Made by a program: the position numbers and the translations under genes. DNA of 64,000 nucleotides, taken from Methylobacter sp. Its GTDB lineage: Bacteria > Pseudomonadota > Gammaproteobacteria > Methylococcales > Methylomonadaceae. The number at the start of each line of letters is the position of its first letter. Position 1 is the first letter of the stretch. The notes beneath the pieces are model-generated. The model saw only the letters and a program-made list of their open reading frames with translations. It was not told the DNA's origin and did no database searches. Below, in pieces: positions 1 to 64,000 of this stretch. Where the stretch lies: positions 62,001-126,000 of the forward strand of contig NZ_SCTW01000008.1 in the NCBI RefSeq assembly GCF_004322395.1, in the 5' to 3' direction.

Positions 1-912
1 GGGAAAGCCGACGATAAACGTGCTGCGCAAGGTAATATCGGGACAGATTTCGCGCCATGCTTTAACGCGTTCCAGATTATTTTCGCTAGCCGCCGGACGT
101 TTCATCAGTTTTAGGATGCGGCTGTTGGCGTGTTGAAACGGTATGTCCAGGTAAGGCAGGATTTTGCCCTCGGCCATTAACGGGATCACTTCATCGACAT
201 GCGGATACGGATAAACGTAATGCATCCTGACCCAAATACCCAAGTCGCCCAGCGCCTCGGCTAACTCATAAAAACGGGTTCTAACCGAACGGCCTTTCCA
301 GTCCCTGCTTTGATACTTTAAATCCAGTCCGTAGGCGCTGGTATCTTGCGAAACCACCAGCAATTCCTTTACTCCGGCATTGGCTAGACGTTCGGCTTCC
401 AGCATCACATCATCAATCGGCCTGCTGACCAAGTCGCCGCGCATTGAAGGGATAATGCAAAAAGTACAACGATGATTGCAGCCTTCGGAAATCTTCAAAT
501 AAGCATAATGCCGTGGCGTCAGCTTAATGCCTTGCGGCGGCACCAGACTGATAAACGGGTCATGAGGAGGCGGCAGATGTTCATGCACAGCCGCCACGAC
601 TTCTTCCAAGGCGTGAGCGCCGGTCACTTTTAAAACTTGCGGATGACGTTCCCTGATTTCGGCTTCCCTGGAACCCAAGCAGCCGGTAACGATGACCTTG
701 CCGTTTTGAGCCAGCGCCTCGCCGATGCTGTCCAGCGATTCTTCCACCGCCGCATCGATAAAACCGCAGGTATTCACCACGACCAGGTCGGCATCCTGGT
801 AAGTCGGCGAAACGGTGTAACCCTCTGAACGAAGCTTGGTTAAAATTCTTTCGCTGTCGACCAGGGCTTTGGGGCAACCCAAACTAATAAAACCAATTTG
901 CGGAGCTGTCAT
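1..912 (-). CDS. rimO: Ribosomal protein S12 methylthiotransferase RimO (3' end beyond window)
   Basis: RimO is a radical-SAM enzyme that adds a methylthio group to the conserved aspartate of ribosomal protein S12. Translating from the ATG at 912 gives 304 residues up to the window edge. The N-terminal UPF0004 domain has its three cluster cysteines near residues 13, 49 and 78. The radical-SAM motif CNHRCTFC lies at 145-152. The text [20 protein letters not shown] is typical of RimO rather than MiaB. The last third, including the TRAM domain, lies outside the window. No upstream gene on this strand is close, so the gene is probably transcribed from the 913-1097 gap. Confidence 0.95.
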
Positions 913-981
913 TTAAATCTCGGGTAATGTTAAAGTGCGATAGTTTATAGGACTGGCTAGTCAAATAAAAATTTAAAAGAA

Positions 982-1090
982 TTCACCACGAACGACTGCA
1001 TGGATGCAGGAGGTAGAGCAACGCATGGAGCAGTTACCGAGACACGAAGGACACGAAATTTTGTTTCTTCGTGTCTTCGTGGTGAGTAAA
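982..1090. repeat. Dispersed palindromic repeat (cacgaag family) with a GGTAGAGCA core
   Basis: The rimO-nuclease gap holds a short element. Its outer parts are inversely related: the left flank reads ttcaccacgaa and the right flank ttcgtgtcttcgtggtga. Its core, GGATGCAGGAGGTAGAGCA followed by CGCATGGAGCAGTTACCGA, recurs with changes near 24112-24172 and in degenerate form near 24968-24999. It looks like a REP or MITE-type intergenic repeat with no coding capacity. Confidence 0.6.
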
Positions 1091-1097
1091 ATAACTG

Positions 1098-1910
1098 CTA
1101 AGTCTTTTCCTTAATCGCACTCGGATGACGAATCAGCATCGACAAATGCCCTGCCCTTCTGTTCAGCCAACCGCGCACTTCGATGGTTTTACCCAAATAG
1201 CTATTAACATCGGGAAATAAATCCAGCCATTTGCTCTCGATGCGCGCCTCGAATTCATCGGAAAACTCCAGATAAATCGACTTTCGGGTAAGATGAATAT
1301 TAACCACCTTACCGACCAGGCGCGTCCAGCCCGGATGCCCTGTTTCTGTAAGGCTGCCGACCGGTATTGCAGCATATTCAGGCCGACCCCAAATACCGAG
1401 TTTGGCTCGCTCCGCCTGATTCTGCGCCTTAACCAGCTCATCGACATACAGCAACTCGGATGGATAGATATTGACAGAAGCCAGACCGGACTCAACCAAT
1501 TTCAAGTTGATATGCTCTTTGTTTTCGGTGAATAAATGCGCCAACGTTCTACCATATTTATCGGTTTTTTCAGCCCCGATTTCCAGTCGGACGCGGGTAT
1601 TTTTCAGCTTATCGGTCAACCAACGTTTGGCCTCATCGCCGCCCACATCGGCTAACTTATCCCGATGCTGAACTTCCGGCGTATTGATGCCCAAAAACCG
1701 GATTTTACGTCCGTCCTCCAGCTCCACGGTATCGCCATCGTAAACCGTCTTGACCCTGTAAAAATCATATCCCGGTTTTATGTCGACTATTTTTGCTTCG
1801 GCAACCGGATGATCGGAAAAATGCTTGTTGCCATCCGCATCTTGCCACTCATAAATTTCCGCGTTAACCCAGCCGGGCAAGCATAACAATAAAACCAGTA
1901 AAATTCTCAT
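1098..1910 (-). CDS. Secreted thermonuclease-like protein (DUF4124 + SNase domain)
   Basis: This is a 270-residue protein with a signal peptide (residues 1-17, cleavage after VNA). A DUF4124-like segment follows (EIYEWQDADGNKHFSDHP, about 18-36), then a staphylococcal-nuclease fold from about 50 to 175. The SNase catalytic pattern is complete: YDGDT near 57-61, RFLGINTPE with R71 and E79, and DKYGRT with R121. About 95 further residues form an OB-like tail. It probably degrades DNA or RNA in the periplasm or outside the cell. It stands alone between rimO and dctA. Confidence 0.85.
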   Translation of the reverse strand: MRILLVLLLCLPGWVNAEIYEWQDADGNKHFSDHPVAEAKIVDIKPGYDFYRVKTVYDGDTVELEDGRKIRFLGINTPEVQHRDKLADVGGDEAKRWLTDKLKNTRVRLEIGAEKTDKYGRTLAHLFTENKEHINLKLVESGLASVNIYPSELLYVDELVKAQNQAERAKLGIWGRPEYAAIPVGSLTETGHPGWTRLVGKVVNIHLTRKSIYLEFSDEFEARIESKWLDLFPDVNSYLGKTIEVRGWLNRRAGHLSMLIRHPSAIKEKT

Positions 1911-1993
1911 GGCCCAGCCTGTGTGTTCATTAAACGATAGTGAAGTGATTTGCGCTTGACGTAAGATAAGTCAAAGTAATTTAGTTGCCGTAA

Positions 1994-3301
1994 CTATTCA
2001 GAAATATCGGGCGGTACGGCGACTGTTGCTACATCAATATAGTCGAACGCATCATTAAGCTTTTGCATATCCAATTCATTTTCCCATTTTGCAGCAACCA
2101 CGGTGGCAACTCCGTTGCCGATAAGATTGGTCAACGCGCGGGCTTCGGACATGAAGCGATCGATACCCAAGATAAGCGCAAGCCCTGCGACAGGAATGGC
2201 CGGAATAACTGAGAGTGTTGCCGCAAGAGTAATAAAACCGCTCCCGGTTACGCCGGCAGCGCCTTTCGAGGTGAGCAGCAGCACGCCAAGCAAGGTCAGC
2301 TCCTGCGTCATTGTCAGAGCAGTATTGGTCGCCTGAGCGACAAAAACAGCGGCCATCGCAAGATAAATTGAGGTACCGTCAAGGTTAAATGAATAGCCGG
2401 TCGGAATAACCAAACCGACAACGGACTTGGAACAACCCATTTTTTCCAGCTTGATCATGATTCGGGGCAGCACCGATTCAGAGGACGAAGTGCCTAACAC
2501 GATAAGCAGCTCGTCCTTGATATAAACGATAAATTTGATGATGCTGAAACCAGTAAACCTGGCGATCAATCCGAGCACGATAAAAATGAACAGCAGACAG
2601 GTCAGATAAAAGCTGCCCATTAAACTTGCCAACGGCACCAGCGACGCAACGCCGTATTTGCCGATGGTAAACGCCATGGAACCGAAGGCTCCAATCGGCG
2701 CCAATTTCATAATGGTTTCTATTATGCCGAACAATACGTGCGAAATCTTGCTGATGAACACAGTCACTTCCGCTCCCGTCTCTTTCATCGCGGCCAGCGA
2801 AAAGCCAAACAACAACGAAAACAACAATACCTGCAATATATCGCCCTTGGCAAAGGCATCCACTACGCTGACAGGGATGATATTTAGCAAGAAATCGACC
2901 GTGTTTTGCGTTTTTGCCGTATCGGTATAAGCCATAAGGCTTTTAGTATCCAGCATGCTTGCATCGACATTCATGCCAGCCCCAGGTTGAATGACATGCA
3001 CTACAAGCAGTCCGATAACCAGTGCCAGCGTACTCACGACTTCAAAATAGAGCAGCGCCTTAATGCCGACACGGCCGACCTTGTCCAGCTCCCGCATACC
3101 TGCAATTCCATTTACCACGGTACAGAAGATGATAGGTGCGATGATCATTTTAATCAGTTTGATGAAGCCGTCACCGAGCGGCTTCATCGCAACACCGGTT
3201 TCAGGGTAGAAATAGCCGAGCAAAATGCCGATGCCAATGGCGGTAAGGACTTGGAAATACAGATGTTGATAATGTTTTTTAGCTGCGTAAACGGTTTGCA
3301 C
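1994..3301 (-). CDS. dctA: DctA-type dicarboxylate:cation symporter
   Basis: This 435-residue multi-span protein belongs to the DAACS family. It has the serine-rich re-entrant loop motif [11 protein letters not shown] and the substrate/cation motif [10 protein letters not shown], followed by [10 protein letters not shown]. These motifs place it among aerobic C4-dicarboxylate importers of the DctA type. A glutamate or other dicarboxylate specificity cannot be excluded from sequence alone. It is monocistronic. A 360-bp gap upstream probably holds its promoter. Confidence 0.88.
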
Positions 3302-3660
3302 TGATAACCTTCTGCTTGCTGGAATGATATTTTAGCTTGAGCTTAATATGCATTTTTATAGTATTAAATTGTTATATTGAAAATAACAATAATATAAAAC
3401 ACGCTGGTTGTCAGTTTTAGCTACCGCGAAGGAGGATCAATCACTCATTTACAAAAATCTATCAACGTGACTTTGAGACAGAAAGCCATTTGTGCGGATT
3501 TCACAAAGCTGGCGTACTAAATCCTGAGCGGCTTTAAACGCGTTAATGCTAAAAATCTATGATGTGAAATTGAAGACGGTTGAATCTTCCGGTGAGTAGC
3601 TGCTTTGCCACCATTTTTATGGCACAAAAACAATATAACTTATTGACTTAAATAATTAAA
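3302..3660. other. Non-coding gap between dctA and the tRNA cluster
   Basis: This AT-rich stretch contains no credible reading frame on either strand. It presumably carries the dctA promoter (minus strand) and the 3' processing region of the tRNA cluster. I could not pick a specific promoter with confidence. Confidence 0.5.
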
Positions 3661-3737
3661 TGGGGTGAACGATGGGGCTCGAACCCACGACAACCGGAAT
3701 CACAATCCGGGGCTCTACCGACTGAGCTACGCTCACC
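3661..3737 (-). tRNA. tRNA-His(GTG)
   Basis: The reverse strand folds as a tRNA with an encoded CCA end. The anticodon loop ttGTGat sits on the stem CCGGA/TCCGG. The extra 5' G (position -1) opposite C73, a hallmark of bacterial tRNA-His, is present. The T loop reads gttcgag. It is the last of three clustered tRNAs on this strand. Confidence 0.95.
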
Positions 3738-3771
3738 ATAATGTAGCGGTGTTAATGAGATGTACTGCAAA

Positions 3772-3848
3772 TGGCGCGCTTGGCAGGACTCGAACCTGCG
3801 ACCCCCGGCTTAGAAGGCCGGTGCTCTATCCGGTTGAGCTACAAGCGC
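3772..3848 (-). tRNA. tRNA-Arg(TCT)
   Basis: This is a 77-nt cloverleaf on the reverse strand with acceptor GCGCTTG/CAAGCGC, anticodon loop ctTCTaa on the stem CCGGC/GCCGG, T loop gttcgag and an encoded CCA. It reads AGA codons. Confidence 0.95.
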
Positions 3849-3853
3849 TAAAC

Positions 3854-3930
3854 TGGTCGGGGTAGAGAGATTCGAACTCCCGACATCCTGCTCCCAAAGC
3901 AGGCGCGCTACCAAACTGCGCTATACCCCG
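3854..3930 (-). tRNA. tRNA-Pro(TGG)
   Basis: This is a 77-nt cloverleaf on the reverse strand with acceptor CGGGGTA/TACCCCG, anticodon loop ttTGGga on the stem CCTGC/GCAGG, and an encoded CCA. The C1-G72 pair is typical of bacterial tRNA-Pro. It is the first gene of the Pro-Arg-His cluster, with gaps of 5 and 34 nt, so the three are probably cotranscribed. Confidence 0.95.
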
Positions 3931-4133
3931 ACAATCTCCTTTTAATGGCTTGCTTAACTTCTCAACCACCTGAAGAGCTGCTTATGATAACGATGCTTCT
4001 TTATATCGTCAATATTTTTTTTGCGTCACCTATAAAAGTTTATCAAAAAAATACAGCCAGCCCTGCTTATATCCAATCGATGAGTTACGAATCAACCCCT
4101 TAAATATAGCAAATTGTTTTTTACTTTTAATGC

Positions 4134-4763
4134 TTATAGCTTGGATTTAACGATTTGATAAACCTCTTCTGTAGCGACGTCAGCGCCTTTCAAAATTGTC
4201 TCCAACTCAACCAGTTTCGCATCTGCAAAAGCTCTGTCTTTAAGCCCACCCGCATTAATGTAAACATTTAACGCAGCGCTTTTTAGAGCACCGTAAGCGG
4301 CCATTACTGCAACACCAGCATCACTGATTACGCCTGTATTACCTTTTTCTGCTGCAATTCTGCTCAATGCAATAGTTTCTGCACAAGCGCGAGCACACAT
4401 TAAAGGAACAATAGTGGCTTCTTTTAATACAGTCTGGATAGCCGCGCTACGCTCAGCCTTTTCTTCATCGGAGTCTTTTGGCAAGCCATACGTCACCATT
4501 AGGCAATCAAAAACGTCAACGTCAGCTTTAATCATACCAGTCAACTTTTCACGTAACGCTTCTGATTTTTTCAACAATTCCTGCATTTCAACTTCGACCT
4601 CAGCGTATTTAGGTTTGCCTATGGTCAAATTACAAACCATGCTGATTAAAGCGGCAGCCTGTGCACCCATTACCGCTGCCGCGCTACCGCCACCAGGAGT
4701 AGGCGCCTTGCTGGCAAGTTCGTCAATAAAGACTTGAATTGATTTATCTTTTATTTCATTCAT
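4134..4763 (-). CDS. fchA: Methenyl-tetrahydrofolate cyclohydrolase (FchA / cyclodeaminase family)
   Basis: This 209-residue single-domain protein is of the formiminotransferase-cyclodeaminase fold. The N-terminal PTPGGGSAAA motif (21-30) and the acidic KADVDVFD motif (80-86) are both present. Proteins of this length without the formiminotransferase half act in methylotrophs as methenyl-H4F cyclohydrolase (Fch) in C1 transfer between formate and methylene-H4F. A cyclodeaminase role in histidine degradation is less likely because no hut genes are nearby. No mtdA is adjacent either, so the assignment rests on the protein alone. Confidence 0.75.
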   Translation of the reverse strand: MNEIKDKSIQVFIDELASKAPTPGGGSAAAVMGAQAAALISMVCNLTIGKPKYAEVEVEMQELLKKSEALREKLTGMIKADVDVFDCLMVTYGLPKDSDEEKAERSAAIQTVLKEATIVPLMCARACAETIALSRIAAEKGNTGVISDAGVAVMAAYGALKSAALNVYINAGGLKDRAFADAKLVELETILKGADVATEEVYQIVKSKL

Positions 4764-5189
4764 GGTGTAACGTATCTCATCAATAGTGAAGTCTATAGTA
4801 AAGCTTATGAAAAAGAGTGGATATATTGAAAACAGGGACTTTTTGCTGCATTACGCCAATAACAAATTCTTTAACTTTAATTATTGGAGGCGCTTATTCA
4901 CACTAAAAAATATTATTATCGCACAAAGAAACCCACCAACATTAACCAAACAAAACTTAAGAACTGGAAAACTCCACTTAGATATTGAATAATTAATACA
5001 TGAGGATGCAAATATAGACACTTAAACTCGTATTACAAAACTTGCATGGCAAAACTAATCGACCACATACTTAAGATATTGAATTTTGTGCGATAACGCA
5101 CAGATAAACATTGGGCGACTGTTTATTATTTAAACGTTTAAAGCAACTTGTGGCATTAAACAGCCAAACTCAAGATGGTCAGCTTACCT

Positions 5190-5280
5190 CCTAGTGTCGA
5201 ACTATAAGCAGTCCCAATAATGATATGCTGCTTATTTAATACCTCCCCTGCTATTAAAAAAGTATTGGGAGGTTTTTTTT
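5190..5280 (+). ncRNA. Candidate small RNA: anti-SD-like segment, hairpin and intrinsic terminator
   Basis: Reading the plus strand, a single-stranded ACCTCCT stretch (about 5186-5192) resembles an anti-Shine-Dalgarno sequence. It is followed by a hairpin with perfect 8-bp arms ATAAGCAG (5204-5211) and CTGCTTAT (5228-5235). Next comes a terminator with stem ACCTCCC (5241-5247) / GGGAGGT (5267-5273) and eight Ts. No reading frame leads into it, so it may be the end of a short non-coding transcript. The 5' end is not defined by the sequence. It could instead be an isolated terminator. Confidence 0.4.
5241..5280 (+). terminator. Intrinsic terminator
   Basis: A 7-bp stem ACCTCCC/GGGAGGT with a 19-nt loop is followed by TTTTTTTT ending at 5280. 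No plus-strand gene ends just before it. Confidence 0.65.
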
Positions 5281-5537
5281 GCCGGGCATATCCGCCCGCA
5301 ACTGCACTCGAATCACATATTGTTATCCGTCAAAATATCAACACCAACCTGCCTTTTTTATCGATATTATTAACATAACTTTATGCTGCTATAGTCAAGC
5401 CACTTGCAAAACGAGTCCTTATAACATCCAAATAAAAATGAAAAATACATAAGCAACTGAAACAATTATTAGATTTTATTATGGCAAATTTATTGCTCAA
5501 TAGTTATACCTAATACATTTCATCAGGCACATACACA

Positions 5538-6302
5538 ATGCTAACATTTCAATCCAATCAAGAGACACGGCACCGCAAATACGCTTCTGAACCCGCAATT
5601 ATCGACAATACGTGTAATAACTACACTATTGTCAATCAGGAAGAGATAAGGAAAAAGCTAAATCACCTATTTAATAAAAACGCCCTGTTGGCTATTAAAG
5701 TTCCTGGAAAATTTGCAACAAGCACACTCTTAACGACGATCACCCATATCGAAAAAAACCATGTTTTTTTGGACGGCTTCCAAAACGAACGATTTAATAA
5801 AGATCTGCTTAAGCAAAATGCGCTGGAAGTGTTTACCAATCTTGAAGGCATAGCCGTTAGTTTTATATTAAGCGGATTAAGCGGATATTATACAGATGGC
5901 TCATTCACTTTAATGACTCATCTTCCCAAAAGCATGGAATGGATACAACGAAGAAATGCTCGCCGGGTGAAAGTACCCATCAATATTCCCGTTAAAGTAC
6001 AGTATAAAAATCAAGCCGACTGTTTTAATATAGCTGATATTAGCGTTACCGGCCTATCCTATCTTGATCCAACTGAAGATCAGTATTTTTCAGCTATCGG
6101 TGGACTACACACAGACTGCAATATCGTCCTACCCGATAAAAGCGTACATCTTGCCTGCTTCGAAATAGTCAACAATATAACTATTCCCTACAAGCACACT
6201 AAACAAATAAACCGCGTTGGCTGCGAAATAAAGCGGGCTTCATATCGGCTTGATACGGCATTGCAACACCTCATTAATCAAATCGATTTCTATTACCAGT
6301 AA
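5538..6302 (+). CDS. PilZ-domain protein (YcgR-like c-di-GMP receptor)
   Basis: This is a 254-residue protein with an N-terminal PilZN/YcgR-N-like beta domain (about 35-130) and a C-terminal PilZ domain (about 136-250). The c-di-GMP binding motifs are both present: RRNARR at 138-143 (RxxxR) and DISVTG at 167-172 ([D/N]xSxxG). YcgR relatives slow flagellar rotation when c-di-GMP is bound. A flagellar or pilus role is plausible here, given the chemotaxis operon in the same window. It is monocistronic. Confidence 0.85.
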   Translation: MLTFQSNQETRHRKYASEPAIIDNTCNNYTIVNQEEIRKKLNHLFNKNALLAIKVPGKFATSTLLTTITHIEKNHVFLDGFQNERFNKDLLKQNALEVFTNLEGIAVSFILSGLSGYYTDGSFTLMTHLPKSMEWIQRRNARRVKVPINIPVKVQYKNQADCFNIADISVTGLSYLDPTEDQYFSAIGGLHTDCNIVLPDKSVHLACFEIVNNITIPYKHTKQINRVGCEIKRASYRLDTALQHLINQIDFYYQ

Positions 6303-6410
6303 AGAATTATTTTTTGAACGGTAATTTCCGAGAGATTTTATGAAGAAATTAACCCTAAGGCCAACGCACAAAACCTTTACACCGACATAGCATAGCGCAT
6401 CAACGGATAA

Positions 6411-7670
6411 TCAAATGTCTTGATCAAGACATTTAAAAACTCTAGTAATAGCGCCTTGATTTTGTCGAACAAACGCCTTGCCCTTTTCAGCTAACAATTG
6501 CCTATTTGCAGGGTCTAAATATAAAGCGACAATCGCACTGATTATTTCGTTTTTATTTCGGCATTGTATTGCAGCATCCTGCTGTAGGACGCCTTCAGCT
6601 ATTTCCTTAAAATTCGCCATATACGGGCCAAACAAAACCGGAGTTCCAACTGCTGCTGCCTCAAGAATATTGTGCCCACCAACAGGTACCATGCTGCCGC
6701 CGACAAACGCTGCATCAGAAGCGGCATAAAACTTTTTTAACTCACCCATGGTATCGACCAGATAAATGTCGGTATCCTGCCGGCAAATTTCGCCGGATGT
6801 GCGCGTTACCAGAGTCTGCTGATACTGCTCACACAACTTTTTTACTTCGCCAAAACGTTCAGGATGCCTTGGCACAATAACCAGCAATAATTCAGGGATC
6901 TTCTGCTTAATTTCTTTGTATATTTCAAGAAATATCATCTCTTCATTTTTATGGGTACTGGCAATTAACCAGACAAACCTGTCGCCAAATAAATCGGCTT
7001 TTAACCGCGAGCCTTGCTCAATAATTTCATTTGAAACCTCAACATCAAACTTTATATTACCCAACATTCTGACCTTTTCGTGTTTGGCACCAATAGCGAT
7101 AAACCGCTTGGCATCATCCTGAGTTTGCGCTGCAATCAGTTTGACGCAGGTTAAAGCCGGGGAAATAAGAAGGGGGATTTTCTGATAACCGTTTGCCGAT
7201 TTCTCAGATAAGCGGGCATTGATAATGTATAAAGGAACCTTATTTTTGCCGCAATAGGCAAAAAGATTAGGCCAAATTTCGGTTTCCATGATGACGGCTA
7301 TTCTCGGCTCAAAACACCGCATAAACCGGTTGACCGCATCAGGGATGTCATACGGCAGGTAAACATGCTCCACGCTTTCCTGCATCACTGCTTTAACTCG
7401 GGCAGAGCCTGTGGGTGTTGTGGTCGTAATTAATAATTTGGCATCAGGATGATGCTGTAGCATTTGCTTGGCTAGCGGAAATAAAGCCTCAGCTTCGCCC
7501 ACGGAAACCGCGTGAAACCAAACGACATTCCGAGGAAACTCTTTATTATAAAAAGCAAACCGTTCGTTCCATCTATATCGGTATGCGGGTGCTTTGATAC
7601 TTCGCCAGATCAGGCGAACCAATATGAAGGGAATTAAGAGATAAAAAAGACAGGAATAAAAGACTCGCAT
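6411..7670 (-). CDS. waaA: 3-deoxy-D-manno-octulosonic acid (Kdo) transferase WaaA
   Basis: This 419-residue GT-B glycosyltransferase transfers Kdo from CMP-Kdo to lipid A precursor on the inner face of the cytoplasmic membrane. An N-terminal hydrophobic anchor (about 1-20) precedes the text NVVWFHAVSVGEAEALFPL. The C-terminal donor-site motif GGHNILEAAAVGTPVLFGP is also diagnostic. Length matches the family. It stands between the PilZ gene (convergent) and rplI (same strand, 74 bp upstream). Confidence 0.95.
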   Translation of the reverse strand: MRVFYSCLFYLLIPFILVRLIWRSIKAPAYRYRWNERFAFYNKEFPRNVVWFHAVSVGEAEALFPLAKQMLQHHPDAKLLITTTTPTGSARVKAVMQESVEHVYLPYDIPDAVNRFMRCFEPRIAVIMETEIWPNLFAYCGKNKVPLYIINARLSEKSANGYQKIPLLISPALTCVKLIAAQTQDDAKRFIAIGAKHEKVRMLGNIKFDVEVSNEIIEQGSRLKADLFGDRFVWLIASTHKNEEMIFLEIYKEIKQKIPELLLVIVPRHPERFGEVKKLCEQYQQTLVTRTSGEICRQDTDIYLVDTMGELKKFYAASDAAFVGGSMVPVGGHNILEAAAVGTPVLFGPYMANFKEIAEGVLQQDAAIQCRNKNEIISAIVALYLDPANRQLLAEKGKAFVRQNQGAITRVFKCLDQDI

Positions 7671-7744
7671 AGAAAAAAAGACTCAAGATTGCAGGAGATA
7701 CAAAACCCTACAACCTTTTATCTTTTTGTATCGACCTTTAAATA

Positions 7745-8194
7745 TTATGCTTCAGCTGCAATTTTAATAGGCATTTTTACGACAACATCGGTATGACAGA
7801 CAATGTCGATCTGGTATTCACCGATCTGACGAATAACACCCTGAGGCAAACGGATTTCATGTTTTTCAACCGCCACACCCGCTCCAGTAATCGCATCAGC
7901 GATAGTCTGCGTACCGACTGAGCCGAACAATTTACCTTCATCGCCAGCTTTATGAGTGATGACAACCTGAAGCTTGCCCAATGCATTTGCACGTGCTTGA
8001 GCCGCACTCAGTTTTTCAGCAGCCGCTTTCTCAAGCTCTGCGCGACGCGCTTCAAATTCAGCAATTTTGCTAGGCGTTGCAGCAACGGCTTTACCGTATG
8101 GAACAAGATAGTTTCTGCCATAACCTGATTTGATGACAACTTTGTCACCCAGATTACCCAAGTTTGCTACCTTTTCAAGAAGAATAACTTCCAT
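7745..8194 (-). CDS. rplI: 50S ribosomal protein L9
   Basis: This 149-residue protein begins [20 protein letters not shown] with the classical L9 segment [13 protein letters not shown], a long connecting helix and a C-terminal domain ending PIKIAAEA. It is the distal gene of the S6-S18-DUF2232-L9 operon, 46 bp after the membrane protein gene. Confidence 0.98.
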
Positions 8195-8240
8195 CTTTTA
8201 TTACCTCATTATCGGATTTTATCCGGCTATTTTTACGCCA

Positions 8241-9134
8241 TCAAGGCGTCTGTTGATTCGAAATTTTATTTCGTAAGTTCATCCATGTATCACTCAGTCC
8301 AATTAAAGCGACAGGCAGCATGGCATGGGGTATCAAAAACAATGTCACATAGAACATCGGGACCATATATCGGCCCAACTTCATTGAGGCGAAGACAGTA
8401 TGCAACACCGCCGTTCCAATACAGGTATACAGCACAAACAGCAAAATAGCGATATTCCATGAAATCTCAGAAACCACACCAGAACTTAATGATGCAATTA
8501 TTACCACCACGATACTGCCTACTGCTAACCTTGGGTGCGTATTTAATGACAAAAACTCTTGTCTAAATCCGCCAGGGTTATAGAGTAAAGACTGCCACCA
8601 CCGCCCCAAAAACAGACCAAATAGCAGGCCAAATACCGATGCGGCCGCAACTATTCCTGTCATGTAATGGGAAAGCACATCCAGTGTATGCTGCATATCT
8701 TCAATGGGAGCATTCGCAGGCAACATCTGCGAAAGAATATTCTTCCACATCGTTGCCAACTCGGCATTATAAAGATAACAACCGACAACCCCCAAGACAC
8801 CAATTAATACTGCAATCTCAACCGCTAGAGATAAATACCGCCCCTCTCTTAAGATGATCGAAATCAGCCAAACCGGAACCCACAGCCCCATCCCATAAAG
8901 CAATACAACCTGATAATTGCCTAACAAGAAAAACCCGAGCACTCCCACTATCGCAGTTGAAGCTCCCAAAATGATTAAGCCTTCAACAGCTCCCCGCCTT
9001 AAAGTGACAAGAGCAACAGAAGCTGAACTTACTATGCTCACTGGAGGCATAATCAGAGATACCATTGCAAGAGTAGAAGCCACTATCATGGCTTGCATTC
9101 TCCCCCGCATAATGTACTCAGCTAAAAAGCCCAC
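8241..9134 (-). CDS. DUF2232 multi-span membrane protein in the ribosomal operon
   Basis: This 297-residue polytopic membrane protein has about eight hydrophobic segments (for example MIVASTLAMVSLIMPPVSIV near the N-terminus). It sits between rpsR and rplI. That is the usual place for DUF2232 (YybS-like) genes in many gammaproteobacteria. Its function is unknown. The start at 9134 gives the first hydrophobic segment after a short polar leader, 18 bp after rpsR. Confidence 0.75.
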   Translation of the reverse strand: MGFLAEYIMRGRMQAMIVASTLAMVSLIMPPVSIVSSASVALVTLRRGAVEGLIILGASTAIVGVLGFFLLGNYQVVLLYGMGLWVPVWLISIILREGRYLSLAVEIAVLIGVLGVVGCYLYNAELATMWKNILSQMLPANAPIEDMQHTLDVLSHYMTGIVAAASVFGLLFGLFLGRWWQSLLYNPGGFRQEFLSLNTHPRLAVGSIVVVIIASLSSGVVSEISWNIAILLFVLYTCIGTAVLHTVFASMKLGRYMVPMFYVTLFLIPHAMLPVALIGLSDTWMNLRNKISNQQTP

Positions 9135-9152
9135 CGAAATCGGTCCAGTGTA

Positions 9153-9380
9153 TTATTTATGAGCGTCGCAGAAAGGCAACAGGGCAATAAAACGAGCGCG
9201 TTTAATTGCAACACCTAATTGTCTTTGATACTTGGCGCTGGTTCCTGTAATGCGACTAGGAACAATTTTACCGGTTTCGGTAATGTAATCGCTCAACAAG
9301 TCCAGATCTTTATAGTCGATCTCTGTTCCACCTTCTGCACTGAATCGGCAGAATTTTTTGCGTCTAATGTTACGTGCCAT
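9153..9380 (-). CDS. rpsR: 30S ribosomal protein S18
   Basis: This 75-residue protein starts [17 protein letters not shown] and includes the S18 core [19 protein letters not shown] and the basic [20 protein letters not shown] helix. It binds 16S rRNA as a heterodimer with S6. It lies 33 bp downstream of rpsF in the same operon. Confidence 0.98.
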
Positions 9381-9413
9381 AATAATTCTCGTAAATCCAA
9401 GTGTTAAAAAGTG

Positions 9414-9866
9414 TTATTCAGAAGCGAGTGCGTCAGCATCAAAGTCTTCGTCGATATCATCTAAATCAAGTTCATCATCAATGTCTGTCACAGCTGCTCT
9501 TGCAGCCGCATCTTTGGCTTTTGATTCGGCCGCTTTATTTTCTTCGGCGGTTGATGTAGCAATGATGGACGGTCCTGTGATAGCTGCTTTTTGCAATAAA
9601 GTCATGCTACGCAAGATGGCATCGTTAAATCGGAAGCCGCTTTCTAACTCTTCCAAGGTGGCTTGATCGCATTCAACATTCATCAGCACATAATGCGCTT
9701 TATGAATCTTATTGATTGGATAAGCTAGGTGTCTTCGACCCCAGTCTTCCAAACGATGGATTTTTCCGGCTGCTGTTTCGATGGTTGATTTATAACGTTC
9801 AATCATCGCTGGGACCTGAGAGCTCTGATCAGGATGGACTAAAAAGACAATTTCATAATGTCGCAT
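9414..9866 (-). CDS. rpsF: 30S ribosomal protein S6 with acidic C-terminal tail
   Basis: This 150-residue protein has the S6 core [19 protein letters not shown], with [20 protein letters not shown] in the middle. The tail from about residue 110 is low-complexity, Ala/Lys then Asp/Glu-rich ([18 protein letters not shown]). Tails of this kind are glutamylation targets in E. coli S6, but whether this one is modified is not shown. It is the first gene of the operon, with an AAAGGA ribosome binding site. Confidence 0.97.
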
Positions 9867-9960
9867 GGTTTTTCCTTTCGGGTTAAGCCTTCCACCTCTG
9901 TCTTATAAAGATGGTAAAGCAAGGAGGAGCCAATAGCCCCTAAGAACCGCGCATTATAAA
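9867..9960 (-). promoter_or_regulatory. Possible S6:S18-binding leader of rpsF
   Basis: The 5' leader reads ggcttaacCCGaaaggaaaa just before the ATG, placing a CCG triplet beside the Shine-Dalgarno. In many bacteria the S6:S18 complex represses its operon by binding a CCG-containing structure in this place. I did not fold the full RNA, so this is a suggestion from position and the CCG only. Confidence 0.35.
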
Positions 9961-10206
9961 TGTTTATTTAACTATTGAAAAGCTCGGCATTCATGTCTCT
10001 TACCATTTATCGTTTTAATTTAGCATTATAGATCAACAAATAAGCAGTACAAAAACGTATAGCTGAAGATATCACAGAACGTCATCTATTGATTCTACGC
10101 TTTTTAAATAAGTCGAACCAAGCTATTCCACTGGATATTAGCCTGAATTTATGTAATATGGTGCCAATTTTGATCTTTACACAATCAGACTCTTGAGTAT
10201 TACTTG

Positions 10207-11220
10207 ATGAATAAAGCAATAGTTTTAACTGGAATTACAACCACAGGCACGCCGCATTTGGGTAATTATGTCGGTGCAATCAGGCCTGCCATTGCGGCGA
10301 GTAAGGATGCGAATGTTACGCCCTTTTATTTTCTGGCCGATTATCATGCGCTGATTAAATGCCAGGAACCGGAAAAAGTCAGGCAATCCAGCCTTGAAAT
10401 TGCCGCAACTTGGCTGGCTTTAGGGCTGGACACGTCGAACGCGGTTTTCTATCGGCAATCGGATGTACCGGAAATCCTGGAACTCTCCTGGATGTTGACT
10501 TGTGTCGCAGCAAAAGGCCTGATGAACAGAGCGCACGCCTATAAAGCGGCAGTTGCAGAAAATGAACAGAGCGGCGAAAACGATGCGGATAAAGGCATTA
10601 CTATGGGCTTGTTCAGCTACCCGATATTAATGGCAGCCGACATGCTGATGTTTAATGCCAATAAAGTCCCTGTAGGCAAGGATCAGATTCAGCATATTGA
10701 GATGGCCAGAGATATTGCCGGGCGTTTCAATCACATTTACGGCGAACATTTCGTGCTGCCGGAGGCTGTCGTTGAAGAGCATGCCTCAACATTGGCAGGC
10801 CTGGACGGACGCAAGATGAGCAAAAGTTATAACAATACTATCCCGTTATTCGAACCTGAAAAGAAACTAAGAAAACTTATTAACAAGATTAAAACTAATT
10901 CGCTGGAACCGGGAGAACCCAAAGACCCAGAAGGTTGCACGTTGTTCAGCATCTATCAGGCCTTTGCCACCCAAGCGGAAGTCGCTGAAATACGGCAACG
11001 TTATGCAGACGGCATTGCCTGGGGTGAAATGAAACAGGTGCTTTTTGAGCATATTAATGAACATATAGTTCCGGCAAGGGAACGTTATGAAGCATTGATG
11101 CAAGCGCCGGAACATATCGAAGAGCAGTTGCAGGACGGAGCACAAAAAGCACGTTCTGTGAGCATACCGTTTATGAAGGAATTGCGTAAGGCAGTCGGTA
11201 TTTCACGAATCTCCTTGTGA
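10207..11220 (+). CDS. trpS: Tryptophanyl-tRNA synthetase
   Basis: This class I synthetase of 337 residues charges tRNA-Trp. The HIGH-type motif is TPHLGNY (about 15-21) and the KMSKS motif lies in [10 protein letters not shown] (about 201-210). The Trp-specific segment [17 protein letters not shown] is present. The ATG at 10207 is preceded directly by an in-frame TTG (10204). I prefer the ATG, though neither has a strong ribosome binding site. It diverges from rpsF across a 340-bp gap that must carry both promoters. Confidence 0.96.
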
Positions 11221-11320
11221 TGCCAGTAATGCTCCAGCATATCCGACTCAAGTAAACTTAATGCTGATCTGCCCTTTAATCTACAGGGATTGTAGATAAG
11301 AAGTGGAGGCTTTTGGTCAG

Positions 11321-11818
11321 TTACAGTAACTGACCCAGCGCAAAGGCGCCAAAATAAGTGGCTATAAAATAGAACAAAGACAATACCAAACTGGCAATAA
11401 TATTAATGGATAGAACTTGCTTGATAATATGAGTTACCACAGCATAATCCCAAAATAAAAGCAGGCCTAACAAATAATAGCTTAAAGGCTCTTCACTCAT
11501 AGTTAGCCAAATCAACACTGGTATGACGAACAGGCCGATTATATTGGCGCAGAATATAATCGCTGTCGTCACTTGTACATAAGCGTATAACGTCCTGTTA
11601 AAGAACAGCATCACGCCTATAAATATAAGCGTTAACAATGTTTCTATACTGACTTCCGTAAACGATTCCAACGGGTCGTCGGTCATGTTGGCTTGCATAA
11701 AATACTCAGCAACAAAATAGAACAGCAGATTTTGTTTAAAAAAATCGACTGACCTCGGCAAATCAAGCGGGTTATTTCTTAACCAGCATAACGGCAAGTA
11801 TTGTTTTAAAGCATCCAT
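11321..11818 (-). CDS. Unknown polytopic membrane protein
   Basis: This 165-residue protein has four to five hydrophobic segments (about 55-75, 80-103, 108-128 and 138-165). I do not recognise the family. It is a loose Yip1-like membrane protein by composition only. It lies 70 bp downstream of the dynamin-like GTPase gene on the same strand, so the two may form one transcript. That suggests a joint membrane function. Confidence 0.6.
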   Translation of the reverse strand: MDALKQYLPLCWLRNNPLDLPRSVDFFKQNLLFYFVAEYFMQANMTDDPLESFTEVSIETLLTLIFIGVMLFFNRTLYAYVQVTTAIIFCANIIGLFVIPVLIWLTMSEEPLSYYLLGLLLFWDYAVVTHIIKQVLSINIIASLVLSLFYFIATYFGAFALGQLL

Positions 11819-11888
11819 AGTTACCTAAGTTTTTTACAAACTGTTTAAGCCGCCAGGGCGCAAGCTCCCCTCCGTGGACATGTGGATA

Positions 11889-13283
11889 CTATTTAAAATC
11901 CGGTGAATCCGAATGACCGGTTAAGGATAGTCCATCATAGGTGCTGAAATTATCATTCAATAACTGAACCAGTTCTTTGGTTTTACTGGATATCTGAGCC
12001 AAACGAAGCTTTGTTTTTTTATTCCAGCCAACGGGCTCGGAAATCGGAAGCATCATGCGGCTGAAAGTCAGGCTTTTTTCGAAAATACCGGCTAAATTCT
12101 CCATTAAATGGAGTTCTTTTTGCCGGGCATTAAGTTGGCTGATAATTAATTTCGCCTGAAGCTTGCTGAAAAGAATATGTAGCGGCATCATGATCAGTAA
12201 TAATGCAATGATTATTGCAGGCCCAATAACAGGGTCTATCAAGAACTCCAGAATACCGGTTTGTATTTCCGCAAAGATGGCAATAGTAGCAATAAATCCC
12301 AGGACAATCAGACTGGAAAAGGTTGACCGATCTTTCCATTGCACAATAGCTTTTTTAACTTCAGGCATCACCACATTATTAATTTCACGGACATTTTTCT
12401 CGAGTGTGTTCAACACGCGATAAGTACGGTCATACCCTACATTGGCTATGCGCTGGTCTACCGCGGCAAAGTCGGCAGGGTTTTGAGGACTAATGCCGTC
12501 TTCCTGACTAGACAAAACAATAAACTGACCGGTGTTTAATCCCAATCCTGCAAGCTTTCTTTGCCATGAAGATATGATCTCGCTGTTTGTAGTCGAACTC
12601 AACATAGTTGCCGGTCTATCTATCAAATAAACAAATCTATTGGAGTCCTGGTGGAGCTTAATGTTCTCTATTACTTCATCGACCAAGGGCGATGTGGAAT
12701 CAAAAATATCGGTAAAAATTAAAACCAGATCGGAATTTTCAATGGTATGTTTTACCAACATCGACATGACCGGATTGGACGGTGCTGCACTGATGTTCGG
12801 CGCATCGATAAAAAGCTTACTTTTCAGCCGGTCGCTATTAAGCGTTTTCAATTCCAGATAAGAATTAATGCGCTCACCTTCGCCTTCTTGCTGTTGCTCG
12901 ATTTTGCGGCTAATTTGATAGAATGGAAATCGGTGATCTACGTCCAGCGCAGTGCCGGGCAAAGTTGTCGGGTTGGACTGATTGTTATGCAGCAAAACCG
13001 TAAATTTATGACTGGATGTTTGAATGCCGGAAAACAGATTATCGGAACCCAGATAATTATTAATAAATTTGGATTTGGCCGTTGAGTTGCCGCCAATCAA
13101 GCTAATTACTGGCCACCATGAATTTTTACTAGCGGTCGTTTCATCCATTTCAATGAGCCCCAGATCGTATTCAATTTGATCGAGTTCCTGAAAGACTTTT
13201 GAAGCTTTCAGTAATACAGGATTGTCAGCGGCGAAGTGTTTTTCAAGGTTTAACAGGTATTTGCTTGCTGTCTTTTCAGTCAT
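11889..13283 (-). CDS. Dynamin-like / membrane-anchored P-loop GTPase
   Basis: This 464-residue protein has an N-terminal helix, then a GTPase-like domain with P-loop GGNSTAKS (64-71). A lysine and serine occupy the usual places but alanine replaces the last glycine of GxxxxGKS. A switch-like segment FIDAPNISA (158-166) stands in place of DxxG, and IDRPATM (221-227) may be the base-recognition loop. Two transmembrane helices (about 322-341 and 352-373) form a hairpin anchor, with helices after it. This is the layout of bacterial dynamin-like proteins. The GTPase activity is uncertain because of the altered motifs. Confidence 0.6.
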   Translation of the reverse strand: MTEKTASKYLLNLEKHFAADNPVLLKASKVFQELDQIEYDLGLIEMDETTASKNSWWPVISLIGGNSTAKSKFINNYLGSDNLFSGIQTSSHKFTVLLHNNQSNPTTLPGTALDVDHRFPFYQISRKIEQQQEGEGERINSYLELKTLNSDRLKSKLFIDAPNISAAPSNPVMSMLVKHTIENSDLVLIFTDIFDSTSPLVDEVIENIKLHQDSNRFVYLIDRPATMLSSTTNSEIISSWQRKLAGLGLNTGQFIVLSSQEDGISPQNPADFAAVDQRIANVGYDRTYRVLNTLEKNVREINNVVMPEVKKAIVQWKDRSTFSSLIVLGFIATIAIFAEIQTGILEFLIDPVIGPAIIIALLLIMMPLHILFSKLQAKLIISQLNARQKELHLMENLAGIFEKSLTFSRMMLPISEPVGWNKKTKLRLAQISSKTKELVQLLNDNFSTYDGLSLTGHSDSPDFK

Positions 13284-13506
13284 CAGTTTGACACCGTATT
13301 GTTGAATTTTTTATGGATAAGGGATAATGAAGTATACACCTAGAATGGGCGAGTAATACAAAAAAACAAGGGGAATAATAAGGTGTTTTATTGCTGCAAA
13401 ATGAAAAAACATCAGGTAAAAATTGTTGTTTTCGTACTCAACCAAGATGAATTTATAGTATATTGAGACTAATTGATGAGACTTGTATGTGTGGTTAAAA
13501 AATCAA

Positions 13507-13905
13507 ATGACAGATTGTAATAAGGGTTTGGTTATTCTTAGAAGCTTAACAACGCTCGCTATTGCTTCGTTAATATCTGGCTGTGCCGTGCCTTTTTTTG
13601 GCGGATATGGCGCAAACAATCAATCACGTGAAGAGTTCGCTCATCACGTAGAAGAAGTGTTCCGTTTGCAAAACCGGATGACCAGCGAAGTGATGATGCT
13701 GCTGGAAAACAATGAGGTTGAAAGACCGGATGCCCTAATGCAGGCAGAGCAACATATGCAACAGGTGTGCGCCGATCTTAACGAGTATGCTTCTCGTGAT
13801 ATTGATGGTTTAAGCATCGGACTTTTTTTGAGCCGACGCGTCGAGCAATCAGCTATAGACTGCGAACAAGCGGCCCAGGCTATCAAACCGCTGTTAATCC
13901 CTTAG
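13507..13905 (+). CDS. Small predicted lipoprotein of unknown function
   Basis: From the ATG at 13507 the product is 132 residues with a type II signal peptide ending LISGC, so the mature protein would be lipid-anchored at that cysteine. The rest is helical and acidic and has two further cysteines. An upstream in-frame TTG (13483) would lengthen it by eight residues but spoils the signal peptide. I do not recognise the family. It converges with nadB, 4 bp away. Confidence 0.6.
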   Translation: MTDCNKGLVILRSLTTLAIASLISGCAVPFFGGYGANNQSREEFAHHVEEVFRLQNRMTSEVMMLLENNEVERPDALMQAEQHMQQVCADLNEYASRDIDGLSIGLFLSRRVEQSAIDCEQAAQAIKPLLIP

Positions 13906-13909
13906 CGTA

Positions 13910-15523
13910 TCAATGGCGGTCAATCGGGCACGGGGTCAGAATAGTATTTTGCGCAAGTTTGCTGTTATCGGTTTCAGGATAGTCGAGCGTATAATGTAGA
14001 CCACGGCTTTCCTTACGTTGCTGGGCGCAACGGATGATTAGCTCGGAGGCAATAACCAGATTGCGCAGTTCCAGTAAATCGCTGGTAACACGGAAATTAC
14101 TGTAATATTCAGCGATTTCCTTTTTAAGCAACTCCACACGATTCATTGCCCGGCTTAAGCGCTTGTCGGTTCTGACGATACCGACATAGTCCCACATAAA
14201 GCGGCGCAATTCATCCCAGTTATGTGAAACAACCACTTCTTCATCGGAATCACTGACTTGCGATTCATCCCAATCCGGGATTTCCGGTGGCGGTAAAATG
14301 CCGGGCAATTTCTGCAAAATATCCTCGCTGGCCCGTTCAGCAAACACCAGACATTCCAATAACGAGTTGCTGGCCATGCGATTGGCGCCGTGCAACCCGG
14401 TACAGGCAACCTCGCCTATCGCATAGAGATTGGCGATGTCAGTGCGGGCATAGCTGTCGGTTAACACGCCGCCGCAAGTGTAATGTGCAGCCGGAACGAC
14501 AGGAATAGGCTGCTTGGTGATGTCTATATCAAACTCAAGACATTGCTGGTAAATCGTCGGAAAGTGCTCGCGTATAAACTGTTCCGGTTTGTGGCTAATA
14601 TCGAGATAAACACAGTCCATGCCTCGCTTTTTCATTTCATGATCGATAGCGCGGGCCACAATATCCCGAGGCGCCAATTCCTCTCTCGAATCGAAATGAT
14701 GCATAAAAGGTGAACCGTCCGGCAAGATCAACTTGCCGCCCTCGCCTCTTACCGCTTCACTGATCAAAAATGACTGTGCATGCGGATGATAAAGACATGT
14801 CGGATGAAATTGCATGAATTCCATATTACTGACGCGACAACCAGCGCGCCAAGCCAAGGCTATGCCATCGCCGGTTGCGCTTTGCGGGTTGGTGCTGTAA
14901 AGATAAGCCTTGCTTGCGCCGCCGGTTGCCAGAACTACGACGCGAGCCGCTATCGTCTTGACCTGCTGCTGTTTTGAGTCCAGAACATAAGCGCCCAAAA
15001 TCCGTTTTTCCGCGCCCCTGGGGCTGGTAATTAACTCCACCACATTATGGTGTTCGAACAGTTCGATATTGGCGTGTTCCTGAGCCCGTTCGATCAATGA
15101 CAGAGACACCGCCTTGCCTGTTGCATCGGCGGTATGCACGATGCGGCGATGAGAATGTCCGCCTTCCTTGTTTAAATGCAGCTTTGTTTCCCCGGATTCC
15201 GTCTGCTCCTCGGTAAAAACCACACCCTGTTTCCTCAGCCAATCTATCGAGCTTTTGCCGTGCGTCACGGTCAGTCTAACAATTTCGGGATCACAAAGCC
15301 CTGCACCAGCATCCAGCGTATCTTCAATATGCGACTCGATAGAATCATCGGCGCCGAAAACAGCTGATATACCGCCTTGCGCATAATAAGTGCTGCCAGC
15401 AGTCAAAGCGAATTTCGACAGGACGGCAATACGCATTGAATGATCCGCCAGCTTAAGCGCCAAGCTTAAGCCCGCGCCGCCGCTGCCAATAATGAGGACA
15501 TCGTAATTTTGGGGACAAGGCAT
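13910..15523 (-). CDS. nadB: L-aspartate oxidase (NAD biosynthesis)
   Basis: This 537-residue flavoprotein oxidises L-aspartate to iminoaspartate, the first step of de novo NAD synthesis. The FAD-binding Rossmann motif IIGSGGAGLSLALKLA is at the N-terminus. The family motifs HRRIVHTADATGKA, EFMQFHPTCLYH and AIGEVACTGLHGANRMASNS are all present. Length agrees with NadB. The gene is divergent from the downstream degP/mucD gene, an arrangement also found around algU-mucD in pseudomonads. Confidence 0.97.
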   Translation of the reverse strand: MPCPQNYDVLIIGSGGAGLSLALKLADHSMRIAVLSKFALTAGSTYYAQGGISAVFGADDSIESHIEDTLDAGAGLCDPEIVRLTVTHGKSSIDWLRKQGVVFTEEQTESGETKLHLNKEGGHSHRRIVHTADATGKAVSLSLIERAQEHANIELFEHHNVVELITSPRGAEKRILGAYVLDSKQQQVKTIAARVVVLATGGASKAYLYSTNPQSATGDGIALAWRAGCRVSNMEFMQFHPTCLYHPHAQSFLISEAVRGEGGKLILPDGSPFMHHFDSREELAPRDIVARAIDHEMKKRGMDCVYLDISHKPEQFIREHFPTIYQQCLEFDIDITKQPIPVVPAAHYTCGGVLTDSYARTDIANLYAIGEVACTGLHGANRMASNSLLECLVFAERASEDILQKLPGILPPPEIPDWDESQVSDSDEEVVVSHNWDELRRFMWDYVGIVRTDKRLSRAMNRVELLKKEIAEYYSNFRVTSDLLELRNLVIASELIIRCAQQRKESRGLHYTLDYPETDNSKLAQNTILTPCPIDRH

Positions 15524-15702
15524 TAGGTAAAGATAGTGAGCAGGACAAATGAAAGAAAGTTTATAGTATTAACACGCTTAGTTGCCGTTAATGGATAATA
15601 TAGCTTTTTAGTATGATAGCAATTTTTTTTATATAGCTATCCAGATATATTTTGACTCTGTTACTATCAAGACCAACGAGTGTACAGCCTTAGAAATAGG
15701 GC

Positions 15703-15728
15703 GGAACTTTTCTCAAAAGCTATATCTA
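15703..15728 (+). promoter_or_regulatory. Sigma-E (RpoE/AlgU)-like promoter of the protease gene
   Basis: GGAACTT at 15703-15709 is followed after 15 nt by TCTA at 15725-15728. This fits the extracytoplasmic-stress consensus GGAACTT-N15/16-TCTRA. The downstream gene encodes a DegP/MucD-type protease, a classic member of that regulon. Confidence 0.55.
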
Positions 15729-15788
15729 TTATTTGGATTGTTATTTTTACATAAGTTATTTCATAAACAACTTTAAATGGAGGTTTTT

Positions 15789-17195
15789 ATGTTCAAGAAA
15801 GTTAAATGGTGCTTTTTTCTGATCGTTTTGTTTAATCAAAACGTATTAGCTCAATTGCCGGATTTTACCGAAATGGTAAAGACCAACGGCGTTGCTGTGG
15901 TCAACGTCAGCACCACGCAAAAAGCGCCGCCTGAGGCTGAAAACGCCCCCGAACAACCGCAGCTACCGGAAGGAATGCCTCCGGAATTGGAAGAGTTTTT
16001 TAGGCGCTTCTTAGAGGAACAGGGCGGCGGGTATGTTCCAAGAGATACCACATCATTGGGCTCGGGTTTTATTATTTCCCCGGATGGTTACGTGTTAACC
16101 AATAGTCATGTGGTAAAAGATGCCGATGAAATCGTAGTCAAATTATCCGATCGCCGAGAACTGATAGCTAAAGTGATCGGCTACGATACGCGTACCGATG
16201 TTGCGCTATTAAAGGTCGATGCCAAAAATTTGCCCGCCGTTACCATTGGCGAGCCGAACAAGCTACAGGTCGGCGAGTGGGTATTGGCAATTGGATCGCC
16301 TTTTGGGTTCGAGCAATCCGTAACAGCCGGCATAGTCAGCGCCAAAGGGCGCAGCTTGCCCGGTGGGAATTACGTACCGTTTATACAGACAGACGTCGCG
16401 ATAAACCCCGGCAATTCGGGCGGACCGTTATTTAACATGGAAGGCAAAGTCGTTGGCATAAACTCGCAGATCTACAGCCGTACCGGTGGGTTTATGGGGC
16501 TTTCATTCGCCATACCGATGGATGTGGTGATGAATGTCGTCGATCAAATAAAAGCCACCGGTAAAGCGGCGCACGGCTGGCTAGGCGTGCAGATACAGGA
16601 TGTGACGCGGGAACTGGCGGAATCATTCGGCATGAAAAGACCGCAAGGAGCATTGGTTTCCAAAGTGCTGCCCGACAGTCCTGCCGAAAAAGCCGGATTG
16701 CAGATAGGCGACATTGTTACCGAATTTAATGGACAGCCGATTGAAGCTTCGGGTGACTTGCCGCCCATGGTAGGCATAACAGCGATTAATAGCAAAGCCA
16801 CATTAAAAATCATCAGACAAGGTGAGACCAAAAACATCGACTTTAAAGTAGGACTGTTGCCCGATGAAGTTGATAAGTTGGCGGAAGCTAAAGCGGCGCC
16901 ACCAAAAACGCCTCATAACCGGCTGGGCATCAATGTCATTGATTTAACGGACTTGCAAAGAGAAACGTTGCAAGTTGCAAAAAATGGCGTGTTAGTACAG
17001 GATGTGGGCAAAGGTGCCGCCAAAGATGCCGGTATTCAGCGTGGCGACGTAATTTTACGGATTCAGAACAACGTTATTCGCGATGCGGCCGATTTTGAAA
17101 AAACCGTTAAAAACCTCCCGACCGGAAAAACAATCGCTGTATTGATACAACGTCAGGGCAGCCCGGTGTTCCTGGCGATTAAAATAGAAAAATAA
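15789..17195 (+). CDS. degP: DegP/MucD-type periplasmic serine endoprotease
   Basis: This 468-residue Do-family protease has a signal peptide (about 1-21, ending VLAQ), a trypsin-like domain and two PDZ domains (about 265-350 and 385-465). The catalytic triad is H107 (TNSHVV), D137 (DVALLKV) and S210 (GNSGGP). It degrades or refolds misfolded envelope proteins. The ATG at 15789 is chosen because GGAGG (15779-15783) stands five bases before it. The ATG at 15777 overlaps that site. A sigma-E-like promoter lies 60 bp upstream. mucD is an equally good name. Confidence 0.93.
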   Translation: MFKKVKWCFFLIVLFNQNVLAQLPDFTEMVKTNGVAVVNVSTTQKAPPEAENAPEQPQLPEGMPPELEEFFRRFLEEQGGGYVPRDTTSLGSGFIISPDGYVLTNSHVVKDADEIVVKLSDRRELIAKVIGYDTRTDVALLKVDAKNLPAVTIGEPNKLQVGEWVLAIGSPFGFEQSVTAGIVSAKGRSLPGGNYVPFIQTDVAINPGNSGGPLFNMEGKVVGINSQIYSRTGGFMGLSFAIPMDVVMNVVDQIKATGKAAHGWLGVQIQDVTRELAESFGMKRPQGALVSKVLPDSPAEKAGLQIGDIVTEFNGQPIEASGDLPPMVGITAINSKATLKIIRQGETKNIDFKVGLLPDEVDKLAEAKAAPPKTPHNRLGINVIDLTDLQRETLQVAKNGVLVQDVGKGAAKDAGIQRGDVILRIQNNVIRDAADFEKTVKNLPTGKTIAVLIQRQGSPVFLAIKIEK

Positions 17196-17230
17196 TCCGC
17201 AAATCTTTCAAACTTAAGCCGCGAAATGCA

Positions 17231-17262
17231 TAGCTCCCTGCGGCGCATGGGAGCTATTTTTG
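17231..17262 (+). terminator. Intrinsic terminator after degP
   Basis: An 8-bp stem TAGCTCCC/GGGAGCTA with a 10-nt GC-rich loop is followed by TTTTTG, 36 bp after the degP stop codon. Confidence 0.75.
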
Positions 17263-17327
17263 TATAGCCGTACCAAAACTGATTTTAGCTGCGTATGTGT
17301 TAAGTAACTTCCCTACTGATAGATACT

Positions 17328-18449
17328 ATGAAACACCCTGAATTCCCCCTAACCGACGAATTGATCTATCTTAACCATGCCGCCGTAGGCCCCTGGCCTA
17401 AAAGAACCGGTGAGGCGGTAATCAAGTTTGCAGAGCAAAACACCCGCTACGGTTCGCACTTTTATCCGGACTGGCTAAATAAGGAAGCCGAATTGCGCAG
17501 CCAATTGCAGGTTTTATTAAATGCTCCTTCCTCTGACGATATTGGGCTGGTTAAAAATACCTCGGAAGCCTTGTCTTTTGTCGCCTACGGTTTAACGTGG
17601 CAGCCCGGCGACAACATTGTGTCCAGCAATGAGGAATTCCCTTCCAACAGACTGCCATGGGAATCATTGGCCGATCAGGGTGTGGAATTTCGTCAAGCCG
17701 ATCTAAACAGCGCCGATACACCCGAGGATGCGTTATTTGCTCTGGTCGATATCAACACGCGTTTATTAACCATTAGCTCCATACAATTCGCCTCGGGTCT
17801 GCGTATGGATTTGGAAAGAATCGGCGAATTCTGCACGCAGCGCGGCATATTGTTTTGCATTGATGCGATCCAGAGTCTCGGCGCGGTGCAGTTTGATGTA
17901 CAGGCCTATCAAGCGGATTTTGTGATGGCCGACGGTCATAAATGGATGTTCGGGCCTGAAGGCTTGGGCGTTTTTTACACTACGCCCGAAGCCAGAGACA
18001 AACTAAAGCTGACTCAGTACGGCTGGCACATGATGAAAGACATCCATAATTATGAAAACAAACCGTGGGAAGTTCATCCCACTGCCCGTCGTTTTGAATG
18101 CGGCAGCCCTAATATGCTGGGCATCCATGCATTTTCCGCCAGCTTGTCTTTGTTGCTGGAAACAGGCATGGCAACTGTCGAAGCGCAGGTTTTAGGGAAA
18201 TCCGATTATTTAAACGATGCGATTGATAAAAACGGGCAGTTGGTTTTATTGTCGGGGCAGCATAGTCGACTGAAATCCGGCATTGTGACCTTCAAACACC
18301 GGACGGTTGCAAACGAAGCGTTATATCAACATTTGCAGGAAAACGGCGTGGTTTGCGCCTTGCGTGGCGGCGGCATACGGTTTTCTCCGCATTTTTATAA
18401 TACGTTTGAGGAGATTGACCGGGCGCTTGAATTAATTGCGTTGTTATAG
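17328..18449 (+). CDS. Class V PLP-dependent aminotransferase / cysteine desulfurase-like protein
   Basis: This 373-residue fold-type I PLP enzyme begins IYLNHAAVGPWP, typical of the NifS/CsdA-like class V family. The Schiff-base lysine is K205 in ADGHKWMFGPEG, and D179 (CIDAIQSLGA) should hold the pyridine nitrogen. The loop where SufS/IscS enzymes carry the active-site cysteine has no obvious equivalent. The substrate is therefore open: desulfurase, isopenicillin-N epimerase-like or another aminotransferase. It is monocistronic, the last core gene before the accessory island. Confidence 0.75.
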   Translation: MKHPEFPLTDELIYLNHAAVGPWPKRTGEAVIKFAEQNTRYGSHFYPDWLNKEAELRSQLQVLLNAPSSDDIGLVKNTSEALSFVAYGLTWQPGDNIVSSNEEFPSNRLPWESLADQGVEFRQADLNSADTPEDALFALVDINTRLLTISSIQFASGLRMDLERIGEFCTQRGILFCIDAIQSLGAVQFDVQAYQADFVMADGHKWMFGPEGLGVFYTTPEARDKLKLTQYGWHMMKDIHNYENKPWEVHPTARRFECGSPNMLGIHAFSASLSLLLETGMATVEAQVLGKSDYLNDAIDKNGQLVLLSGQHSRLKSGIVTFKHRTVANEALYQHLQENGVVCALRGGGIRFSPHFYNTFEEIDRALELIALL

Positions 18450-18881
18450 ATAAATGATGTAAGTGGATTCATCACCGAATGTAATTATCTTAAAAAATCA
18501 GTCGTTATATCTAACCACAGGAATATCGGGCATAAAAAAGCATACTCGACTTACCCGACTGATCGCGCCAATTTGCTCAGCTCGGATGGTTAGAGACGGT
18601 AGCCGCAACCCCATACATATCAACTTAGGTGATTTCTATGAAAGAACATCCAAATAGTTACGCATTTTTACTCATCACCAAGAAAAAACTTAAACTTCAC
18701 GTCTAAAAGGCTTTGCCTACAATCTATAGTACATATTGCCAACGGACAAGCAAAGCGTGTATTTTTGTTATACGACAAACAGTAATGAGTCGTCCAAAAA
18801 CATATTTTTAGACTCCAGTATTTATGAAAAAACCGTCATGATTAGCTTAAGTTGGTGCACACTAAAACCCGTCCTAATCAA
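18450..18881. other. Gap at the edge of the accessory island; possible decayed MITE end
   Basis: No supported gene. Around 18610-18650 the text accccatacatatcaactta and, shortly after, ctatgaaagaacat resembles the left end of the element at 24057-24285. This could be an eroded copy. Small frames here (for example 18463-18657) have no ribosome binding site and no protein-like composition. Confidence 0.35.
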
Positions 18882-19250
18882 TCATCTATGCAATGGATTT
18901 CGCGTTGTACTACCCATCAGGGCTGATGCCATAAACAAACTTAATGGCATTGCAAACCGCTTTTGGCTGAGCTGGCAAATAACCGCCACTTGATCGGCAG
19001 TACAGTTATCTACATCAATGCGCCATTTGATGGCGGACGAGGATTCGCACTGGTTAACCATATTAACGACCAAATTCTTAAGTTGGTCATAGGTGAAAAA
19101 ATCGTCTTCAAATTCGGCTAACCCAATCGTGCATAGATCTATAAAACGGCTGCGCTGCTTGGATAAATGATCATTGTTTTTATAAATATAAATTTCAATC
19201 GCACCCAATATTTGGGCCATTTTTTTAATTACTCCAGATTGATCCGACAT
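18882..19250 (-). CDS. Hypothetical protein, 122 residues
   Basis: The ATG at 19250 is preceded by AGAGGATAGAATC, a reasonable ribosome binding site. It gives the product MSDQSGVIKKMAQILGAIEI and onwards. The middle is acidic and helical (LAEFEDDFFTYDQLKNLVV), with three cysteines. I do not recognise it. It belongs to the small-gene cluster of the island together with the frames immediately upstream. Confidence 0.5.
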   Translation of the reverse strand: MSDQSGVIKKMAQILGAIEIYIYKNNDHLSKQRSRFIDLCTIGLAEFEDDFFTYDQLKNLVVNMVNQCESSSAIKWRIDVDNCTADQVAVICQLSQKRFAMPLSLFMASALMGSTTRNPLHR

Positions 19251-19281
19251 GATTCTATCCTCTATTGACGTTGAATGTGCA

Positions 19282-19646
19282 TCAGCCGAACGACTGATGC
19301 ATGGTGCTGTGGAGTCTGGCAACGCTTTGCGGGAACAGCGCTATAGTTAACACGATCGCATTGACCAGAGTTATTTCTATAATCCCATTTTGTAGGCTCA
19401 ACACGATTTCGCTGGAGTCGTGCGCAGTGAGTTTGCGGGAAATATTCTTTATCTCTTCGGTGGCGGTCTTGGGAATCCTGAACAGTCGCCCGGAAATTTC
19501 GGCGCAGAAATCCTTCGCACATATACCTGAGATTTGGCCTCTTGATCAGTAAACAGCAACCTAATATTAATTATCTGCATTTTTAGTACTGCCACGTATT
19601 TTAACGCATTAAGTTGTTGACGATAATACAAAAAAACTTTTATCAA
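19282..19646 (-). pseudogene. Possible frameshifted small gene
   Basis: Two overlapping frames on this strand both look protein-like. One, starting at 19646, encodes MIKVFLYYRQQLNALKY and reads to about 19530. The other is open from 19545 to a TGA at 19282 and encodes EISGRLFRIPKTATEEI and SSEIVLSLQNGIIEITLVNA. The second has no start codon of its own. A single frameshift near 19530 would join them. It may be a decayed gene upstream of the 122-residue one. No family was recognised. Confidence 0.3.
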
Positions 19647-19677
19647 GGGGCCAGCAATCAGCTAGCGAGACGATTAG

Positions 19678-19878
19678 TTATTCCTGAACGATTTGATTAT
19701 TTCGTATATCTAAGTTGTACATGGCTTTAAGCCCAGCATTGAAAATATTGCGGTACATGGTACTTGGTAGCAGGTTGTTTTCAGCAGCTTTTGCATCAAC
19801 AAAAGCCTTAACTTCAACACTGTGGCGCAAATTCATCACGATCTTTTTATTTCCTGCCGAGATTGATTCTATCTGCAT
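19678..19878 (-). CDS. Small DNA-binding-like protein (ribbon-helix-helix / antitoxin type?)
   Basis: This is a 66-residue protein with its start at 19878, chosen because AAGGA lies eight bases upstream. The text IVMNLRHSVEVKAFVDAKAA, then LLPSTMYRNIFNAGLKAM, has the strand-helix-helix rhythm of ribbon-helix-helix repressors and antitoxins. This is not a firm match. It is divergent from the Cro/CI-type regulator and shares with it the three direct repeats at 19897-19953. Confidence 0.45.
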   Translation of the reverse strand: MQIESISAGNKKIVMNLRHSVEVKAFVDAKAAENNLLPSTMYRNIFNAGLKAMYNLDIRNNQIVQE

Positions 19879-19896
19879 GGTGATTCCTTGTATAAT

Positions 19897-19953
19897 AAAA
19901 GAAAACTTATGAGTCAAAAGAAAACTTGTGAATCAAAAGAAACTTTATGAATA
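19897..19953. promoter_or_regulatory. Three tandem 19-bp direct repeats (operator-like iterons)
   Basis: Exact-period copies start at 19897, 19916 and 19935. Copies 1 and 2 read AAAAGAAAACTTATGAGTC and AAAAGAAAACTTGTGAATC. Copy 3 is AAAAGAAACTTTATGAATA. They fill the whole space between the divergent small gene and the regulator. The third contains the regulator's start codon, so a protein bound there could block translation initiation and transcription of the regulator. Confidence 0.7.
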
Positions 19954-20390
19954 CAATAACACGTAAAATAGGGAGATCAAAAAATAAAACTCCTGAAATT
20001 ACGAGACTTCTTCTGGTTATGGATGCACTTGGTTTAAAAGCCGCTGATATTGCAAGTAAAACAAAAATATCAGAACGGACAATTACTAATTTTATTTGGA
20101 ACGATACGCCGATTGGTGCGCAGTTATTGCGAGAGTTACACGTCAAATATGGAGTTTCAATCGACTGGCTGTTGTCAGGATCGGGATCAATGCTGTTGAG
20201 CCAAACGAGTGAACCCCTCGGCGCTTATGATGTCACGCCCAGCAGTGACCTTCGTGTCCAACGCATGTGCGCGCTTGTCCAAGAACTCATGAGTTCGGCC
20301 TCGCCTGACGAGCAGGCATTGCTGGAGACGCACTTCAAATTCTCCATGCGTCAATATCAGCAAATGTTATCGACGATAAATCTTGAATAG
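19947..20390 (+). CDS. XRE/CI-type helix-turn-helix regulator
   Basis: This 147-residue protein has a helix-turn-helix in residues 20-75 (MDALGLKAADIASKTKISER, then YGVSIDWLLSGSG). The ending after the domain, VSIDWLLSGSGSM, is the usual linker of phage CI and XRE repressors. The C-terminal half is helical and has no peptidase motif. It probably binds the 19-bp repeats overlapping its own start and represses the divergent gene and itself. Confidence 0.7.
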   Translation: MNTITRKIGRSKNKTPEITRLLLVMDALGLKAADIASKTKISERTITNFIWNDTPIGAQLLRELHVKYGVSIDWLLSGSGSMLLSQTSEPLGAYDVTPSSDLRVQRMCALVQELMSSASPDEQALLETHFKFSMRQYQQMLSTINLE

Positions 20391-20400
20391 TGGACTGTTC

Positions 20401-20605
20401 CGCCGACAAAGTTTCAATGCCGAAATCTTTAAGCGCTGATCGATGATTTCCAGATTGCGTGCGTTTTGCTATCAGCCAAAAATCCAGTTAAATCGTAACC
20501 TTCGGTATATTCGATACTCTCCAGTACCGCAGCAATGAAGATAAACCGATGACTATATCGACCTTGCGGCCCAATGCGGTCGACATGCTAATCCGCGTCT
20601 CGTAG
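20401..20605 (-). pseudogene. Fused remnant of an MntA/HepT-type toxin-antitoxin pair
   Basis: Reading the minus strand, ALGRKVDIVIG matches the end of MntA-type nucleotidyltransferases (usual form LGRKVDLV). IEYTEGYDLTGFLADSKT then matches HepT (IERYT.GLD.EAFLADRKT). After a frame change, RNLEIIDQR matches the HepT motif RNLEIIGEA. Deletions appear to have joined the two genes and removed the rest. No intact frame remains. Confidence 0.5.
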
Positions 20606-20610
20606 ACAAA

Positions 20611-21765
20611 TCAGAATTTGCCTGCAATCTGCGCCTTAAGTTCTACAGCGGCCATCGCATAGCCGCCATCGTTGCCGTCGACGAAGTGCACGTGTCCCCC
20701 GTCTTCAAGTCGCCGCAGAAAACAAGTCATTAGCGCGGTGGGTGAAGCATGCAACCCGAAGTAAATCGTTCCGGCTGCACGCTCGCGTTCGAGTAAAGCG
20801 CGTATAGCCGTTTGCATCTCAGGTGAACAGTCAATGACCATACGTAGTGTTTCATCAAATTTCCTGAAATCGGAATGAGCCGGCAACGAATCGATATATC
20901 TGGAGGTATCGGTATTCGCAAACTTGAATTTCAGTATACAAAGGATACGTACCAGAATCATTTCAGCAGCGATTTTGCAAATGGCGAGAAAAAAATGATG
21001 TTGGCCTTGAATACGCGCCTCAGCCCGTGCCGCACGCCAGATGCGTTCGGCACTAAGCTGGCGTATCTTGATCGGATTGGCCTCGGGCGCTTCGAGATCG
21101 ACTATCGTCTCAATCTCGGCAAGCAGCCGATGAAGCGTTGCCAGTGCCTGTTCGCCCTTCTCGCACGGACGCACGAGAATCGACAGCATAGCGCCGCGTG
21201 CGCTCTTTAGCGGCGCCCAGCGGCATGAAAGCCCTTTGATTGCATCGGTCTCATCGTGGTGCGCATGCTCGGCGATAACGCCGCGCCCGGACTTGACCCA
21301 CTTTTCTGCAGATGAGAGTCCTTCGCCGCTAAAAAAGGCGATTGAAGGTCCCCCTGGCAAAAGAAATCGGGCAACGCTGATCGGAGTCCCTGCCGCAATG
21401 AATTCGCTATGCTCAATCAATCCAGTGACAAGCTTGAGCCCGAACGCCTCGTTGGCATGGGCGCGAGCAGCGCTGAGCACGCGCTCAATCTCGGCTCGTC
21501 GTTCACATGGCACCAATGCAGTGGCGCCATCGCCACCGAACACAAACGGAAAATCGGTAGTACCCAAAACATTGGCTAATGCGACTATGGTCGTCGCGCC
21601 CGCCATATTGACACATTTGTAATGACCGGCCTTGATGGCGTCAGTCGAACCGCGCACATCGGTGATTACCACTAGCCAATCGCTGGGGGCTTGCCGATAA
21701 AGCTCAGGACATGTGAAATCAATAAAATCGGTGAAAGGTTTCAGTTCGGTGTAGAAGTTAAGCAT
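20611..21765 (-). CDS. DUF3095 protein (nucleotide-cyclase-like fold)
   Basis: This 384-residue protein fits the DUF3095 family. VVITDVRGSTDAIKAGHYK (32-50) and FVFGGDGATALVP (75-87) resemble the two metal-binding regions of class III nucleotide cyclases, with D36 and the GGDG turn at 77-80. The second half is family-specific. Activity and product are unknown. The gene is richer in G+C than its neighbours and stands in the island, so horizontal gain is plausible. It has no close partner: the MntA/HepT remnant follows its 3' end. Confidence 0.65.
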   Translation of the reverse strand: MLNFYTELKPFTDFIDFTCPELYRQAPSDWLVVITDVRGSTDAIKAGHYKCVNMAGATTIVALANVLGTTDFPFVFGGDGATALVPCERRAEIERVLSAARAHANEAFGLKLVTGLIEHSEFIAAGTPISVARFLLPGGPSIAFFSGEGLSSAEKWVKSGRGVIAEHAHHDETDAIKGLSCRWAPLKSARGAMLSILVRPCEKGEQALATLHRLLAEIETIVDLEAPEANPIKIRQLSAERIWRAARAEARIQGQHHFFLAICKIAAEMILVRILCILKFKFANTDTSRYIDSLPAHSDFRKFDETLRMVIDCSPEMQTAIRALLERERAAGTIYFGLHASPTALMTCFLRRLEDGGHVHFVDGNDGGYAMAAVELKAQIAGKF

Positions 21766-21788
21766 AGATATAACAGTCGTGTAGGTTG

Positions 21789-21976
21789 GACACCAACAGT
21801 AGGCGCTTTAGGCGACAGCTTTTCGTTGCCCGACATTTTAGGATGCGGCAGCGAGCGGTGGAAAAAACCAAAATCCCGCCGTATTAAAGCCACCGCCGGA
21901 CGGAGCATATTACTCTGTCCGAAATATTTTGCTTTGGTTAAGTGTAGACGCTTAGCTCGGGCATCGCAAAAACATT
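21789..21976. repeat. Dispersed repeats: CAACAGTAGGCGCTTTAGGCG box and a ~80-bp hairpin repeat
   Basis: The 21-nt box at about 21790-21812 recurs within the element at 24130-24153. The hairpin repeat at 21897-21976 begins CGGACGGAGCATATTACTC and recurs at 23955-24036. It opens with a stem GGACGGAG/CTCTGTCC. No gene is present in this stretch. Confidence 0.65.
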
Positions 21977-22005
21977 AAGCAAGCCCATCGTTCGCGGTAA
22001 AGGTC

Positions 22006-22368
22006 TTACTTTGGCTGATTATAGCGATAATAATTCCAGTTGCTTTGCTCTTGCCCTTCCCATCTGTTAAAAGGCGCAACGGTACTTTCCTTCTGGGAAT
22101 TAGGTGCAACACCCACATACTGACCATCCACGTAAGCATTCCCATTTATTTCAACCACTACTGAGTGAGTGCCCCATCGCCCAGCGCCCGTGGAGCTTCC
22201 GTTGGCTTTTGCAGCCCTTAAAGCACGAATACAGGATTCAAGCGTATCATTTGATAACTGCGTCCAAACATTATTTATTTCCGTATAACATGGGTCGGCA
22301 TTTGCCGGTACAGTCAACAATTCCAATATCGAAAAGCAGGCAATCTGAACAAGGGATAGTTTCTTCAT
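22006..22368 (-). CDS. Hypothetical secreted protein
   Basis: This 120-residue protein has a signal peptide (about 1-24, cleavage after ANA) and a short mature domain with two cysteines (DPCYTEI and ESCIRALRAA), probably disulfide-linked. The C-terminus, RWEGQEQSNWNYYRYNQPK, is rich in aromatic residues and Asn/Gln. It is not a family I recognise. It stands alone in the island. Confidence 0.55.
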   Translation of the reverse strand: MKKLSLVQIACFSILELLTVPANADPCYTEINNVWTQLSNDTLESCIRALRAAKANGSSTGAGRWGTHSVVVEINGNAYVDGQYVGVAPNSQKESTVAPFNRWEGQEQSNWNYYRYNQPK

Positions 22369-22900
22369 TGCGTATACTCCTAAGTGTTGAGAAGCCTAAC
22401 GATCTGCTTAGAAGACAGCCACCTGAAATTTAAACAATATAGCGGCTTATGGCGGCGGTTCGCATTGAGCTGATACGGGCAATGTTCTTGTAGTTATTAA
22501 GGACTAGGGAATAGCTTTTGCAAGCATACCAACCTCCCCATTAGAATCGAGCATAAAAAAATGCCGTTGAGTGGATTTTAGAGTTGTTATTAATTATGAC
22601 AATAGGTACAAAAACCTAAAAACGTTGATATGTTGAAAGCGGCAGAAAGCGTAATCCTAAGTTCCGCAAACTTCGTCCAGGCTACTATCTATTATTTTGG
22701 TTGTTCCATTATTGTTTTACATAGTTCCCACGCTCCAGCCGTTGCGAAATACCGCCAGCAGAAAACGCCTCGACCCGCGCAAAGTTCCGGGACGCTGGAG
22801 CGTCTACTACTGCATTCCCGCGCCGGAGCGTGGGAACTATAAAACCCCGTCAAGGATTTGAGGTATATTGCGATTGCCGGTTTAACCCTATCCTACTTGC
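22369..22900. other. Gap without genes, containing a palindromic repeat
   Basis: Nothing coding is supported. A 70-codon frame over 22630-22842 runs through the inverted repeat at 22722-22839 and is not credible as a gene. The stretch 22540-22640 is AT-rich without clear signals. Confidence 0.5.
22722..22839. repeat. 118-bp inverted-repeat element (TAGTTCCCACGCTCC ends)
   Basis: Perfect 15-bp terminal inverted repeats TAGTTCCCACGCTCC (22722-22736) and GGAGCGTGGGAACTA (22825-22839) enclose 88 bp with an internal palindrome GACGCTGGAGCGTC. The ends resemble those of the larger element at 27013-27270 (TAGTTCCCAAGCTC), which suggests one repeat family. Confidence 0.7.
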
Positions 22901-23242
22901 TCATGACATTTCGGAAACATGCTTGAACGCAAAGAAAATAACAACTGCCGGCGCAAGCAGTGCCATTGCACTCCATAATCCCATCGTGAGAAAAACAATC
23001 TGGTTAAGCGCTACAAGACCTATGTAGGCATAAACAGCCCATTTTCTCATCATCCACAACCCGAGCATACAGACGAGTCCTATGAGGGATGAAAGGCCTA
23101 TGTATAATTGATAGCCAAAACCGATTTGCTGCGCTAACGGTGAAAAAATCAAAGGCACTGCCATTAGCGCGCCAATAAGTCCAATTGCGCAGATGACTGT
23201 TATTGAGGTCGGGCGTTCGGTTGTGTCTGTTGTTTCATTCAT
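22901..23242 (-). CDS. Small membrane protein of unknown function
   Basis: This 113-residue protein has four hydrophobic segments (about 14-34, 42-62, 66-82 and 86-105) and short loops, ending FFAFKHVSEMS. The start at 23242 follows an AAGGAAACC ribosome binding site. It resembles many small unannotated four-helix membrane proteins. No partner gene is adjacent. Confidence 0.6.
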   Translation of the reverse strand: MNETTDTTERPTSITVICAIGLIGALMAVPLIFSPLAQQIGFGYQLYIGLSSLIGLVCMLGLWMMRKWAVYAYIGLVALNQIVFLTMGLWSAMALLAPAVVIFFAFKHVSEMS

Positions 23243-23588
23243 GACGTGGGTTTCCTTTTTTGTTGATACCTGACAATCCTATTCAGCATGCGCCCATGCG
23301 CATAAGGAATAGCGAGGCATTGGCTGCGGAAGTAACTGCTAGTCATAAATTTCGATAATAAATGCGATTGGGTCTGTCTAATACATTTTTACTCGATTAT
23401 GGCGGGAGTAATCCACTCTCGTCAATCGTAAAAAATCATTGAAAAACCAGGAAGCCGGACAGAAAAGTTTTGGAGAATATTGGGTCACAGCAGAGAATAT
23501 TGTTCATATTTGGCTTCAATCTTAGCGAATAGGGTAAGTTGAAGAATGAAACACAACCAGTCTACAGGTAATCTGCCTTACAGCGTTA
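23243..23588. other. Gap with no recognised features
   Basis: I see no credible reading frame, terminator or repeat here apart from a short self-complementary gcatgcgcccatgcgc near 23286-23301. The promoter of the small membrane protein gene must lie at its left edge. Confidence 0.4.
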
Positions 23589-23861
23589 TTATGCTCGAAT
23601 TGGTTGCAACCATTCGATAACTTTTCCAGTGGCACGTTCATACAAAGTTTCCGGTGATATATCGAACCCGCAATCCCAAGCTAAAGTAGGCCAATCATCG
23701 AGTTTAAATGCTTTGAAACATTCAATATCGCGTAGCGGTGCAGCAACCTGATATTTAAAGATCATATCTTGCAAATCCACCTCGCCCGACTCGCCTGTGT
23801 TGAATTTCAACCAAAGACGATAACCATCCAGATAACGCGCAGTTTGCACATTCACAATCAT
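23589..23861 (-). CDS. DUF2442 protein
   Basis: This 90-residue protein has the DUF2442 pattern: LDGYRLWLKFNTGESGEVDL, then FKAFKLDDWPTLAWDCGFDI and SPETLYERA. Such proteins usually follow a DUF4160 gene, a pairing proposed to be toxin-antitoxin-like. Here only the last 24 codons of the DUF4160 gene survive, immediately upstream. The start at 23861 (MIVNVQTARY) matches the family and lies just after that fragment. Confidence 0.7.
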   Translation of the reverse strand: MIVNVQTARYLDGYRLWLKFNTGESGEVDLQDMIFKYQVAAPLRDIECFKAFKLDDWPTLAWDCGFDISPETLYERATGKVIEWLQPIRA

Positions 23862-23871
23862 TGTTGCCACC

Positions 23872-23946
23872 TTATACCAATGGTTTAATTTTATGGAAAT
23901 CTTTGTTTTCCCACATATCAAGTAACTCCGGTTTATTCAATTCTGC
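23872..23946 (-). pseudogene. C-terminal remnant of a DUF4160 gene
   Basis: The minus strand encodes AELNKPELLDMWENKDFHKI, then KPLV and a stop. This matches the usual end of DUF4160 proteins (WAEL...EL...W......KI.PL). The rest of the gene is missing. Its place is taken by the hairpin repeat at 23955-24036, which suggests truncation by repeat insertion or recombination. Its stop codon lies 10 bp before the DUF2442 start. Confidence 0.6.
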
Positions 23947-23954
23947 CCTGCACA

Positions 23955-24036
23955 GCCGGACGGGGCATGTTGCCCCGTCCGAAACGTTTTGCGTTGGTTA
24001 AATGTAACTTCTTTGCTCAGACATTTTAAAAACGTT
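23955..24036. repeat. Second copy of the ~80-bp hairpin repeat
   Basis: This copy aligns with 21897-21976 over its length (CGGACGGGGCATGTTGCCCC, then a TTTTGCGTTGGTTAA block and an AAAAACGTT end). The opening stem is GGACGGGG/CCCCGTCC here and GGACGGAG/CTCTGTCC in the other copy, so changes on one arm are matched on the other. Confidence 0.65.
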
Positions 24037-24056
24037 AGAGACGGGGTTACAAACCC

Positions 24057-24285
24057 ATATGCATCAAGCTAAGACATAAAACTATGAAGAACATGAAGTT
24101 CATGAACGACTTGGATGTAGGAGGTAGAGCACCAACAGTAGGCGCTTTAGGCGGCGTATGGAGCGGTTTCCGAAAAAAAACGAGGGTAAAACTTCGTGTC
24201 CTTCATGTTCTTCATGGTTTATTAATCACAAACTTACACCTTACTGATTGGTTATACTGACTTTTTTGCTTAGCTTGATGCATAT
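24057..24285. mobile_element. 229-bp MITE-like element with 17-bp terminal inverted repeats
   Basis: Perfect terminal inverted repeats ATATGCATCAAGCTAAG (24057-24073) and CTTAGCTTGATGCATAT (24269-24285) bound the element. The 12-mer GGTTACAAACCC occurs in direct orientation at both sides (24045-24056 and 24287-24298), like a target duplication. Inside are a second inverted pair (ATGAAGAACATGAAG near 24083 and CTTCATGTTCTTCAT near 24204) and the GGTAGAGCA core shared with 982-1090. It has no coding capacity, so any transposase would act in trans. Confidence 0.65.
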
Positions 24286-24311
24286 AGGTTACAAACCCCA
24301 TCCCGCTTGGA

Positions 24312-24899
24312 TTAGTTTGTTTCAGACTCAAACTCAAACTCAGAATTGAGATTAACTTCTGTATTTTCTTCTATGGTTTGTTTTTGGCTGACTTTAGTCG
24401 CTCTAGCCTCATCTCTATAAAACACTCGTTCTCCAGATGCAATTTTAGATGTCAAAGGTGCGTACCAACAACCTTGGCCCGACATCCTCGTACCATCGCC
24501 ATCTATTTGAAGAAGAAAGGTAACAATTCCAATACGAGTTGTATCGGTATGTTTCAGCCTTAAAGAAACAAATCGCTCAGATACCTCACCAATTACATCG
24601 AACGTTCTTATGTCGTCCAAATGTAAACCGTGTCTTTCAGACTCGTGAAAATCATTTTTCATTAAATGCACAGTAGCTTTCCCGCTCAACTTTTCACAAG
24701 ATTGTTTGATCTCTAAAAGCATTTTCTGTCCATTTACAGCTGAATGCCAGCTACCACTCAAATTCAGCCCCTTAAACATAATCTGTCTATACCAAGGTAC
24801 AAAACTATTCATAAAAATGCTTTTAAAAATAAGTAAGACGGATGCAGTAATTAAACCTGTTACTACCCCGATGACAATATTCCAAGTAATTGCTTCCAA
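24312..24899 (-). CDS. Membrane-anchored beta-rich protein (Cap15-like architecture?)
   Basis: This 195-residue protein has one N-terminal transmembrane helix (about 5-27) and then a beta-rich domain (about 45-165) with spaced G/W patterns: LSGSWHS, EIKQSCEKLSGKATV, DVIGEVSERFVSLRL and MSGQGCWYAPL. The tail is acidic and low in complexity (ENTEVNLNSEFEFESET). A membrane anchor followed by a small beta-barrel is the layout of Cap15-type CBASS effectors. I cannot confirm homology, and no CD-NTase gene is adjacent. It may simply be an orphan membrane protein of unknown role. Confidence 0.5.
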   Translation of the reverse strand: MEAITWNIVIGVVTGLITASVLLIFKSIFMNSFVPWYRQIMFKGLNLSGSWHSAVNGQKMLLEIKQSCEKLSGKATVHLMKNDFHESERHGLHLDDIRTFDVIGEVSERFVSLRLKHTDTTRIGIVTFLLQIDGDGTRMSGQGCWYAPLTSKIASGERVFYRDEARATKVSQKQTIEENTEVNLNSEFEFESETN

Positions 24900-25005
24900 T
24901 GAATCTCTCCTTTAGTGCTTAATGCTAATTATAATCAGACACACAAATTAGACGCGTGTTGCCTGTAGTAGAGTAATGCAGGGGCAATTGCCGAGAAGCA
25001 AATAT

Positions 25006-26970
25006 CTATTCCTGCATACCCATCATTGCCAAATACTCCTCCTCACTAATCACCTTTACTCCCTTTTCCGTGGCAGCAGCGATTTTGGCAGCACCCACAT
25101 CGGAACCGGTAACCAGAAAATCGGTCTTCCCGGTGACTGATGCGCCCACTTTTGCACCCAAGCGTTTAGCTTCCTTACTCATGTCATCACGTTTGCCATG
25201 AACCATGGTGCCGGTAAAAACGATAGTTTTGCCGAAAATCGGGCTAATGTTTTGCTGCTGTTCAGAAATCAACGGCGTTGGGATTAAATTAAAACCCAAC
25301 TGATAGATTTGCATAAAATCGGTTTTTATTTTTGCCAGACACTCAACCACGGCGGCGCTGGTTTTATCGGCAAAGCCTTCGATATTCATCACGTCTTCAA
25401 CGGTCAGGTTGAAGATGTCCAGCAAACGATGATGTTGCAGCAGGCGCTCGCAATTGCCTAGGCCCATCCGGTAGATACCGAAAGCGCCTAAGAATCGCCA
25501 GTCTTCTATGGCTTCGGTTCTGCTGCGGTGCAATTGATCCAACAGGTTTTGCGAGGTTTTGTCGCCAAAGCCCATGGCCTGCAATTGCTCTATGCTCAGC
25601 TGGTAAACGGCAGAAATCGAGTTGACGCCGAAAGCATGAAGTTTTTCTACTGTCTTTAATCCGAAACCGTCGACATTCGCCAAGGTTCTGAAAAAATGCT
25701 CGATGGTGTTTTCAATTTGTGCGGAACATTTTGTGGTGTTTAAGCAATAAAGGTAATCGCTGTCCCAAACCAGCTCACTGCCGCAACTGGGACAATGTTC
25801 GGGAATCTGCGGCTCTTTCGGAATAATGACCCGCTCGATCTTAGGTATGACCAAGCCTGAGCGTGTTAATTCAATTAACGTGCCGGCACCGATGCCCAGC
25901 TTTTTGACCATGCCGTAGTGATGAGCGGTCGCCCTGGAAATCATCGCACCGCTGAGTTTGGTCGGCGTAAGCTCGGCAACCGGATTGACCCGTCCGGAAC
26001 GGGAGGTTTGCGGGGTAACTTTCAATACTACAACTTCGGCGGTTTCTACATTGTTTTTGTAGGCAATCTGCCAGCGGTGATGGTGCCGCGTTGCACCCAA
26101 ATGCTGTTTTATGCGGTCATTACCCACCAGTTCAAAAACGACGCCGTCTACATCGTAATCGACCAGTTTGTAGACGGTTTCGATAACGTGGTCGAAATCG
26201 GTCAGCACTTCAACGGCAGTGCCTTGCCACGCAGGCAATTGGGAGAATGGATAAAAAACCGCCGCATGATTTTGTATGGCTTCTAAAGCGTGCTGTTCCA
26301 GCTCTTTTTCTTTAATAATGCTGGCCTGAAAATTTCGAGAGTTTTCGAAATATTCAGCCAGATAAGTGTTGAAATAAGTCTGGCTGACTACGATTTCACC
26401 TGCGCCCTGCCCCCGCTTGCCATTGCCGCCAACTATCAAACCGCGCTCGAAAACCCGGCTAATATCGGTGCCTTTGCGGCCATCTCCGCGTGTATACAGT
26501 ATTTTTCCGTCATCGTATGCCGCATAGCCGTCCAGCTTGGGCGTGGCCCGGATTATCAATGTGGAAAAATCCACGTCACATTCATTGGCGGCTTTTTCCA
26601 GCCTGGACAGCCATTTTTCAATACTGCTCCGTGTATAAGCTTTTTCTGTTGACAGCATAGGCTCCGGCAACGCGACGGTTTTGCCGACCGCGATAACTTC
26701 CGGTTCGACGGTTTCTAAATAAGGGTGATGAGGGTGACGCTTTTGCAGTTCAGCCAGGAAAATAAAGTCATATTCCGCATCGGAAATAAGCGGCTCGCCG
26801 CTACGATACAGGGCATTGCATATTTGCAAAAACTCAAGCAGCTGCTCGTCGCTTAGCTGCTGGGGGTTAGCCTGTGTTGCGATTTGAGCGATAAGCTCTG
26901 GGGATAAGTGGATCGGTTCAAGGTCGGCTTCTTTAAGAAGCTCTAATTGCGTATTGCTGAGGGATGGCAT
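25006..26970 (-). CDS. ligA: NAD-dependent DNA ligase (LigA), divergent
   Basis: This 654-residue protein has the LigA order: Ia domain (YRSGEPLISDAEYD, about 55-68), adenylation domain with nucleophile K145 in PKLDGYA and the RGDG motif, OB fold, four-cysteine zinc site (CPSCG...CLNTTKCSAQ), helix-hairpin-helix repeats and a C-terminal BRCT domain (about 578-654). It seals nicks in replication and repair. Several motifs depart from textbook LigA: MLSTEKAY for MLSLDNAF, and RGDGRKGTDI after the lysine motif. It lies third in the smc-zipA-ligA order normal for gammaproteobacteria, after a 370-bp repeat-filled gap. Confidence 0.85.
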   Translation of the reverse strand: MPSLSNTQLELLKEADLEPIHLSPELIAQIATQANPQQLSDEQLLEFLQICNALYRSGEPLISDAEYDFIFLAELQKRHPHHPYLETVEPEVIAVGKTVALPEPMLSTEKAYTRSSIEKWLSRLEKAANECDVDFSTLIIRATPKLDGYAAYDDGKILYTRGDGRKGTDISRVFERGLIVGGNGKRGQGAGEIVVSQTYFNTYLAEYFENSRNFQASIIKEKELEQHALEAIQNHAAVFYPFSQLPAWQGTAVEVLTDFDHVIETVYKLVDYDVDGVVFELVGNDRIKQHLGATRHHHRWQIAYKNNVETAEVVVLKVTPQTSRSGRVNPVAELTPTKLSGAMISRATAHHYGMVKKLGIGAGTLIELTRSGLVIPKIERVIIPKEPQIPEHCPSCGSELVWDSDYLYCLNTTKCSAQIENTIEHFFRTLANVDGFGLKTVEKLHAFGVNSISAVYQLSIEQLQAMGFGDKTSQNLLDQLHRSRTEAIEDWRFLGAFGIYRMGLGNCERLLQHHRLLDIFNLTVEDVMNIEGFADKTSAAVVECLAKIKTDFMQIYQLGFNLIPTPLISEQQQNISPIFGKTIVFTGTMVHGKRDDMSKEAKRLGAKVGASVTGKTDFLVTGSDVGAAKIAAATEKGVKVISEEEYLAMMGMQE

Positions 26971-27012
26971 CGTAAGTAATCTAAACAGAAATTAAGGACT
27001 GCGCTGGATGCG

Positions 27013-27270
27013 CTAGTTCCCAAGCTCTAGCTCTCGTCGCTATACACAAGTGTCTGGGGACACGACGATTTTCGTCATCCCGGCAGGGATTGCCGGGATC
27101 CAGAAGCCCATGGATGGCAATATCGAAGCAGGCACAAGCCTTGCAACGCGGGATTGCTTAGTTAAATCAGGCATTCACATCCCTGTACTCTGGATTCCGG
27201 CAATCCCTGCCGGAATGACGTGCTTTTAAATACTTGTGTATAACGACGAGAGCTAGAGCTTGGGAACTAG
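27013..27270. repeat. 258-bp nested palindromic element between zipA and ligA
   Basis: The outer arms are 39 nt each (27013-27051 and 27232-27270) and match at 38 positions when one is reversed. They begin CTAGTTCCCAAGCTCTAG. Inside lies a second inverted pair of about 32 nt starting CGTCATCCCGGCAGGGATTG (from about 27074, partner ending about 27220) with two differences. Either orientation would form a very long hairpin in the zipA-ligA transcript. It may lower ligA expression or act as a processing site. Confidence 0.75.
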
Positions 27271-27339
27271 CGCAAGATAAACGGTGAAACTTCGTGTTCT
27301 TCGTGGCGGCAACTTTTCAGTCATCGCATAGTCGGCTAT

Positions 27340-28044
27340 TTACAAACTCTGCCGAATGGATTGAATAGTCGCTTCAGTCAACGGCTGTCTTCTATGATCA
27401 AGTACCACGCCGTCCAATTTAGCGGCCAGCAAGTTAATTGTTTCTATATAGTCTTCAAAAACGGCCGGTGCATCGTCCAACGCTTCGGGTTGCATAAAAA
27501 ATACGATGCCGGGGCAGTAAAACTGGTCTAAGTCCTTATCCGGGAAAGTGCCCGGCTCTACAATACAAGCCACACCAAAATCGACAAGCCGGTTATCGTC
27601 CAGGCGCTCGAAAATTTTCAAACTGCCGTATTCCAGCCCGACCATTTCAAAGGCTTCAACCAAATCGGCGCCGTTAAAATCATCGTCCGTCCTAGTGATA
27701 ATGCTGAACTGGATAATCGCCGGTGCGGCTGCGCGTGGCGGCGGATCTACGTCGTCATCATGCTCATAGTAGTCGTCGTCAGCATCTTCATCATAATATC
27801 GATCCGATCTGTCATGATTATGCTGAGCACCGGCATTACTTCTAGCCGCTCCTACTGGAATAACATCAAACTCGCCCCTTCTCTCCATGATGGAATCATC
27901 GGCATAGTCATTCTCATCGTCACCGTAAAATTCCATATCTTGCTGCGCTTTCTTATCTTTTATATAAGCCCAGACTAACATGCCAATGACTACAACCATG
28001 CCGGTTGCAATAATTACAATTCTTAAGATTTCTTTATCCATCAC
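27340..28044 (-). CDS. zipA: Cell division protein ZipA
   Basis: This 234-residue protein has an N-terminal membrane helix (about 5-26, ILRIVIIATGMVVVIGMLVW), a short highly acidic linker (for example YYDEDADDDYYEHDDD, about 83-98) and a C-terminal ZipA domain (about 110-232) that binds the FtsZ tail. The linker is shorter than the Pro/Gln-rich one of E. coli. The start codon overlaps the smc stop by four bases, so the two are translationally coupled. Confidence 0.9.
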   Translation of the reverse strand: MMDKEILRIVIIATGMVVVIGMLVWAYIKDKKAQQDMEFYGDDENDYADDSIMERRGEFDVIPVGAARSNAGAQHNHDRSDRYYDEDADDDYYEHDDDVDPPPRAAAPAIIQFSIITRTDDDFNGADLVEAFEMVGLEYGSLKIFERLDDNRLVDFGVACIVEPGTFPDKDLDQFYCPGIVFFMQPEALDDAPAVFEDYIETINLLAAKLDGVVLDHRRQPLTEATIQSIRQSL

Positions 28045-31000
28045 ATTTCCGCCAGACTCACTGCTTCTTCAATATCAACTGCGACCATCCGGGACACGCC
28101 CGGCTCTTTCATAGTAACACCTGCCAGCTGTTTTGCAATTTCCATCGTCACTTTGTTATGGGATATATACAAAAACTGTACCGATGCCGACATTTCTTCG
28201 ACCATTTTTGAAAACCGTCCAACGTTTGCATCATCCAACGGAGCATCGACCTCGTCCAGCAAACAAAAAGGCGCCGGATTGAGCTCGAAAATCGAGAATA
28301 CCAAGGCTACCGCTGTTAATGCTTTCTCTCCACCTGACAATAAATGTATCGAGCTATTCTTCTTACCGGGAGGTCTGGCAATAATATTTACGCCCGATTC
28401 CAGCTCGTCTTGCTCGGTCAATTCCAAATAAGCATGACCGCCGCCGAATAACTTGGGAAATTTCTCCTGCAAACCAGAGTTTATTTTATCGAATGTTTCC
28501 CTAAAACGCAGCCGACTTTCTTTATCAATCTGACTGATCGCCTGATCCAGGGTCTGCAAGGCCTCGATTAAATCGGCATGTTGTTCGTTAAGAAACTCCA
28601 TCCGCTCGGACTGCGCCTTGAATTCCTCTATCGCAGTCAGGTTAATAGTACCTAATCTTTCGATTTGAGCCAATAAATCGTCTACCGTTCTTTTCCAGCT
28701 GTGTTCCTCGGCCTGTTCCGGCAAGTTTTGCAGCACCGTCTCGACATCGGCGTCGATTTCTTTAAGCTGCTCGTTGACGGTTTGCTGGCGAACCTTGCTT
28801 TCCTGTAGCTCAAAACGAATCGTATCCAGCGCTTCTTTTTGCTTTTCCAAAGCCCGTTGAACCCGGATATGTTCTTCGGATAGCTGGGTTATCTCAGCTT
28901 CAAGGTCTTCCTGAAGCTGGCGCTGTTTTTTCAGGCGTATTTCCAGTTGTTCCTTATCGAGAAGCATCTGCTCCAGCTGCTTTTTCTCTTGATCCATCGG
29001 CGTCAGCGTTTGGTTCAGGTTAAGCTCCAGCTCCGCGATGCGTTCAATCGATTGTTGATGTTGCAGTTGTAACCGCTCCAGCTGTTTGCCGGTTAATGTT
29101 TCGGATGACCGTAACGACTCGATCTGCGACTTCAGACTGAACACTTGTTGCCTGGCTTCATTGGCGGATTGATCGATACGCTGTTGCTGCGATTGCAAGT
29201 CCTGGTTCGATGCTTCCAGAGTTTGCTTTTTTTGCTCCTGCTCGGCCATGATCTGTTCGGCCTGTTCCTGCAACATTTGCGACTCGGCGATAGTCTCGGC
29301 ATTTTCAGCGGTTTCTCGGCTTATCTCTTCAATATCGTTACTGACCTGTTCCAGACGGCGCTGCTGATGTTCCAGCTTGGCCGAACGCGCGCTAAATTCA
29401 GCGCTTTTTACCGACAGTTCAGCGCCCAGGCTTTTGTCTTGTTGCTGTATCGATTCACGCGTGGCTTCTGCGTCTTTCAAGCCGGTTTCGGCTGTTTCAA
29501 GCTGGTCTTCAAATGTTTCAATTTCGACGTGTAGATCTTCCTGCCGCTGTTTTAACAGACGCAATTCTTTTTCGCGCTGCAACACGCCGGTTTTACTGTC
29601 TTTGGCACGGATTATTTTTATCCAGCCTGAGCCGAACCAAGTGCCGTCCAGGGTGATGACCGATTCATGGGGCTTTAATTGGGCGGATAAAGTTCTTGCT
29701 GTTTCCGCATCCTCGACGCAGTAGACTCCGGCCAGTAAGTTGCTCAAATCCCATGGCGCTTTTACTTTGTCCAGCAGCTTCGGAGCATGTGCTCCTTCTC
29801 CCTCAGGGAGAAGACCGGGATGAGGGGATTCAAATAAGTTTTCTTCCTTATTTTGATTTCCCCTCACCCAACCCTCTCCCTCTGGAGAGGGCTTTGCGCT
29901 GCTCAAGCCGACGCCAGTCTCAACCAGCATCAACGATTCATCCGTCAAACGCTGCAAGCCCGGAATAATCTGATCGGCGCTTTCTAAACAAATCGCCTCA
30001 AGATAACTGCCCAAAACCGTTTCAATTGCAGTGTCCCAACCTGCTTGCACGTCCAGAAACTCGGCAAGCCGCCGATTTTCAACCAAATCCACGGACTCCA
30101 ACCACGCGCTCAGGTGTTTATTGTCCTTACCCATCGCATGCTGCTGCAATAATTCCAACGAAGTGATTTTTCCTTTGACGCTTTGCATTTCCGAACGGCG
30201 GGTATGCAGATCGTCATGGTACTGTTTGACCTGTTGCCGCTGTTCGCGTATCTGCTGATGCAGATCTTCAAGCCGCTGATGAAACTCGGCGCGTTGCATC
30301 TCGATGATCTCGATGCCGGCTTCCAACGATTCAATCTCGCTTTGCAAATCGCTGGATTCCAGCTCATCGCGCTCACTGAGCAATTTATCCAGACGGATTT
30401 GCAACTGGCGATTCTGGTTTTCCAACTGCGCGGTTTTTACCCGCTGCACTTCGGACTGTTCCTTATAGCTCGAGGTGGTCGTGCGATACGCTTCCCATTG
30501 CTCCTGCCAAGAACTTTTTTGCTGCTGCACTTCTTGTTGGTTATATAAAACGTCTTCCTGCCTTTCTTCGGCGACAATTAACGCTTCTTCCGCTTCAAAC
30601 AAAGACTGTCTGATTTCTTCCAATTGCTGCGTATCGGCTTCGAGTTCTTTTAACGACTCGGCTGCCTGTTGACGCAGACGGTTAATTTCAATGGCGGTTT
30701 GTTCGCGGCTGCTTTCGCTGTGTTTGATGGTTTGTTCAAGGCCGCTGACTTCGGCGACAATCTGGTAGTAATCGCCCTGAAAATTGTTGGTTTGTTGCTG
30801 CTGGGTTTTATGCTCGGCGCGCTTGGCTTCGATGTTGTTATCGATGTCCCGCAGCTCGACAAACAAGCGGTTATGCTCATGAGCTACTTCCTGCAATTTT
30901 TCATCCAGTTGCTTCGCGGCCTGATGATAAGTGTTCCAGCGCATTGCCAGCAGTTCCAGCCGATACTGGCGTTCCTGCTTTTTAAGCTCGGTATATTTTT

Positions 31001-31646
31001 CGGCTTTTTCGGCTTGTTTTTGCAGATGCCTGATTTGCTTTTCAACTTCGTCGCGCAAATCGTCAAGCCGCTCCAGATTCTCACGGGTATGCTTCATCCG
31101 GGTTTCGGTTTCACTACGGCGTTCTTTGTATTTAGATACGCCCGCGGCTTCTTCGATATGAACTCTTAAATCCTCCGGCTTGGCTTCGACCATACGGGAA
31201 ATCGTGCCCTGCTCGATGATCGCATAACTTCTTGACCCTAAACCGGTGCCCAGAAAAATGTCGGTAATATCTTTACGGCGGCAGCGCGACCCATTCAGCA
31301 TAAACACCGATGTACCGTCGCGGCTGACCTGCCGCTTAATCGCAATAGTATCGTACTGCGAATATTCGCCGCCCAGCTTACCTTCGCTATTATTGAAAAC
31401 CAACTCGACGGAAGCCGTGCTGACCGGTTTGCGTCCCGATGAACCGTTAAAGATCACGTCGGCCATACTGCCGCCGCGCAAATGCTTGGCGGAGCTTTCG
31501 CCCATCACCCAGCGCACAGCATCGATAATATTGGATTTGCCGCAGCCGTTAGGCCCGACGATGGCAGTCAGATTACCGCTAATCGGTATGACTGTTTGAT
31601 CAACAAAGGATTTGAAACCCGAAAGCTTGATTTTTTCCAGTTTCAT
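28041..31646 (-). CDS. smc: Chromosome segregation ATPase SMC with repeat-derived insert
   Basis: This 1201-residue SMC protein has a Walker A GPNGCGKSNIIDAVRWVMG at the N-terminus, long coiled coils, a hinge near 520-690, and a C-terminal signature LLSGGEKALTAVALVF with Walker B FCLLDEVDAPLDD. It condenses and separates chromosomes. Residues about 580-619 (for example KPSPEGEGWVRGN and SPHPGLLPEGEGA) are foreign to the family. They are encoded by a palindromic intergenic-type repeat at 29790-29892 that is translated in frame. The surrounding hinge sequence reads on without a break. Confidence 0.95.
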   Translation of the reverse strand: MKLEKIKLSGFKSFVDQTVIPISGNLTAIVGPNGCGKSNIIDAVRWVMGESSAKHLRGGSMADVIFNGSSGRKPVSTASVELVFNNSEGKLGGEYSQYDTIAIKRQVSRDGTSVFMLNGSRCRRKDITDIFLGTGLGSRSYAIIEQGTISRMVEAKPEDLRVHIEEAAGVSKYKERRSETETRMKHTRENLERLDDLRDEVEKQIRHLQKQAEKAEKYTELKKQERQYRLELLAMRWNTYHQAAKQLDEKLQEVAHEHNRLFVELRDIDNNIEAKRAEHKTQQQQTNNFQGDYYQIVAEVSGLEQTIKHSESSREQTAIEINRLRQQAAESLKELEADTQQLEEIRQSLFEAEEALIVAEERQEDVLYNQQEVQQQKSSWQEQWEAYRTTTSSYKEQSEVQRVKTAQLENQNRQLQIRLDKLLSERDELESSDLQSEIESLEAGIEIIEMQRAEFHQRLEDLHQQIREQRQQVKQYHDDLHTRRSEMQSVKGKITSLELLQQHAMGKDNKHLSAWLESVDLVENRRLAEFLDVQAGWDTAIETVLGSYLEAICLESADQIIPGLQRLTDESLMLVETGVGLSSAKPSPEGEGWVRGNQNKEENLFESPHPGLLPEGEGAHAPKLLDKVKAPWDLSNLLAGVYCVEDAETARTLSAQLKPHESVITLDGTWFGSGWIKIIRAKDSKTGVLQREKELRLLKQRQEDLHVEIETFEDQLETAETGLKDAEATRESIQQQDKSLGAELSVKSAEFSARSAKLEHQQRRLEQVSNDIEEISRETAENAETIAESQMLQEQAEQIMAEQEQKKQTLEASNQDLQSQQQRIDQSANEARQQVFSLKSQIESLRSSETLTGKQLERLQLQHQQSIERIAELELNLNQTLTPMDQEKKQLEQMLLDKEQLEIRLKKQRQLQEDLEAEITQLSEEHIRVQRALEKQKEALDTIRFELQESKVRQQTVNEQLKEIDADVETVLQNLPEQAEEHSWKRTVDDLLAQIERLGTINLTAIEEFKAQSERMEFLNEQHADLIEALQTLDQAISQIDKESRLRFRETFDKINSGLQEKFPKLFGGGHAYLELTEQDELESGVNIIARPPGKKNSSIHLLSGGEKALTAVALVFSIFELNPAPFCLLDEVDAPLDDANVGRFSKMVEEMSASVQFLYISHNKVTMEIAKQLAGVTMKEPGVSRMVAVDIEEAVSLAEM
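29790..29892. repeat. Palindromic repeat inserted in frame within smc
   Basis: Three self-complementary parts lie inside the gene: CTTCTCCCTCAGGGAGAAG (29794-29812), the inverted pair TGAGGGGA (29821-29828) / TCCCCTCA (29859-29866), and CCCTCTCCCTCTGGAGAGGG (29872-29891). This is the form of dispersed intergenic palindromes. It adds about 38 codons without a stop in the smc reading frame. Confidence 0.75.
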
Positions 31647-31756
31647 AGTACTGGTATGAATATCCCAACAGTTGAATTAAAATAACGGCCTATTATTAAC
31701 GATAATTAGCCGAGTATCGACTTTTTTTGCACATCTTCTTTCTATATAAGCCCAAA

Positions 31757-32146
31757 ATGACAACACAACCAAGCAAAGACCTGGAAACTTTCGACAATCC
31801 GCAACCAGGCCGTGATTACACGATCCGCATCGATATACCCGAGTTCACCTGCTTGTGTCCAAAAACAGGTCAACCCGACTTCGCCACGATCCAAATCGAA
31901 TACGTACCGGGAGCGCTGTGCGTAGAACTCAAAGCGCTTAAATTGTACATGTGGGCATTCAGGGAGCAAGGCGCATTCCATGAAGCCGTCACTAACGAAA
32001 TCCTTAATGACATCGTTAAAGCCATAGCGCCTAACTTCATGCGTATCCGCGCCGAGTTTAATGTGCGCGGCGGCATCTACACTACCGTCGTTGTCGAACA
32101 CAGAAACCCAAACTGGCAAGCGCCGGAACTGGTTACGCTGCCTTAA
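31757..32146 (+). CDS. queF: NADPH-dependent 7-cyano-7-deazaguanine reductase QueF
   Basis: This is a 129-residue unimodular QueF that reduces preQ0 to preQ1 in queuosine synthesis. The catalytic cysteine is C34 in [11 protein letters not shown], with the partner Asp in the same motif. The family signature [20 protein letters not shown] and the late EHRNP motif are present. The ATG at 31757 fits the family start better than longer non-ATG options. It is divergent from smc and heads a short operon with the FlhB-tail gene and psd. Confidence 0.95.
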
Positions 32147-32168
32147 ATCGTTTAATAATGAATCCACC

Positions 32169-32256
32169 AAAAAGAATCGTCCACGAAAAACACAAAAAAC
32201 ACGAACATATTGTATTTTTCGTGCCTTTCGTGATTTTCGTGGATACCGTTCTTTTT
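32169..32256. repeat. Imperfect inverted repeat, cacgaa family
   Basis: The left arm aaaaagaatcgtccacgaaa and the right arm, ending tttcgtggataccgttcttttt, pair imperfectly over about 37 nt. The loop is attgtattttt. The motif ttcgtg occurs repeatedly, as in the repeats at 982-1090 and near 27286. It lies between queF and the FlhB-tail gene and could attenuate or process the transcript. Confidence 0.6.
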
Positions 32257-32273
32257 CGGTAATTACCTTCATT

Positions 32274-32558
32274 ATGCCTAAGACCTACTACACCTCGGAC
32301 ATTGCCGTCGCATTAAAATACGACGGCAAAAACGCGCCCAAGGTTACCGCCAAAGGATCAGGTCTTACCGCAGAACAAATCCTGCAAATCGCCGAACACC
32401 ACGGAATACCGCTACAAACCGAGCCGGAACTGGCAAGAATCCTGGCTCAAATCCCGTTAGGCGATGAAATCCCCAATGAACTCTATGTCGCCGTCGCGGA
32501 AATTATCGCGTTCGCGTATTTCTTAAGCGGCAAAACACCCGACAATTATAAGCCATGA
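32274..32558 (+). CDS. FlhB/YscU C-terminal-domain protein (YlqH-like)
   Basis: This is a 94-residue soluble protein equivalent to the cytoplasmic tail of the export-switch proteins FlhB/YscU: YTSDIAVALKYDGKNAPKV, AKGSGLTAEQILQIAEHHGI and ELYVAVAEIIAFAYFLSGK. The autocleavage motif NPTH is absent (YTSD stands in its place) and there is no membrane part. Such stand-alone FlhB-tail proteins occur in many bacteria and their role is uncertain. It overlaps psd by four bases (ATGA). Confidence 0.8.
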   Translation: MPKTYYTSDIAVALKYDGKNAPKVTAKGSGLTAEQILQIAEHHGIPLQTEPELARILAQIPLGDEIPNELYVAVAEIIAFAYFLSGKTPDNYKP

Positions 32559-33415
32559 ACTTTAAAGAAGCCCTGACCACCCTGCCCCAATACGCTCTGC
32601 CTCATCACACCCTGTCCAGCATAATGAGCAAGTTAACCCACTGCGAAAACAAGGCCTGGAAAAACCTGTTTATCAGGCAGATCATCAAGCATTACGGCGT
32701 CAACATGGACGAAGCGTTGGAGCAGGACATCAATGCATACCAAAGCTTTAACCACTTTTTCACCCGTAAACTAAAACCCGGCGTTAGATCGTTTAGCACT
32801 GAAAGAAATGCTATCGCCTGCCCTGCCGATGGTGCAGTCAGTCAAGCCGGAGACATCACCGACGGGCAAATCTTCCAAGCCAAAGGCAAAAGCTTTACCG
32901 CAACCGATTTGCTGGGCGGCGATACAGCACGCGCCGAGCCTTTTAATAACGGCATATTTACCACCATCTATCTGTCACCCAAAGACTATCATCGCCTACA
33001 CATGCCGTTGACCGGCACCTTAAGGGAAATGGTACATATCCCCGGCCGTTTGTTCAGCGTCAATGCCGCTACCACCAATTCCGTTCCGGGATTATTCGCC
33101 AGAAACGAGCGCGTAGCAGCCATTTTTGATACCGAAGTCGGCCCGATGGCTTTGATACTGGTCGGCGCAATCTTCGTGTCCAGCGTGGAAACCGTCTGGC
33201 ATGGCGTAGTGACGCCGCCGAGCATTACTTCAGTGCAAAATTGGCAGTATGGTGATGATGCCCCTACGCTGAAAATCGGCGAAGAAATGGGACGATTTAA
33301 TATGGGATCTACGATTATTGTTTTGTTTGGTAAGGATAAGGCGCAGTGGGATGCCGAGTTTAAAACGGGGAAAAAGGTTAAGTTGGGGGAGTTGATTGGT
33401 CGGGTTGTTGGTTAA
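32555..33415 (+). CDS. psd: Phosphatidylserine decarboxylase proenzyme
   Basis: This 286-residue membrane-associated enzyme converts phosphatidylserine to phosphatidylethanolamine. The N-terminal text YGVNMDEALEQDINAYQSFN, HFFTRKLKPGVR and the self-cleavage motif MGST (about 252, usually LGST) are present. Cleavage before the serine gives the pyruvoyl alpha chain. It is translationally coupled to the FlhB-tail gene. Confidence 0.95.
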   Translation: MNFKEALTTLPQYALPHHTLSSIMSKLTHCENKAWKNLFIRQIIKHYGVNMDEALEQDINAYQSFNHFFTRKLKPGVRSFSTERNAIACPADGAVSQAGDITDGQIFQAKGKSFTATDLLGGDTARAEPFNNGIFTTIYLSPKDYHRLHMPLTGTLREMVHIPGRLFSVNAATTNSVPGLFARNERVAAIFDTEVGPMALILVGAIFVSSVETVWHGVVTPPSITSVQNWQYGDDAPTLKIGEEMGRFNMGSTIIVLFGKDKAQWDAEFKTGKKVKLGELIGRVVG

Positions 33416-33611
33416 TTTTATTCCGGTTAGGCTAAATCAAAGAGTTTTAAAGAGGTATTTTGGTTTGCATAAAAGGTTGTTATCAACGTTTCAATATTCA
33501 GAATATCTTGCCTAACGGATCGCAGAGGTTGCGTTATACATCTGTGATTGAAAATTAATATATACCTGAAAAGGTGCCTAATTAACGTTAGGTTTTACGG
33601 GAGTTTGCATC

Positions 33612-34700
33612 ATGTTTAAGGTGGACGTAATCAACAAACAGCTTATCGAGTTAAAACTCACGAGCTTCTCGGAGTTGGGTCTGAGAGAGCGTTTCGACAT
33701 TCAAGAATGGATCGAGAAGTCACCAACCATTCTCGGCGAAGAACTGCTTGTAATTGGCAAGGAGGTTATCTTACCCTCGGGTAAACGGCTAGACCTGCTG
33801 TGTGTGGACAAAGCCGCAACGCTGGTGATTGTAGAGCTGAAGCGCGACGACTCCGGATCGTCAGTTGAGTGGCAAGCTATAAAGTATGCATCATATTGTT
33901 CCAGCTTCCTTCCCGAAGAGATATTTAAACAATTCGCCACATACTTGGACAAAACAGAAGCTGATGCGTCTAAGGGCATTGAGGAGTTCATTGACGGAGA
34001 CATAGAATCACTGAATTCTAGACAGCGCATCATCCTCGCATCGAGAGAATTTAACTCTGAAGTGATATCGGCCATTCTGTGGTTGCGAGAATTCGGGATC
34101 GATATTCAATGCACAAGACTCGCGCCTTATGTCGATGCTGATGGAGGCTTATTCATCAAGCCAGAAACTATCATTCCGCTCCCAGAAGCCAAGGACTACA
34201 TTGAACGAAAGGAGATAAAACAGCGGAAAGTCACGTCAGCGCCTGGGGAATGGACAGGGTACTGGTTCGTGAACGTTGGCGAAGGCCCACATCGCACATG
34301 GGAAGATAACCTGAAGTTTGGTTTCATCGGTGCCGGTCAAGGTAAACGTTATTCATCCGCACTGCATCGCCTATCGACCGGTGACAAGATCTACGCCTAC
34401 ATGAAGGGGCTTGGCTATGTCGGCTTCGGTGAGGTTACAAGTCCCGCCGTGATGATCCGCGATTTTATCGCACCGGATAGTAACGCACCTCTATTGGACG
34501 CAGGTCTAAAGGCTGCGCGGCCCGGCGAGAACTCCGACGACGAAGAATTATCCGAATGGATTGTCGGCGTAAAGTGGATCAAGACTTTGCCTAAGACACA
34601 GGCGAAAACATTTGCTGGCGTGTTCGCTAATCAGAACGTCGTTTGCAAACTACGGCACGAACAGACTCTAAAGTTTGTGCAACAGGCATTTGGCAAGTGA
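33612..34700 (+). CDS. PD-(D/E)XK nuclease (NucS/DUF91-like) with a C-terminal EVE/PUA-like domain
   Basis: This 362-residue protein has an N-terminal PD-(D/E)XK fold with GKRLDLLCVD (D61) and TLVIVELKRDD (E75, K77), as in NucS and DUF91 endonucleases. After a linker (about 195-210) comes a PUA/EVE-like domain (about 212-355): YWFVNVGEGPHRTWEDNL, LSTGDKIYAYMKGLGYVGFG. EVE-type domains recognise modified bases and are common in modification-dependent restriction enzymes. A defence or DNA-repair nuclease is therefore likely, but unproved. Codon and base composition differ slightly from the flanking core genes. It has no adjacent methylase. Confidence 0.65.
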   Translation: MFKVDVINKQLIELKLTSFSELGLRERFDIQEWIEKSPTILGEELLVIGKEVILPSGKRLDLLCVDKAATLVIVELKRDDSGSSVEWQAIKYASYCSSFLPEEIFKQFATYLDKTEADASKGIEEFIDGDIESLNSRQRIILASREFNSEVISAILWLREFGIDIQCTRLAPYVDADGGLFIKPETIIPLPEAKDYIERKEIKQRKVTSAPGEWTGYWFVNVGEGPHRTWEDNLKFGFIGAGQGKRYSSALHRLSTGDKIYAYMKGLGYVGFGEVTSPAVMIRDFIAPDSNAPLLDAGLKAARPGENSDDEELSEWIVGVKWIKTLPKTQAKTFAGVFANQNVVCKLRHEQTLKFVQQAFGK

Positions 34701-34714
34701 ACGCTGTAACGCTG

Positions 34715-34840
34715 TAGTCCCGTAGGCCGGAATAAGCCAGTTCGAGCGGCAGCGAGAACTGGTGTTTCCGGCAAATACTACCCAACTCGCCGGAAACGCC
34801 ACCTCGCGCTATGCGCTTGGATGGCCTTATTCCGGCCTAC
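34715..34840. repeat. Complete GTAGGCCGGAATAAG inverted repeat
   Basis: GTAGGCCGGAATAAG (34722-34736) and its exact complement CTTATTCCGGCCTAC (34826-34840) bound an element with a second internal pair (TTTCCGGCAA and CGCCGGAAA). The left half recurs at 34916-34980 and 35671-35735. Confidence 0.7.
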
Positions 34841-34915
34841 TCCTGGCGGAGGCTCGGATGATATGAATGAAAGCCGTCTTCCTGACTACTTAGAGCACAT
34901 GCTCGAAGCCGCGCA

Positions 34916-34980
34916 GTCCCGTAGGCCGGAATAAGCCGGTTCGAGCGACAGCGAGAACATGTGTTTCCGGCAAACACCGC
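34916..34980. repeat. Half copy of the GTAGGCCGGAATAAG repeat
   Basis: It follows the first 60 nt of the complete element (tcccgtaggccggaataagc, ttcgagcgacagcgagaac, tgtttccggcaaa) and then diverges. The right arm is missing. Confidence 0.65.
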
Positions 34981-35136
34981 CCAAGAGCTGTAACGCTTGT
35001 AAGACGGATTATTTTGTAGGGTCTAACGGCTTATTTGGATTATGTTATACATATGAAAAGTGTCTACTTAACGTTCGACAACAAAGATTAAATAGAAGAA
35101 AATCCAGGAAATGATTTCTTTGGGCAAAATAGTATT

Positions 35137-35670
35137 ATGAGAGAATCGTTATACCTTGAAGACAATGACCAACTTGTCGAAATATTAAAACAAATTCCAG
35201 CTTTTAAACCATTTAAAGATGAAAACCTCAAAAACATGCTGCGTTTAACTAAGTTACGCACATTTTCAACCTCCGAAACGATTATTGAGGAAGGTGCATA
35301 TGAAAAGAGTATGTATTTATTAATTTCTGGCGGCGTCACAATTTCAAAAAACAATAAAATAATTTTAAATCTAAAAAGAACTGGTGATATTTTTGGCGAG
35401 ATGAGCTTACTAGGTGAGGAGCCACGGTCTGCGACAGTATCTGCTGTGTCAGAGACATCATGTTTGGTAATTGATGCTGAATATTTAGACAGTATTGACG
35501 ATGAAGGTAAAAATTCATTTCATGCGGCTATTTACCATATGTTTGCAGAAATATTAGCTTACCGTTTACGAGTGACAACAGAAAAATATACAAACGCAAA
35601 CCAAGAAATTGAAAGATTGAAAAATGAGCTTGAATTACTTAAGCGGAGCGGTATTGTTAAAATAATATAG
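35137..35670 (+). CDS. Cyclic-nucleotide-binding domain protein
   Basis: This 177-residue protein has a cNMP-binding beta-roll (about 20-130). Its phosphate-binding cassette is complete: GDIFGEMSLLGEEPRSATVS (83-102) with the conserved Glu and Arg. A helical, coiled-coil C-terminus follows (NANQEIERLKNELELLK). There is no HTH or kinase domain, so it may act as a binding adaptor or regulator. It is flanked on both sides by copies of the same repeat. Confidence 0.75.
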   Translation: MRESLYLEDNDQLVEILKQIPAFKPFKDENLKNMLRLTKLRTFSTSETIIEEGAYEKSMYLLISGGVTISKNNKIILNLKRTGDIFGEMSLLGEEPRSATVSAVSETSCLVIDAEYLDSIDDEGKNSFHAAIYHMFAEILAYRLRVTTEKYTNANQEIERLKNELELLKRSGIVKII

Positions 35671-35735
35671 CCCTGTAGGCCGGAATAAGCCGGTTCGAGT
35701 GATAGGAAGAACAGGTGTTTCCACTCTGGCAAAGC
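35671..35735. repeat. Third, half copy of the GTAGGCCGGAATAAG repeat
   Basis: It begins ccctgtaggccggaataagc directly after the stop codon of the cyclic-nucleotide-binding gene. It matches the left half of the element at 34715-34840 and then degenerates. Confidence 0.6.
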
Positions 35736-35788
35736 ATCTTCTTTAGGAATAAGATCAAATTTTCTGAAACTAAATAGGAGATGATCAT

Positions 35789-36061
35789 ATGAATAAGATT
35801 CTTCAAGTATTTTTTACACAGAAAGTTGTAGTCCTTACCTCAATGGCTTTTACATTATCAGGCTGCCCGCTCAATGTGAACTTGAATATTGCAACGGATA
35901 AACCTATTTCTCTAGCTATCGAAAAACCGCTCGAAGTGAAACTTGATGCCGGTATTGCTGTTACCGAGCTACCGCCAATAAAAGTTACCGAGCTAGCGCC
36001 GATAAAAGTCACCACGCTGCCGCCAGTAAAAGTAGGGCTCGCTCCAAAAACTAATAAATGA
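35789..36061 (+). CDS. Small lipoprotein with octapeptide repeats
   Basis: This 90-residue protein has a type II signal peptide ending LSGC (cysteine about 27). It is preceded by a good AGGAGATGATCAT ribosome binding site. The mature part contains three tandem octads, TELPPIKV, TELAPIKV and TTLPPVKV (about 59-82), likely forming an extended Pro-rich rod. The function is unknown. Confidence 0.65.
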   Translation: MNKILQVFFTQKVVVLTSMAFTLSGCPLNVNLNIATDKPISLAIEKPLEVKLDAGIAVTELPPIKVTELAPIKVTTLPPVKVGLAPKTNK

Positions 36062-36482
36062 CGTGCGCTAAGCCGATTTTTAAAAGTTGCCCATCGGCAA
36101 TTATCGGCGGAACGTGTTTTTTACCTTGGCAATTTATCGCCACAAACCGATATTCGCCAGCGGATCAGTAGGGAGTTTCGCTGGCTTTTAACCTGTTGAG
36201 CAATTTTGCAGGATCATCTGCATTGCTTGTAGCGCTTACCAAAGCAGCGCGGATTTTCCAGCGGCTGTTAAATGGTGAAGACGAGCTCCTGCGCGAAACT
36301 TGGCTCGGCAATCCCGCTTCAAATATTTTGACATCGCCACTCTATGTAATCCTTGCGGGCAGAGCAACAGACTATTGTCCGGCTAATAACGCTTCTACAC
36401 TGTTATGAAATTCGCCAAGCTCATCCTTACATGCTATGGTTCATTCGTGCATTAAACCAATTAATTTTTGAGAGTGATAATT
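36062..36482. other. Gap with no supported gene
   Basis: A 70-codon frame from a TTG at 36196 has no ribosome binding site and no recognisable product. Short inverted pairs GCCGAT/ATCGGC occur near 36070-36105. Otherwise nothing is evident. The stretch before 36483 must contain the promoter of the next gene. Confidence 0.4.
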
Positions 36483-36869
36483 ATGAAACAGACTATCGTT
36501 TTTTTTATGTTGTGGTTACCTCTATCTGTGCTTGCAGAGAATATGGGCGGAATGAGCGAAGAACAAATGCAGCAAATGATGCAGCAGGCACAGGGCATGC
36601 AGACCTGTATGCAAAATATTGATCAAGCTGAAATGCAAGCTTTTGAACAACGTGCACAACAAATGCAGTCCGAAACTCAAGCCCTTTGCGCCAGCGGCAA
36701 ACGGGACGAAGCGATGAAAGTGGCGATGGCTTTCGGCAAAGAGGTCTCAAGCAACAAGGCCATGCAGGAAATGAAAAAGTGTGGAGAAGGCATGAAGAAC
36801 ATGATGCCAAAGATAATCGCTCAAACTAGCGACCAACAAAAGCCCGGTCATATCTGCGATAATCAGTAA
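36483..36869 (+). CDS. Met/Gln-rich secreted protein of unknown function
   Basis: This 128-residue protein has a signal peptide (about 1-18, cleavage after VLA) and a helical mature part rich in Met and Gln (EEQMQQMMQQAQGMQTCMQN). It has four cysteines. GAGAG stands nine bases before the ATG at 36483. Met-rich periplasmic proteins can bind copper, but here that is only a guess. It is monocistronic and convergent with gluQ. Confidence 0.6.
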   Translation: MKQTIVFFMLWLPLSVLAENMGGMSEEQMQQMMQQAQGMQTCMQNIDQAEMQAFEQRAQQMQSETQALCASGKRDEAMKVAMAFGKEVSSNKAMQEMKKCGEGMKNMMPKIIAQTSDQQKPGHICDNQ

Positions 36870-36888
36870 GAAAGCCGTATTATTTAAG

Positions 36889-37788
36889 TTAATCGCAACT
36901 AACGGCATGAGCCTTTTTTAACAAATCAGGATTCCAGTGCTCAATCGCCCAGCTAAGTTGTTCAGTTACAGGAGCTTGTTGCAACTCAATCGGCGGGGCT
37001 TGCCTTAATAACACTAACAATTCAAAAATGACGCGGCGCGGCGAGTTTAAATCAACCGCCGTAGCCCGTGTCTGTTTGCTGAGCTTATTGCCTTGTTCGT
37101 CAACAATGACGGGAACGTGCATGTAACCGGGCGTGGAAAGACCCAGCAGTTGTTGCAGGTAAATCTGTTTAGGCGTCTCCTCCAGTAGATCAAAACCGCG
37201 GACGATATGATTAACCTGTTGCAGATCATCGTCAATGACCACTGCAAATTGATAGGCAATAATTCCGTCTTTGCGCTTCACGATAAAATCGCCGTCTCGC
37301 TCGGCAAGGTTATGGGAAATCAGACCCTGCAGTTCATCCTGAAATTCAATGATGCGGTTATCGGTTTTAATGCGTAGCGCATAAGGGCTGTCAGACGGAG
37401 TTTGCCGGTCTCGGCAAATGCCTGGGTATATATCGGGCGACGCGTGTGCTCTATCGCTGGTAGTCAGCGTCTTTCTGCTGCAGGTGCATGGGTAGATAAG
37501 CTTATTGCTTTGTAACTTGTTAATAGCATCGTTATAAATGTCGATATGCCGACTTTGATAATAAACACTACCGTCCCAATGCAGGCCAAAAGTGTCCAAA
37601 GTTTTTAAGATGACGTCAACAGAGCCTTTTACATTTCTGGGAGTGTCGAGATCATCAATGCGTAGCAACCACAAGCCTTGTTGTGAACGTGCTTGCAGAA
37701 AACCGGCAAGAGCCGTGTAAAGGGAACCGAGGTGTAAAGGGCCGGTGGGCGAAGGTGCGAACCGGCCAATAGTGGGGCGTTTATCCAG
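36889..37788 (-). CDS. gluQ: Glutamyl-Q tRNA(Asp) synthetase (start codon unusual)
   Basis: GluQ attaches glutamate to queuosine in tRNA-Asp. It resembles the catalytic half of GluRS. The HIGH-type motif PSPTGPLHLGSLYTALAGFL lies near the N-terminus. The zinc ligands CTCSRKTL...YPGICR and the KMSKS-like NKLSKQ follow. The in-frame sequence upstream of this motif contains no ATG, GTG or TTG back to the preceding stop. A CTG at 37788, 3 bp after the dksA stop, gives 299 residues, the family length. Start from CTG (or ATT), with coupling to dksA, is my inference. The first TTG lies after the HIGH motif. Confidence 0.85.
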   Translation of the reverse strand: MDKRPTIGRFAPSPTGPLHLGSLYTALAGFLQARSQQGLWLLRIDDLDTPRNVKGSVDVILKTLDTFGLHWDGSVYYQSRHIDIYNDAINKLQSNKLIYPCTCSRKTLTTSDRAHASPDIYPGICRDRQTPSDSPYALRIKTDNRIIEFQDELQGLISHNLAERDGDFIVKRKDGIIAYQFAVVIDDDLQQVNHIVRGFDLLEETPKQIYLQQLLGLSTPGYMHVPVIVDEQGNKLSKQTRATAVDLNSPRRVIFELLVLLRQAPPIELQQAPVTEQLSWAIEHWNPDLLKKAHAVSCD

Positions 37789-37790
37789 AC

Positions 37791-38225
37791 TTAACCCATT
37801 TGTTTTTCGCGAATTTCATCAAGTGTTTTACAATCGATACACAGACTGGCAGTGGGTCTGGCTTCCAGGCGGCGTATGCCGATTTCAATCCCGCAAGACT
37901 CACAAAAGCCGTAATTCCCTGACTCGATTTCTTTAAGAGATTCATCGATTTTCTTGATTAGCCGTCGTTCACGATCACGCGTTCTTAATTCCAGACTGAA
38001 TTCTGATTCCTGGGACGCTCGATCATTAGGGTCAGGAAAATTAGATGCATCGTCTTGCATATGATGCACGGTTCGATCTACTTCGTGCATTAATTCGCTT
38101 TTCCAGTTTTTAAGAATAGCCTCAAAATGATTTAATTGAGCATTATTCATATATTCTTCGCCTTCTTTTTCTTGATAAGGCTTAAAACTGAAAGGTGATG
38201 CGCCAGTTTTAGAACTATCGGTCAT
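37791..38225 (-). CDS. dksA: RNA polymerase-binding transcription factor DksA
   Basis: This 144-residue coiled-coil factor acts with ppGpp at ribosomal and amino-acid promoters. The tip text [20 protein letters not shown] carries the acidic tip residues. The zinc finger CESCG...CIDC is complete. The end IREKQMG is typical. It is followed directly by gluQ, as in E. coli. Confidence 0.97.
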
Positions 38226-38337
38226 CCATTAACTCCTAAGACAAGATTAAATAAAACCGCGCATTTTTAGCAGAATAGCAACCGGATAGCAAGGTTTATT
38301 GATATGATCTAATGCTTTTGTTATGAGTGTCAAAATT

Positions 38338-39558
38338 ATGAGCGTACAACCGGCAAAACGGACTCAAGGGATTTCGCCCTTTTATGTGATGGAGTTACTA
38401 CGACGCGCGAAGCAATTGGAGGCGTTGGGCAAGGATATTATTCACATGGAAATAGGTGAGCCTGATTTTGCTACGCCGCAAGCCATTGTTGAAGCCGGTA
38501 TTAATCAACTTAAAACCGGTAACGTGAAATATACTCCGGCAGCCGGATTGCCTGAGCTGCGTGAAAAAATTTCCGAGTTTTATCGGCAGCGTTATTCGGT
38601 AAAAGTGGACAAAGAGCGTATTTTTGTAACGCCGGGAGCCTCAGGGGCATTTTTATTAGCGCTTGGGGGCAGCCTTAATCCAGCAGAAGAACTGCTTATG
38701 GCGGATCCCTGTTATCCCTGTAACAGCAATTTTGTTAGATTATTTGACGGCTATGTCAGAACCGTTCCGGTTGATGCCACTAGCAGTTATCAGCTGACAG
38801 CAGCACTCATAGAACAGCATTGGACTAAAACCACTAAAGGCGCGCTAATTGCGTCGCCATCAAATCCTACCGGCACTATCATCGCTTCAGATCAATTAAA
38901 ACAAGCCATTCACACCGTTAATAAGTTAGGTGGCTGCTTTTATTCCGATGAGATTTATCATGGATTGGTTTATAGTGAAAATGCTGAAACGGCACTGGCG
39001 TTTAGTGACAATGTGTTTGTGATCAACAGTTTTTCCAAATATTTTGGCATGACCGGCTGGCGCGTCGGCTGGTTGATAGTGCCGGAGGAATTTGTCGAGG
39101 TAACCGAGAAGTTGGCGCAGAATATCTTCATCGCCACGGCAACCCATTCGCAATATGCCGCATTAGCCGCATTTGACGAGCTCACGCTGACCGAGCTTGA
39201 GCGTAGGCGTGCAGAATTTGAAGCCAGACGTGATTTCCTTTATGACGCATTACTGAATTTGGGCTTTAAAATCCCGATTAAACCGGACGGTGCTTTTTAT
39301 ATTTATGCCGATTGTTCAAAGTTTACCGATGACAGTTATCAATTTGCTTTGGATTTGTTGGAAGCTGAAGGGGTTGCGATAACGCCGGGCAAGGATTTCG
39401 GAGTAAATGAAGCTAACCACTACATCCGTTTTGCTTATACAACGTCTATAGATAGAATGGCTACCGCCATGCAACGTTTAGAAAGATTTATTAAAGCTGA
39501 GTTGAGCAGCTCGCCTGCTCAAACGAAACTTATGCCCTCTGGGTATAACAAAGGATAA
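38338..39558 (+). CDS. PLP-dependent class I/II aminotransferase
   Basis: This fold-type I aminotransferase has 406 residues. The start region GKDIIHMEIGEPDFATPQ, ASPSNPTGT, the lysine segment NSFSKYFGMTGWRVGW and the late arginine (HYIRFAYT) are all present, as in aspartate/alanine-type enzymes. The exact amino acid is not determined. An in-frame ATG at 38323 is also possible. I prefer 38338, which has a GAG-containing upstream sequence. It is coupled to the rhodanese gene 2 bp downstream. Confidence 0.82.
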   Translation: MSVQPAKRTQGISPFYVMELLRRAKQLEALGKDIIHMEIGEPDFATPQAIVEAGINQLKTGNVKYTPAAGLPELREKISEFYRQRYSVKVDKERIFVTPGASGAFLLALGGSLNPAEELLMADPCYPCNSNFVRLFDGYVRTVPVDATSSYQLTAALIEQHWTKTTKGALIASPSNPTGTIIASDQLKQAIHTVNKLGGCFYSDEIYHGLVYSENAETALAFSDNVFVINSFSKYFGMTGWRVGWLIVPEEFVEVTEKLAQNIFIATATHSQYAALAAFDELTLTELERRRAEFEARRDFLYDALLNLGFKIPIKPDGAFYIYADCSKFTDDSYQFALDLLEAEGVAITPGKDFGVNEANHYIRFAYTTSIDRMATAMQRLERFIKAELSSSPAQTKLMPSGYNKG

Positions 39559-39560
39559 TC

Positions 39561-39884
39561 ATGTCCATAAGACAAATATCAGCGACAGAATTAAAAACCA
39601 GAATTCAAAATGAACCGCATCTGTTTTTGCTGGATGTCAGGGAACCCAATGAGTTTGAATATGCTCGCATAGAAAACAGCGTTTTAATTCCGCTTAATCA
39701 AATTCCGCAAAGACTGGCTGAGCTGAATCCACAACAAGAAATAGTGGTAATTTGCCATCATGGCATACGCAGCCGGCAAGCGTGCATGTATCTTGCTAAT
39801 TCAGGATTTAAGAATGTTTCAAATTTAACCGGCGGAATTGATGCCTGGTCTTGCGATTGCGATAGTTCGGTACCGCGATATTAA
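39561..39884 (+). CDS. Rhodanese-domain sulfurtransferase
   Basis: This 107-residue single-domain rhodanese has the active-site cysteine C65 in VVICHHGIRS. It has the entry motif LFLLDVREPNEFEYARIENS and the closing NLTGGIDAWS. It moves sulfane sulfur, possibly to a partner of the aminotransferase upstream, with which it shares a transcript. Confidence 0.85.
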   Translation: MSIRQISATELKTRIQNEPHLFLLDVREPNEFEYARIENSVLIPLNQIPQRLAELNPQQEIVVICHHGIRSRQACMYLANSGFKNVSNLTGGIDAWSCDCDSSVPRY

Positions 39885-39892
39885 GAAATACC

Positions 39893-39925
39893 AACGCACC
39901 AGACGGCATAACCGCTTGGTGCGTT
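39893..39925 (+). terminator. Stem-loop after the rhodanese gene
   Basis: A 9-bp stem AACGCACCA/TGGTGCGTT lies 8 bp after the stop codon. No strong T-run follows, so it may be a weak terminator or a 3' stabiliser. Confidence 0.5.
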
Positions 39926-39931
39926 TAGAAT

Positions 39932-40069
39932 TTATTTAAAAAACCCGTCTTGCTTAAACCTTTCCAGCCGCCTCTTAAAGCCTTTCCTATCAAACAGATA
40001 ATATAAAAATAACAGTAAAAATGGCCAAAGCATCAAGGCCAGCAATTTAAATCCAGTTCCGATATCCAT
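39932..40069 (-). CDS. 45-residue single-span membrane protein
   Basis: A near-perfect ribosome binding site GAGGAGGTAATT precedes the ATG at 40069. The product starts MDIGTGFKLLALMLWPFLLL, has one transmembrane helix (about 7-25) and a strongly basic tail (DRKGFKRRLERFKQDGF). Small membrane proteins of this kind often regulate a larger partner. It lies downstream of lpxB on the same strand (123 bp), which may be coincidental. No family is recognised. Confidence 0.65.
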   Translation of the reverse strand: MDIGTGFKLLALMLWPFLLLFLYYLFDRKGFKRRLERFKQDGFFK

Positions 40070-40192
40070 AATTACCTCCTCGCTTTTTTGTGTATATTTT
40101 GGTTATTAAAACTTATCATGCCGATTGAGTTATCGACCGATTAAGACTAACAGAAAAACCTAGCCTATTACTTAGTTTTTTCCACTTTAATA

Positions 40193-41335
40193 TCATCTCA
40201 GCATTTCCAACACCAACTGCGCCATATTTTTTGAACCGCCGCCCTGCCCTAACTGCTGCTTAACTTGAGTCAGGTTCTCGCGCATTTGATCGGCATAAGC
40301 TTTATCGGTCAGGATTCGCATCACTTCGGCAGACAGGTTTTCGGCTGTCGCATCATGCTGAATCAGTTCTTTTATGATGCTTTTGCCTGACACGATATTC
40401 GGCAAGCCTATAAACAGCGTGTTGACCAGCCACCTGCCCAACCAGTAGGTTATCGATGAGAGCTTGTAGGTAATAACCATCGGCACGGTTAACAAGGCGA
40501 TTTCCAACGTCGCGGTGCCCGATGTGGTCATTACGGCGTCACAGCATTGAATGACATCGTAAGGCTGATTTTTTATGATTGTGATGGTTAGCGGCGATTG
40601 GGCGATGTATTCTTCAAGCAACGCATCACTGATTGAATCGGCTTGCGGCAAAATAAACTGACACTCAGGCAAGCCGGCCAGGACTTTTTCGGCGGCAGCC
40701 AACATGACCGGCAACATGCGCTTGATTTCATTGGCGCGGCTACCAGGCAATAAGCCGACAACCGGTTTATTTTTGTCCAGTCCGAAACGGGCTAAATCTT
40801 CATCTTTGCTGCGCTGAGCATGGACTTTATCTACCGAAGGATGTCCCACGTAGCGTACCGGCACTTTTTCGGCATCGTAATAAGCCGTCTCAAACGGGAA
40901 TATCACCGCCATCATGTCGATGACTTTACCGTAGGCCTTTACCCGACCCGGACGCCATGCCCATACTTGGGGGCTGACATAAAACAACACCTTTATGCCT
41001 TGCTGTTTGGCGTAGCGCGCCAGCTTAAAGTTGAACTCTTTATAGTCGACACAAACCAGCAAGTCCGGGCGCTCGGTTGCTACCAACTGTTGCATCAGCT
41101 TTAACGCACGGCGGATTTCGGCATAATGCTTGATGACTTCAACCACGCCAATGACGGCAATATTGGCTGAATCGTAATGAATATCTATACCCGCCTGAGC
41201 CATTTTTGCGCCGCCCATACCGATGCCTTTAATGTCCGGCTGCTGTTTTTGCAGCTCGAGAAACATATTGGCGGCGTGTTGGTCGCCGGATGATTCTCCG
41301 GCACTGAATAGAATTTTTAAGGGTTTATGATTCAA
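40193..41335 (-). CDS. lpxB: Lipid-A-disaccharide synthase
   Basis: This GT-B enzyme of 380 residues joins UDP-diacylglucosamine and lipid X to form the lipid A disaccharide. Diagnostic text: LFSAGESSGDQHAANMFLEL, YVSPQVWAWRPGRVK, and TTSGTATLEIALLTVPMVITYK. The TTG at 41335 gives the family length. An ATG at 41374 would add 13 residues read from a repeat at 41348-41417 and is less likely. It is downstream of gnnB and gnnA on the same strand. Confidence 0.92.
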   Translation of the reverse strand: MNHKPLKILFSAGESSGDQHAANMFLELQKQQPDIKGIGMGGAKMAQAGIDIHYDSANIAVIGVVEVIKHYAEIRRALKLMQQLVATERPDLLVCVDYKEFNFKLARYAKQQGIKVLFYVSPQVWAWRPGRVKAYGKVIDMMAVIFPFETAYYDAEKVPVRYVGHPSVDKVHAQRSKDEDLARFGLDKNKPVVGLLPGSRANEIKRMLPVMLAAAEKVLAGLPECQFILPQADSISDALLEEYIAQSPLTITIIKNQPYDVIQCCDAVMTTSGTATLEIALLTVPMVITYKLSSITYWLGRWLVNTLFIGLPNIVSGKSIIKELIQHDATAENLSAEVMRILTDKAYADQMRENLTQVKQQLGQGGGSKNMAQLVLEMLR

Positions 41336-41347
41336 GACGAAGGATCG

Positions 41348-41417
41348 TAGGATGTGCTGACGAAGGAAGCGCATCAGTTGCGTGATAACAATGGGCTTCC
41401 TTCGTCAACCCATCCTA
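41348..41417. repeat. Palindromic repeat upstream of lpxB
   Basis: Inverted arms TAGGATGTGCTGACGAAGGA (41348-41367, continuing AGCGCAT) and the complement of ATGGGCTTCCTTCGTCAACC (41391-41410, continuing CATCCTA) form a long hairpin with a few mismatches, adjacent to the lpxB start. Confidence 0.6.
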
Positions 41418-41435
41418 TAATTCTAATACTGAACT

Positions 41436-41483
41436 ATGGAGTGCAAGCTTCGCTTGTGCTGGCGCAGGCGAAGCCTGCACTCC
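41436..41483. repeat. GGAGTGCAAGCTTCGC inverted repeat
   Basis: Arms GGAGTGCAAGCTTCGC and GCGAAGCCTGCACTCC differ at one position and enclose a 14-nt loop. The repeat lies just after the gnnB stop. It could act as a transcription stop or mRNA stabiliser between gnnB and lpxB. Confidence 0.65.
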
Positions 41484-41494
41484 GGCAATCGTAA

Positions 41495-42592
41495 CTACGC
41501 TGTCAAAACATCCCGAATAATCCCAACAATCTCCCTGATCGAGTCATCCTCAAGGAACGGGCAAATCGGCAATGACATACAATTGGCCGCAACAAATTCC
41601 GTCACAGGCAAGCTGACAGCCGCGTATTCCTGTTTAAACACATTCTGCCGGTGCAAGGGTACGGGATAATATACCGCACAGGCGATTTGTTTATCCTGCA
41701 AGGCTTTCATCACGTCATCGCGGCGTTCACATAATATCGTGTACTGATGATAAACGTGCTCGCCCAGACCGTCTTCAGACGGCGTAGTCAACGGCAAATC
41801 AGCCATCAATTCCGAATAAAGACGCCCGGCATGGCGGCGGCCTTTATTGTATTGGTCGATGCGTTTCAACTTGGCTCTCAATATCACAGCCTGCATTTCA
41901 TCAAGGCGGCTGTTGTAGCCGATCACATCATGATAATAACGGACATCCGAGCCGTGGTTATGCAGCATTTTAAGTTTCGCAGCAGTCTCATCGGAATTGG
42001 TGACGACTAAGCCGCCGTCGCCAAATGCACCCAAGTTCTTGCTCGGAAAAAAACTAAATCCGGCGGCATGACCGATAGCGCCGGTTTGTTTGCCGTCGAT
42101 GCTCGCGCCAAACGACTGGCAGCAATCTTCAATCAGTTTCAGGTTATGCTGATCGCATAGCTGCTTAATCGCTGTCATGTCGGCAGGTTGACCGAACAAG
42201 TGCACCGGCATCACCGCTTTAGTTTTTGGAGTAATAGCCTTGGCTATCGCGTCTGGTGAAATATTGAAAGTCTTGGGATCTATATCGACGAAAACAGGAA
42301 TGGCGCCGACATATTTAATGGCTTCTGCGGTAGCGATAAAGGTAAAGGCAGTGGTGATCACCTCATCGCCTGCACCGATGCCTTCGGCAATCAATGCAAG
42401 ATGCAGCGCATCGGTTCCTGACGCCACTGCAATGGCGTGTTTAACGCCTAAATAATCGGCCGCTTCTTTTTCAAAGGCTTGGACATTAGGGCCTAATATA
42501 AACGAACAGTTTTCGATTGTTGCGGCCAGCCCACACTCAACTTCATCTTTAATTTCAACGTATTGAGCCTTCAGGTTTACCATTGGTATCAT
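41495..42592 (-). CDS. gnnB: DegT/DnrJ/EryC1-type sugar aminotransferase (GnnB-like)
   Basis: This 365-residue PLP enzyme has the family text VASGTDALHLALIAEGIGAG, EDCCQSFGASIDGKQTGAIG and the Schiff-base lysine in FSFFPSKNLGAFGDGG. In Acidithiobacillus ferrooxidans the pair GnnA/GnnB makes UDP-GlcNAc3N, the precursor for lipid A with amide-linked 3-acyl chains. Here the gene sits between gnnA and lpxB, which favours that reaction. A WbpE-like UDP-GlcNAcA role is the main alternative. Confidence 0.65.
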   Translation of the reverse strand: MIPMVNLKAQYVEIKDEVECGLAATIENCSFILGPNVQAFEKEAADYLGVKHAIAVASGTDALHLALIAEGIGAGDEVITTAFTFIATAEAIKYVGAIPVFVDIDPKTFNISPDAIAKAITPKTKAVMPVHLFGQPADMTAIKQLCDQHNLKLIEDCCQSFGASIDGKQTGAIGHAAGFSFFPSKNLGAFGDGGLVVTNSDETAAKLKMLHNHGSDVRYYHDVIGYNSRLDEMQAVILRAKLKRIDQYNKGRRHAGRLYSELMADLPLTTPSEDGLGEHVYHQYTILCERRDDVMKALQDKQIACAVYYPVPLHRQNVFKQEYAAVSLPVTEFVAANCMSLPICPFLEDDSIREIVGIIRDVLTA

Positions 42593-42641
42593 GTTTTATT
42601 GCCTTTGTGTTTATCGATTGTTTGTGTTGCGGCGTTGCGGT

Positions 42642-43574
42642 CTATTCGCCTAATAACTGGGTAATAGCTATTGCGGTTTCCAGCGCTCTTTTTCCCGCCT
42701 CGCCGGAAACTAGTGGATTTTCGCCGGTACGGATGCAATTAACGAAGTGTTTGATTTCTTCCAGCAGCGCATCGCCGCTTTCAAAAACGGATTCTTCGGT
42801 TTCTATTTCCGGAATGCCGGGAAACATTTCTTTTTTACCGGTACGATGTTTGGTTAAAACACGATTTTGGAAGTCGACAGAAACATAGGAGGATGGCCTG
42901 AACATACGCATTTTACGCTCCATCTTCATACTGATCCGGCTGGCCGTAACATTAGCCACACACCCGTTTTTAAACAGCAGCCGTGCATTGGCAATATCGG
43001 TGCCTCGCGTTAAAACGGCTGTACCGCTGGCATCGATTCGTTCCACGTCGGAATCCACCAAGGCTAAAATAATATCGATGTCATGGATCATTAAATCCAA
43101 CACTACGCTGACATCATTAGCGCGCGGATTAAACGGCGACAACCGGTGAGATTCAATAAACAGCGGCTTTTCTTCTTTGTCCAAACCCAAAACCGCCGGG
43201 TTGAATCGTTCCAGATGCCCGACCTGCAAAATCAAATTTCTTGCATCGGCAATTGCGATCAACTCATCGGCTTCGGCAACCGTTACGGTAATCGGCTTTT
43301 CAACCAGTACATGAGCGTCGGCATTAAGAAAATCCCTGGATACCATGTGATGCAGTGTCGTAGGTACAACGATACTAACCGCATCAATTTCTCCTAATAA
43401 GGCTTGATAGTCTGTCAGCGCTGCTGCACCATATTTTTCGGCGACCTCTTTAGCCGCCTCCTCATTAATATCGACAACGGCAACCAGCTCGCAATCCGGC
43501 AGCGACGCATATTTTTCCGCGTGAAATTTGCCCAGATAACCGGTACCGATAACCGCGCATTTTAATTTTTTCAT
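42642..43574 (-). CDS. gnnA: Gfo/Idh/MocA-family oxidoreductase (GnnA-like)
   Basis: This 310-residue NAD(P)-dependent sugar dehydrogenase has a Rossmann motif VIGTGYLGKFHAEKYASLPD, the catalytic EKPITVTVAEAD (EKP) and a late HDIDIILAL. It would oxidise the 3-OH of UDP-GlcNAc to a ketone, which gnnB (50 bp downstream) would aminate. The order gnnA-gnnB-lpxB is the reason for the name. The sugar substrate is not proven. Confidence 0.65.
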   Translation of the reverse strand: MKKLKCAVIGTGYLGKFHAEKYASLPDCELVAVVDINEEAAKEVAEKYGAAALTDYQALLGEIDAVSIVVPTTLHHMVSRDFLNADAHVLVEKPITVTVAEADELIAIADARNLILQVGHLERFNPAVLGLDKEEKPLFIESHRLSPFNPRANDVSVVLDLMIHDIDIILALVDSDVERIDASGTAVLTRGTDIANARLLFKNGCVANVTASRISMKMERKMRMFRPSSYVSVDFQNRVLTKHRTGKKEMFPGIPEIETEESVFESGDALLEEIKHFVNCIRTGENPLVSGEAGKRALETAIAITQLLGE

Positions 43575-43818
43575 GTGATTATTTTACATTCCGTCTACTT
43601 GCAGCCCTGCTGTAGGGGCGAACTTACTCTTCAGTATTGTAAACTATCCAAATGTATTCAGAAAATTTTGTACTTGGTAGTCACAATGACCGACCTTTGA
43701 TGCTATATTGCAAATAATCGTTAAAATTTTTACCCGATAGTTCTCATAATCTTTTTTAAAAATTTATTAGACTCGATTTACAGCATAAAACTGGAACCCT
43801 AGCCCATGAGAATATGTC

Positions 43819-45843
43819 ATGACTGACGAAGACAAGGACCATATTGAACTAATAAAAAAATCCGCTCGATCAGTTCTAAAGGATGATATAAAACATCTTC
43901 ACCTTATACCTTCTGTCGCTATCAAACTATTAAATGTAACCAATGATGACAACGCCAGGATCGAAGACTTATCTTTGATTATAGAAACAGAACCGGTGCT
44001 GGCTGCAAAAATCCTAAATCAGGTTAACTCTGCTGCATACGCCTTACCGAATAGAATAACTTCGATTAAACGCGCAGTTAATATACTAGGTTTTTCTACC
44101 GTACGTCAGCTTGCGTTAAACCTGCTGTTTTATAACAAACTGACACAACGAAACTCAAAACAATCGTTTGATTTGTTATTTTTCTGGCAACATTGTCTTT
44201 ATGTCGCTTCATTAAGCAAGAGAATAGCCGTCGCACTTAAGTATCCAGAACCGGATCTGGTTTATACAGGCGGACTTTTACATGATATAGGCAAAGTAGT
44301 TATGGAAAACTATGGGCGCGTGACTTACAGTGATTTTATTAATTCCACAAGCAAAAGCTTGCATTCGACCATTGAAGAGGAACGTCGTTTTTTCGGAATA
44401 ACTCATGCCGAGATAGGACATGTTTTTTGCCTAGAATGGCAATTACCGGCATCAATCATGGCAATCGTTGCTTATCATCATGATCAGCCAACTGAGACAT
44501 CTCCTTACGCTAAATTCGGAACGGAAATAGCTATTGTTTCCTTCGCAAATTATATAGCTTGGATACAGGGAATAGGTTCGGCTAGCCATGATGTTCCCCC
44601 TCCCACATTACAAAGCGCGGTATTAGAAACTATCGATATTGACCAACTGGATCTTGACACTCTACTGCAACAGGTAGATCAAGATATGCAAAGTACCCGG
44701 GAGTTCTACGGCATTCATCTGCCCTGCTTAGCCACGTTAAGGGCCACGTTGATTAAAAAAGCGATTAACCTTAGCCAGATAAGCGCCGGTAAGCTTTTTG
44801 CGGCTGACTCTGACTATACATCCAGCAAAAAACCATCATCCAGTTTGACCGCGCCTCATCACAGCCTTAATCCGGAAGATTTCATACCCCGGACACTAGA
44901 GGCAATACAAGAAGAATTTTCTTTTGATCGCACTATTATGTTCACTATCGACCCTAAGCGCCGCTGTCTGATAGCATCATATTGGTGGCCGAAATTAACA
45001 TTACCGGCCAAGCTACAACCCTTTGAGATCGGCATTAACGGCATTTCCGGAGCCTTATTAAAAAGCCTGCGCGAAAAAAAAGCCGTCATTATCAATAGCA
45101 AAATAGAGCGCAACAATCCACTCATTCAACGCTTAAAAATTACTGAGTTTATCGCGATACCGGTATTTCACCACAATCATCTGTTCGGTGTACTTTATGC
45201 TGATAATTCACTATCAAAAAAACCGATGACCCCACAATTGCTGCGAGAAATAATGCCAATTGCTTATGAATTGGGAGTCGCAATGTTTAATGCCAAACAA
45301 TACGACCAAGAGAAGAAACACGCACAGGTCGATCATTTAACGCAGCTTTTTAATAAACGCATAGTCAACAACTTTTTGGCTGAGATTTTCCAAGAAGATG
45401 AGTCGAAACTGGCAAATATCGCTATTGGCTTTATCGATATAGACAGGTTCAAACTATTTAACGACACTTGCGGGCATCAGGCAGGAGATGATGCATTAAA
45501 GATTGTTGCCGATATTTTGCGCGGTTTAACGCGCCCTGGAGACTTGATTGGCCGTTACGGCGGAGAAGAGTTTTTATTTGTCCTTAAAAATACTGATGAA
45601 GCCGGCGCCCACGGCTATGCCGAACGTATAAGATCGGAAGTTGAGCGTCGCGGCAAGATTATGAGCCAACGATTTCATGGACATGCGTTGACAGTTAGTA
45701 TCGGCGTATCCATGTATAGCCGACACTATGTTCATTACAACGATATGATCGAGGCCGCCGATCAAGCCATGTATCGTGCGAAAAACGAAGGCAGAAACCG
45801 AATTGTCCTGCTGTCAAGTGCTGTTATGTCCGATAAAAAATAA
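43819..45843 (+). CDS. HDOD-GAF-GGDEF signalling protein (diguanylate cyclase)
   Basis: This is a 674-residue soluble protein. An HDOD domain (about 20-220, with GLLHDIGKVVMENYG) is followed by a GAF-like segment (about 350-500, IPVFHHNHLFGVLYADNS) and a GGDEF domain (about 515-665). The active site is GRYGGEEF, and RPGD, five residues before it, fits the inhibitory I-site. It should make c-di-GMP, which the PilZ protein at 5.5 kb could read. The sensed signal is not known. It is divergent from gnnA. Confidence 0.88.
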   Translation: MTDEDKDHIELIKKSARSVLKDDIKHLHLIPSVAIKLLNVTNDDNARIEDLSLIIETEPVLAAKILNQVNSAAYALPNRITSIKRAVNILGFSTVRQLALNLLFYNKLTQRNSKQSFDLLFFWQHCLYVASLSKRIAVALKYPEPDLVYTGGLLHDIGKVVMENYGRVTYSDFINSTSKSLHSTIEEERRFFGITHAEIGHVFCLEWQLPASIMAIVAYHHDQPTETSPYAKFGTEIAIVSFANYIAWIQGIGSASHDVPPPTLQSAVLETIDIDQLDLDTLLQQVDQDMQSTREFYGIHLPCLATLRATLIKKAINLSQISAGKLFAADSDYTSSKKPSSSLTAPHHSLNPEDFIPRTLEAIQEEFSFDRTIMFTIDPKRRCLIASYWWPKLTLPAKLQPFEIGINGISGALLKSLREKKAVIINSKIERNNPLIQRLKITEFIAIPVFHHNHLFGVLYADNSLSKKPMTPQLLREIMPIAYELGVAMFNAKQYDQEKKHAQVDHLTQLFNKRIVNNFLAEIFQEDESKLANIAIGFIDIDRFKLFNDTCGHQAGDDALKIVADILRGLTRPGDLIGRYGGEEFLFVLKNTDEAGAHGYAERIRSEVERRGKIMSQRFHGHALTVSIGVSMYSRHYVHYNDMIEAADQAMYRAKNEGRNRIVLLSSAVMSDKK

Positions 45844-45878
45844 ACATCGCGCAGATTCGGCGTTGTCCATTCCGACAG

Positions 45879-46340
45879 TCACCGTTTTAGGGTGATAACA
45901 ATCCCCGCGCCATCCAGCGATTTTTGTTTATCAACTTCCGGTTCTTGCGACATCAACATCTCGCCGTCTAAATGGACAGGTTGTGATTTTTTCTTTTCTT
46001 TAATAAATATAGCTGATGGCTCTCTCTGGGCTATTCTGTTTTGTTCAGTTGGCAACCAAGCATTTTCAGAAGCTTTAAAAGGAATAGAAAGATCCAGCGA
46101 TTTTTGAAGCTCAGCGTATTCACTAGCGCTGTTATTGGCGTCAGCCAATAAATGTTTGTCTTTTTTCTCTTTTTGTTTAACAAGACTCTGTTTACTCTTA
46201 AGCCGTACAGTTTTTACGTTAACCGATGCAACTTGTTTTTCTGCCAAAAGAGCATGATTAATACCCGGCTTTTGAAACCCGGTTAGCAAAATGAATGAAG
46301 CCATCACAAAATTCAATAGAAACAGGCGATAATTTTTCAT
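45879..46340 (-). CDS. Hypothetical exported protein
   Basis: This is a 153-residue protein with an uncleaved or cleavable N-terminal hydrophobic segment (about 5-22, LFLLNFVMASFILLTGF) and a basic, low-complexity body with many Lys/Gln. No domain was recognised. It converges with the HDOD-GAF-GGDEF gene. Confidence 0.5.
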   Translation of the reverse strand: MKNYRLFLLNFVMASFILLTGFQKPGINHALLAEKQVASVNVKTVRLKSKQSLVKQKEKKDKHLLADANNSASEYAELQKSLDLSIPFKASENAWLPTEQNRIAQREPSAIFIKEKKKSQPVHLDGEMLMSQEPEVDKQKSLDGAGIVITLKR

Positions 46341-46453
46341 GTTAATTTTGCTCCTCTCCAGCTGTAAAACTAAACCTCTGTTATATTCATTCTAGACCAA
46401 CATACTAAAATTGGAACGTGGTCCACAGAAATTTTATTTTATCAGCCGGAAAA

Positions 46454-48865
46454 CTACCTGCTCAAACGTCGTTCAGTTTCCAACACTAGCTGGGTGGTCT
46501 GCAACACAGTATCGGGATTCAAGCTCATCGAATCAATACCGGTTTCCACCAGAAATTCCGCCATTTCCGGATAATCCGACGGCGCTTGACCGCAAAGTCC
46601 GCAATGTTTACCGTTACGGCGCGCGCCATCAATGGCAAGACGAATCATTTCTTTAACGCCTGGATCGCGCTCGTCAAAATCTTCGGCGATTATCGCAGAG
46701 TCTCGGTCGACACCCAAAGTAAGCTGGGTCAAATCATTGGAACCAATCGAAAAGCCATCGAAATGTTCGGAAAAGGCATCGATTTGAATGACGTTATTAG
46801 GAATCTCGCACATCACATAAACTTCCAATCCTTGCTCGCCGCGCTTCAAACCAAGCTGCGCCATGTAGTCGAGCACACGCCGGGCTTCTTCTACGCGGCG
46901 GCAAAAGGGAATCATCAGAATAACATTGGTTAAGCCCATCTGGTCGCGCACCCGTTTCATAGCCTTGCATTCCAACGCAAAACCTTCTGCATAAGCAGGA
47001 TGGATATACCGCGACGCACCGCGAAAACCGATCATCGGATTGGCTTCATCAAACTCAAACCACCTCCCGCCAAGCAAAGTGGCGTATTCATTAGTTTTAA
47101 AGTCCGACATCCGCACGACTACGGGTTTGGGGTAAAACGCCGCGGCAATGGTGCCCACGCCCTCGGACAACTTTTGAATAAAATAATCTTCAGCACTTGG
47201 ATAATTATCTGTCAATTGGTCTAGCTGTTCCCGCTCGTCGGCATCCTGCACTTGCTCCGGATGTATCAGTGCCATAGGGTGCGCTTTGATGTATTCGGTA
47301 ATGATAAATTCCATCCGCGCCAAGCCCACGCCGTCATTGGGCAGGAAGCTGGTTTTAAAGGCTAGTTCGGGATTGCCTATATTGAGCATGATTTTGGTTT
47401 TCGGGCGTTGCAAACCCGACAAGTCGGTGGTTTTAATATCGAAGTCGAGAATACCGGAATATACCTTACCGACATCGCCTTCGGCACACGATACGGTAAC
47501 AGGGCTATTGTGTTTAATCGCTGTCGTGGCATTTTCGCAACCCACTACAGCCGGCACACCCAATTCACGAGAAATAATTGCCGCATGACAAGTGCGCCCG
47601 CCCCGGTTAGTGACTATCGCTGAAGCCATTTTCATAACGGGCTCCCAATCCGGCGTAGTCATATCGGCAACCAGCACATCGCCGGGGCTAAAGCTGTTTA
47701 ACTGCTCGATATTTTCAATAATCCGCGCATTACCGGTGGCAATTTTACTGCCGACCGCATGACCGGTGACGATCGGTTCGGCTTTCTGTCTAAGACTATA
47801 TTGCTCCAAGACCATACCGCGCAATTGAGAAACCACGGTTTCCGGGCGCGCCTGAACGATATATAGCGTACCGTCAAGGCCGTCTTTCGCCCATTCAATA
47901 TCCATTGGCTTGGCTTGCCCGGCTTTGGCGCTGTAATGCTTTTCTATTTTGAGGGCGTAATCGGCGAGGGTTAGAACATCCGCATCGTTAATGCAAAAGC
48001 GGTTACGTTCTTCTTCAGAGGTCACAATATTCCGGGTAGGTTCACGAGTGCGCCCTTCGCTGTAAACCATTTTTATTTTCTTCGCGCCCAAGGTGCGCCT
48101 TAATACTGCCCTATGACCCTGTTCAAAAGTCGGTTTATGCACATAGAACTCGTCGGGATCGACTGCTCCTTGCACGACATTTTCGCCCAATCCGTAAGCA
48201 CCGGTAATAAACACCACATCTTTGAATCCGGATTCGGTATCCAACGAGAACATCACGCCGCTGGCATCCAGATCCGAGCGTACCATTTTCATAATGCCTA
48301 CCGATAAGGCCAGCTTGAAATGATCGAAGCCTTGATCGATGCGGTAATGGATAGCACGATCGGTGAACAGGCTGGCAAAACAGCGTTTGCAAGAATCCAG
48401 CAAAGCCTGGTCGCCGCGTATATTCAGGTAAGTATCCTGCTGTCCGGCAAAACTCGCGGTCGGCAAGTCTTCGGCAGTGGCGGAACTGCGTACGGCAACG
48501 CTTAAATCATCGCCGTACTGTTCTTTCAATTGAGTAAAAGCCTCGATAATTTGCTGTTCAAGATCTTCAGGAAAAGGCGCTGCATAGATTATTTCTCTTG
48601 CTTTGAGCGCACGTTTGGCAAGATCGGCGATATCGTCAGGATTCAAATCATCCAATGCTTGATGGAGTGCCCCCCAAGCATTCGCTTGATCCAATACATA
48701 GCGGTAAGCTTCCGCAGTCACGGCAAAACCGTTGGGAATCCGGATACCTTGCGGTATTAGTTCTCTGTACATTTCACCTAACGAAGCATTCTTGCCGCCT
48801 ACAGAAGGTATGTCTTCAATCGTTAATTCATTAAACCAACGGATATAGTTTGCTTGCTCGGACAT
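46454..48865 (-). CDS. ppsA: Phosphoenolpyruvate synthase
   Basis: This 803-residue enzyme makes PEP from pyruvate and ATP. The nucleotide-binding N-terminal part (SVGGKNASLGEMYREL, VAVRSSATAEDLP), the phosphohistidine site GGRTCHAAIISRELGVPAVV and the C-terminal PEP-binding segment (GSNDLTQLTLGVDRD, GLCGQAPSDYPE) are all present. The start at 48865 is preferred over 48868 because GGAG then has a five-base spacing. In a methylotroph it would serve gluconeogenesis from C3 assimilation products. Confidence 0.97.
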   Translation of the reverse strand: MSEQANYIRWFNELTIEDIPSVGGKNASLGEMYRELIPQGIRIPNGFAVTAEAYRYVLDQANAWGALHQALDDLNPDDIADLAKRALKAREIIYAAPFPEDLEQQIIEAFTQLKEQYGDDLSVAVRSSATAEDLPTASFAGQQDTYLNIRGDQALLDSCKRCFASLFTDRAIHYRIDQGFDHFKLALSVGIMKMVRSDLDASGVMFSLDTESGFKDVVFITGAYGLGENVVQGAVDPDEFYVHKPTFEQGHRAVLRRTLGAKKIKMVYSEGRTREPTRNIVTSEEERNRFCINDADVLTLADYALKIEKHYSAKAGQAKPMDIEWAKDGLDGTLYIVQARPETVVSQLRGMVLEQYSLRQKAEPIVTGHAVGSKIATGNARIIENIEQLNSFSPGDVLVADMTTPDWEPVMKMASAIVTNRGGRTCHAAIISRELGVPAVVGCENATTAIKHNSPVTVSCAEGDVGKVYSGILDFDIKTTDLSGLQRPKTKIMLNIGNPELAFKTSFLPNDGVGLARMEFIITEYIKAHPMALIHPEQVQDADEREQLDQLTDNYPSAEDYFIQKLSEGVGTIAAAFYPKPVVVRMSDFKTNEYATLLGGRWFEFDEANPMIGFRGASRYIHPAYAEGFALECKAMKRVRDQMGLTNVILMIPFCRRVEEARRVLDYMAQLGLKRGEQGLEVYVMCEIPNNVIQIDAFSEHFDGFSIGSNDLTQLTLGVDRDSAIIAEDFDERDPGVKEMIRLAIDGARRNGKHCGLCGQAPSDYPEMAEFLVETGIDSMSLNPDTVLQTTQLVLETERRLSR

Positions 48866-49038
48866 CATGGCTCCTTAAACGAATTGTTCACTTATTCAGA
48901 ATATGGATTATTGATAATTTATCTATATATTCTTTCTTAGATTCAACTGATTAAATATAACCATATTAACTATATGTGACAAAATGCCATATTATCATTT
49001 TGCTTTTGCATTGATAGCATACCAATATGCGCTCTGAC

Positions 49039-49090
49039 TTACCTTTCTTGGTAAGGGGGAGCCTAATCATCTATTGGGCTCCCTTTTTTT
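49039..49090 (+). terminator. Hairpin plus intrinsic terminator, possible end of a small RNA
   Basis: A 6-bp hairpin CTTACC/GGTAAG directly precedes a terminator stem GGGAGCC (49057-49063) / GGCTCCC (49077-49083) with seven Ts. No plus-strand gene leads into it, so a short non-coding transcript may end here. Confidence 0.55.
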
Positions 49091-49574
49091 GAGTTTTTTG
49101 TAATTTCAAAACTCAAACTTAACAATCAAGCACCTGCAATCTTTTTCAAAATCCCTGTGGATAACTCTGTGTACAAGATATAAATAACTTGATTCAGGCT
49201 TGATAAAGCCAGTCTTTTCGTTAAATTTCAGCTTTTATACAAGACAATAATTTATTATAAATCAATGCATTATACCCACAAGATATGTTTATTTTACTGT
49301 CTTCAAGGCTTAAATCATCATCTATTGCAACAAAGTTAATCTGTGCATAAACAACGCCTGCTAAGCCTATGAACTGTTTAAGCTTTAATTGATCTTTGGC
49401 GTGATCGATATTTTGAAGTCATTTCCAAAATACTGACAAAAGATAGGGTATAAAAATTTATCGCTGAAGATATCCAACTTCAGCTCTATGGATAATTGCC
49501 TGACTAGCGCTACCAATAATAACCCGTTGCTGAAGTTTCTGATTTCAAGATTAACTTTTAAATAGCCGATCATC

Positions 49575-49604
49575 AAAAAAGGGCGTTACATTAAAACCGC
49601 CCTT
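49575..49604 (-). terminator. Terminator of the chemotaxis operon
   Basis: On the minus strand, stem AAGGGCG/CGCCCTT with a 12-nt loop is followed by TTTTTT. It lies 150 bp after the last gene of the operon, the ODP-like gene. Confidence 0.7.
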
Positions 49605-49753
49605 GAAAACCTAAAAACCTTCGCTTGAATGAATAAAAATTAATTTATATCGCCACATTCAATACAAATTTGAAGCTGCAAGAAAGCAAATTGATGACCG
49701 TCGGATAAATATCGCCTCTTTTTCAAATGCACCGGGCTATGTTTTAGAATTGA

Positions 49754-50482
49754 TTAAACAGCAATACCTACCTGTAAAGCATCAAACCAGTCTAAAAACC
49801 GTTTGACATCGTCACCTTTAAACATCCGACCATGCTGTGGAGCCAAAATATCAATATCGAGATTTCTTACTCGCTCAATCCAAACTCTTTTTGCCTGATT
49901 TGACGGCATCCATCGTTGATGCCAATAACGCATTTTTTCAACATGCGCGGCAAAATTATCAACAAAAACAGGAGAATCCGGTCCTTCAATAGCGGCACCG
50001 ACATCTCCTGACATCAAGATTTTAGCTTGCGGATCATAAACATGAAAATTCCCTGATGAGTGTAAATAATGGGCAGGAATAAGTTGCAGCTCCACAGACT
50101 CTAACTTAATCGTTCCGCCATTATCCGGAATGGGTATGTATTCTATTGATTCGCAACTGTAATGCCGCAAGAAACCTTCCCAAACAGCCGGCGCATGGAG
50201 CTTGGCATTTGTTAAAGCTTGATCCCATAAACCCAATGATGAGATCACATCCGGATCCTGATGCGAAGCGAACAAATCCGTTATTTGATCCACAGGCGCA
50301 TGATGTAATACAGCCGCCATCATCGGAGCAAACAATTCAGCACCGCCTGGATCCAACAACAGACAGCGATTAGGCGTGCGCACCACATATTGGTTAGTAT
50401 CGATTATATTATTAGGTTTACCTTCATCCCTTCCGAACATAATCCATTGATGCGATCCTTCATATATCTTGGTCATTTTCAT
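49754..50482 (-). CDS. Diiron MBL-fold protein (ODP-like oxygen sensor)
   Basis: This is a 242-residue metallo-beta-lactamase-fold protein resembling the diiron half of flavodiiron proteins. SHQDPD (ligand-like H, D, D about 74-78), AHYLHSSGNF (His), SGDVGAAIEG (bridging Asp about 160) and APQHGRMF (His about 217) match the iron-ligand order. The usual second His after HxExD is missing. There is no flavodoxin domain. ODP proteins of this kind pair with chemoreceptors in Treponema and other bacteria and sense oxygen. The place at the end of a chemotaxis operon supports that role. Enzymatic NO/O2 reduction is the alternative. Confidence 0.65.
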   Translation of the reverse strand: MKMTKIYEGSHQWIMFGRDEGKPNNIIDTNQYVVRTPNRCLLLDPGGAELFAPMMAAVLHHAPVDQITDLFASHQDPDVISSLGLWDQALTNAKLHAPAVWEGFLRHYSCESIEYIPIPDNGGTIKLESVELQLIPAHYLHSSGNFHVYDPQAKILMSGDVGAAIEGPDSPVFVDNFAAHVEKMRYWHQRWMPSNQAKRVWIERVRNLDIDILAPQHGRMFKGDDVKRFLDWFDALQVGIAV

Positions 50483-50514
50483 AAAAAACAATGCCTTCTG
50501 TAATTAGCAGCTAT

Positions 50515-51123
50515 TCAGCTATTGCGATAAATGGATAATGCGATTCTGCAACGCTGCACATTATCATGAATGGTATGTGCGGCTTTATCCACACTTTCGG
50601 CAACTGCCTGCAGACTCTGCAAATACTCACCCGCTTGAGATGCTTCAATTCTTGAGTTTGCAGCAATAACTCGTGCGGCGCGCGCATGATGCATCACCGC
50701 CTCAAGTTGTCCTAACAGTTGCGAGACATCCCGTTTAAACTGCCTCTGGCAATCTTGCATTGAAAGCTTTGCATGATCCACAGGCCCCTGCATTGTTTTA
50801 GCAAAAACGGCATCTTCAGCCATTTTTGCTGCCAACTCAAATTTATTATAAGCGATCGTTTTTTGGAACTCATCGACAGTTAATCGATATAAGACTAAAG
50901 CATATATATTTATGTTAGTAACCAGCTCAATTGTTTCTTTAGCCAATTCATTAATAAAGTCAGTAATCGGTTGGAATCCTTTTGCTTTATCTCCAGCCCT
51001 GAATGCAATTGCCTTTGCATTGGCCGCAGCTAACGATATTTCCTTAGCTACCACCATGACCGCGCTTAACTCCGAGGTAATGGAAGCTACTGCAATAAAT
51101 TGTGATTTAGTCTGATTAGTCAT
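50515..51123 (-). CDS. Short MCP-like cytoplasmic protein
   Basis: This 202-residue helical protein has no sensor or membrane part. Two stretches resemble the hairpin tip of chemoreceptors: ISLAAANAKAIAFRAGDKAK with FQPITDFINELAKET (about 29-67), and ARVIAANSRIEASQAGEYLQ (about 153-172), compare NASIEAARAGDxGKGF. It may interact with CheA/CheW or with the ODP-like protein 23 bp downstream. It is not a standard receptor. Confidence 0.55.
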   Translation of the reverse strand: MTNQTKSQFIAVASITSELSAVMVVAKEISLAAANAKAIAFRAGDKAKGFQPITDFINELAKETIELVTNINIYALVLYRLTVDEFQKTIAYNKFELAAKMAEDAVFAKTMQGPVDHAKLSMQDCQRQFKRDVSQLLGQLEAVMHHARAARVIAANSRIEASQAGEYLQSLQAVAESVDKAAHTIHDNVQRCRIALSIYRNS

Positions 51124-51290
51124 ATTTGGTTACATAGCGTAAAGTAACATTTTTAAAATTCTGTATCTGACATATGCTTTTAGCTTATTATGGTAATTTC
51201 CAATGAAATATATTCACATAAGAAAAAACATCGCCACCTACATCCGAAAAAGCCTGATAAGATAATATCAAAGACCTCAGCAACATATTT

Positions 51291-52409
51291 TTAGTTAACC
51301 TTACCAACACTGCCAAGCTTAACCAAGCTTAAAACTTTATTCGAAACTTCTTCTAACGATACCACATAGTCGGTGCATCCCAACTTGAATGCCGCTCCCG
51401 GCATGCCCCAAACGACACTGGATTGCTCATCCTGAATAACAGTTTTGGCTCCCGCATCATGCATTTCTTTCATACCCATTGCTCCGTCAGCCCCCATGCC
51501 GGTCAATAGCACACCAATAGCATTAGCGCCTGCACATTGAGAGACTGAACGAAACAAGACATCAACTGCGGGTTTATGGCGATTGACAGGTAATCCATCA
51601 CTTAAATGAATAATATATTTACCTCCCTCTCTGATCACCAGCATGTGCTTATCTCCAGGTGAAAGATAAATATTCCCCGGCTCAACCGTCTGACCATGTT
51701 TTGGGATACAAGCTGACATTTCCGTTGCAAGATCAATATGCCGGACAAATGATTGACTAAATGCAGCGGGTAAATGTTGCGTTATTAAAATAGGTGGGGT
51801 ATCGGCCGGAAATCCTTTAACTACTGTTTTAATCGCTTCGGTTCCTCCCGTTGAGGCGCCTAAAGCAATTATCTTATTGGTGGGGCCAATATGTGTTTTA
51901 ACAAGGGCCGCTTTTAAAATAACATCGACTGAATGTTTTTCTGAAATATCGGGAGTTGTCGTTACAGGACTTTTAGGTTTGATAACCCTATTCTGGATGC
52001 TTCCTACTTTTGCTTGAGCCGCTACCTTAACCTTGGAAATAATTTCATCAGCATACTCATTCAGAGTATTAACAACATCAACTTTAGGTTTGGCAATAAA
52101 ATCTACCGCACCTAATGCCAAAGCATTTAAAGTAGCCTCTGCACCATGTTCAGTCAGCGTGGAGATCATTACAACCGGTGTTGGCCTTAATCGCATCAGG
52201 TTACTTAAAAAAGTTATCCCGTCCATATGCGGCATTTCAATATCCAGCGTTAATACGTCCGGATTTAATTGCTTAATCATTTCTCTAGCGATAAGAGGGT
52301 CTGCTGCCGCCCCCACCACTTCAATATCAGGTGATGAACTTAAAACTTCAGTCAGGATTTTCCTGATTAATGCTGAATCATCAATAACCAATACTCGTAT
52401 CTTACCCAT
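51291..52409 (-). CDS. cheB: Chemotaxis response regulator protein-glutamate methylesterase CheB
   Basis: This 372-residue CheB has an N-terminal receiver (D56 in LTLDIEMP) and a C-terminal methylesterase with catalytic S186 (LGASTGG), H212 (ITQHLP) and an Asp in TGMGADGAMG. It removes methyl groups from receptors and deamidates them. Upstream of its start are the remains of a cheD tail, evidence of a tandem duplication. Confidence 0.95.
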   Translation of the reverse strand: MGKIRVLVIDDSALIRKILTEVLSSSPDIEVVGAAADPLIAREMIKQLNPDVLTLDIEMPHMDGITFLSNLMRLRPTPVVMISTLTEHGAEATLNALALGAVDFIAKPKVDVVNTLNEYADEIISKVKVAAQAKVGSIQNRVIKPKSPVTTTPDISEKHSVDVILKAALVKTHIGPTNKIIALGASTGGTEAIKTVVKGFPADTPPILITQHLPAAFSQSFVRHIDLATEMSACIPKHGQTVEPGNIYLSPGDKHMLVIREGGKYIIHLSDGLPVNRHKPAVDVLFRSVSQCAGANAIGVLLTGMGADGAMGMKEMHDAGAKTVIQDEQSSVVWGMPGAAFKLGCTDYVVSLEEVSNKVLSLVKLGSVGKVN

Positions 52410-52478
52410 AAACCCACTCTAAAAGAAGCCCATCATCACCATCAACAGGTGTATTTTTAATGTTGATTGCTACCACTT
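52407..52478 (-). pseudogene. Fossil of a cheD 3' end before cheB
   Basis: The minus strand just before and across the cheB start encodes VAINIKNTPVDGDDGLLLEW and then a stop. This matches the end of the intact CheD (NNIKNAPVEGDVELF). Only this tail remains, so a second cheD once preceded this cheB. Confidence 0.65.
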
Positions 52479-52586
52479 TAAATTTAGTAGTCACATCGTT
52501 TTTAGAATTCCTGAAGCTTGTTCATCCTTATATTCACTCACTCTCCAAACAATCGGAGTCCTTATCAGAGGACCTGATTTTTGGCC

Positions 52587-53009
52587 TCAATGTCCAAGTC
52601 TTCTAATATTAGCTTGCGACGCTACTCTTACCTTAGCAATTATGTCTTCAGCATAGTCATTCAATGCATTTTCAACATCAACTGTAGGTTTAGCTATAAA
52701 ATCAACTGCGCCTAACTCAAGAGCTGTTAATGTTACTTCGGCATTACTCTCTGTGAGCGCTGAAATCATTACAACGGGCATTGGCCTTAATCTCATCAAA
52801 TTGCGCAAAAAAGTAATCCCATCCATACGCGGCATTTCAATATCCAATGTCAATACGTCAGGATTTAGTTCCTTAATCATCTCTCTGGCAATATAAGGAT
52901 CTTCTGCTCCCCCCACCACCTCAATATCGGGTGACGAGCTTAAAATCTCAGTCAGCACTTTTCTGATTAACAATGAATCATCAACAATCAATACACGTAT
53001 TTTATTCAC
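52587..53009 (-). CDS. Receiver-only CheB duplicate (CheY-like)
   Basis: This 140-residue protein is very similar to residues 1-135 of the neighbouring CheB (for example [38 protein letters not shown]). It has the phosphoacceptor D56 and the conserved Lys in IAKP. The methylesterase half is gone. It starts with a GTG, 9 bp after cheD. It may act as a phosphate sink or compete with CheB for CheA, or be a decaying copy. Confidence 0.75.
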
Positions 53010-53018
53010 TATATACTC

Positions 53019-53657
53019 TTAAAAAAGCTCAACATCACCTTCAACAGGTGCATTTTTAATATTATTAAAATACTGCCGTTCTCTTCTTATAATCGTATCG
53101 TTATGCAAATGCTCGATTTTTTTCATTCCGACTTTACCTGTCCTAGGAAAATAGATGATTTTCCTAGGATAAATGTCACCCAAGTCCTGAGATAATAAAG
53201 GCAAGCCTTCTGTGTCAATATAATCCAAGATAAAGTCAATATTTTTAAGGCCAACATCAGTCAAAGTCGGAATGATTCTACCGCCGCCAAACGCCTTAAC
53301 TTCCAAGTTTTTTCTTTTGCCTCCATTCATTAAGATGGTATTAATTAAATGCTCCATGGCATAATTCCCGTAGCGGGTTGCATTGCCGACAACCGCTTCG
53401 TTACCTTGTTTCAGCTTATCCGCCGTAGTTTCCGGCAACATAAAGTGATTCATTCCCCCTAAGCCTGAAACCTTATCCCGAATACATGCCGATATACAAG
53501 AACCTAATACGGTTGTGATTAATTCATCTTCCTGAGTTACATAGTATTCTCCAGGTAAAATCTTTGCGGCAATTACACCACGCTCTTTATCCACATATCT
53601 ATTAATATGTTCAAACCCATCTATCGAAGGTGAACCAATATCATTGCTAGCGCTCAT
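53019..53657 (-). CDS. cheD: Chemoreceptor glutamine deamidase CheD
   Basis: This 212-residue CheD deamidates glutamines of chemoreceptors. The catalytic set is visible: C54 in LGSCISACIRD, H71 in GGMNHFMLPE, and the following Thr. FGGGRIIPTLTDVG is also a family motif. It is followed by the receiver-only CheB duplicate and overlaps no gene. cheR lies 5 bp upstream. Confidence 0.95.
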   Translation of the reverse strand: MSASNDIGSPSIDGFEHINRYVDKERGVIAAKILPGEYYVTQEDELITTVLGSCISACIRDKVSGLGGMNHFMLPETTADKLKQGNEAVVGNATRYGNYAMEHLINTILMNGGKRKNLEVKAFGGGRIIPTLTDVGLKNIDFILDYIDTEGLPLLSQDLGDIYPRKIIYFPRTGKVGMKKIEHLHNDTIIRRERQYFNNIKNAPVEGDVELF

Positions 53658-53662
53658 TAGTA

Positions 53663-54502
53663 TTATGTATTTTTCCTATAACTGGTACATGCAACCAACT
53701 CAAACTCATTTGAAAGCTGATTTAATGATTCCGAATGCCCGATAAATAACCATGATCTGCTAGACAACATTTGCGCATATCTTTGCGCCAACAATGTCTT
53801 GGTTTCACGGTCAAAGTAAATTAAAACATTGCGACAAAAAATAAAGTCAAAATGACATTTCATCGGCCAATCCTGCATCAAATTTAACTTTTTAAACTGA
53901 ATAATTTGTTGCAATTGAGGTCTTACTTTTACTTGACCGGACTGCGATGATTTGCCACGCATAAACCATCGCTTAAGTGTATCTTCCGACAAATCGCTAA
54001 CGCGATCTTCCGCATAAATTCCCTCAGATGCTGTTTGTAAGACATTGGTATCCAAATCAGTCGCTAAGATCTTAATATCCCAGTCAGCGGGTACATTTTC
54101 CAACAATGTGATCGCTATGGAATAAGGCTCTTCACCGGTAGAGCAACCGGCGGACCACACCTTGATTTGTCGTGAAGTTTTATTTCTAACTAATACTTCC
54201 GGAATAACGACATCGCGAACATAATCAAAATGATGCATTTCCCGAAAAAAAGCGGTCAGATTAGTTGTTATAGCATTGATAAACTGAGTAAACTCATGAT
54301 CGGGATAATCTTTAAGATACTGACAATATTCCTTAAAGTCGGCTAATCCCAGTTTTCTAACCCGTTTAGATAATCTGGAATAAAACATATCGAATCTTTC
54401 ATCAGGAACCTGAATACCCGAATGCTCATTAGACAATTTTCTTAAAAAATTAAAGTCATCAGCAGTGAATTTAAATTCCCGAACCTTCTCAACAATGGCC
54501 AT
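53663..54502 (-). CDS. cheR: Chemoreceptor methyltransferase CheR
   Basis: This 279-residue CheR has an N-terminal helical domain and a SAM-binding domain with VWSAGCSTGEEPYSIAITLL, ILATDLDTNVLQTASEGIY and HFDFIFCRNVLIYFDRETK. It methylates receptor glutamates, opposing CheB. The operon also supplies its substrate receptor, whose C-terminus ends with a CheR-tether-like pentapeptide. Confidence 0.96.
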   Translation of the reverse strand: MAIVEKVREFKFTADDFNFLRKLSNEHSGIQVPDERFDMFYSRLSKRVRKLGLADFKEYCQYLKDYPDHEFTQFINAITTNLTAFFREMHHFDYVRDVVIPEVLVRNKTSRQIKVWSAGCSTGEEPYSIAITLLENVPADWDIKILATDLDTNVLQTASEGIYAEDRVSDLSEDTLKRWFMRGKSSQSGQVKVRPQLQQIIQFKKLNLMQDWPMKCHFDFIFCRNVLIYFDRETKTLLAQRYAQMLSSRSWLFIGHSESLNQLSNEFELVACTSYRKNT

Positions 54503-54530
54503 CTTTGAACTATTTCCTGTCCGTCAAAAG

Positions 54531-55172
54531 TCACATGCCATTTACGTCGAGCACGTCCAACAAGCCCAGCAACTGGGCAGATTCAACAAACCGAGGAGAT
54601 GGATAAATAATGGTTACTTTCTTTTGCAACTTAACTGCATCTTTTTTCAATGAAACAAGCAACTGTAAAGTAGCTGTATCTATTGACGCTACGTCGGATG
54701 CATTTATTTCGATTTGATCATTTATAGCCAAGGAATTCTTCAACTTTTCGTGCAATTGAACGACATTCTGAATACTCAGCGTAGCGTCTAAATCAATTTG
54801 TGACCCTGCCGTTTCCTCAAAATCCTCGGCAACAGCTTCTGTATCGTCTAAAGTGCCTGCTACCTTATCTCTTTCATCCAAGCCGTTTTCAATCATTTCA
54901 CCTACCAAAGAACTATCGTTTTCTCTCTCAATTTCATCTATTACTAATCTATCTTCTTCAGTCATATTTAAAATTGCACTTTCTTCGGCATTTTCTATCA
55001 AGTCATCAGAATAATCATCGGCGATTCCAATTTCATTATCAGACATTGACTCTACCGGCTTATCGCTATCGCAATGTTTTTTATCGACTGTTTCTTCATT
55101 TTTATCGGCGTCGCTCTCCATCCAGGCTAGAGGATCGTATCCGATTAAATCATTTTCTTCACTTGTTGCCAT
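54531..55172 (-). CDS. Acidic STAS-domain protein of the chemotaxis operon
   Basis: This 213-residue protein has an acidic low-complexity N-terminal region (about 1-125) followed by a STAS domain (about 128-213): LSIQNVVQLHEKLKNSL, ASDVASIDTATLQLLVSLKK. The site normally holding the phosphorylated serine has Thr/Ala (IDTATLQ). STAS proteins recur in non-enteric chemotaxis operons. The role is not established. Its start lies inside the end of parA (14-bp overlap). Confidence 0.7.
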   Translation of the reverse strand: MATSEENDLIGYDPLAWMESDADKNEETVDKKHCDSDKPVESMSDNEIGIADDYSDDLIENAEESAILNMTEEDRLVIDEIERENDSSLVGEMIENGLDERDKVAGTLDDTEAVAEDFEETAGSQIDLDATLSIQNVVQLHEKLKNSLAINDQIEINASDVASIDTATLQLLVSLKKDAVKLQKKVTIIYPSPRFVESAQLLGLLDVLDVNGM

Positions 55173-55926
55173 ACATCACCTTGTCATCAAGAAAATCATG
55201 GGCAAGACTACGAAAATCTCTTGCTGAACGACTTTTTGGGCTATATTCTAAAATTGTTTTACCAAAGCTGGGGCACTCCGCGAGCAATGCTGTTTCTCGA
55301 ATGACTGTTGCTAATATTTGCTCAGGAAAATGCGTAAGAAGAACATTCAATACCTGACTCGATATTCTCCTATTTGGCGAATACCGTGACATTACTAAGA
55401 ATATTTTATATTTCCTCTTTAAAGCCTTTTCAAATTTTTTAATCGTGCCCATTAGATGAGATAACCCTTGCAATGCTAAAAAATCACTAGCCATAGGAAT
55501 TAAAATTTCATCGGCTGCAATCAATGCGTTCGCTACAAGCAAACCTGAAGACGGCGGACAATCGATAAAAATAAAATCCTGATCATTAAGGCTTTCATGC
55601 AAGGCATTTTTTAACAAAACGCCGCGAGGTGATTTATTGTCGGCTAGATGTTCAATCTCTTTAAGTTTTGGTCCGGCGGTAATTAAATGCAGATTTTCTC
55701 TGACAGGAATAAGCTGCTGACAAATTTTTTTCTCTTTCAGCATAGCTTCGTCAATACCGCCAATGCGCTGCTCAGTAATTCCGAAGGAAACGGTCAAATG
55801 ACCTTGCGGATCAAGGTCGATAGCTGTCACTTTTGACCCTGTTTCTGCAATGGCATGACATAAGTTTGCTGTGGTAGTCGTTTTTCCAACGCCACCTTTC
55901 TGATTGACTATTGCAACAATTCTCAC
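55159..55926 (-). CDS. ParA-family ATPase (ParC/PpfA-like, chemotaxis array positioning)
   Basis: This 255-residue deviant Walker ATPase has NQKGGVGKTTTTANLCHAIA (residues 8-27), DLDPQGHLTVS and FIDCPPSSG. ParA relatives encoded in chemotaxis operons (ParC, PpfA) place chemoreceptor arrays at the pole or midcell. There is no parB here, so that function is more likely than plasmid partitioning. Two bases separate it from cheW. Confidence 0.85.
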   Translation of the reverse strand: MRIVAIVNQKGGVGKTTTTANLCHAIAETGSKVTAIDLDPQGHLTVSFGITEQRIGGIDEAMLKEKKICQQLIPVRENLHLITAGPKLKEIEHLADNKSPRGVLLKNALHESLNDQDFIFIDCPPSSGLLVANALIAADEILIPMASDFLALQGLSHLMGTIKKFEKALKRKYKIFLVMSRYSPNRRISSQVLNVLLTHFPEQILATVIRETALLAECPSFGKTILEYSPKSRSARDFRSLAHDFLDDKVMYGNK

Positions 55927-55928
55927 CG

Positions 55929-56420
55929 TTACACCAAACTTTCTATACCCTCAACCTCATCGGGATTGAGCAATTTATCGACGTCTAAGAGCATAATCAT
56001 CTTTTTCTTATATACATGCATACCTCGCATGTAACGCGTATCGATTTTTGAACCGAAGTTTGGTGATTTTTTGATGTCTGCCAAGTTAATATCCAGTACA
56101 TCAGAAACTGCATCAGCGACGATACCCATTACAAACTGGTTTGCACCATTTTCAACACAGAGCACAATGACTACCGTTTTGGGGGAATATTCACAGTGCT
56201 CCAGAGAAAACCTTTCCCGTAAGTCTATGATAGGCACAACTGATCCGCGTAAATTTAACACGCCTTTAACAAAAGCCGGTGTATTCGGTATGATACGAAC
56301 AGCTTCCCAACCACGAATCTCTTGTACTTTCAAAATCTCGACCCCATACGCTTCGCCTGCGAGTTGAAAGGTGAGAAATTGCTCTACCCGACTATTATTT
56401 GACTGCACATCTGTTGTCAT
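55929..56420 (-). CDS. cheW: Chemotaxis coupling protein CheW (distal copy)
   Basis: This is a 163-residue CheW domain: FLTFQLAGEAYGVEILKVQE, IPNTPAFVKGVLNLRGSVVP, IDLRERF and MGIVADAVSDVLDI. It links the MCP to CheA. It is one of two CheW proteins in the operon. The other lies directly after cheA. Confidence 0.96.
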   Translation of the reverse strand: MTTDVQSNNSRVEQFLTFQLAGEAYGVEILKVQEIRGWEAVRIIPNTPAFVKGVLNLRGSVVPIIDLRERFSLEHCEYSPKTVVIVLCVENGANQFVMGIVADAVSDVLDINLADIKKSPNFGSKIDTRYMRGMHVYKKKMIMLLDVDKLLNPDEVEGIESLV

Positions 56421-56465
56421 TGTTATAGTTTCCTGTCGGTTATATAGTTTGTAGCTTTAACAACA

Positions 56466-58808
56466 TTAAAATTCTTCCCACTCGTCACTGCTATCGCTTT
56501 TAGAATTATTCGATGATAAAACAGGAGCTACAGTTTTTTTCGCAGTTGTTCTTACCGTTGCTACAGCTGGTGCAATAGGGGATTTATTTTGCACAGCAGG
56601 TTTCGTCGTTGCTTTACTCCCTTTTAAATTGACTCTAAAGAAACTAAGCAACTGGGTCATATTGGTAGATTGTTCACTCATCGCAATACTGCCTGCTGCG
56701 GCTTGTTCCGCCAAAGCCGCATTTTGCTGAGTAATATCGTCCATTTGAGAAACCGCTTGATTGACTTGCTCTATACCCGAGGATTGCTCCGAGCTGGCAC
56801 TGGCAATATGCGCTACGATGTCGCCAACTTTTGCAACGCTTTCGACAATTTCAGTTAGTGCTGCACCTGTTTCATTAACGAATGCTGTTCCAGCACGAAC
56901 TTTCTGCACACTATTCTGGATAAGCTCGTTACTTTGCTGTGCAGCGGTTGCACTCCGTTGAGCTAAATTACGCACTTCTGTTGCAACAACTGAGAATCCA
57001 CGTCCCTGCTCTCCTGCTCTGGCCGCTTCTACAGAAGCGTTTAGTGCCAACAGATTAGTTTGGAATGCGATTTCATCAATTACGCCAATAATTTCGGCAA
57101 TTTTATTGCTGCTTTCATTAATTTCCTGCATTGCAGCGATAGCTGATTTAACTATGCCGCCGCCTTTTTGAGCTAATTGACTTGCCGAAGTAACAACCTC
57201 AGTCGCTTGAACGGTATTCTGTGCATTATTTTTTACAGTACTGGCTAACTCTTCCATACTTGCAGCCGTTTCTTCCAGACTAGCCGCTTGTTGTTCAGCG
57301 CGATGCGACAGGTTGTTATTACCGCTAGCCATCTCTTGTGACGAACTGTCTATAAAATCAGCGGCATCCCTGATTTGGATTATAAATTCGCTAAGCTTTG
57401 CCAAAGTACTATTAATATTATTCTTGCATTCAGCGTAAACACCTTGATATTCATTAGTAATGGCCGTGGTTAAATCGCCTTCAGCCATATTTTCCATCAC
57501 CCTGTTAACATCGCTAAACACGCTTTCAATGACATCCGTTAATTCATTAATGCCAGCAGACAGCGCTTTAGCAAACCCCTGTTTGTCGCTTAATTTTATG
57601 CGAGTACTCAAATCACCGTCTTTAACGCTATTTACCAGTTGATCAATTTCTTTCTCAATTAAAACTTCATGGGTTCTATCCTGCCATTCAGCAACATAAC
57701 CAATACGTTCGCCTCCATCGCCATTAACAGGACTAGCAACAACATTCATATACCGTCCACCAATAATCAGTTCCGATCTGAATGATTCTTGTGATTTTTC
57801 CAACATGTCACGTTTAGCAGAAGGGTTCTTGTGATACAGATCAACATTGGAACCCATCAATTTATCGGCAGAAAAATCAGGTAACTGTTTGCGAATATCA
57901 TTTTCTGCCGCCTTGAATATTTTCTGAACACTCTCATTCATGTAAATAACTTCAAGATTCTTATTGGCTACCATGACACCGTTTTGAACATTGTCCAACG
58001 CTTGGGTAATCCGTTTGGATTCTGCCGCACCTTGCTTGTAGTCGGCCAAGTCCACACCCAGTTTAACTTCCATGCAATACAAACCTCGCAAAAAGTCGCC
58101 CAGCTGATCTTCCCGCTTCAAGTTCACCTTATTTCCAAAGCTTCCACTGCTCAGCCGATAACAAATAGTGATTGCGGTTTCCAGTGTTTCGGTTATCACC
58201 CGAGTCATATTAATACTGAGTGCCGACGCTATCATAGCTAACAATGCAACTCCTGCTAACAGACCATATTCATGCGTCAAAAACAACCGATACATCAAGA
58301 AAAAGATAGGTATCAAGAAAGCAATCACTATAAAAGCATTTTTCTTAACTATTGCAATTTCACCAATCGATTTAAACATCGCAGCCAAACCGGTCGGCCT
58401 TAATTTAACTTCGCCGTCGCTAATTTTCTTGTATAACTGCTCAGTAGCGGGAATTACATCTCGCTTTGGAGGGTGTCGGACAGAAAGATATTCATAGACT
58501 TTTCCATCTTTAAATAACGGCATTGCATTTGCTTCAACCCAGTAATGGTCGCCGTTTTTACATCTGTTTTTCACCAGTCCTTGCCAGGGTCTAAGCTGCT
58601 TTAAGGTTTTCCATAAGTCTTCATAAGCCGCAGCAGGCATGTCGGGATGACGCACAATATTATGTTCCGCCCCCATCAATTCATCACGAGTGAAACCGCT
58701 GGTTTCAACAAATGCATCGTTGACGTAAGTTATACGTCCCATCAAATCGGTTCTTGAAACCAGGATTGTCCCTTTTTTCAAGATAACCTCATTATTCGTT
58801 AACGGCAT
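56466..58808 (-). CDS. Aer-like methyl-accepting chemotaxis protein with two PAS domains
   Basis: This is a 780-residue receptor. The first PAS domain (about 10-110) has [19 protein letters not shown] and VRHPDMP, as in Aer. A hydrophobic region (about 155-200) anchors it, a second PAS (about 255-370) and HAMP-like segments follow, then the signalling helices with the tip [20 protein letters not shown]. The C-terminus is EWEEF, fitting the xWxxF tether for CheR/CheB. The first PAS could bind FAD. The ATG at 58808 was taken because it matches Aer-type starts. Confidence 0.88.
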
Positions 58809-58871
58809 ATTAATCTTCACGCTACGCCACCTCTTAAGATCACACAAACCATGCTAAACACATGAAAATAA

Positions 58872-59387
58872 TTAACTTTCATCCTGATCCAATGCCTCTA
58901 GTTTCAATAATTTGTCCACATCAAGCAGCATTACCATGCGTTCATTAACCGATACCAATCCGTTAATAAATTCGTTACTTACTTTAGCCCCAAAGTCTGG
59001 AGCATTTTGAATTTCAGTTTTATCTACATTAATTACATCGGAAACCGAGTCCACAACAACTCCCATTATACGTGTCTTGTTGCTATCGCCGGTCTGCAAT
59101 ACCACAACCACCGTTAACGGTGTGTATTCGGCTTTGCTCAAATTAAACCTTTCTCTCAAATCGAGAATCGGCACTATGGAACCACGTAAATTAACGACAC
59201 CTTTCTCGTAACAGGGAACATTAGGTATTCTCGAAACAGGCTCCCAACTGCGTATTTCCTGTACTCGAAGAATATCAACCCCATATTCTTCTTTTCCTAA
59301 AGCAAAACTCAGGTATTGCACAGCATTATCCAGATTTTTACTATAGTGATATTGGTCAATATCTTTATTTTCAGCTTCTTGTGCCAT
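58872..59387 (-). CDS. cheW: Chemotaxis coupling protein CheW (proximal copy)
   Basis: This 171-residue CheW has LSFALGKEEYGVDILRVQEI, IPNVPCYEKGVVNLRGSIVP, LDLRERF and VDSVSDVI. It follows cheA by 21 bp. The two CheW proteins of the operon are clearly related but distinct. Confidence 0.96.
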   Translation of the reverse strand: MAQEAENKDIDQYHYSKNLDNAVQYLSFALGKEEYGVDILRVQEIRSWEPVSRIPNVPCYEKGVVNLRGSIVPILDLRERFNLSKAEYTPLTVVVVLQTGDSNKTRIMGVVVDSVSDVINVDKTEIQNAPDFGAKVSNEFINGLVSVNERMVMLLDVDKLLKLEALDQDES

Positions 59388-59408
59388 ATCTGTTTTTTTA
59401 TATTTGTA

Positions 59409-61520
59409 TTATCGAATTGAAAAACGCACCAAACCCGGAACATCAAGAATCAGCGCAACAGAACCATCTCCTAATATAGTTGCACCTGAAACACCTTCTA
59501 CCCGTCGATAATTTGCTTCCAATGATTTAATAACAACTTGTTGTTGACCCAATAGCTCATCTACGAGCAAACAACACAGCTCACCCTGTCCTTCGACGAC
59601 CACAAGAACGCCCTCTTTTGATTTTGTCGGATTGCCCGAATGAACATTAAAAATACTGCGCATTCTGATGACAGGTAAATATTCATTGCGTAGGCGGAAA
59701 GTTTCCCCTTTGCCTGCCACTTTATTCAGCATTCTTTCAGTGATGTTAATTGATTCTATAATAGAAACTAACGGCACAATGTAAGTTTCATCCCCTACCG
59801 CAACAGATTGGCCATCAAGGATCGCCAAGGTTAACGGCAAATGGATTGCAATAGTTGTTCCCTTACCCAGCTCAGAAATAATTTCTATGTTACCTCCCAA
59901 AGATTGAATGTTCCTTCTAACAACATCCATACCTACACCACGGCCGGAAATGTCGGTAAGCTGCTCAGCTGTAGAAAAACCCGGCATAAAGATTAGTTCA
60001 AATATCTGTTTTTCGGTAAGAAGGTTATTTTCTTCAATCAATCCTTTTTCTATGGCCTTTGATAACAGCTTATCTTTATCTAATCCACGACCATCATCAA
60101 TAATTTCTATAACTATATGACCGCCGCGATGATATGCTTTTAATTCTATGGTTCCTGTTTCCGGCTTGCCTGCTGCAACTCTATCCGCTGGCATCTCTAT
60201 ACCATGGTCGAGACTATTTCTAATTAAATGAACCAACGGATCGTTGATCAGCTCAACGACGGCTTTATCAACTTCGGTATTTTCACCGACAAGTTTCAGT
60301 GCAATTTTTTTATCTAATTTACTACTGATATCATGGACTAATCGCGGAAAACGACTAAAAACAAAACTAATAGGCAGCATCCGAATATTCATGACGCTTT
60401 GTTGTAAATCCCGAGTATGCCGCTCTAACTGCGCGAGTCCTCTTTTAAGTTGGCCGACCTTATCCATGCTAAAGTTTTCACCGACTAAACCCAACATGGA
60501 TTGTGTAATCACAACCTCGCCAACCATATTGATTAACGTATCGATTTTATCAGTATCTACCCGAATCGAACTGGCTTTTGCGGTAGTTTTTGAGGCGTCA
60601 TTGTCAGAATCTTGAGGTTCAGCTTTTTTGGTTTCTGTAACCACTTTAGATTTAACCTCAACGGGTTTTGGAGAGAAATTATTTGATGTGGCTACTGCTA
60701 CAGGTTCTGGATCCATTTTTTTTGTAACGGGGACTGGTTTTACGGCCTTAACAAGCGGCTGAATTTCCATTTCACAGTCGCCTTCAACCCAATTAAATAT
60801 TTCCCTGATTTCACCATCGGAAATATCTCCCATCACTTTTAAATCCCAAGAAATATTGCATTCCTCTGGATCTAATTCATAGAAAGCCGGAACATCCTGA
60901 ATATTAGCAACAGTTGTTAATTCACCCAGCTCATTTAATTCTCGAAATAATCTGACCGGATCATTACCGGTTTTAAGTAAATCCAAATAAGGGCAAAAAG
61001 CTATTTTCCAGCCCTGCTCTTCTAATTCAACTGATTTTTCTTCAACAACGTCAGAAACAACATTGACCGCGGCCACTACTTCACTTGTTAACTCCTGTTC
61101 AACTGGAGAAACTGCTTCTGCTGTTACCGAACCGCCATTAAGCACAACTTCCAACGCTGCTTTATGCTTTGCTACGCTTGCATTATTAACATCCTGTTCA
61201 TTCTGTATCGCAGTCAGCATCTCTCTGAGACAGTCAACCGATCCAAGCAAAACGTCTACTGCGGGCTGAGTCACTTTCCTTCGTCCATCCCGCATTTCAT
61301 CAAGCAGGGTTTCCATAATATGAGTATATTCAGCAACGACGGTGAAACCAAAGGTTCCACTACCTCCTTTTATCGAATGCGCCCCCCTGAAAATAGTATT
61401 GATTATTTCCGAATCAATATCCCCCATATCGAGAGTTAACAATCCTGACTCCATTGCCTCCAAGCCTTCGAAACACTCTTCAAAAAAGACCTGATGGAAT
61501 TGTGACATATCAATAGACAT
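59409..61520 (-). CDS. cheA: Chemotaxis histidine kinase CheA
   Basis: This 703-residue kinase has an Hpt domain with phospho-histidine H48 (GAHSIKGGSGTFGF), a P2-like response-regulator docking domain (about 165-255, including GNDPVRLFRELNELGELTTV), a P3 dimerisation region, the ATPase domain (LVHLIRNSLDHGIE, DGRGLD, GRGVGMDVVRRNI) and a CheW-like P5. The P2 form differs from that of E. coli. It phosphorylates CheY, CheB and possibly the receiver-only protein. Confidence 0.97.
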   Translation of the reverse strand: MSIDMSQFHQVFFEECFEGLEAMESGLLTLDMGDIDSEIINTIFRGAHSIKGGSGTFGFTVVAEYTHIMETLLDEMRDGRRKVTQPAVDVLLGSVDCLREMLTAIQNEQDVNNASVAKHKAALEVVLNGGSVTAEAVSPVEQELTSEVVAAVNVVSDVVEEKSVELEEQGWKIAFCPYLDLLKTGNDPVRLFRELNELGELTTVANIQDVPAFYELDPEECNISWDLKVMGDISDGEIREIFNWVEGDCEMEIQPLVKAVKPVPVTKKMDPEPVAVATSNNFSPKPVEVKSKVVTETKKAEPQDSDNDASKTTAKASSIRVDTDKIDTLINMVGEVVITQSMLGLVGENFSMDKVGQLKRGLAQLERHTRDLQQSVMNIRMLPISFVFSRFPRLVHDISSKLDKKIALKLVGENTEVDKAVVELINDPLVHLIRNSLDHGIEMPADRVAAGKPETGTIELKAYHRGGHIVIEIIDDGRGLDKDKLLSKAIEKGLIEENNLLTEKQIFELIFMPGFSTAEQLTDISGRGVGMDVVRRNIQSLGGNIEIISELGKGTTIAIHLPLTLAILDGQSVAVGDETYIVPLVSIIESINITERMLNKVAGKGETFRLRNEYLPVIRMRSIFNVHSGNPTKSKEGVLVVVEGQGELCCLLVDELLGQQQVVIKSLEANYRRVEGVSGATILGDGSVALILDVPGLVRFSIR

Positions 61521-61711
61521 AGACTTACCTGTATGCGCCTAAATTCATTTAAACTAGATTAACATTAACTCAAAAACCTTCTTTATTGATCCCTGTCCGG
61601 ATAAACACCACATCATTCATCTGAACATTCATAAAGCCCACAAGAACTGGAACAATCAATAGGAGAGGACTTTCCTGCATGCGCAGCACACCTAGGCAAG
61701 ATAGAATTCCA

Positions 61712-62074
61712 CTAACCCAAAACTTTTAATAATGTTTTTAATAATTGATCAGGATTAAAAGGTTTAACCATCCACCCTGTTGCGCCAGCAGCTTTACCTT
61801 CTTGCTTTTTTTCGATCCCTGACTCAGTCGTCAGCATTAGCATGGGAATAAACTTATAGTCAGGGAGTGCTCGTAAATCTCTAATTAAAGTAATTCCGTC
61901 CTTGTTTGGCATATTGACATCCGTCACCACGCAATCAAATTTCCTAGCCTGCGCTTTTTCTAAAGCATCAACTCCATCCACCGCTTCTTCAACATCGTAT
62001 CCAGCAGCTCTCAAAGTAAATGAAACCATTTTTCTCATTGAGGCCGAATCGTCAACTGCAAGAATACTTGCCAT
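61712..62074 (-). CDS. cheY: Chemotaxis response regulator CheY
   Basis: This is a 120-residue receiver with VDDS, phosphoacceptor D52 (VTDVNMPNKDG), MLTTES and the conserved Lys in MVKPF. The ATG at 62074 is preceded by GGAGAGAACA. It is first in the operon and separated from cheA by 190 bp. It is the likely output protein to the flagellar motor or another target. Confidence 0.95.
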   Translation of the reverse strand: MASILAVDDSASMRKMVSFTLRAAGYDVEEAVDGVDALEKAQARKFDCVVTDVNMPNKDGITLIRDLRALPDYKFIPMLMLTTESGIEKKQEGKAAGATGWMVKPFNPDQLLKTLLKVLG

Positions 62075-62365
62075 TGTTCTCTCCATTAATCTTTAATTTT
62101 CAAAGTAAACCCTGTGCGAATATTACAGCGTCCCTAGTTCAATTAAGTATAGTCTAATTATTTTGCTGTATCACACTTCTAATTTAGAAACTTAAAGGGA
62201 TCTCTAATAATTCAAAGGTTCGACATATTGCTCTATGTAAGTCATCGATTTTACAAGAAAGCGAATTTTCAAAAAGCAATTTTTAGAAGCGCCTTTAATT
62301 TCTAAATTTTCACTGCAGCAAACAAAAAAACACCCTACTAGGGAGAACCCCTAGTAGGGTATATT
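62075..62365. other. Gap upstream of cheY
   Basis: This AT-rich region presumably contains the promoter of the chemotaxis operon. A short palindrome CCCTACTAGGG(agaa)CCCCTAGTAGGG near 62331-62360 lies just after the tRNA-Leu gene and could be its terminator (minus-strand Ts follow in tttttttg). Confidence 0.45.
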
Positions 62366-62450
62366 TGGTGCCGATGGCCGGATTTGAACCGGCACAACTT
62401 TCGTTACCACCCCCTCAAGATGGCGTGTCTACCAATTTCACCACATCGGC
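62366..62450 (-). tRNA. tRNA-Leu(GAG)
   Basis: This is an 85-nt tRNA on the reverse strand: acceptor GCCGATG/CATCGGC, anticodon loop TTGAGGG, long variable arm (class II) and encoded CCA. It follows secG on the same strand, as in many gammaproteobacteria. Confidence 0.95.
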
Positions 62451-62537
62451 TAAAACTTTATCGTAAAATACTGTTTATTGGACACTGTCTTTAATTATTT
62501 TCTACAGCGTATTTATCTGTGTGAAAAACAGCATTTA

Positions 62538-62948
62538 TTACTTCTTTTCAGCTGGCTGGCCAGTTCCGGGGGTCGCAGGAACGGTAACAGGCAGCTCTTC
62601 AGATTTAGAGTCGGGTATTTGAGAGGCGCTACCTGCACCTTTTGCGCCACCTACATCAGGGATACCTTGCGTATCCTGATTAGCCTTAGGAGCGCTCATT
62701 AAATCGTAAGCTGCACCCTGCTTACTGTTTAACACTGCAAGACCCAAGCTGGTCATAAAAAACAAAGTCGCAAGAATTGCTGTAGATCGAGACAAAAATG
62801 ATGCTGCACCTTGAGCACCAAAAACAGAACCTGAAGAACCCGTGCCAAAAGCCGCGCCCGCATCAGCTCCTTTGCCTTGCTGCATTAATACTAATCCAAC
62901 AACCCCTAAACCCAACAACACATGAATAACGATAATTACCTGATACAT
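62538..62948 (-). CDS. secG: Preprotein translocase subunit SecG
   Basis: This 136-residue SecG has two membrane helices (about 3-22 and 52-72) and the conserved QQGKGADAGAAFGTGSSGSV between them. The C-terminal tail is Pro/Gly/Ser-rich. It assists protein export with SecYE. It is 18 bp after tpiA and ahead of tRNA-Leu. Confidence 0.95.
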   Translation of the reverse strand: MYQVIIVIHVLLGLGVVGLVLMQQGKGADAGAAFGTGSSGSVFGAQGAASFLSRSTAILATLFFMTSLGLAVLNSKQGAAYDLMSAPKANQDTQGIPDVGGAKGAGSASQIPDSKSEELPVTVPATPGTGQPAEKK

Positions 62949-62966
62949 AATAAAGTTTAAATTACT

Positions 62967-63713
62967 CTAAATTGAATGATAAATCTTTAAAAAGGATTCC
63001 GCATCCAACGAAGCCCCACCAATTAAACCGCCGTCAATATCCGGCATGGCAAACAAGCCTTTTGCATTATCAGGCTTGGCACTGCCGCCGTATAAAATTT
63101 GTATTTTATCGGCAATAACCTGATCTTTAGCAGCAATGTACTGTCTTATGTACCTATGAACTTCCTGAGCTTGCTCGTCAGTTGCTGTTTTTCCTGTCCC
63201 TATGGCCCAAACCGGCTCATAGGCGATGACTGCTGCACTAAAAGCAGCTATACCGGCCAAATTAATAACAGCATCAAGCTGAGTATCAATCACTGCAAAA
63301 GTCTGGTCTTGCTCGCGTTGCTCCAGAGTTTCACCTACACATAGAATGGGAATAATGTTTTGTTCTTGCGCTTGACAAAAACGGGCCGCTACCGATTCAT
63401 CAGTATCACCGTAATAACTGCGTCTCTCAGAGTGCCCTACCAGAGCATACTTGCAATTGAATTCAGTTAGCATCGCCGCTGAAATTTCTCCGGTAAAAGC
63501 GCCTGAAGGTTTATCTGCAACGTTTTGTGCACCCACTGCCAATGCAGTATTTCTTACTAATTCACTTACTTTGGATAAATGCACATACGGGACACATACC
63601 GCGATATCCGCATTATTATCCCCTAACCCGGCAATGATGCCTTTTGTAAGCAACTCGGCACTGGCAAGAGTTCCATTCATCTTCCAATTTCCTACAACTA
63701 GAGACCGACGCAT
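62967..63713 (-). CDS. tpiA: Triosephosphate isomerase
   Basis: This 248-residue TIM barrel has the lysine in GNWKMNG (about 8-14), the electrophilic His in ALVGHSERR, and the catalytic Glu in AYEPVWAIGTGKTA. The ATG at 63713 is chosen because AGGAG ends five bases before it. It interconverts DHAP and glyceraldehyde-3-phosphate. Confidence 0.97.
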   Translation of the reverse strand: MRRSLVVGNWKMNGTLASAELLTKGIIAGLGDNNADIAVCVPYVHLSKVSELVRNTALAVGAQNVADKPSGAFTGEISAAMLTEFNCKYALVGHSERRSYYGDTDESVAARFCQAQEQNIIPILCVGETLEQREQDQTFAVIDTQLDAVINLAGIAAFSAAVIAYEPVWAIGTGKTATDEQAQEVHRYIRQYIAAKDQVIADKIQILYGGSAKPDNAKGLFAMPDIDGGLIGGASLDAESFLKIYHSI

Positions 63714-63768
63714 TACCACTCCTCATATAAAATCAAACTAACTATAATATATATTAATAGCCCCTAAT

Positions 63769-64000
63769 TCAAGCTTCCATTGCTTTCTTAACATCGTCAG
63801 CTATTTGCTGCGCGTAATTCTTAACCAAATCTTCCTGTTGCCCTTCAACCATTACACGAATTAACGGCTCTGTTCCTGAAGCTCTGAGTAATACCCGCCC
63901 ATTATCTCCTAACTTTTTCTCTACAGATTTCACCGACTTTTGTATAACTTCATCCTGATCCGGGTTAATTTTCTTGTTAGTTTTGACGTTTAGCAAAACT
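63769..64000 (-). CDS. glmM: Phosphoglucosamine mutase GlmM (C-terminal end only)
   Basis: The frame continues beyond the window edge and ends at 63769. The text [20 protein letters not shown] is the phosphate-binding signature of the GlmM C-terminal domain, which makes glucosamine-1-phosphate for UDP-GlcNAc. The order glmM-tpiA-secG is standard in this class. Confidence 0.93.

Follow-up and report, generated by a model that had tools for sequence, protein, structure and literature searches.

A palindromic repeat in the smc hinge linker of Methylobacter, probably a decayed MITE whose other copies share one reading frame in unrelated genes

Introduction

The RPEs of Rickettsia are repeats that lie in frame in genes, and a similar route is regarded as conceivable in other prokaryotes in the review PMC10969869. 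REPs occur within conserved genes, including recBCD, and two Xanthomonas species carry different REPs at about the same recB site (Di Nocera et al. 2013, PMC3733652). The ERIC/RU sequences are MITE-like repeats whose ORFs can be fused in frame to other ORFs (Delihas 2007, PMC2759123). The REPs reported within ORFs in a number of species, together with the ERIC-type fusions, make too strong the statement, in the initial annotation of the locus studied here, that in-frame repeat insertions are rare outside Rickettsia.

The element reported here, the PEGEG MITE of Methylobacter, resembles the RPEs as these are described in the review PMC10969869: it is ~150 bp long, palindromic, dispersed and in frame in unrelated genes, where it encodes a conserved peptide. 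The likeness is one by description, and the element differs from RPEs in its host (a methanotroph, not an intracellular bacterium), in its clear 18-bp terminal inverted repeats (TIRs) and 11-bp target duplications, and in the occupation of the same protein linker by several unrelated repeat families. REPs are 20–40 bp long and GTAG/CGTC-tagged, those of the GTAG type often lying near genes for RAYTs (REP-associated tyrosine transposases; PMC3733652), in contrast to a TIR element of ~154 bp; ERIC/RU use more than one frame and many of their fused loci are small (PMC2759123), whereas here a single frame is used, often in large conserved enzymes. The string “PSPEGEG” had no occurrence in the open-licence literature searched, where no title among the matches listed dealt with in-frame repeats in Methylobacter (a term that also matches Methylobacterium), and “Methylo” does not occur in the main text of PMC3733652. 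The principle is known already; what this case adds is a new family in a new genus, evidence of TIRs and target duplications within genes, and linker sites used by several repeat families.

The smc insert

The window, by which we mean the whole stretch of 64,000 nucleotides that was analysed, belongs to a 4.59-Mb genome assembled into 157 contigs (G000) whose nearest named relatives by SMC sequence are Methylobacter. Its smc gene is a stop-free ORF of 1201 aa, in which three hairpins share one stop-free frame between the two halves of the SMC hinge domain (Table 1). These had been annotated initially as three nested palindromes at positions 29790–29892 that add about 38 residues. Three hairpins are indeed present, side by side rather than strictly nested, with one arm pair around an A/T-rich loop. 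The interval corresponds to the core of a repeat that extends further in the profile search and whose complete copies elsewhere are mostly 154 bp long with TIRs. The figure of 38 residues also describes roughly the core: the linker between the flanks ..VET and LLDKV.. has 46 residues here against 15–16 in the congeners G009, G010 and G013, which retain the ancestral state, and the net gain is only 30–31 residues because the old linker is gone. The proposed alignment with relatives gave a length difference but not a base-by-base gap, since no carrier retains the ancestral linker.

Table 1. Features of the smc gene and its insert (positions in the window).
Feature	Position	Strand	Basis
smc, host gene	28041..31646	-	ORF; NCBIfam TIGR02168 SMC_prok_B, 1041 bits (cut-off 567)
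Hinge linker replaced by element, SMC residues 578–623 (46 aa)	29778..29915	-	SMC alignments
Profile match to MITE in smc	29778–29919	-	Profile search
Decayed left end of element, GGCGTCGGCTTGAGCAGCGCAAAG; TIR residues VDLSSAK changed to VGLSSAK	29892..29915	-	
Hairpin 1, arms 29872–29879 and 29884–29891 (CCCTCTCC/GGAGAGGG)	29872..29891	none	
Hairpin 2, arms 29818–29828 and 29859–29869, A/T-rich loop between	29818..29869	none	
Hairpin 3, arms 29795–29803 and 29805–29813 (CTTCTCCCT/AGGGAGAAG)	29795..29813	none	
Decayed right end, GCACATGCTCCGAAG, residues AHAPK; canonical TIR CTTAAGTCAACAGCATTG lost	29778..29792	-	

RNA of the insert strand is predicted to fold at -75.2 kcal/mol, compared to -45.2 ± 4 for 200 shuffled sequences, none of which was as low (z -7.5). 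No Rfam match was found in 29400–30300. The smc stretch has 27 matches in the genome at E ≤ 0.001, a count that includes the smc copy and, for some single copies, more than one piece. The open ORF and these matches bear out the initial view of a dispersed repeat read in frame in smc, whose other genomic copies the suggested search did find. The smc copy is the sole copy of the PEGEG MITE in the window; it has degenerate TIRs and lacks a target duplication. Short matches to two other repeats were seen at window positions 1002–1021, 24113–24131 and 41464–41478, outside any ORF of at least 80 aa. One of the carriers is a named strain, M. tundripaludum OWC-G53F (L103), in which translation of the smc insert would yield GNQNKENSLFESPHPSLLPQGEGAH.

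Structure of the complete element

Many copies, when aligned with their flanks, run past the 103 bp of the initial annotation into TIRs. Complete copies are most commonly 154 bp long (155 bp in three, longer where modules were added). Their palindromes are enclosed by 18-bp TIRs (CAATGCTGTTGACTTAAG/CTTAAGTCAACAGCATTG or close variants), and 11-bp target duplications with 0–1 mismatch flank them. The duplication is perfect at L020, L196 and L222 and has one mismatch at L191, L231, L238, L016, L241, L014 (the same as L245), L233, L264 and a few more loci. Such duplications are found in ORFs (topB at L231, a SelD-like ORF at L191, a TPR/cytochrome protein at L014/L245, as well as L233 and L264) and outside long ORFs (L196, L222, L020, L238, L016 and others). 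Comparison of the 11-bp flanks revealed none at smc or at certain other loci, among them L202, L211, L236 and L237. The element is short, has no transposase coding capacity and carries TIRs and a target duplication, which are the attributes of a MITE.

IS4-family MITEs have TIRs of ~18 bp and target duplications of ~10–13 bp. The present element is like them in both lengths, from which we take its putative transposase to be IS4-like, and unlike them in that no transposase or parent element was found here. The enzyme is only presumed because searches with TIR patterns in G000, G001, G006, G018 and G019 yielded no autonomous partner with matching TIRs. No transposase-sized element was present in 20 stretches around TIRs either, although draft assemblies may miss one; in both the pattern searches and these stretches convergent TIR pairs lay only ~50–270 bp apart. 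Two whole MITEs spaced by 3 kb on contig 84 of G000 enclose a PAS-GGDEF-EAL gene and no transposase. Three other G000 loci (L265, L266 and L267, on contigs C73, C61 and C96) have similar TIRs around other interiors and measure 104–135 bp.

Reading frame and host genes

The survey comprised 66 near-full copies, assigned by hand to an in-ORF (23) or an outside (43) class, from places included at roughly E ≤ 1e-9 in the DNA searches; short fragments and the split nested copies L031 and L233 were left out, and L021 and L023 were dropped as second halves of L014 and L020. Of the 56 near-full copies in the six DNA-searched genomes (G000, G018, G019, G009, G012 and G008), 18 lie in frame within an ORF, while the loci of G001, G006 and G021 and two further ones were selected since an open frame had already been seen. 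All 23 in-ORF copies use one frame, the PEGEG frame, whose peptide is N(A/T)VDLSxxKPSPEGEGWVRGNQNKExxLFxxPHPxLLPEGEGAxxLKSTVL or a variant. For 21 of them a single frame out of the six is open, counting L226 and L245, which the script scored on the opposite strand owing to the palindrome. Among the 43 outside copies, 20 have no open frame and nine have the PEGEG frame open. Members of this class include L009, L020 and L210, which overlap an ORF of at least 150 aa in another frame (the ORFs at the first two have no Pfam family; that at the third resembles an amine oxidase, and the overlap is confined to its N-terminal edge, ahead of the domain), as well as L229 (KdpC) and L240 (YfiR-like), where the PEGEG frame is at the N side of the ORF.

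A complete copy of the commonest length and its target duplication sum to 165 nt (154+11), or 55 codons, and insertion therefore keeps the reading phase. Length plus 11 is divisible by three in 11 of 11 in-ORF copies with both TIRs, including L014, L233 and L264, which were moved to the in-ORF class for this count after being scored otherwise, versus nine of 21 others holding the core; the 11/11 is partly circular because an ORF must stay open to be counted. Survivorship by itself would suffice to explain the frame bias, as five of the six orientation and phase choices would break the gene. Variants within genes swap or add hairpin modules with the frame intact (TTAxMQEVEQRxEQLP; IMPDSPVRHPAGECKSAPGGF).

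The in-ORF copies reside in unrelated, mostly conserved genes in one conserved frame, with 23 near-full examples, which qualifies the element as a protein-coding palindromic repeat. A Pfam family at E ≤ 1e-5 was assigned to 18 of the 19 host proteins scanned, L202 being the exception. Ten of 20 host proteins, SMC included, pass a curated NCBIfam cut-off (SMC, CtaD, CobN, RecC, HypF, Nit6803 nitrilase, hydrogenase cytochrome b, RlmKL, TopB and NifE); L226 and L247 gave no NCBIfam family. Further hosts are hsdM, NfeD, RecD, GspH and the TPR/cytochrome protein. The insertion lies within the profile or between domains in SMC, CobN, HypF, TopB, a PKS dehydratase, RlmKL (between its two methyltransferases) and the SelD-like ORF, which with 222 aa and a score below the NCBIfam cut-off may be a gene fragment; half copies have such positions in RecC and a GlmM-like mutase. 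NifE of G006, nitrilase, NfeD and HsdM carry it near an end; in NfeD this is the C side, the ORF terminating within the element, and the NifE-like ORF of G019 (L195) has a half copy at its end. In CtaD, RecD, hydrogenase cytochrome b, GspH and the TPR/cytochrome protein it is on the N side, where the true start may be downstream of the element, starts being doubtful there because they were assigned mechanically.

Several additional observations concern individual loci and genomes. In hypF of G018 (L213:4193–4234) an extra short hairpin piece occupies another frame of the same ORF (PLTPTLSLGERG). The MITE in topB of G001 (L231, ~3127–3165) adjoins another piece of repeat within this ORF (QGEGRGEG) and may have landed in an older insert. 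At L214 (G018:C17) the element is in frame within an 8718-aa open frame. G001, whose smc has the ancestral linker, gave at least 122 peptide matches (150 of 216 candidates scored), the highest number of the genus genomes, and most of those listed have an in-frame stop. Of 201 genomes sampled from the order, the genus itself among them, 26 had peptide matches at E ≤ 1e-6; beyond the genus, matches lying in stop-free long frames were seen in G145 (1232 aa), G027 (3098 aa), G202 (751 aa), G144 (518 aa) and G036 (874 and 535 aa).

The SMC and CobN linkers across species

Several repeat families have landed in the smc linker, a point that the initial annotation had missed. Among the 22 same-genus SMCs readable at the linker (that of G017 is split), the MITE is present in four species (G000, G006, G018 and G019), another palindrome (TGTGGGGGCGAC.., TGTGGGGGCGACTTCAGTCGCC...) in seven (G002, G007, G008, G011, G012, G015 and G021) and a third repeat (TGCAGGAGG..) in one (G022), while ten have the ancestral linker. 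The third repeat is also nested in the MITE of G006. Both additional repeats are dispersed: with both palindrome strands counted, the second occurs at 26–83 places in six of its seven carriers and at three in G011, and the third at 49, 29 and 42 places in G000, G022 and G006, numbers that are lower bounds in some genomes, where there were more candidates than scored. The SMC loop is variable across Methylococcales. Residues of the MITE were found in no SMC examined outside the genus, which leaves unchallenged the initial view that they are an insertion rather than a shared feature of other genera.

The CobN linker (L296–L311, reference residues ~889–965) is a second site with different palindromic repeats. 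The 16 CobN sequences aligned comprise two with the MITE, eight with GGTTCCCACG-type repeats (one degenerate) and four with a short linker (G003, G007, G011 and G015), others having further palindromes. GTTCCCACGC was found in 59 distinct contexts in the loci examined, against none for the reversed control. In the same proteins, residues ~660–750 form a very His/Asp-rich stretch whose length varies strongly within the genus.

An AlphaFold2 model built from 47 hinge sequences (mean pLDDT 79.1, pTM 0.69) has hinge-core blocks with pLDDT of 87–95, or 76–89 towards the C-terminal end, and pLDDT below 50 nearly throughout the insert (fragment residues 88–120); in this model the hinge folds around a disordered insert. 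Solved structures were not retrieved by sequence with a single query and only weakly with a profile. The model matches solved SMC hinges in a fold search (best 5h69, E 4.5e-9, TM 0.55, rmsd 9.7), the high rmsd being expected because of the long loose loop. Together with the other in-frame copies, the predicted folded hinge and disordered insert agree with the RPE-like insertion into a tolerant hinge loop that was originally suggested. The pN/pS ratio is 0.44–1.70 in the insert, which has ~23–26 synonymous sites, against 0.10–0.16 in its flanks, and the annotated near-neutrality is plausible as far as no amino-acid constraint is detectable.

Origin of the copies in smc

Grouping of the carriers as one clade is rejected on the whole smc gene (4 changes; AU p 3.1e-5; tree without four distant species) and on ligA (AU p 4.5e-5; G003, whose best match is 30% identical, left out), and is not rejected on 300 bp on each side of the insert (p 0.124; trees without seven species). 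L050, which has no linker, was excluded from the smc alignments. The ligA matches of G005 and G016 (L281 and L286) contain one in-frame stop each.

Synonymous divergence is lower in the insert than in the rest of the gene: 0.09–0.22 versus 0.37–0.50 in smc (six non-independent pairs; Fisher p 0.0002 to 0.05), 0.13 versus 0.43 in cobN (L296/L297; p 0.0024) and 0.04 versus 0.26 in hsdM (L211/L236; p 0.013), the insert values resting on 22–23 synonymous sites per pair. Low values are also seen where the copies compared share their insertion site. The near-neutral reading adopted here does not explain this difference, to which insertion on several occasions, recombination of short tracts, conversion by copies at other loci and hairpin constraint could each contribute. 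With eroded TIRs, no target duplication, a lost linker and four carrier species, the initial description of the smc insertion as recent is not supported. The lower synonymous divergence of the insert points the other way and could reflect later gains or homogenisation at the DNA level.

Discussion

We estimate at roughly 85% the probability that a non-autonomous transposable element, the PEGEG MITE of Methylobacter, left the smc stretch as one of its copies, now decayed, and that its in-frame copies are kept. A transposase acting in trans, presumably IS4-like, would insert the MITE into genes and intergenic DNA alike, and an insertion of 165 nt would preserve the phase. Because stops usually block at least five of the six frames, only one orientation and phase would survive in needed genes, and selection would retain such copies in tolerant linkers. 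In-gene copies are predicted to be translated into ~51–55 residues, rich in Pro, Gly and Glu, that form a disordered linker or tail. The dispersed repeat that occupies the smc linker differs from one group of species to another.

That the stretch is instead a native variable SMC loop with chance palindromes, and no insertion, finds some echo in the variation of this loop across Methylococcales; the 27 genome matches, the z of -7.5 and the occurrence of these residues in frame in proteins unrelated to SMC leave this reading next to no credibility. It is very improbable that the repeat is a REP mobilised by a RAYT rather than a TIR MITE moved by a DDE transposase. The core is rich in hairpins, the genome has seven Y1_Tnp (PF01797) matches and REPs inside ORFs are described in PMC3733652, but the element is next to Y1_Tnp at none of the seven loci of G000 (up to 1.5 kb on each side, less at contig ends). 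Complete copies, moreover, have 18-bp TIRs and 11-bp target duplications. RAYT elements are not known for such ends and duplications. Retention of the insert for a function, its hairpins or acidic Pro/Gly-rich loop tuning smc translation or hinge behaviour, would account for the low synonymous divergence of the inserts in smc, cobN and hsdM and for the very stable RNA fold, and appears improbable to us in view of the insert pN/pS, the absence of the MITE from the smc linker in 18 of 22 species (eight of which have other repeats there) and the finding of the same peptide in unrelated proteins; low synonymous divergence over so few sites fits later gain or gene conversion as well. A stronger version of the preferred reading, according to which the MITE is built for translation as a phase-preserving linker cassette that colonises coding DNA, draws on the 55 codons of its commonest length plus target duplication, the one frame open from TIR to TIR and module swaps in multiples of three, and seems to us unlikely.

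A serious competitor, to which we give somewhat less than an even chance, concerns the history of the MITE in smc and would not alter the nature of the element: one old insertion would have spread between Methylobacter species by short-tract recombination, with no need for repeated insertion. Junctions are alike among the MITE carriers, and the right junctions of G000, G018 and G006 have common non-canonical TIR changes (GCTCCGAAG, GTTCCGATG, GCTTCGAGC) before CTGCTGG/TTGCTGG, this part of the insert being lost in G019. The junctions of the second palindrome are nearly identical in its seven carriers, the smc and ligA trees conflict over G019, and by bit score the near-full copy nearest to the window's insert is the smc insert of G018 (172, next 170; split G006 copy not compared). 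By percent identity, however, the window's insert is no closer to that of G018 (93.0% over a longer stretch) than to the copies at other loci L192 (94.5%) and L211 (94.3%), the G019 insert is closer to copies at other loci, and 150-bp windows beside the insert display no consistent rise in identity between carriers.

If the MITE were indeed a cassette built for translation, flexible linkers of essential bacterial proteins would be steadily rewritten by resident repeats, and those of the SMC hinge and of CobN would be places where repeats land time and again. Rickettsia provides the best-known protein-coding palindromes (review PMC10969869), and a methanotroph genus shows the same habit. The marks of transposition are still readable in topB, where the TIRs and an 11-bp target duplication with one mismatch are preserved, so that the insertion mechanism and the selection filter can be separated. 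The several states of the smc linker in related species constitute a natural experiment on the freedom of the SMC hinge linker.
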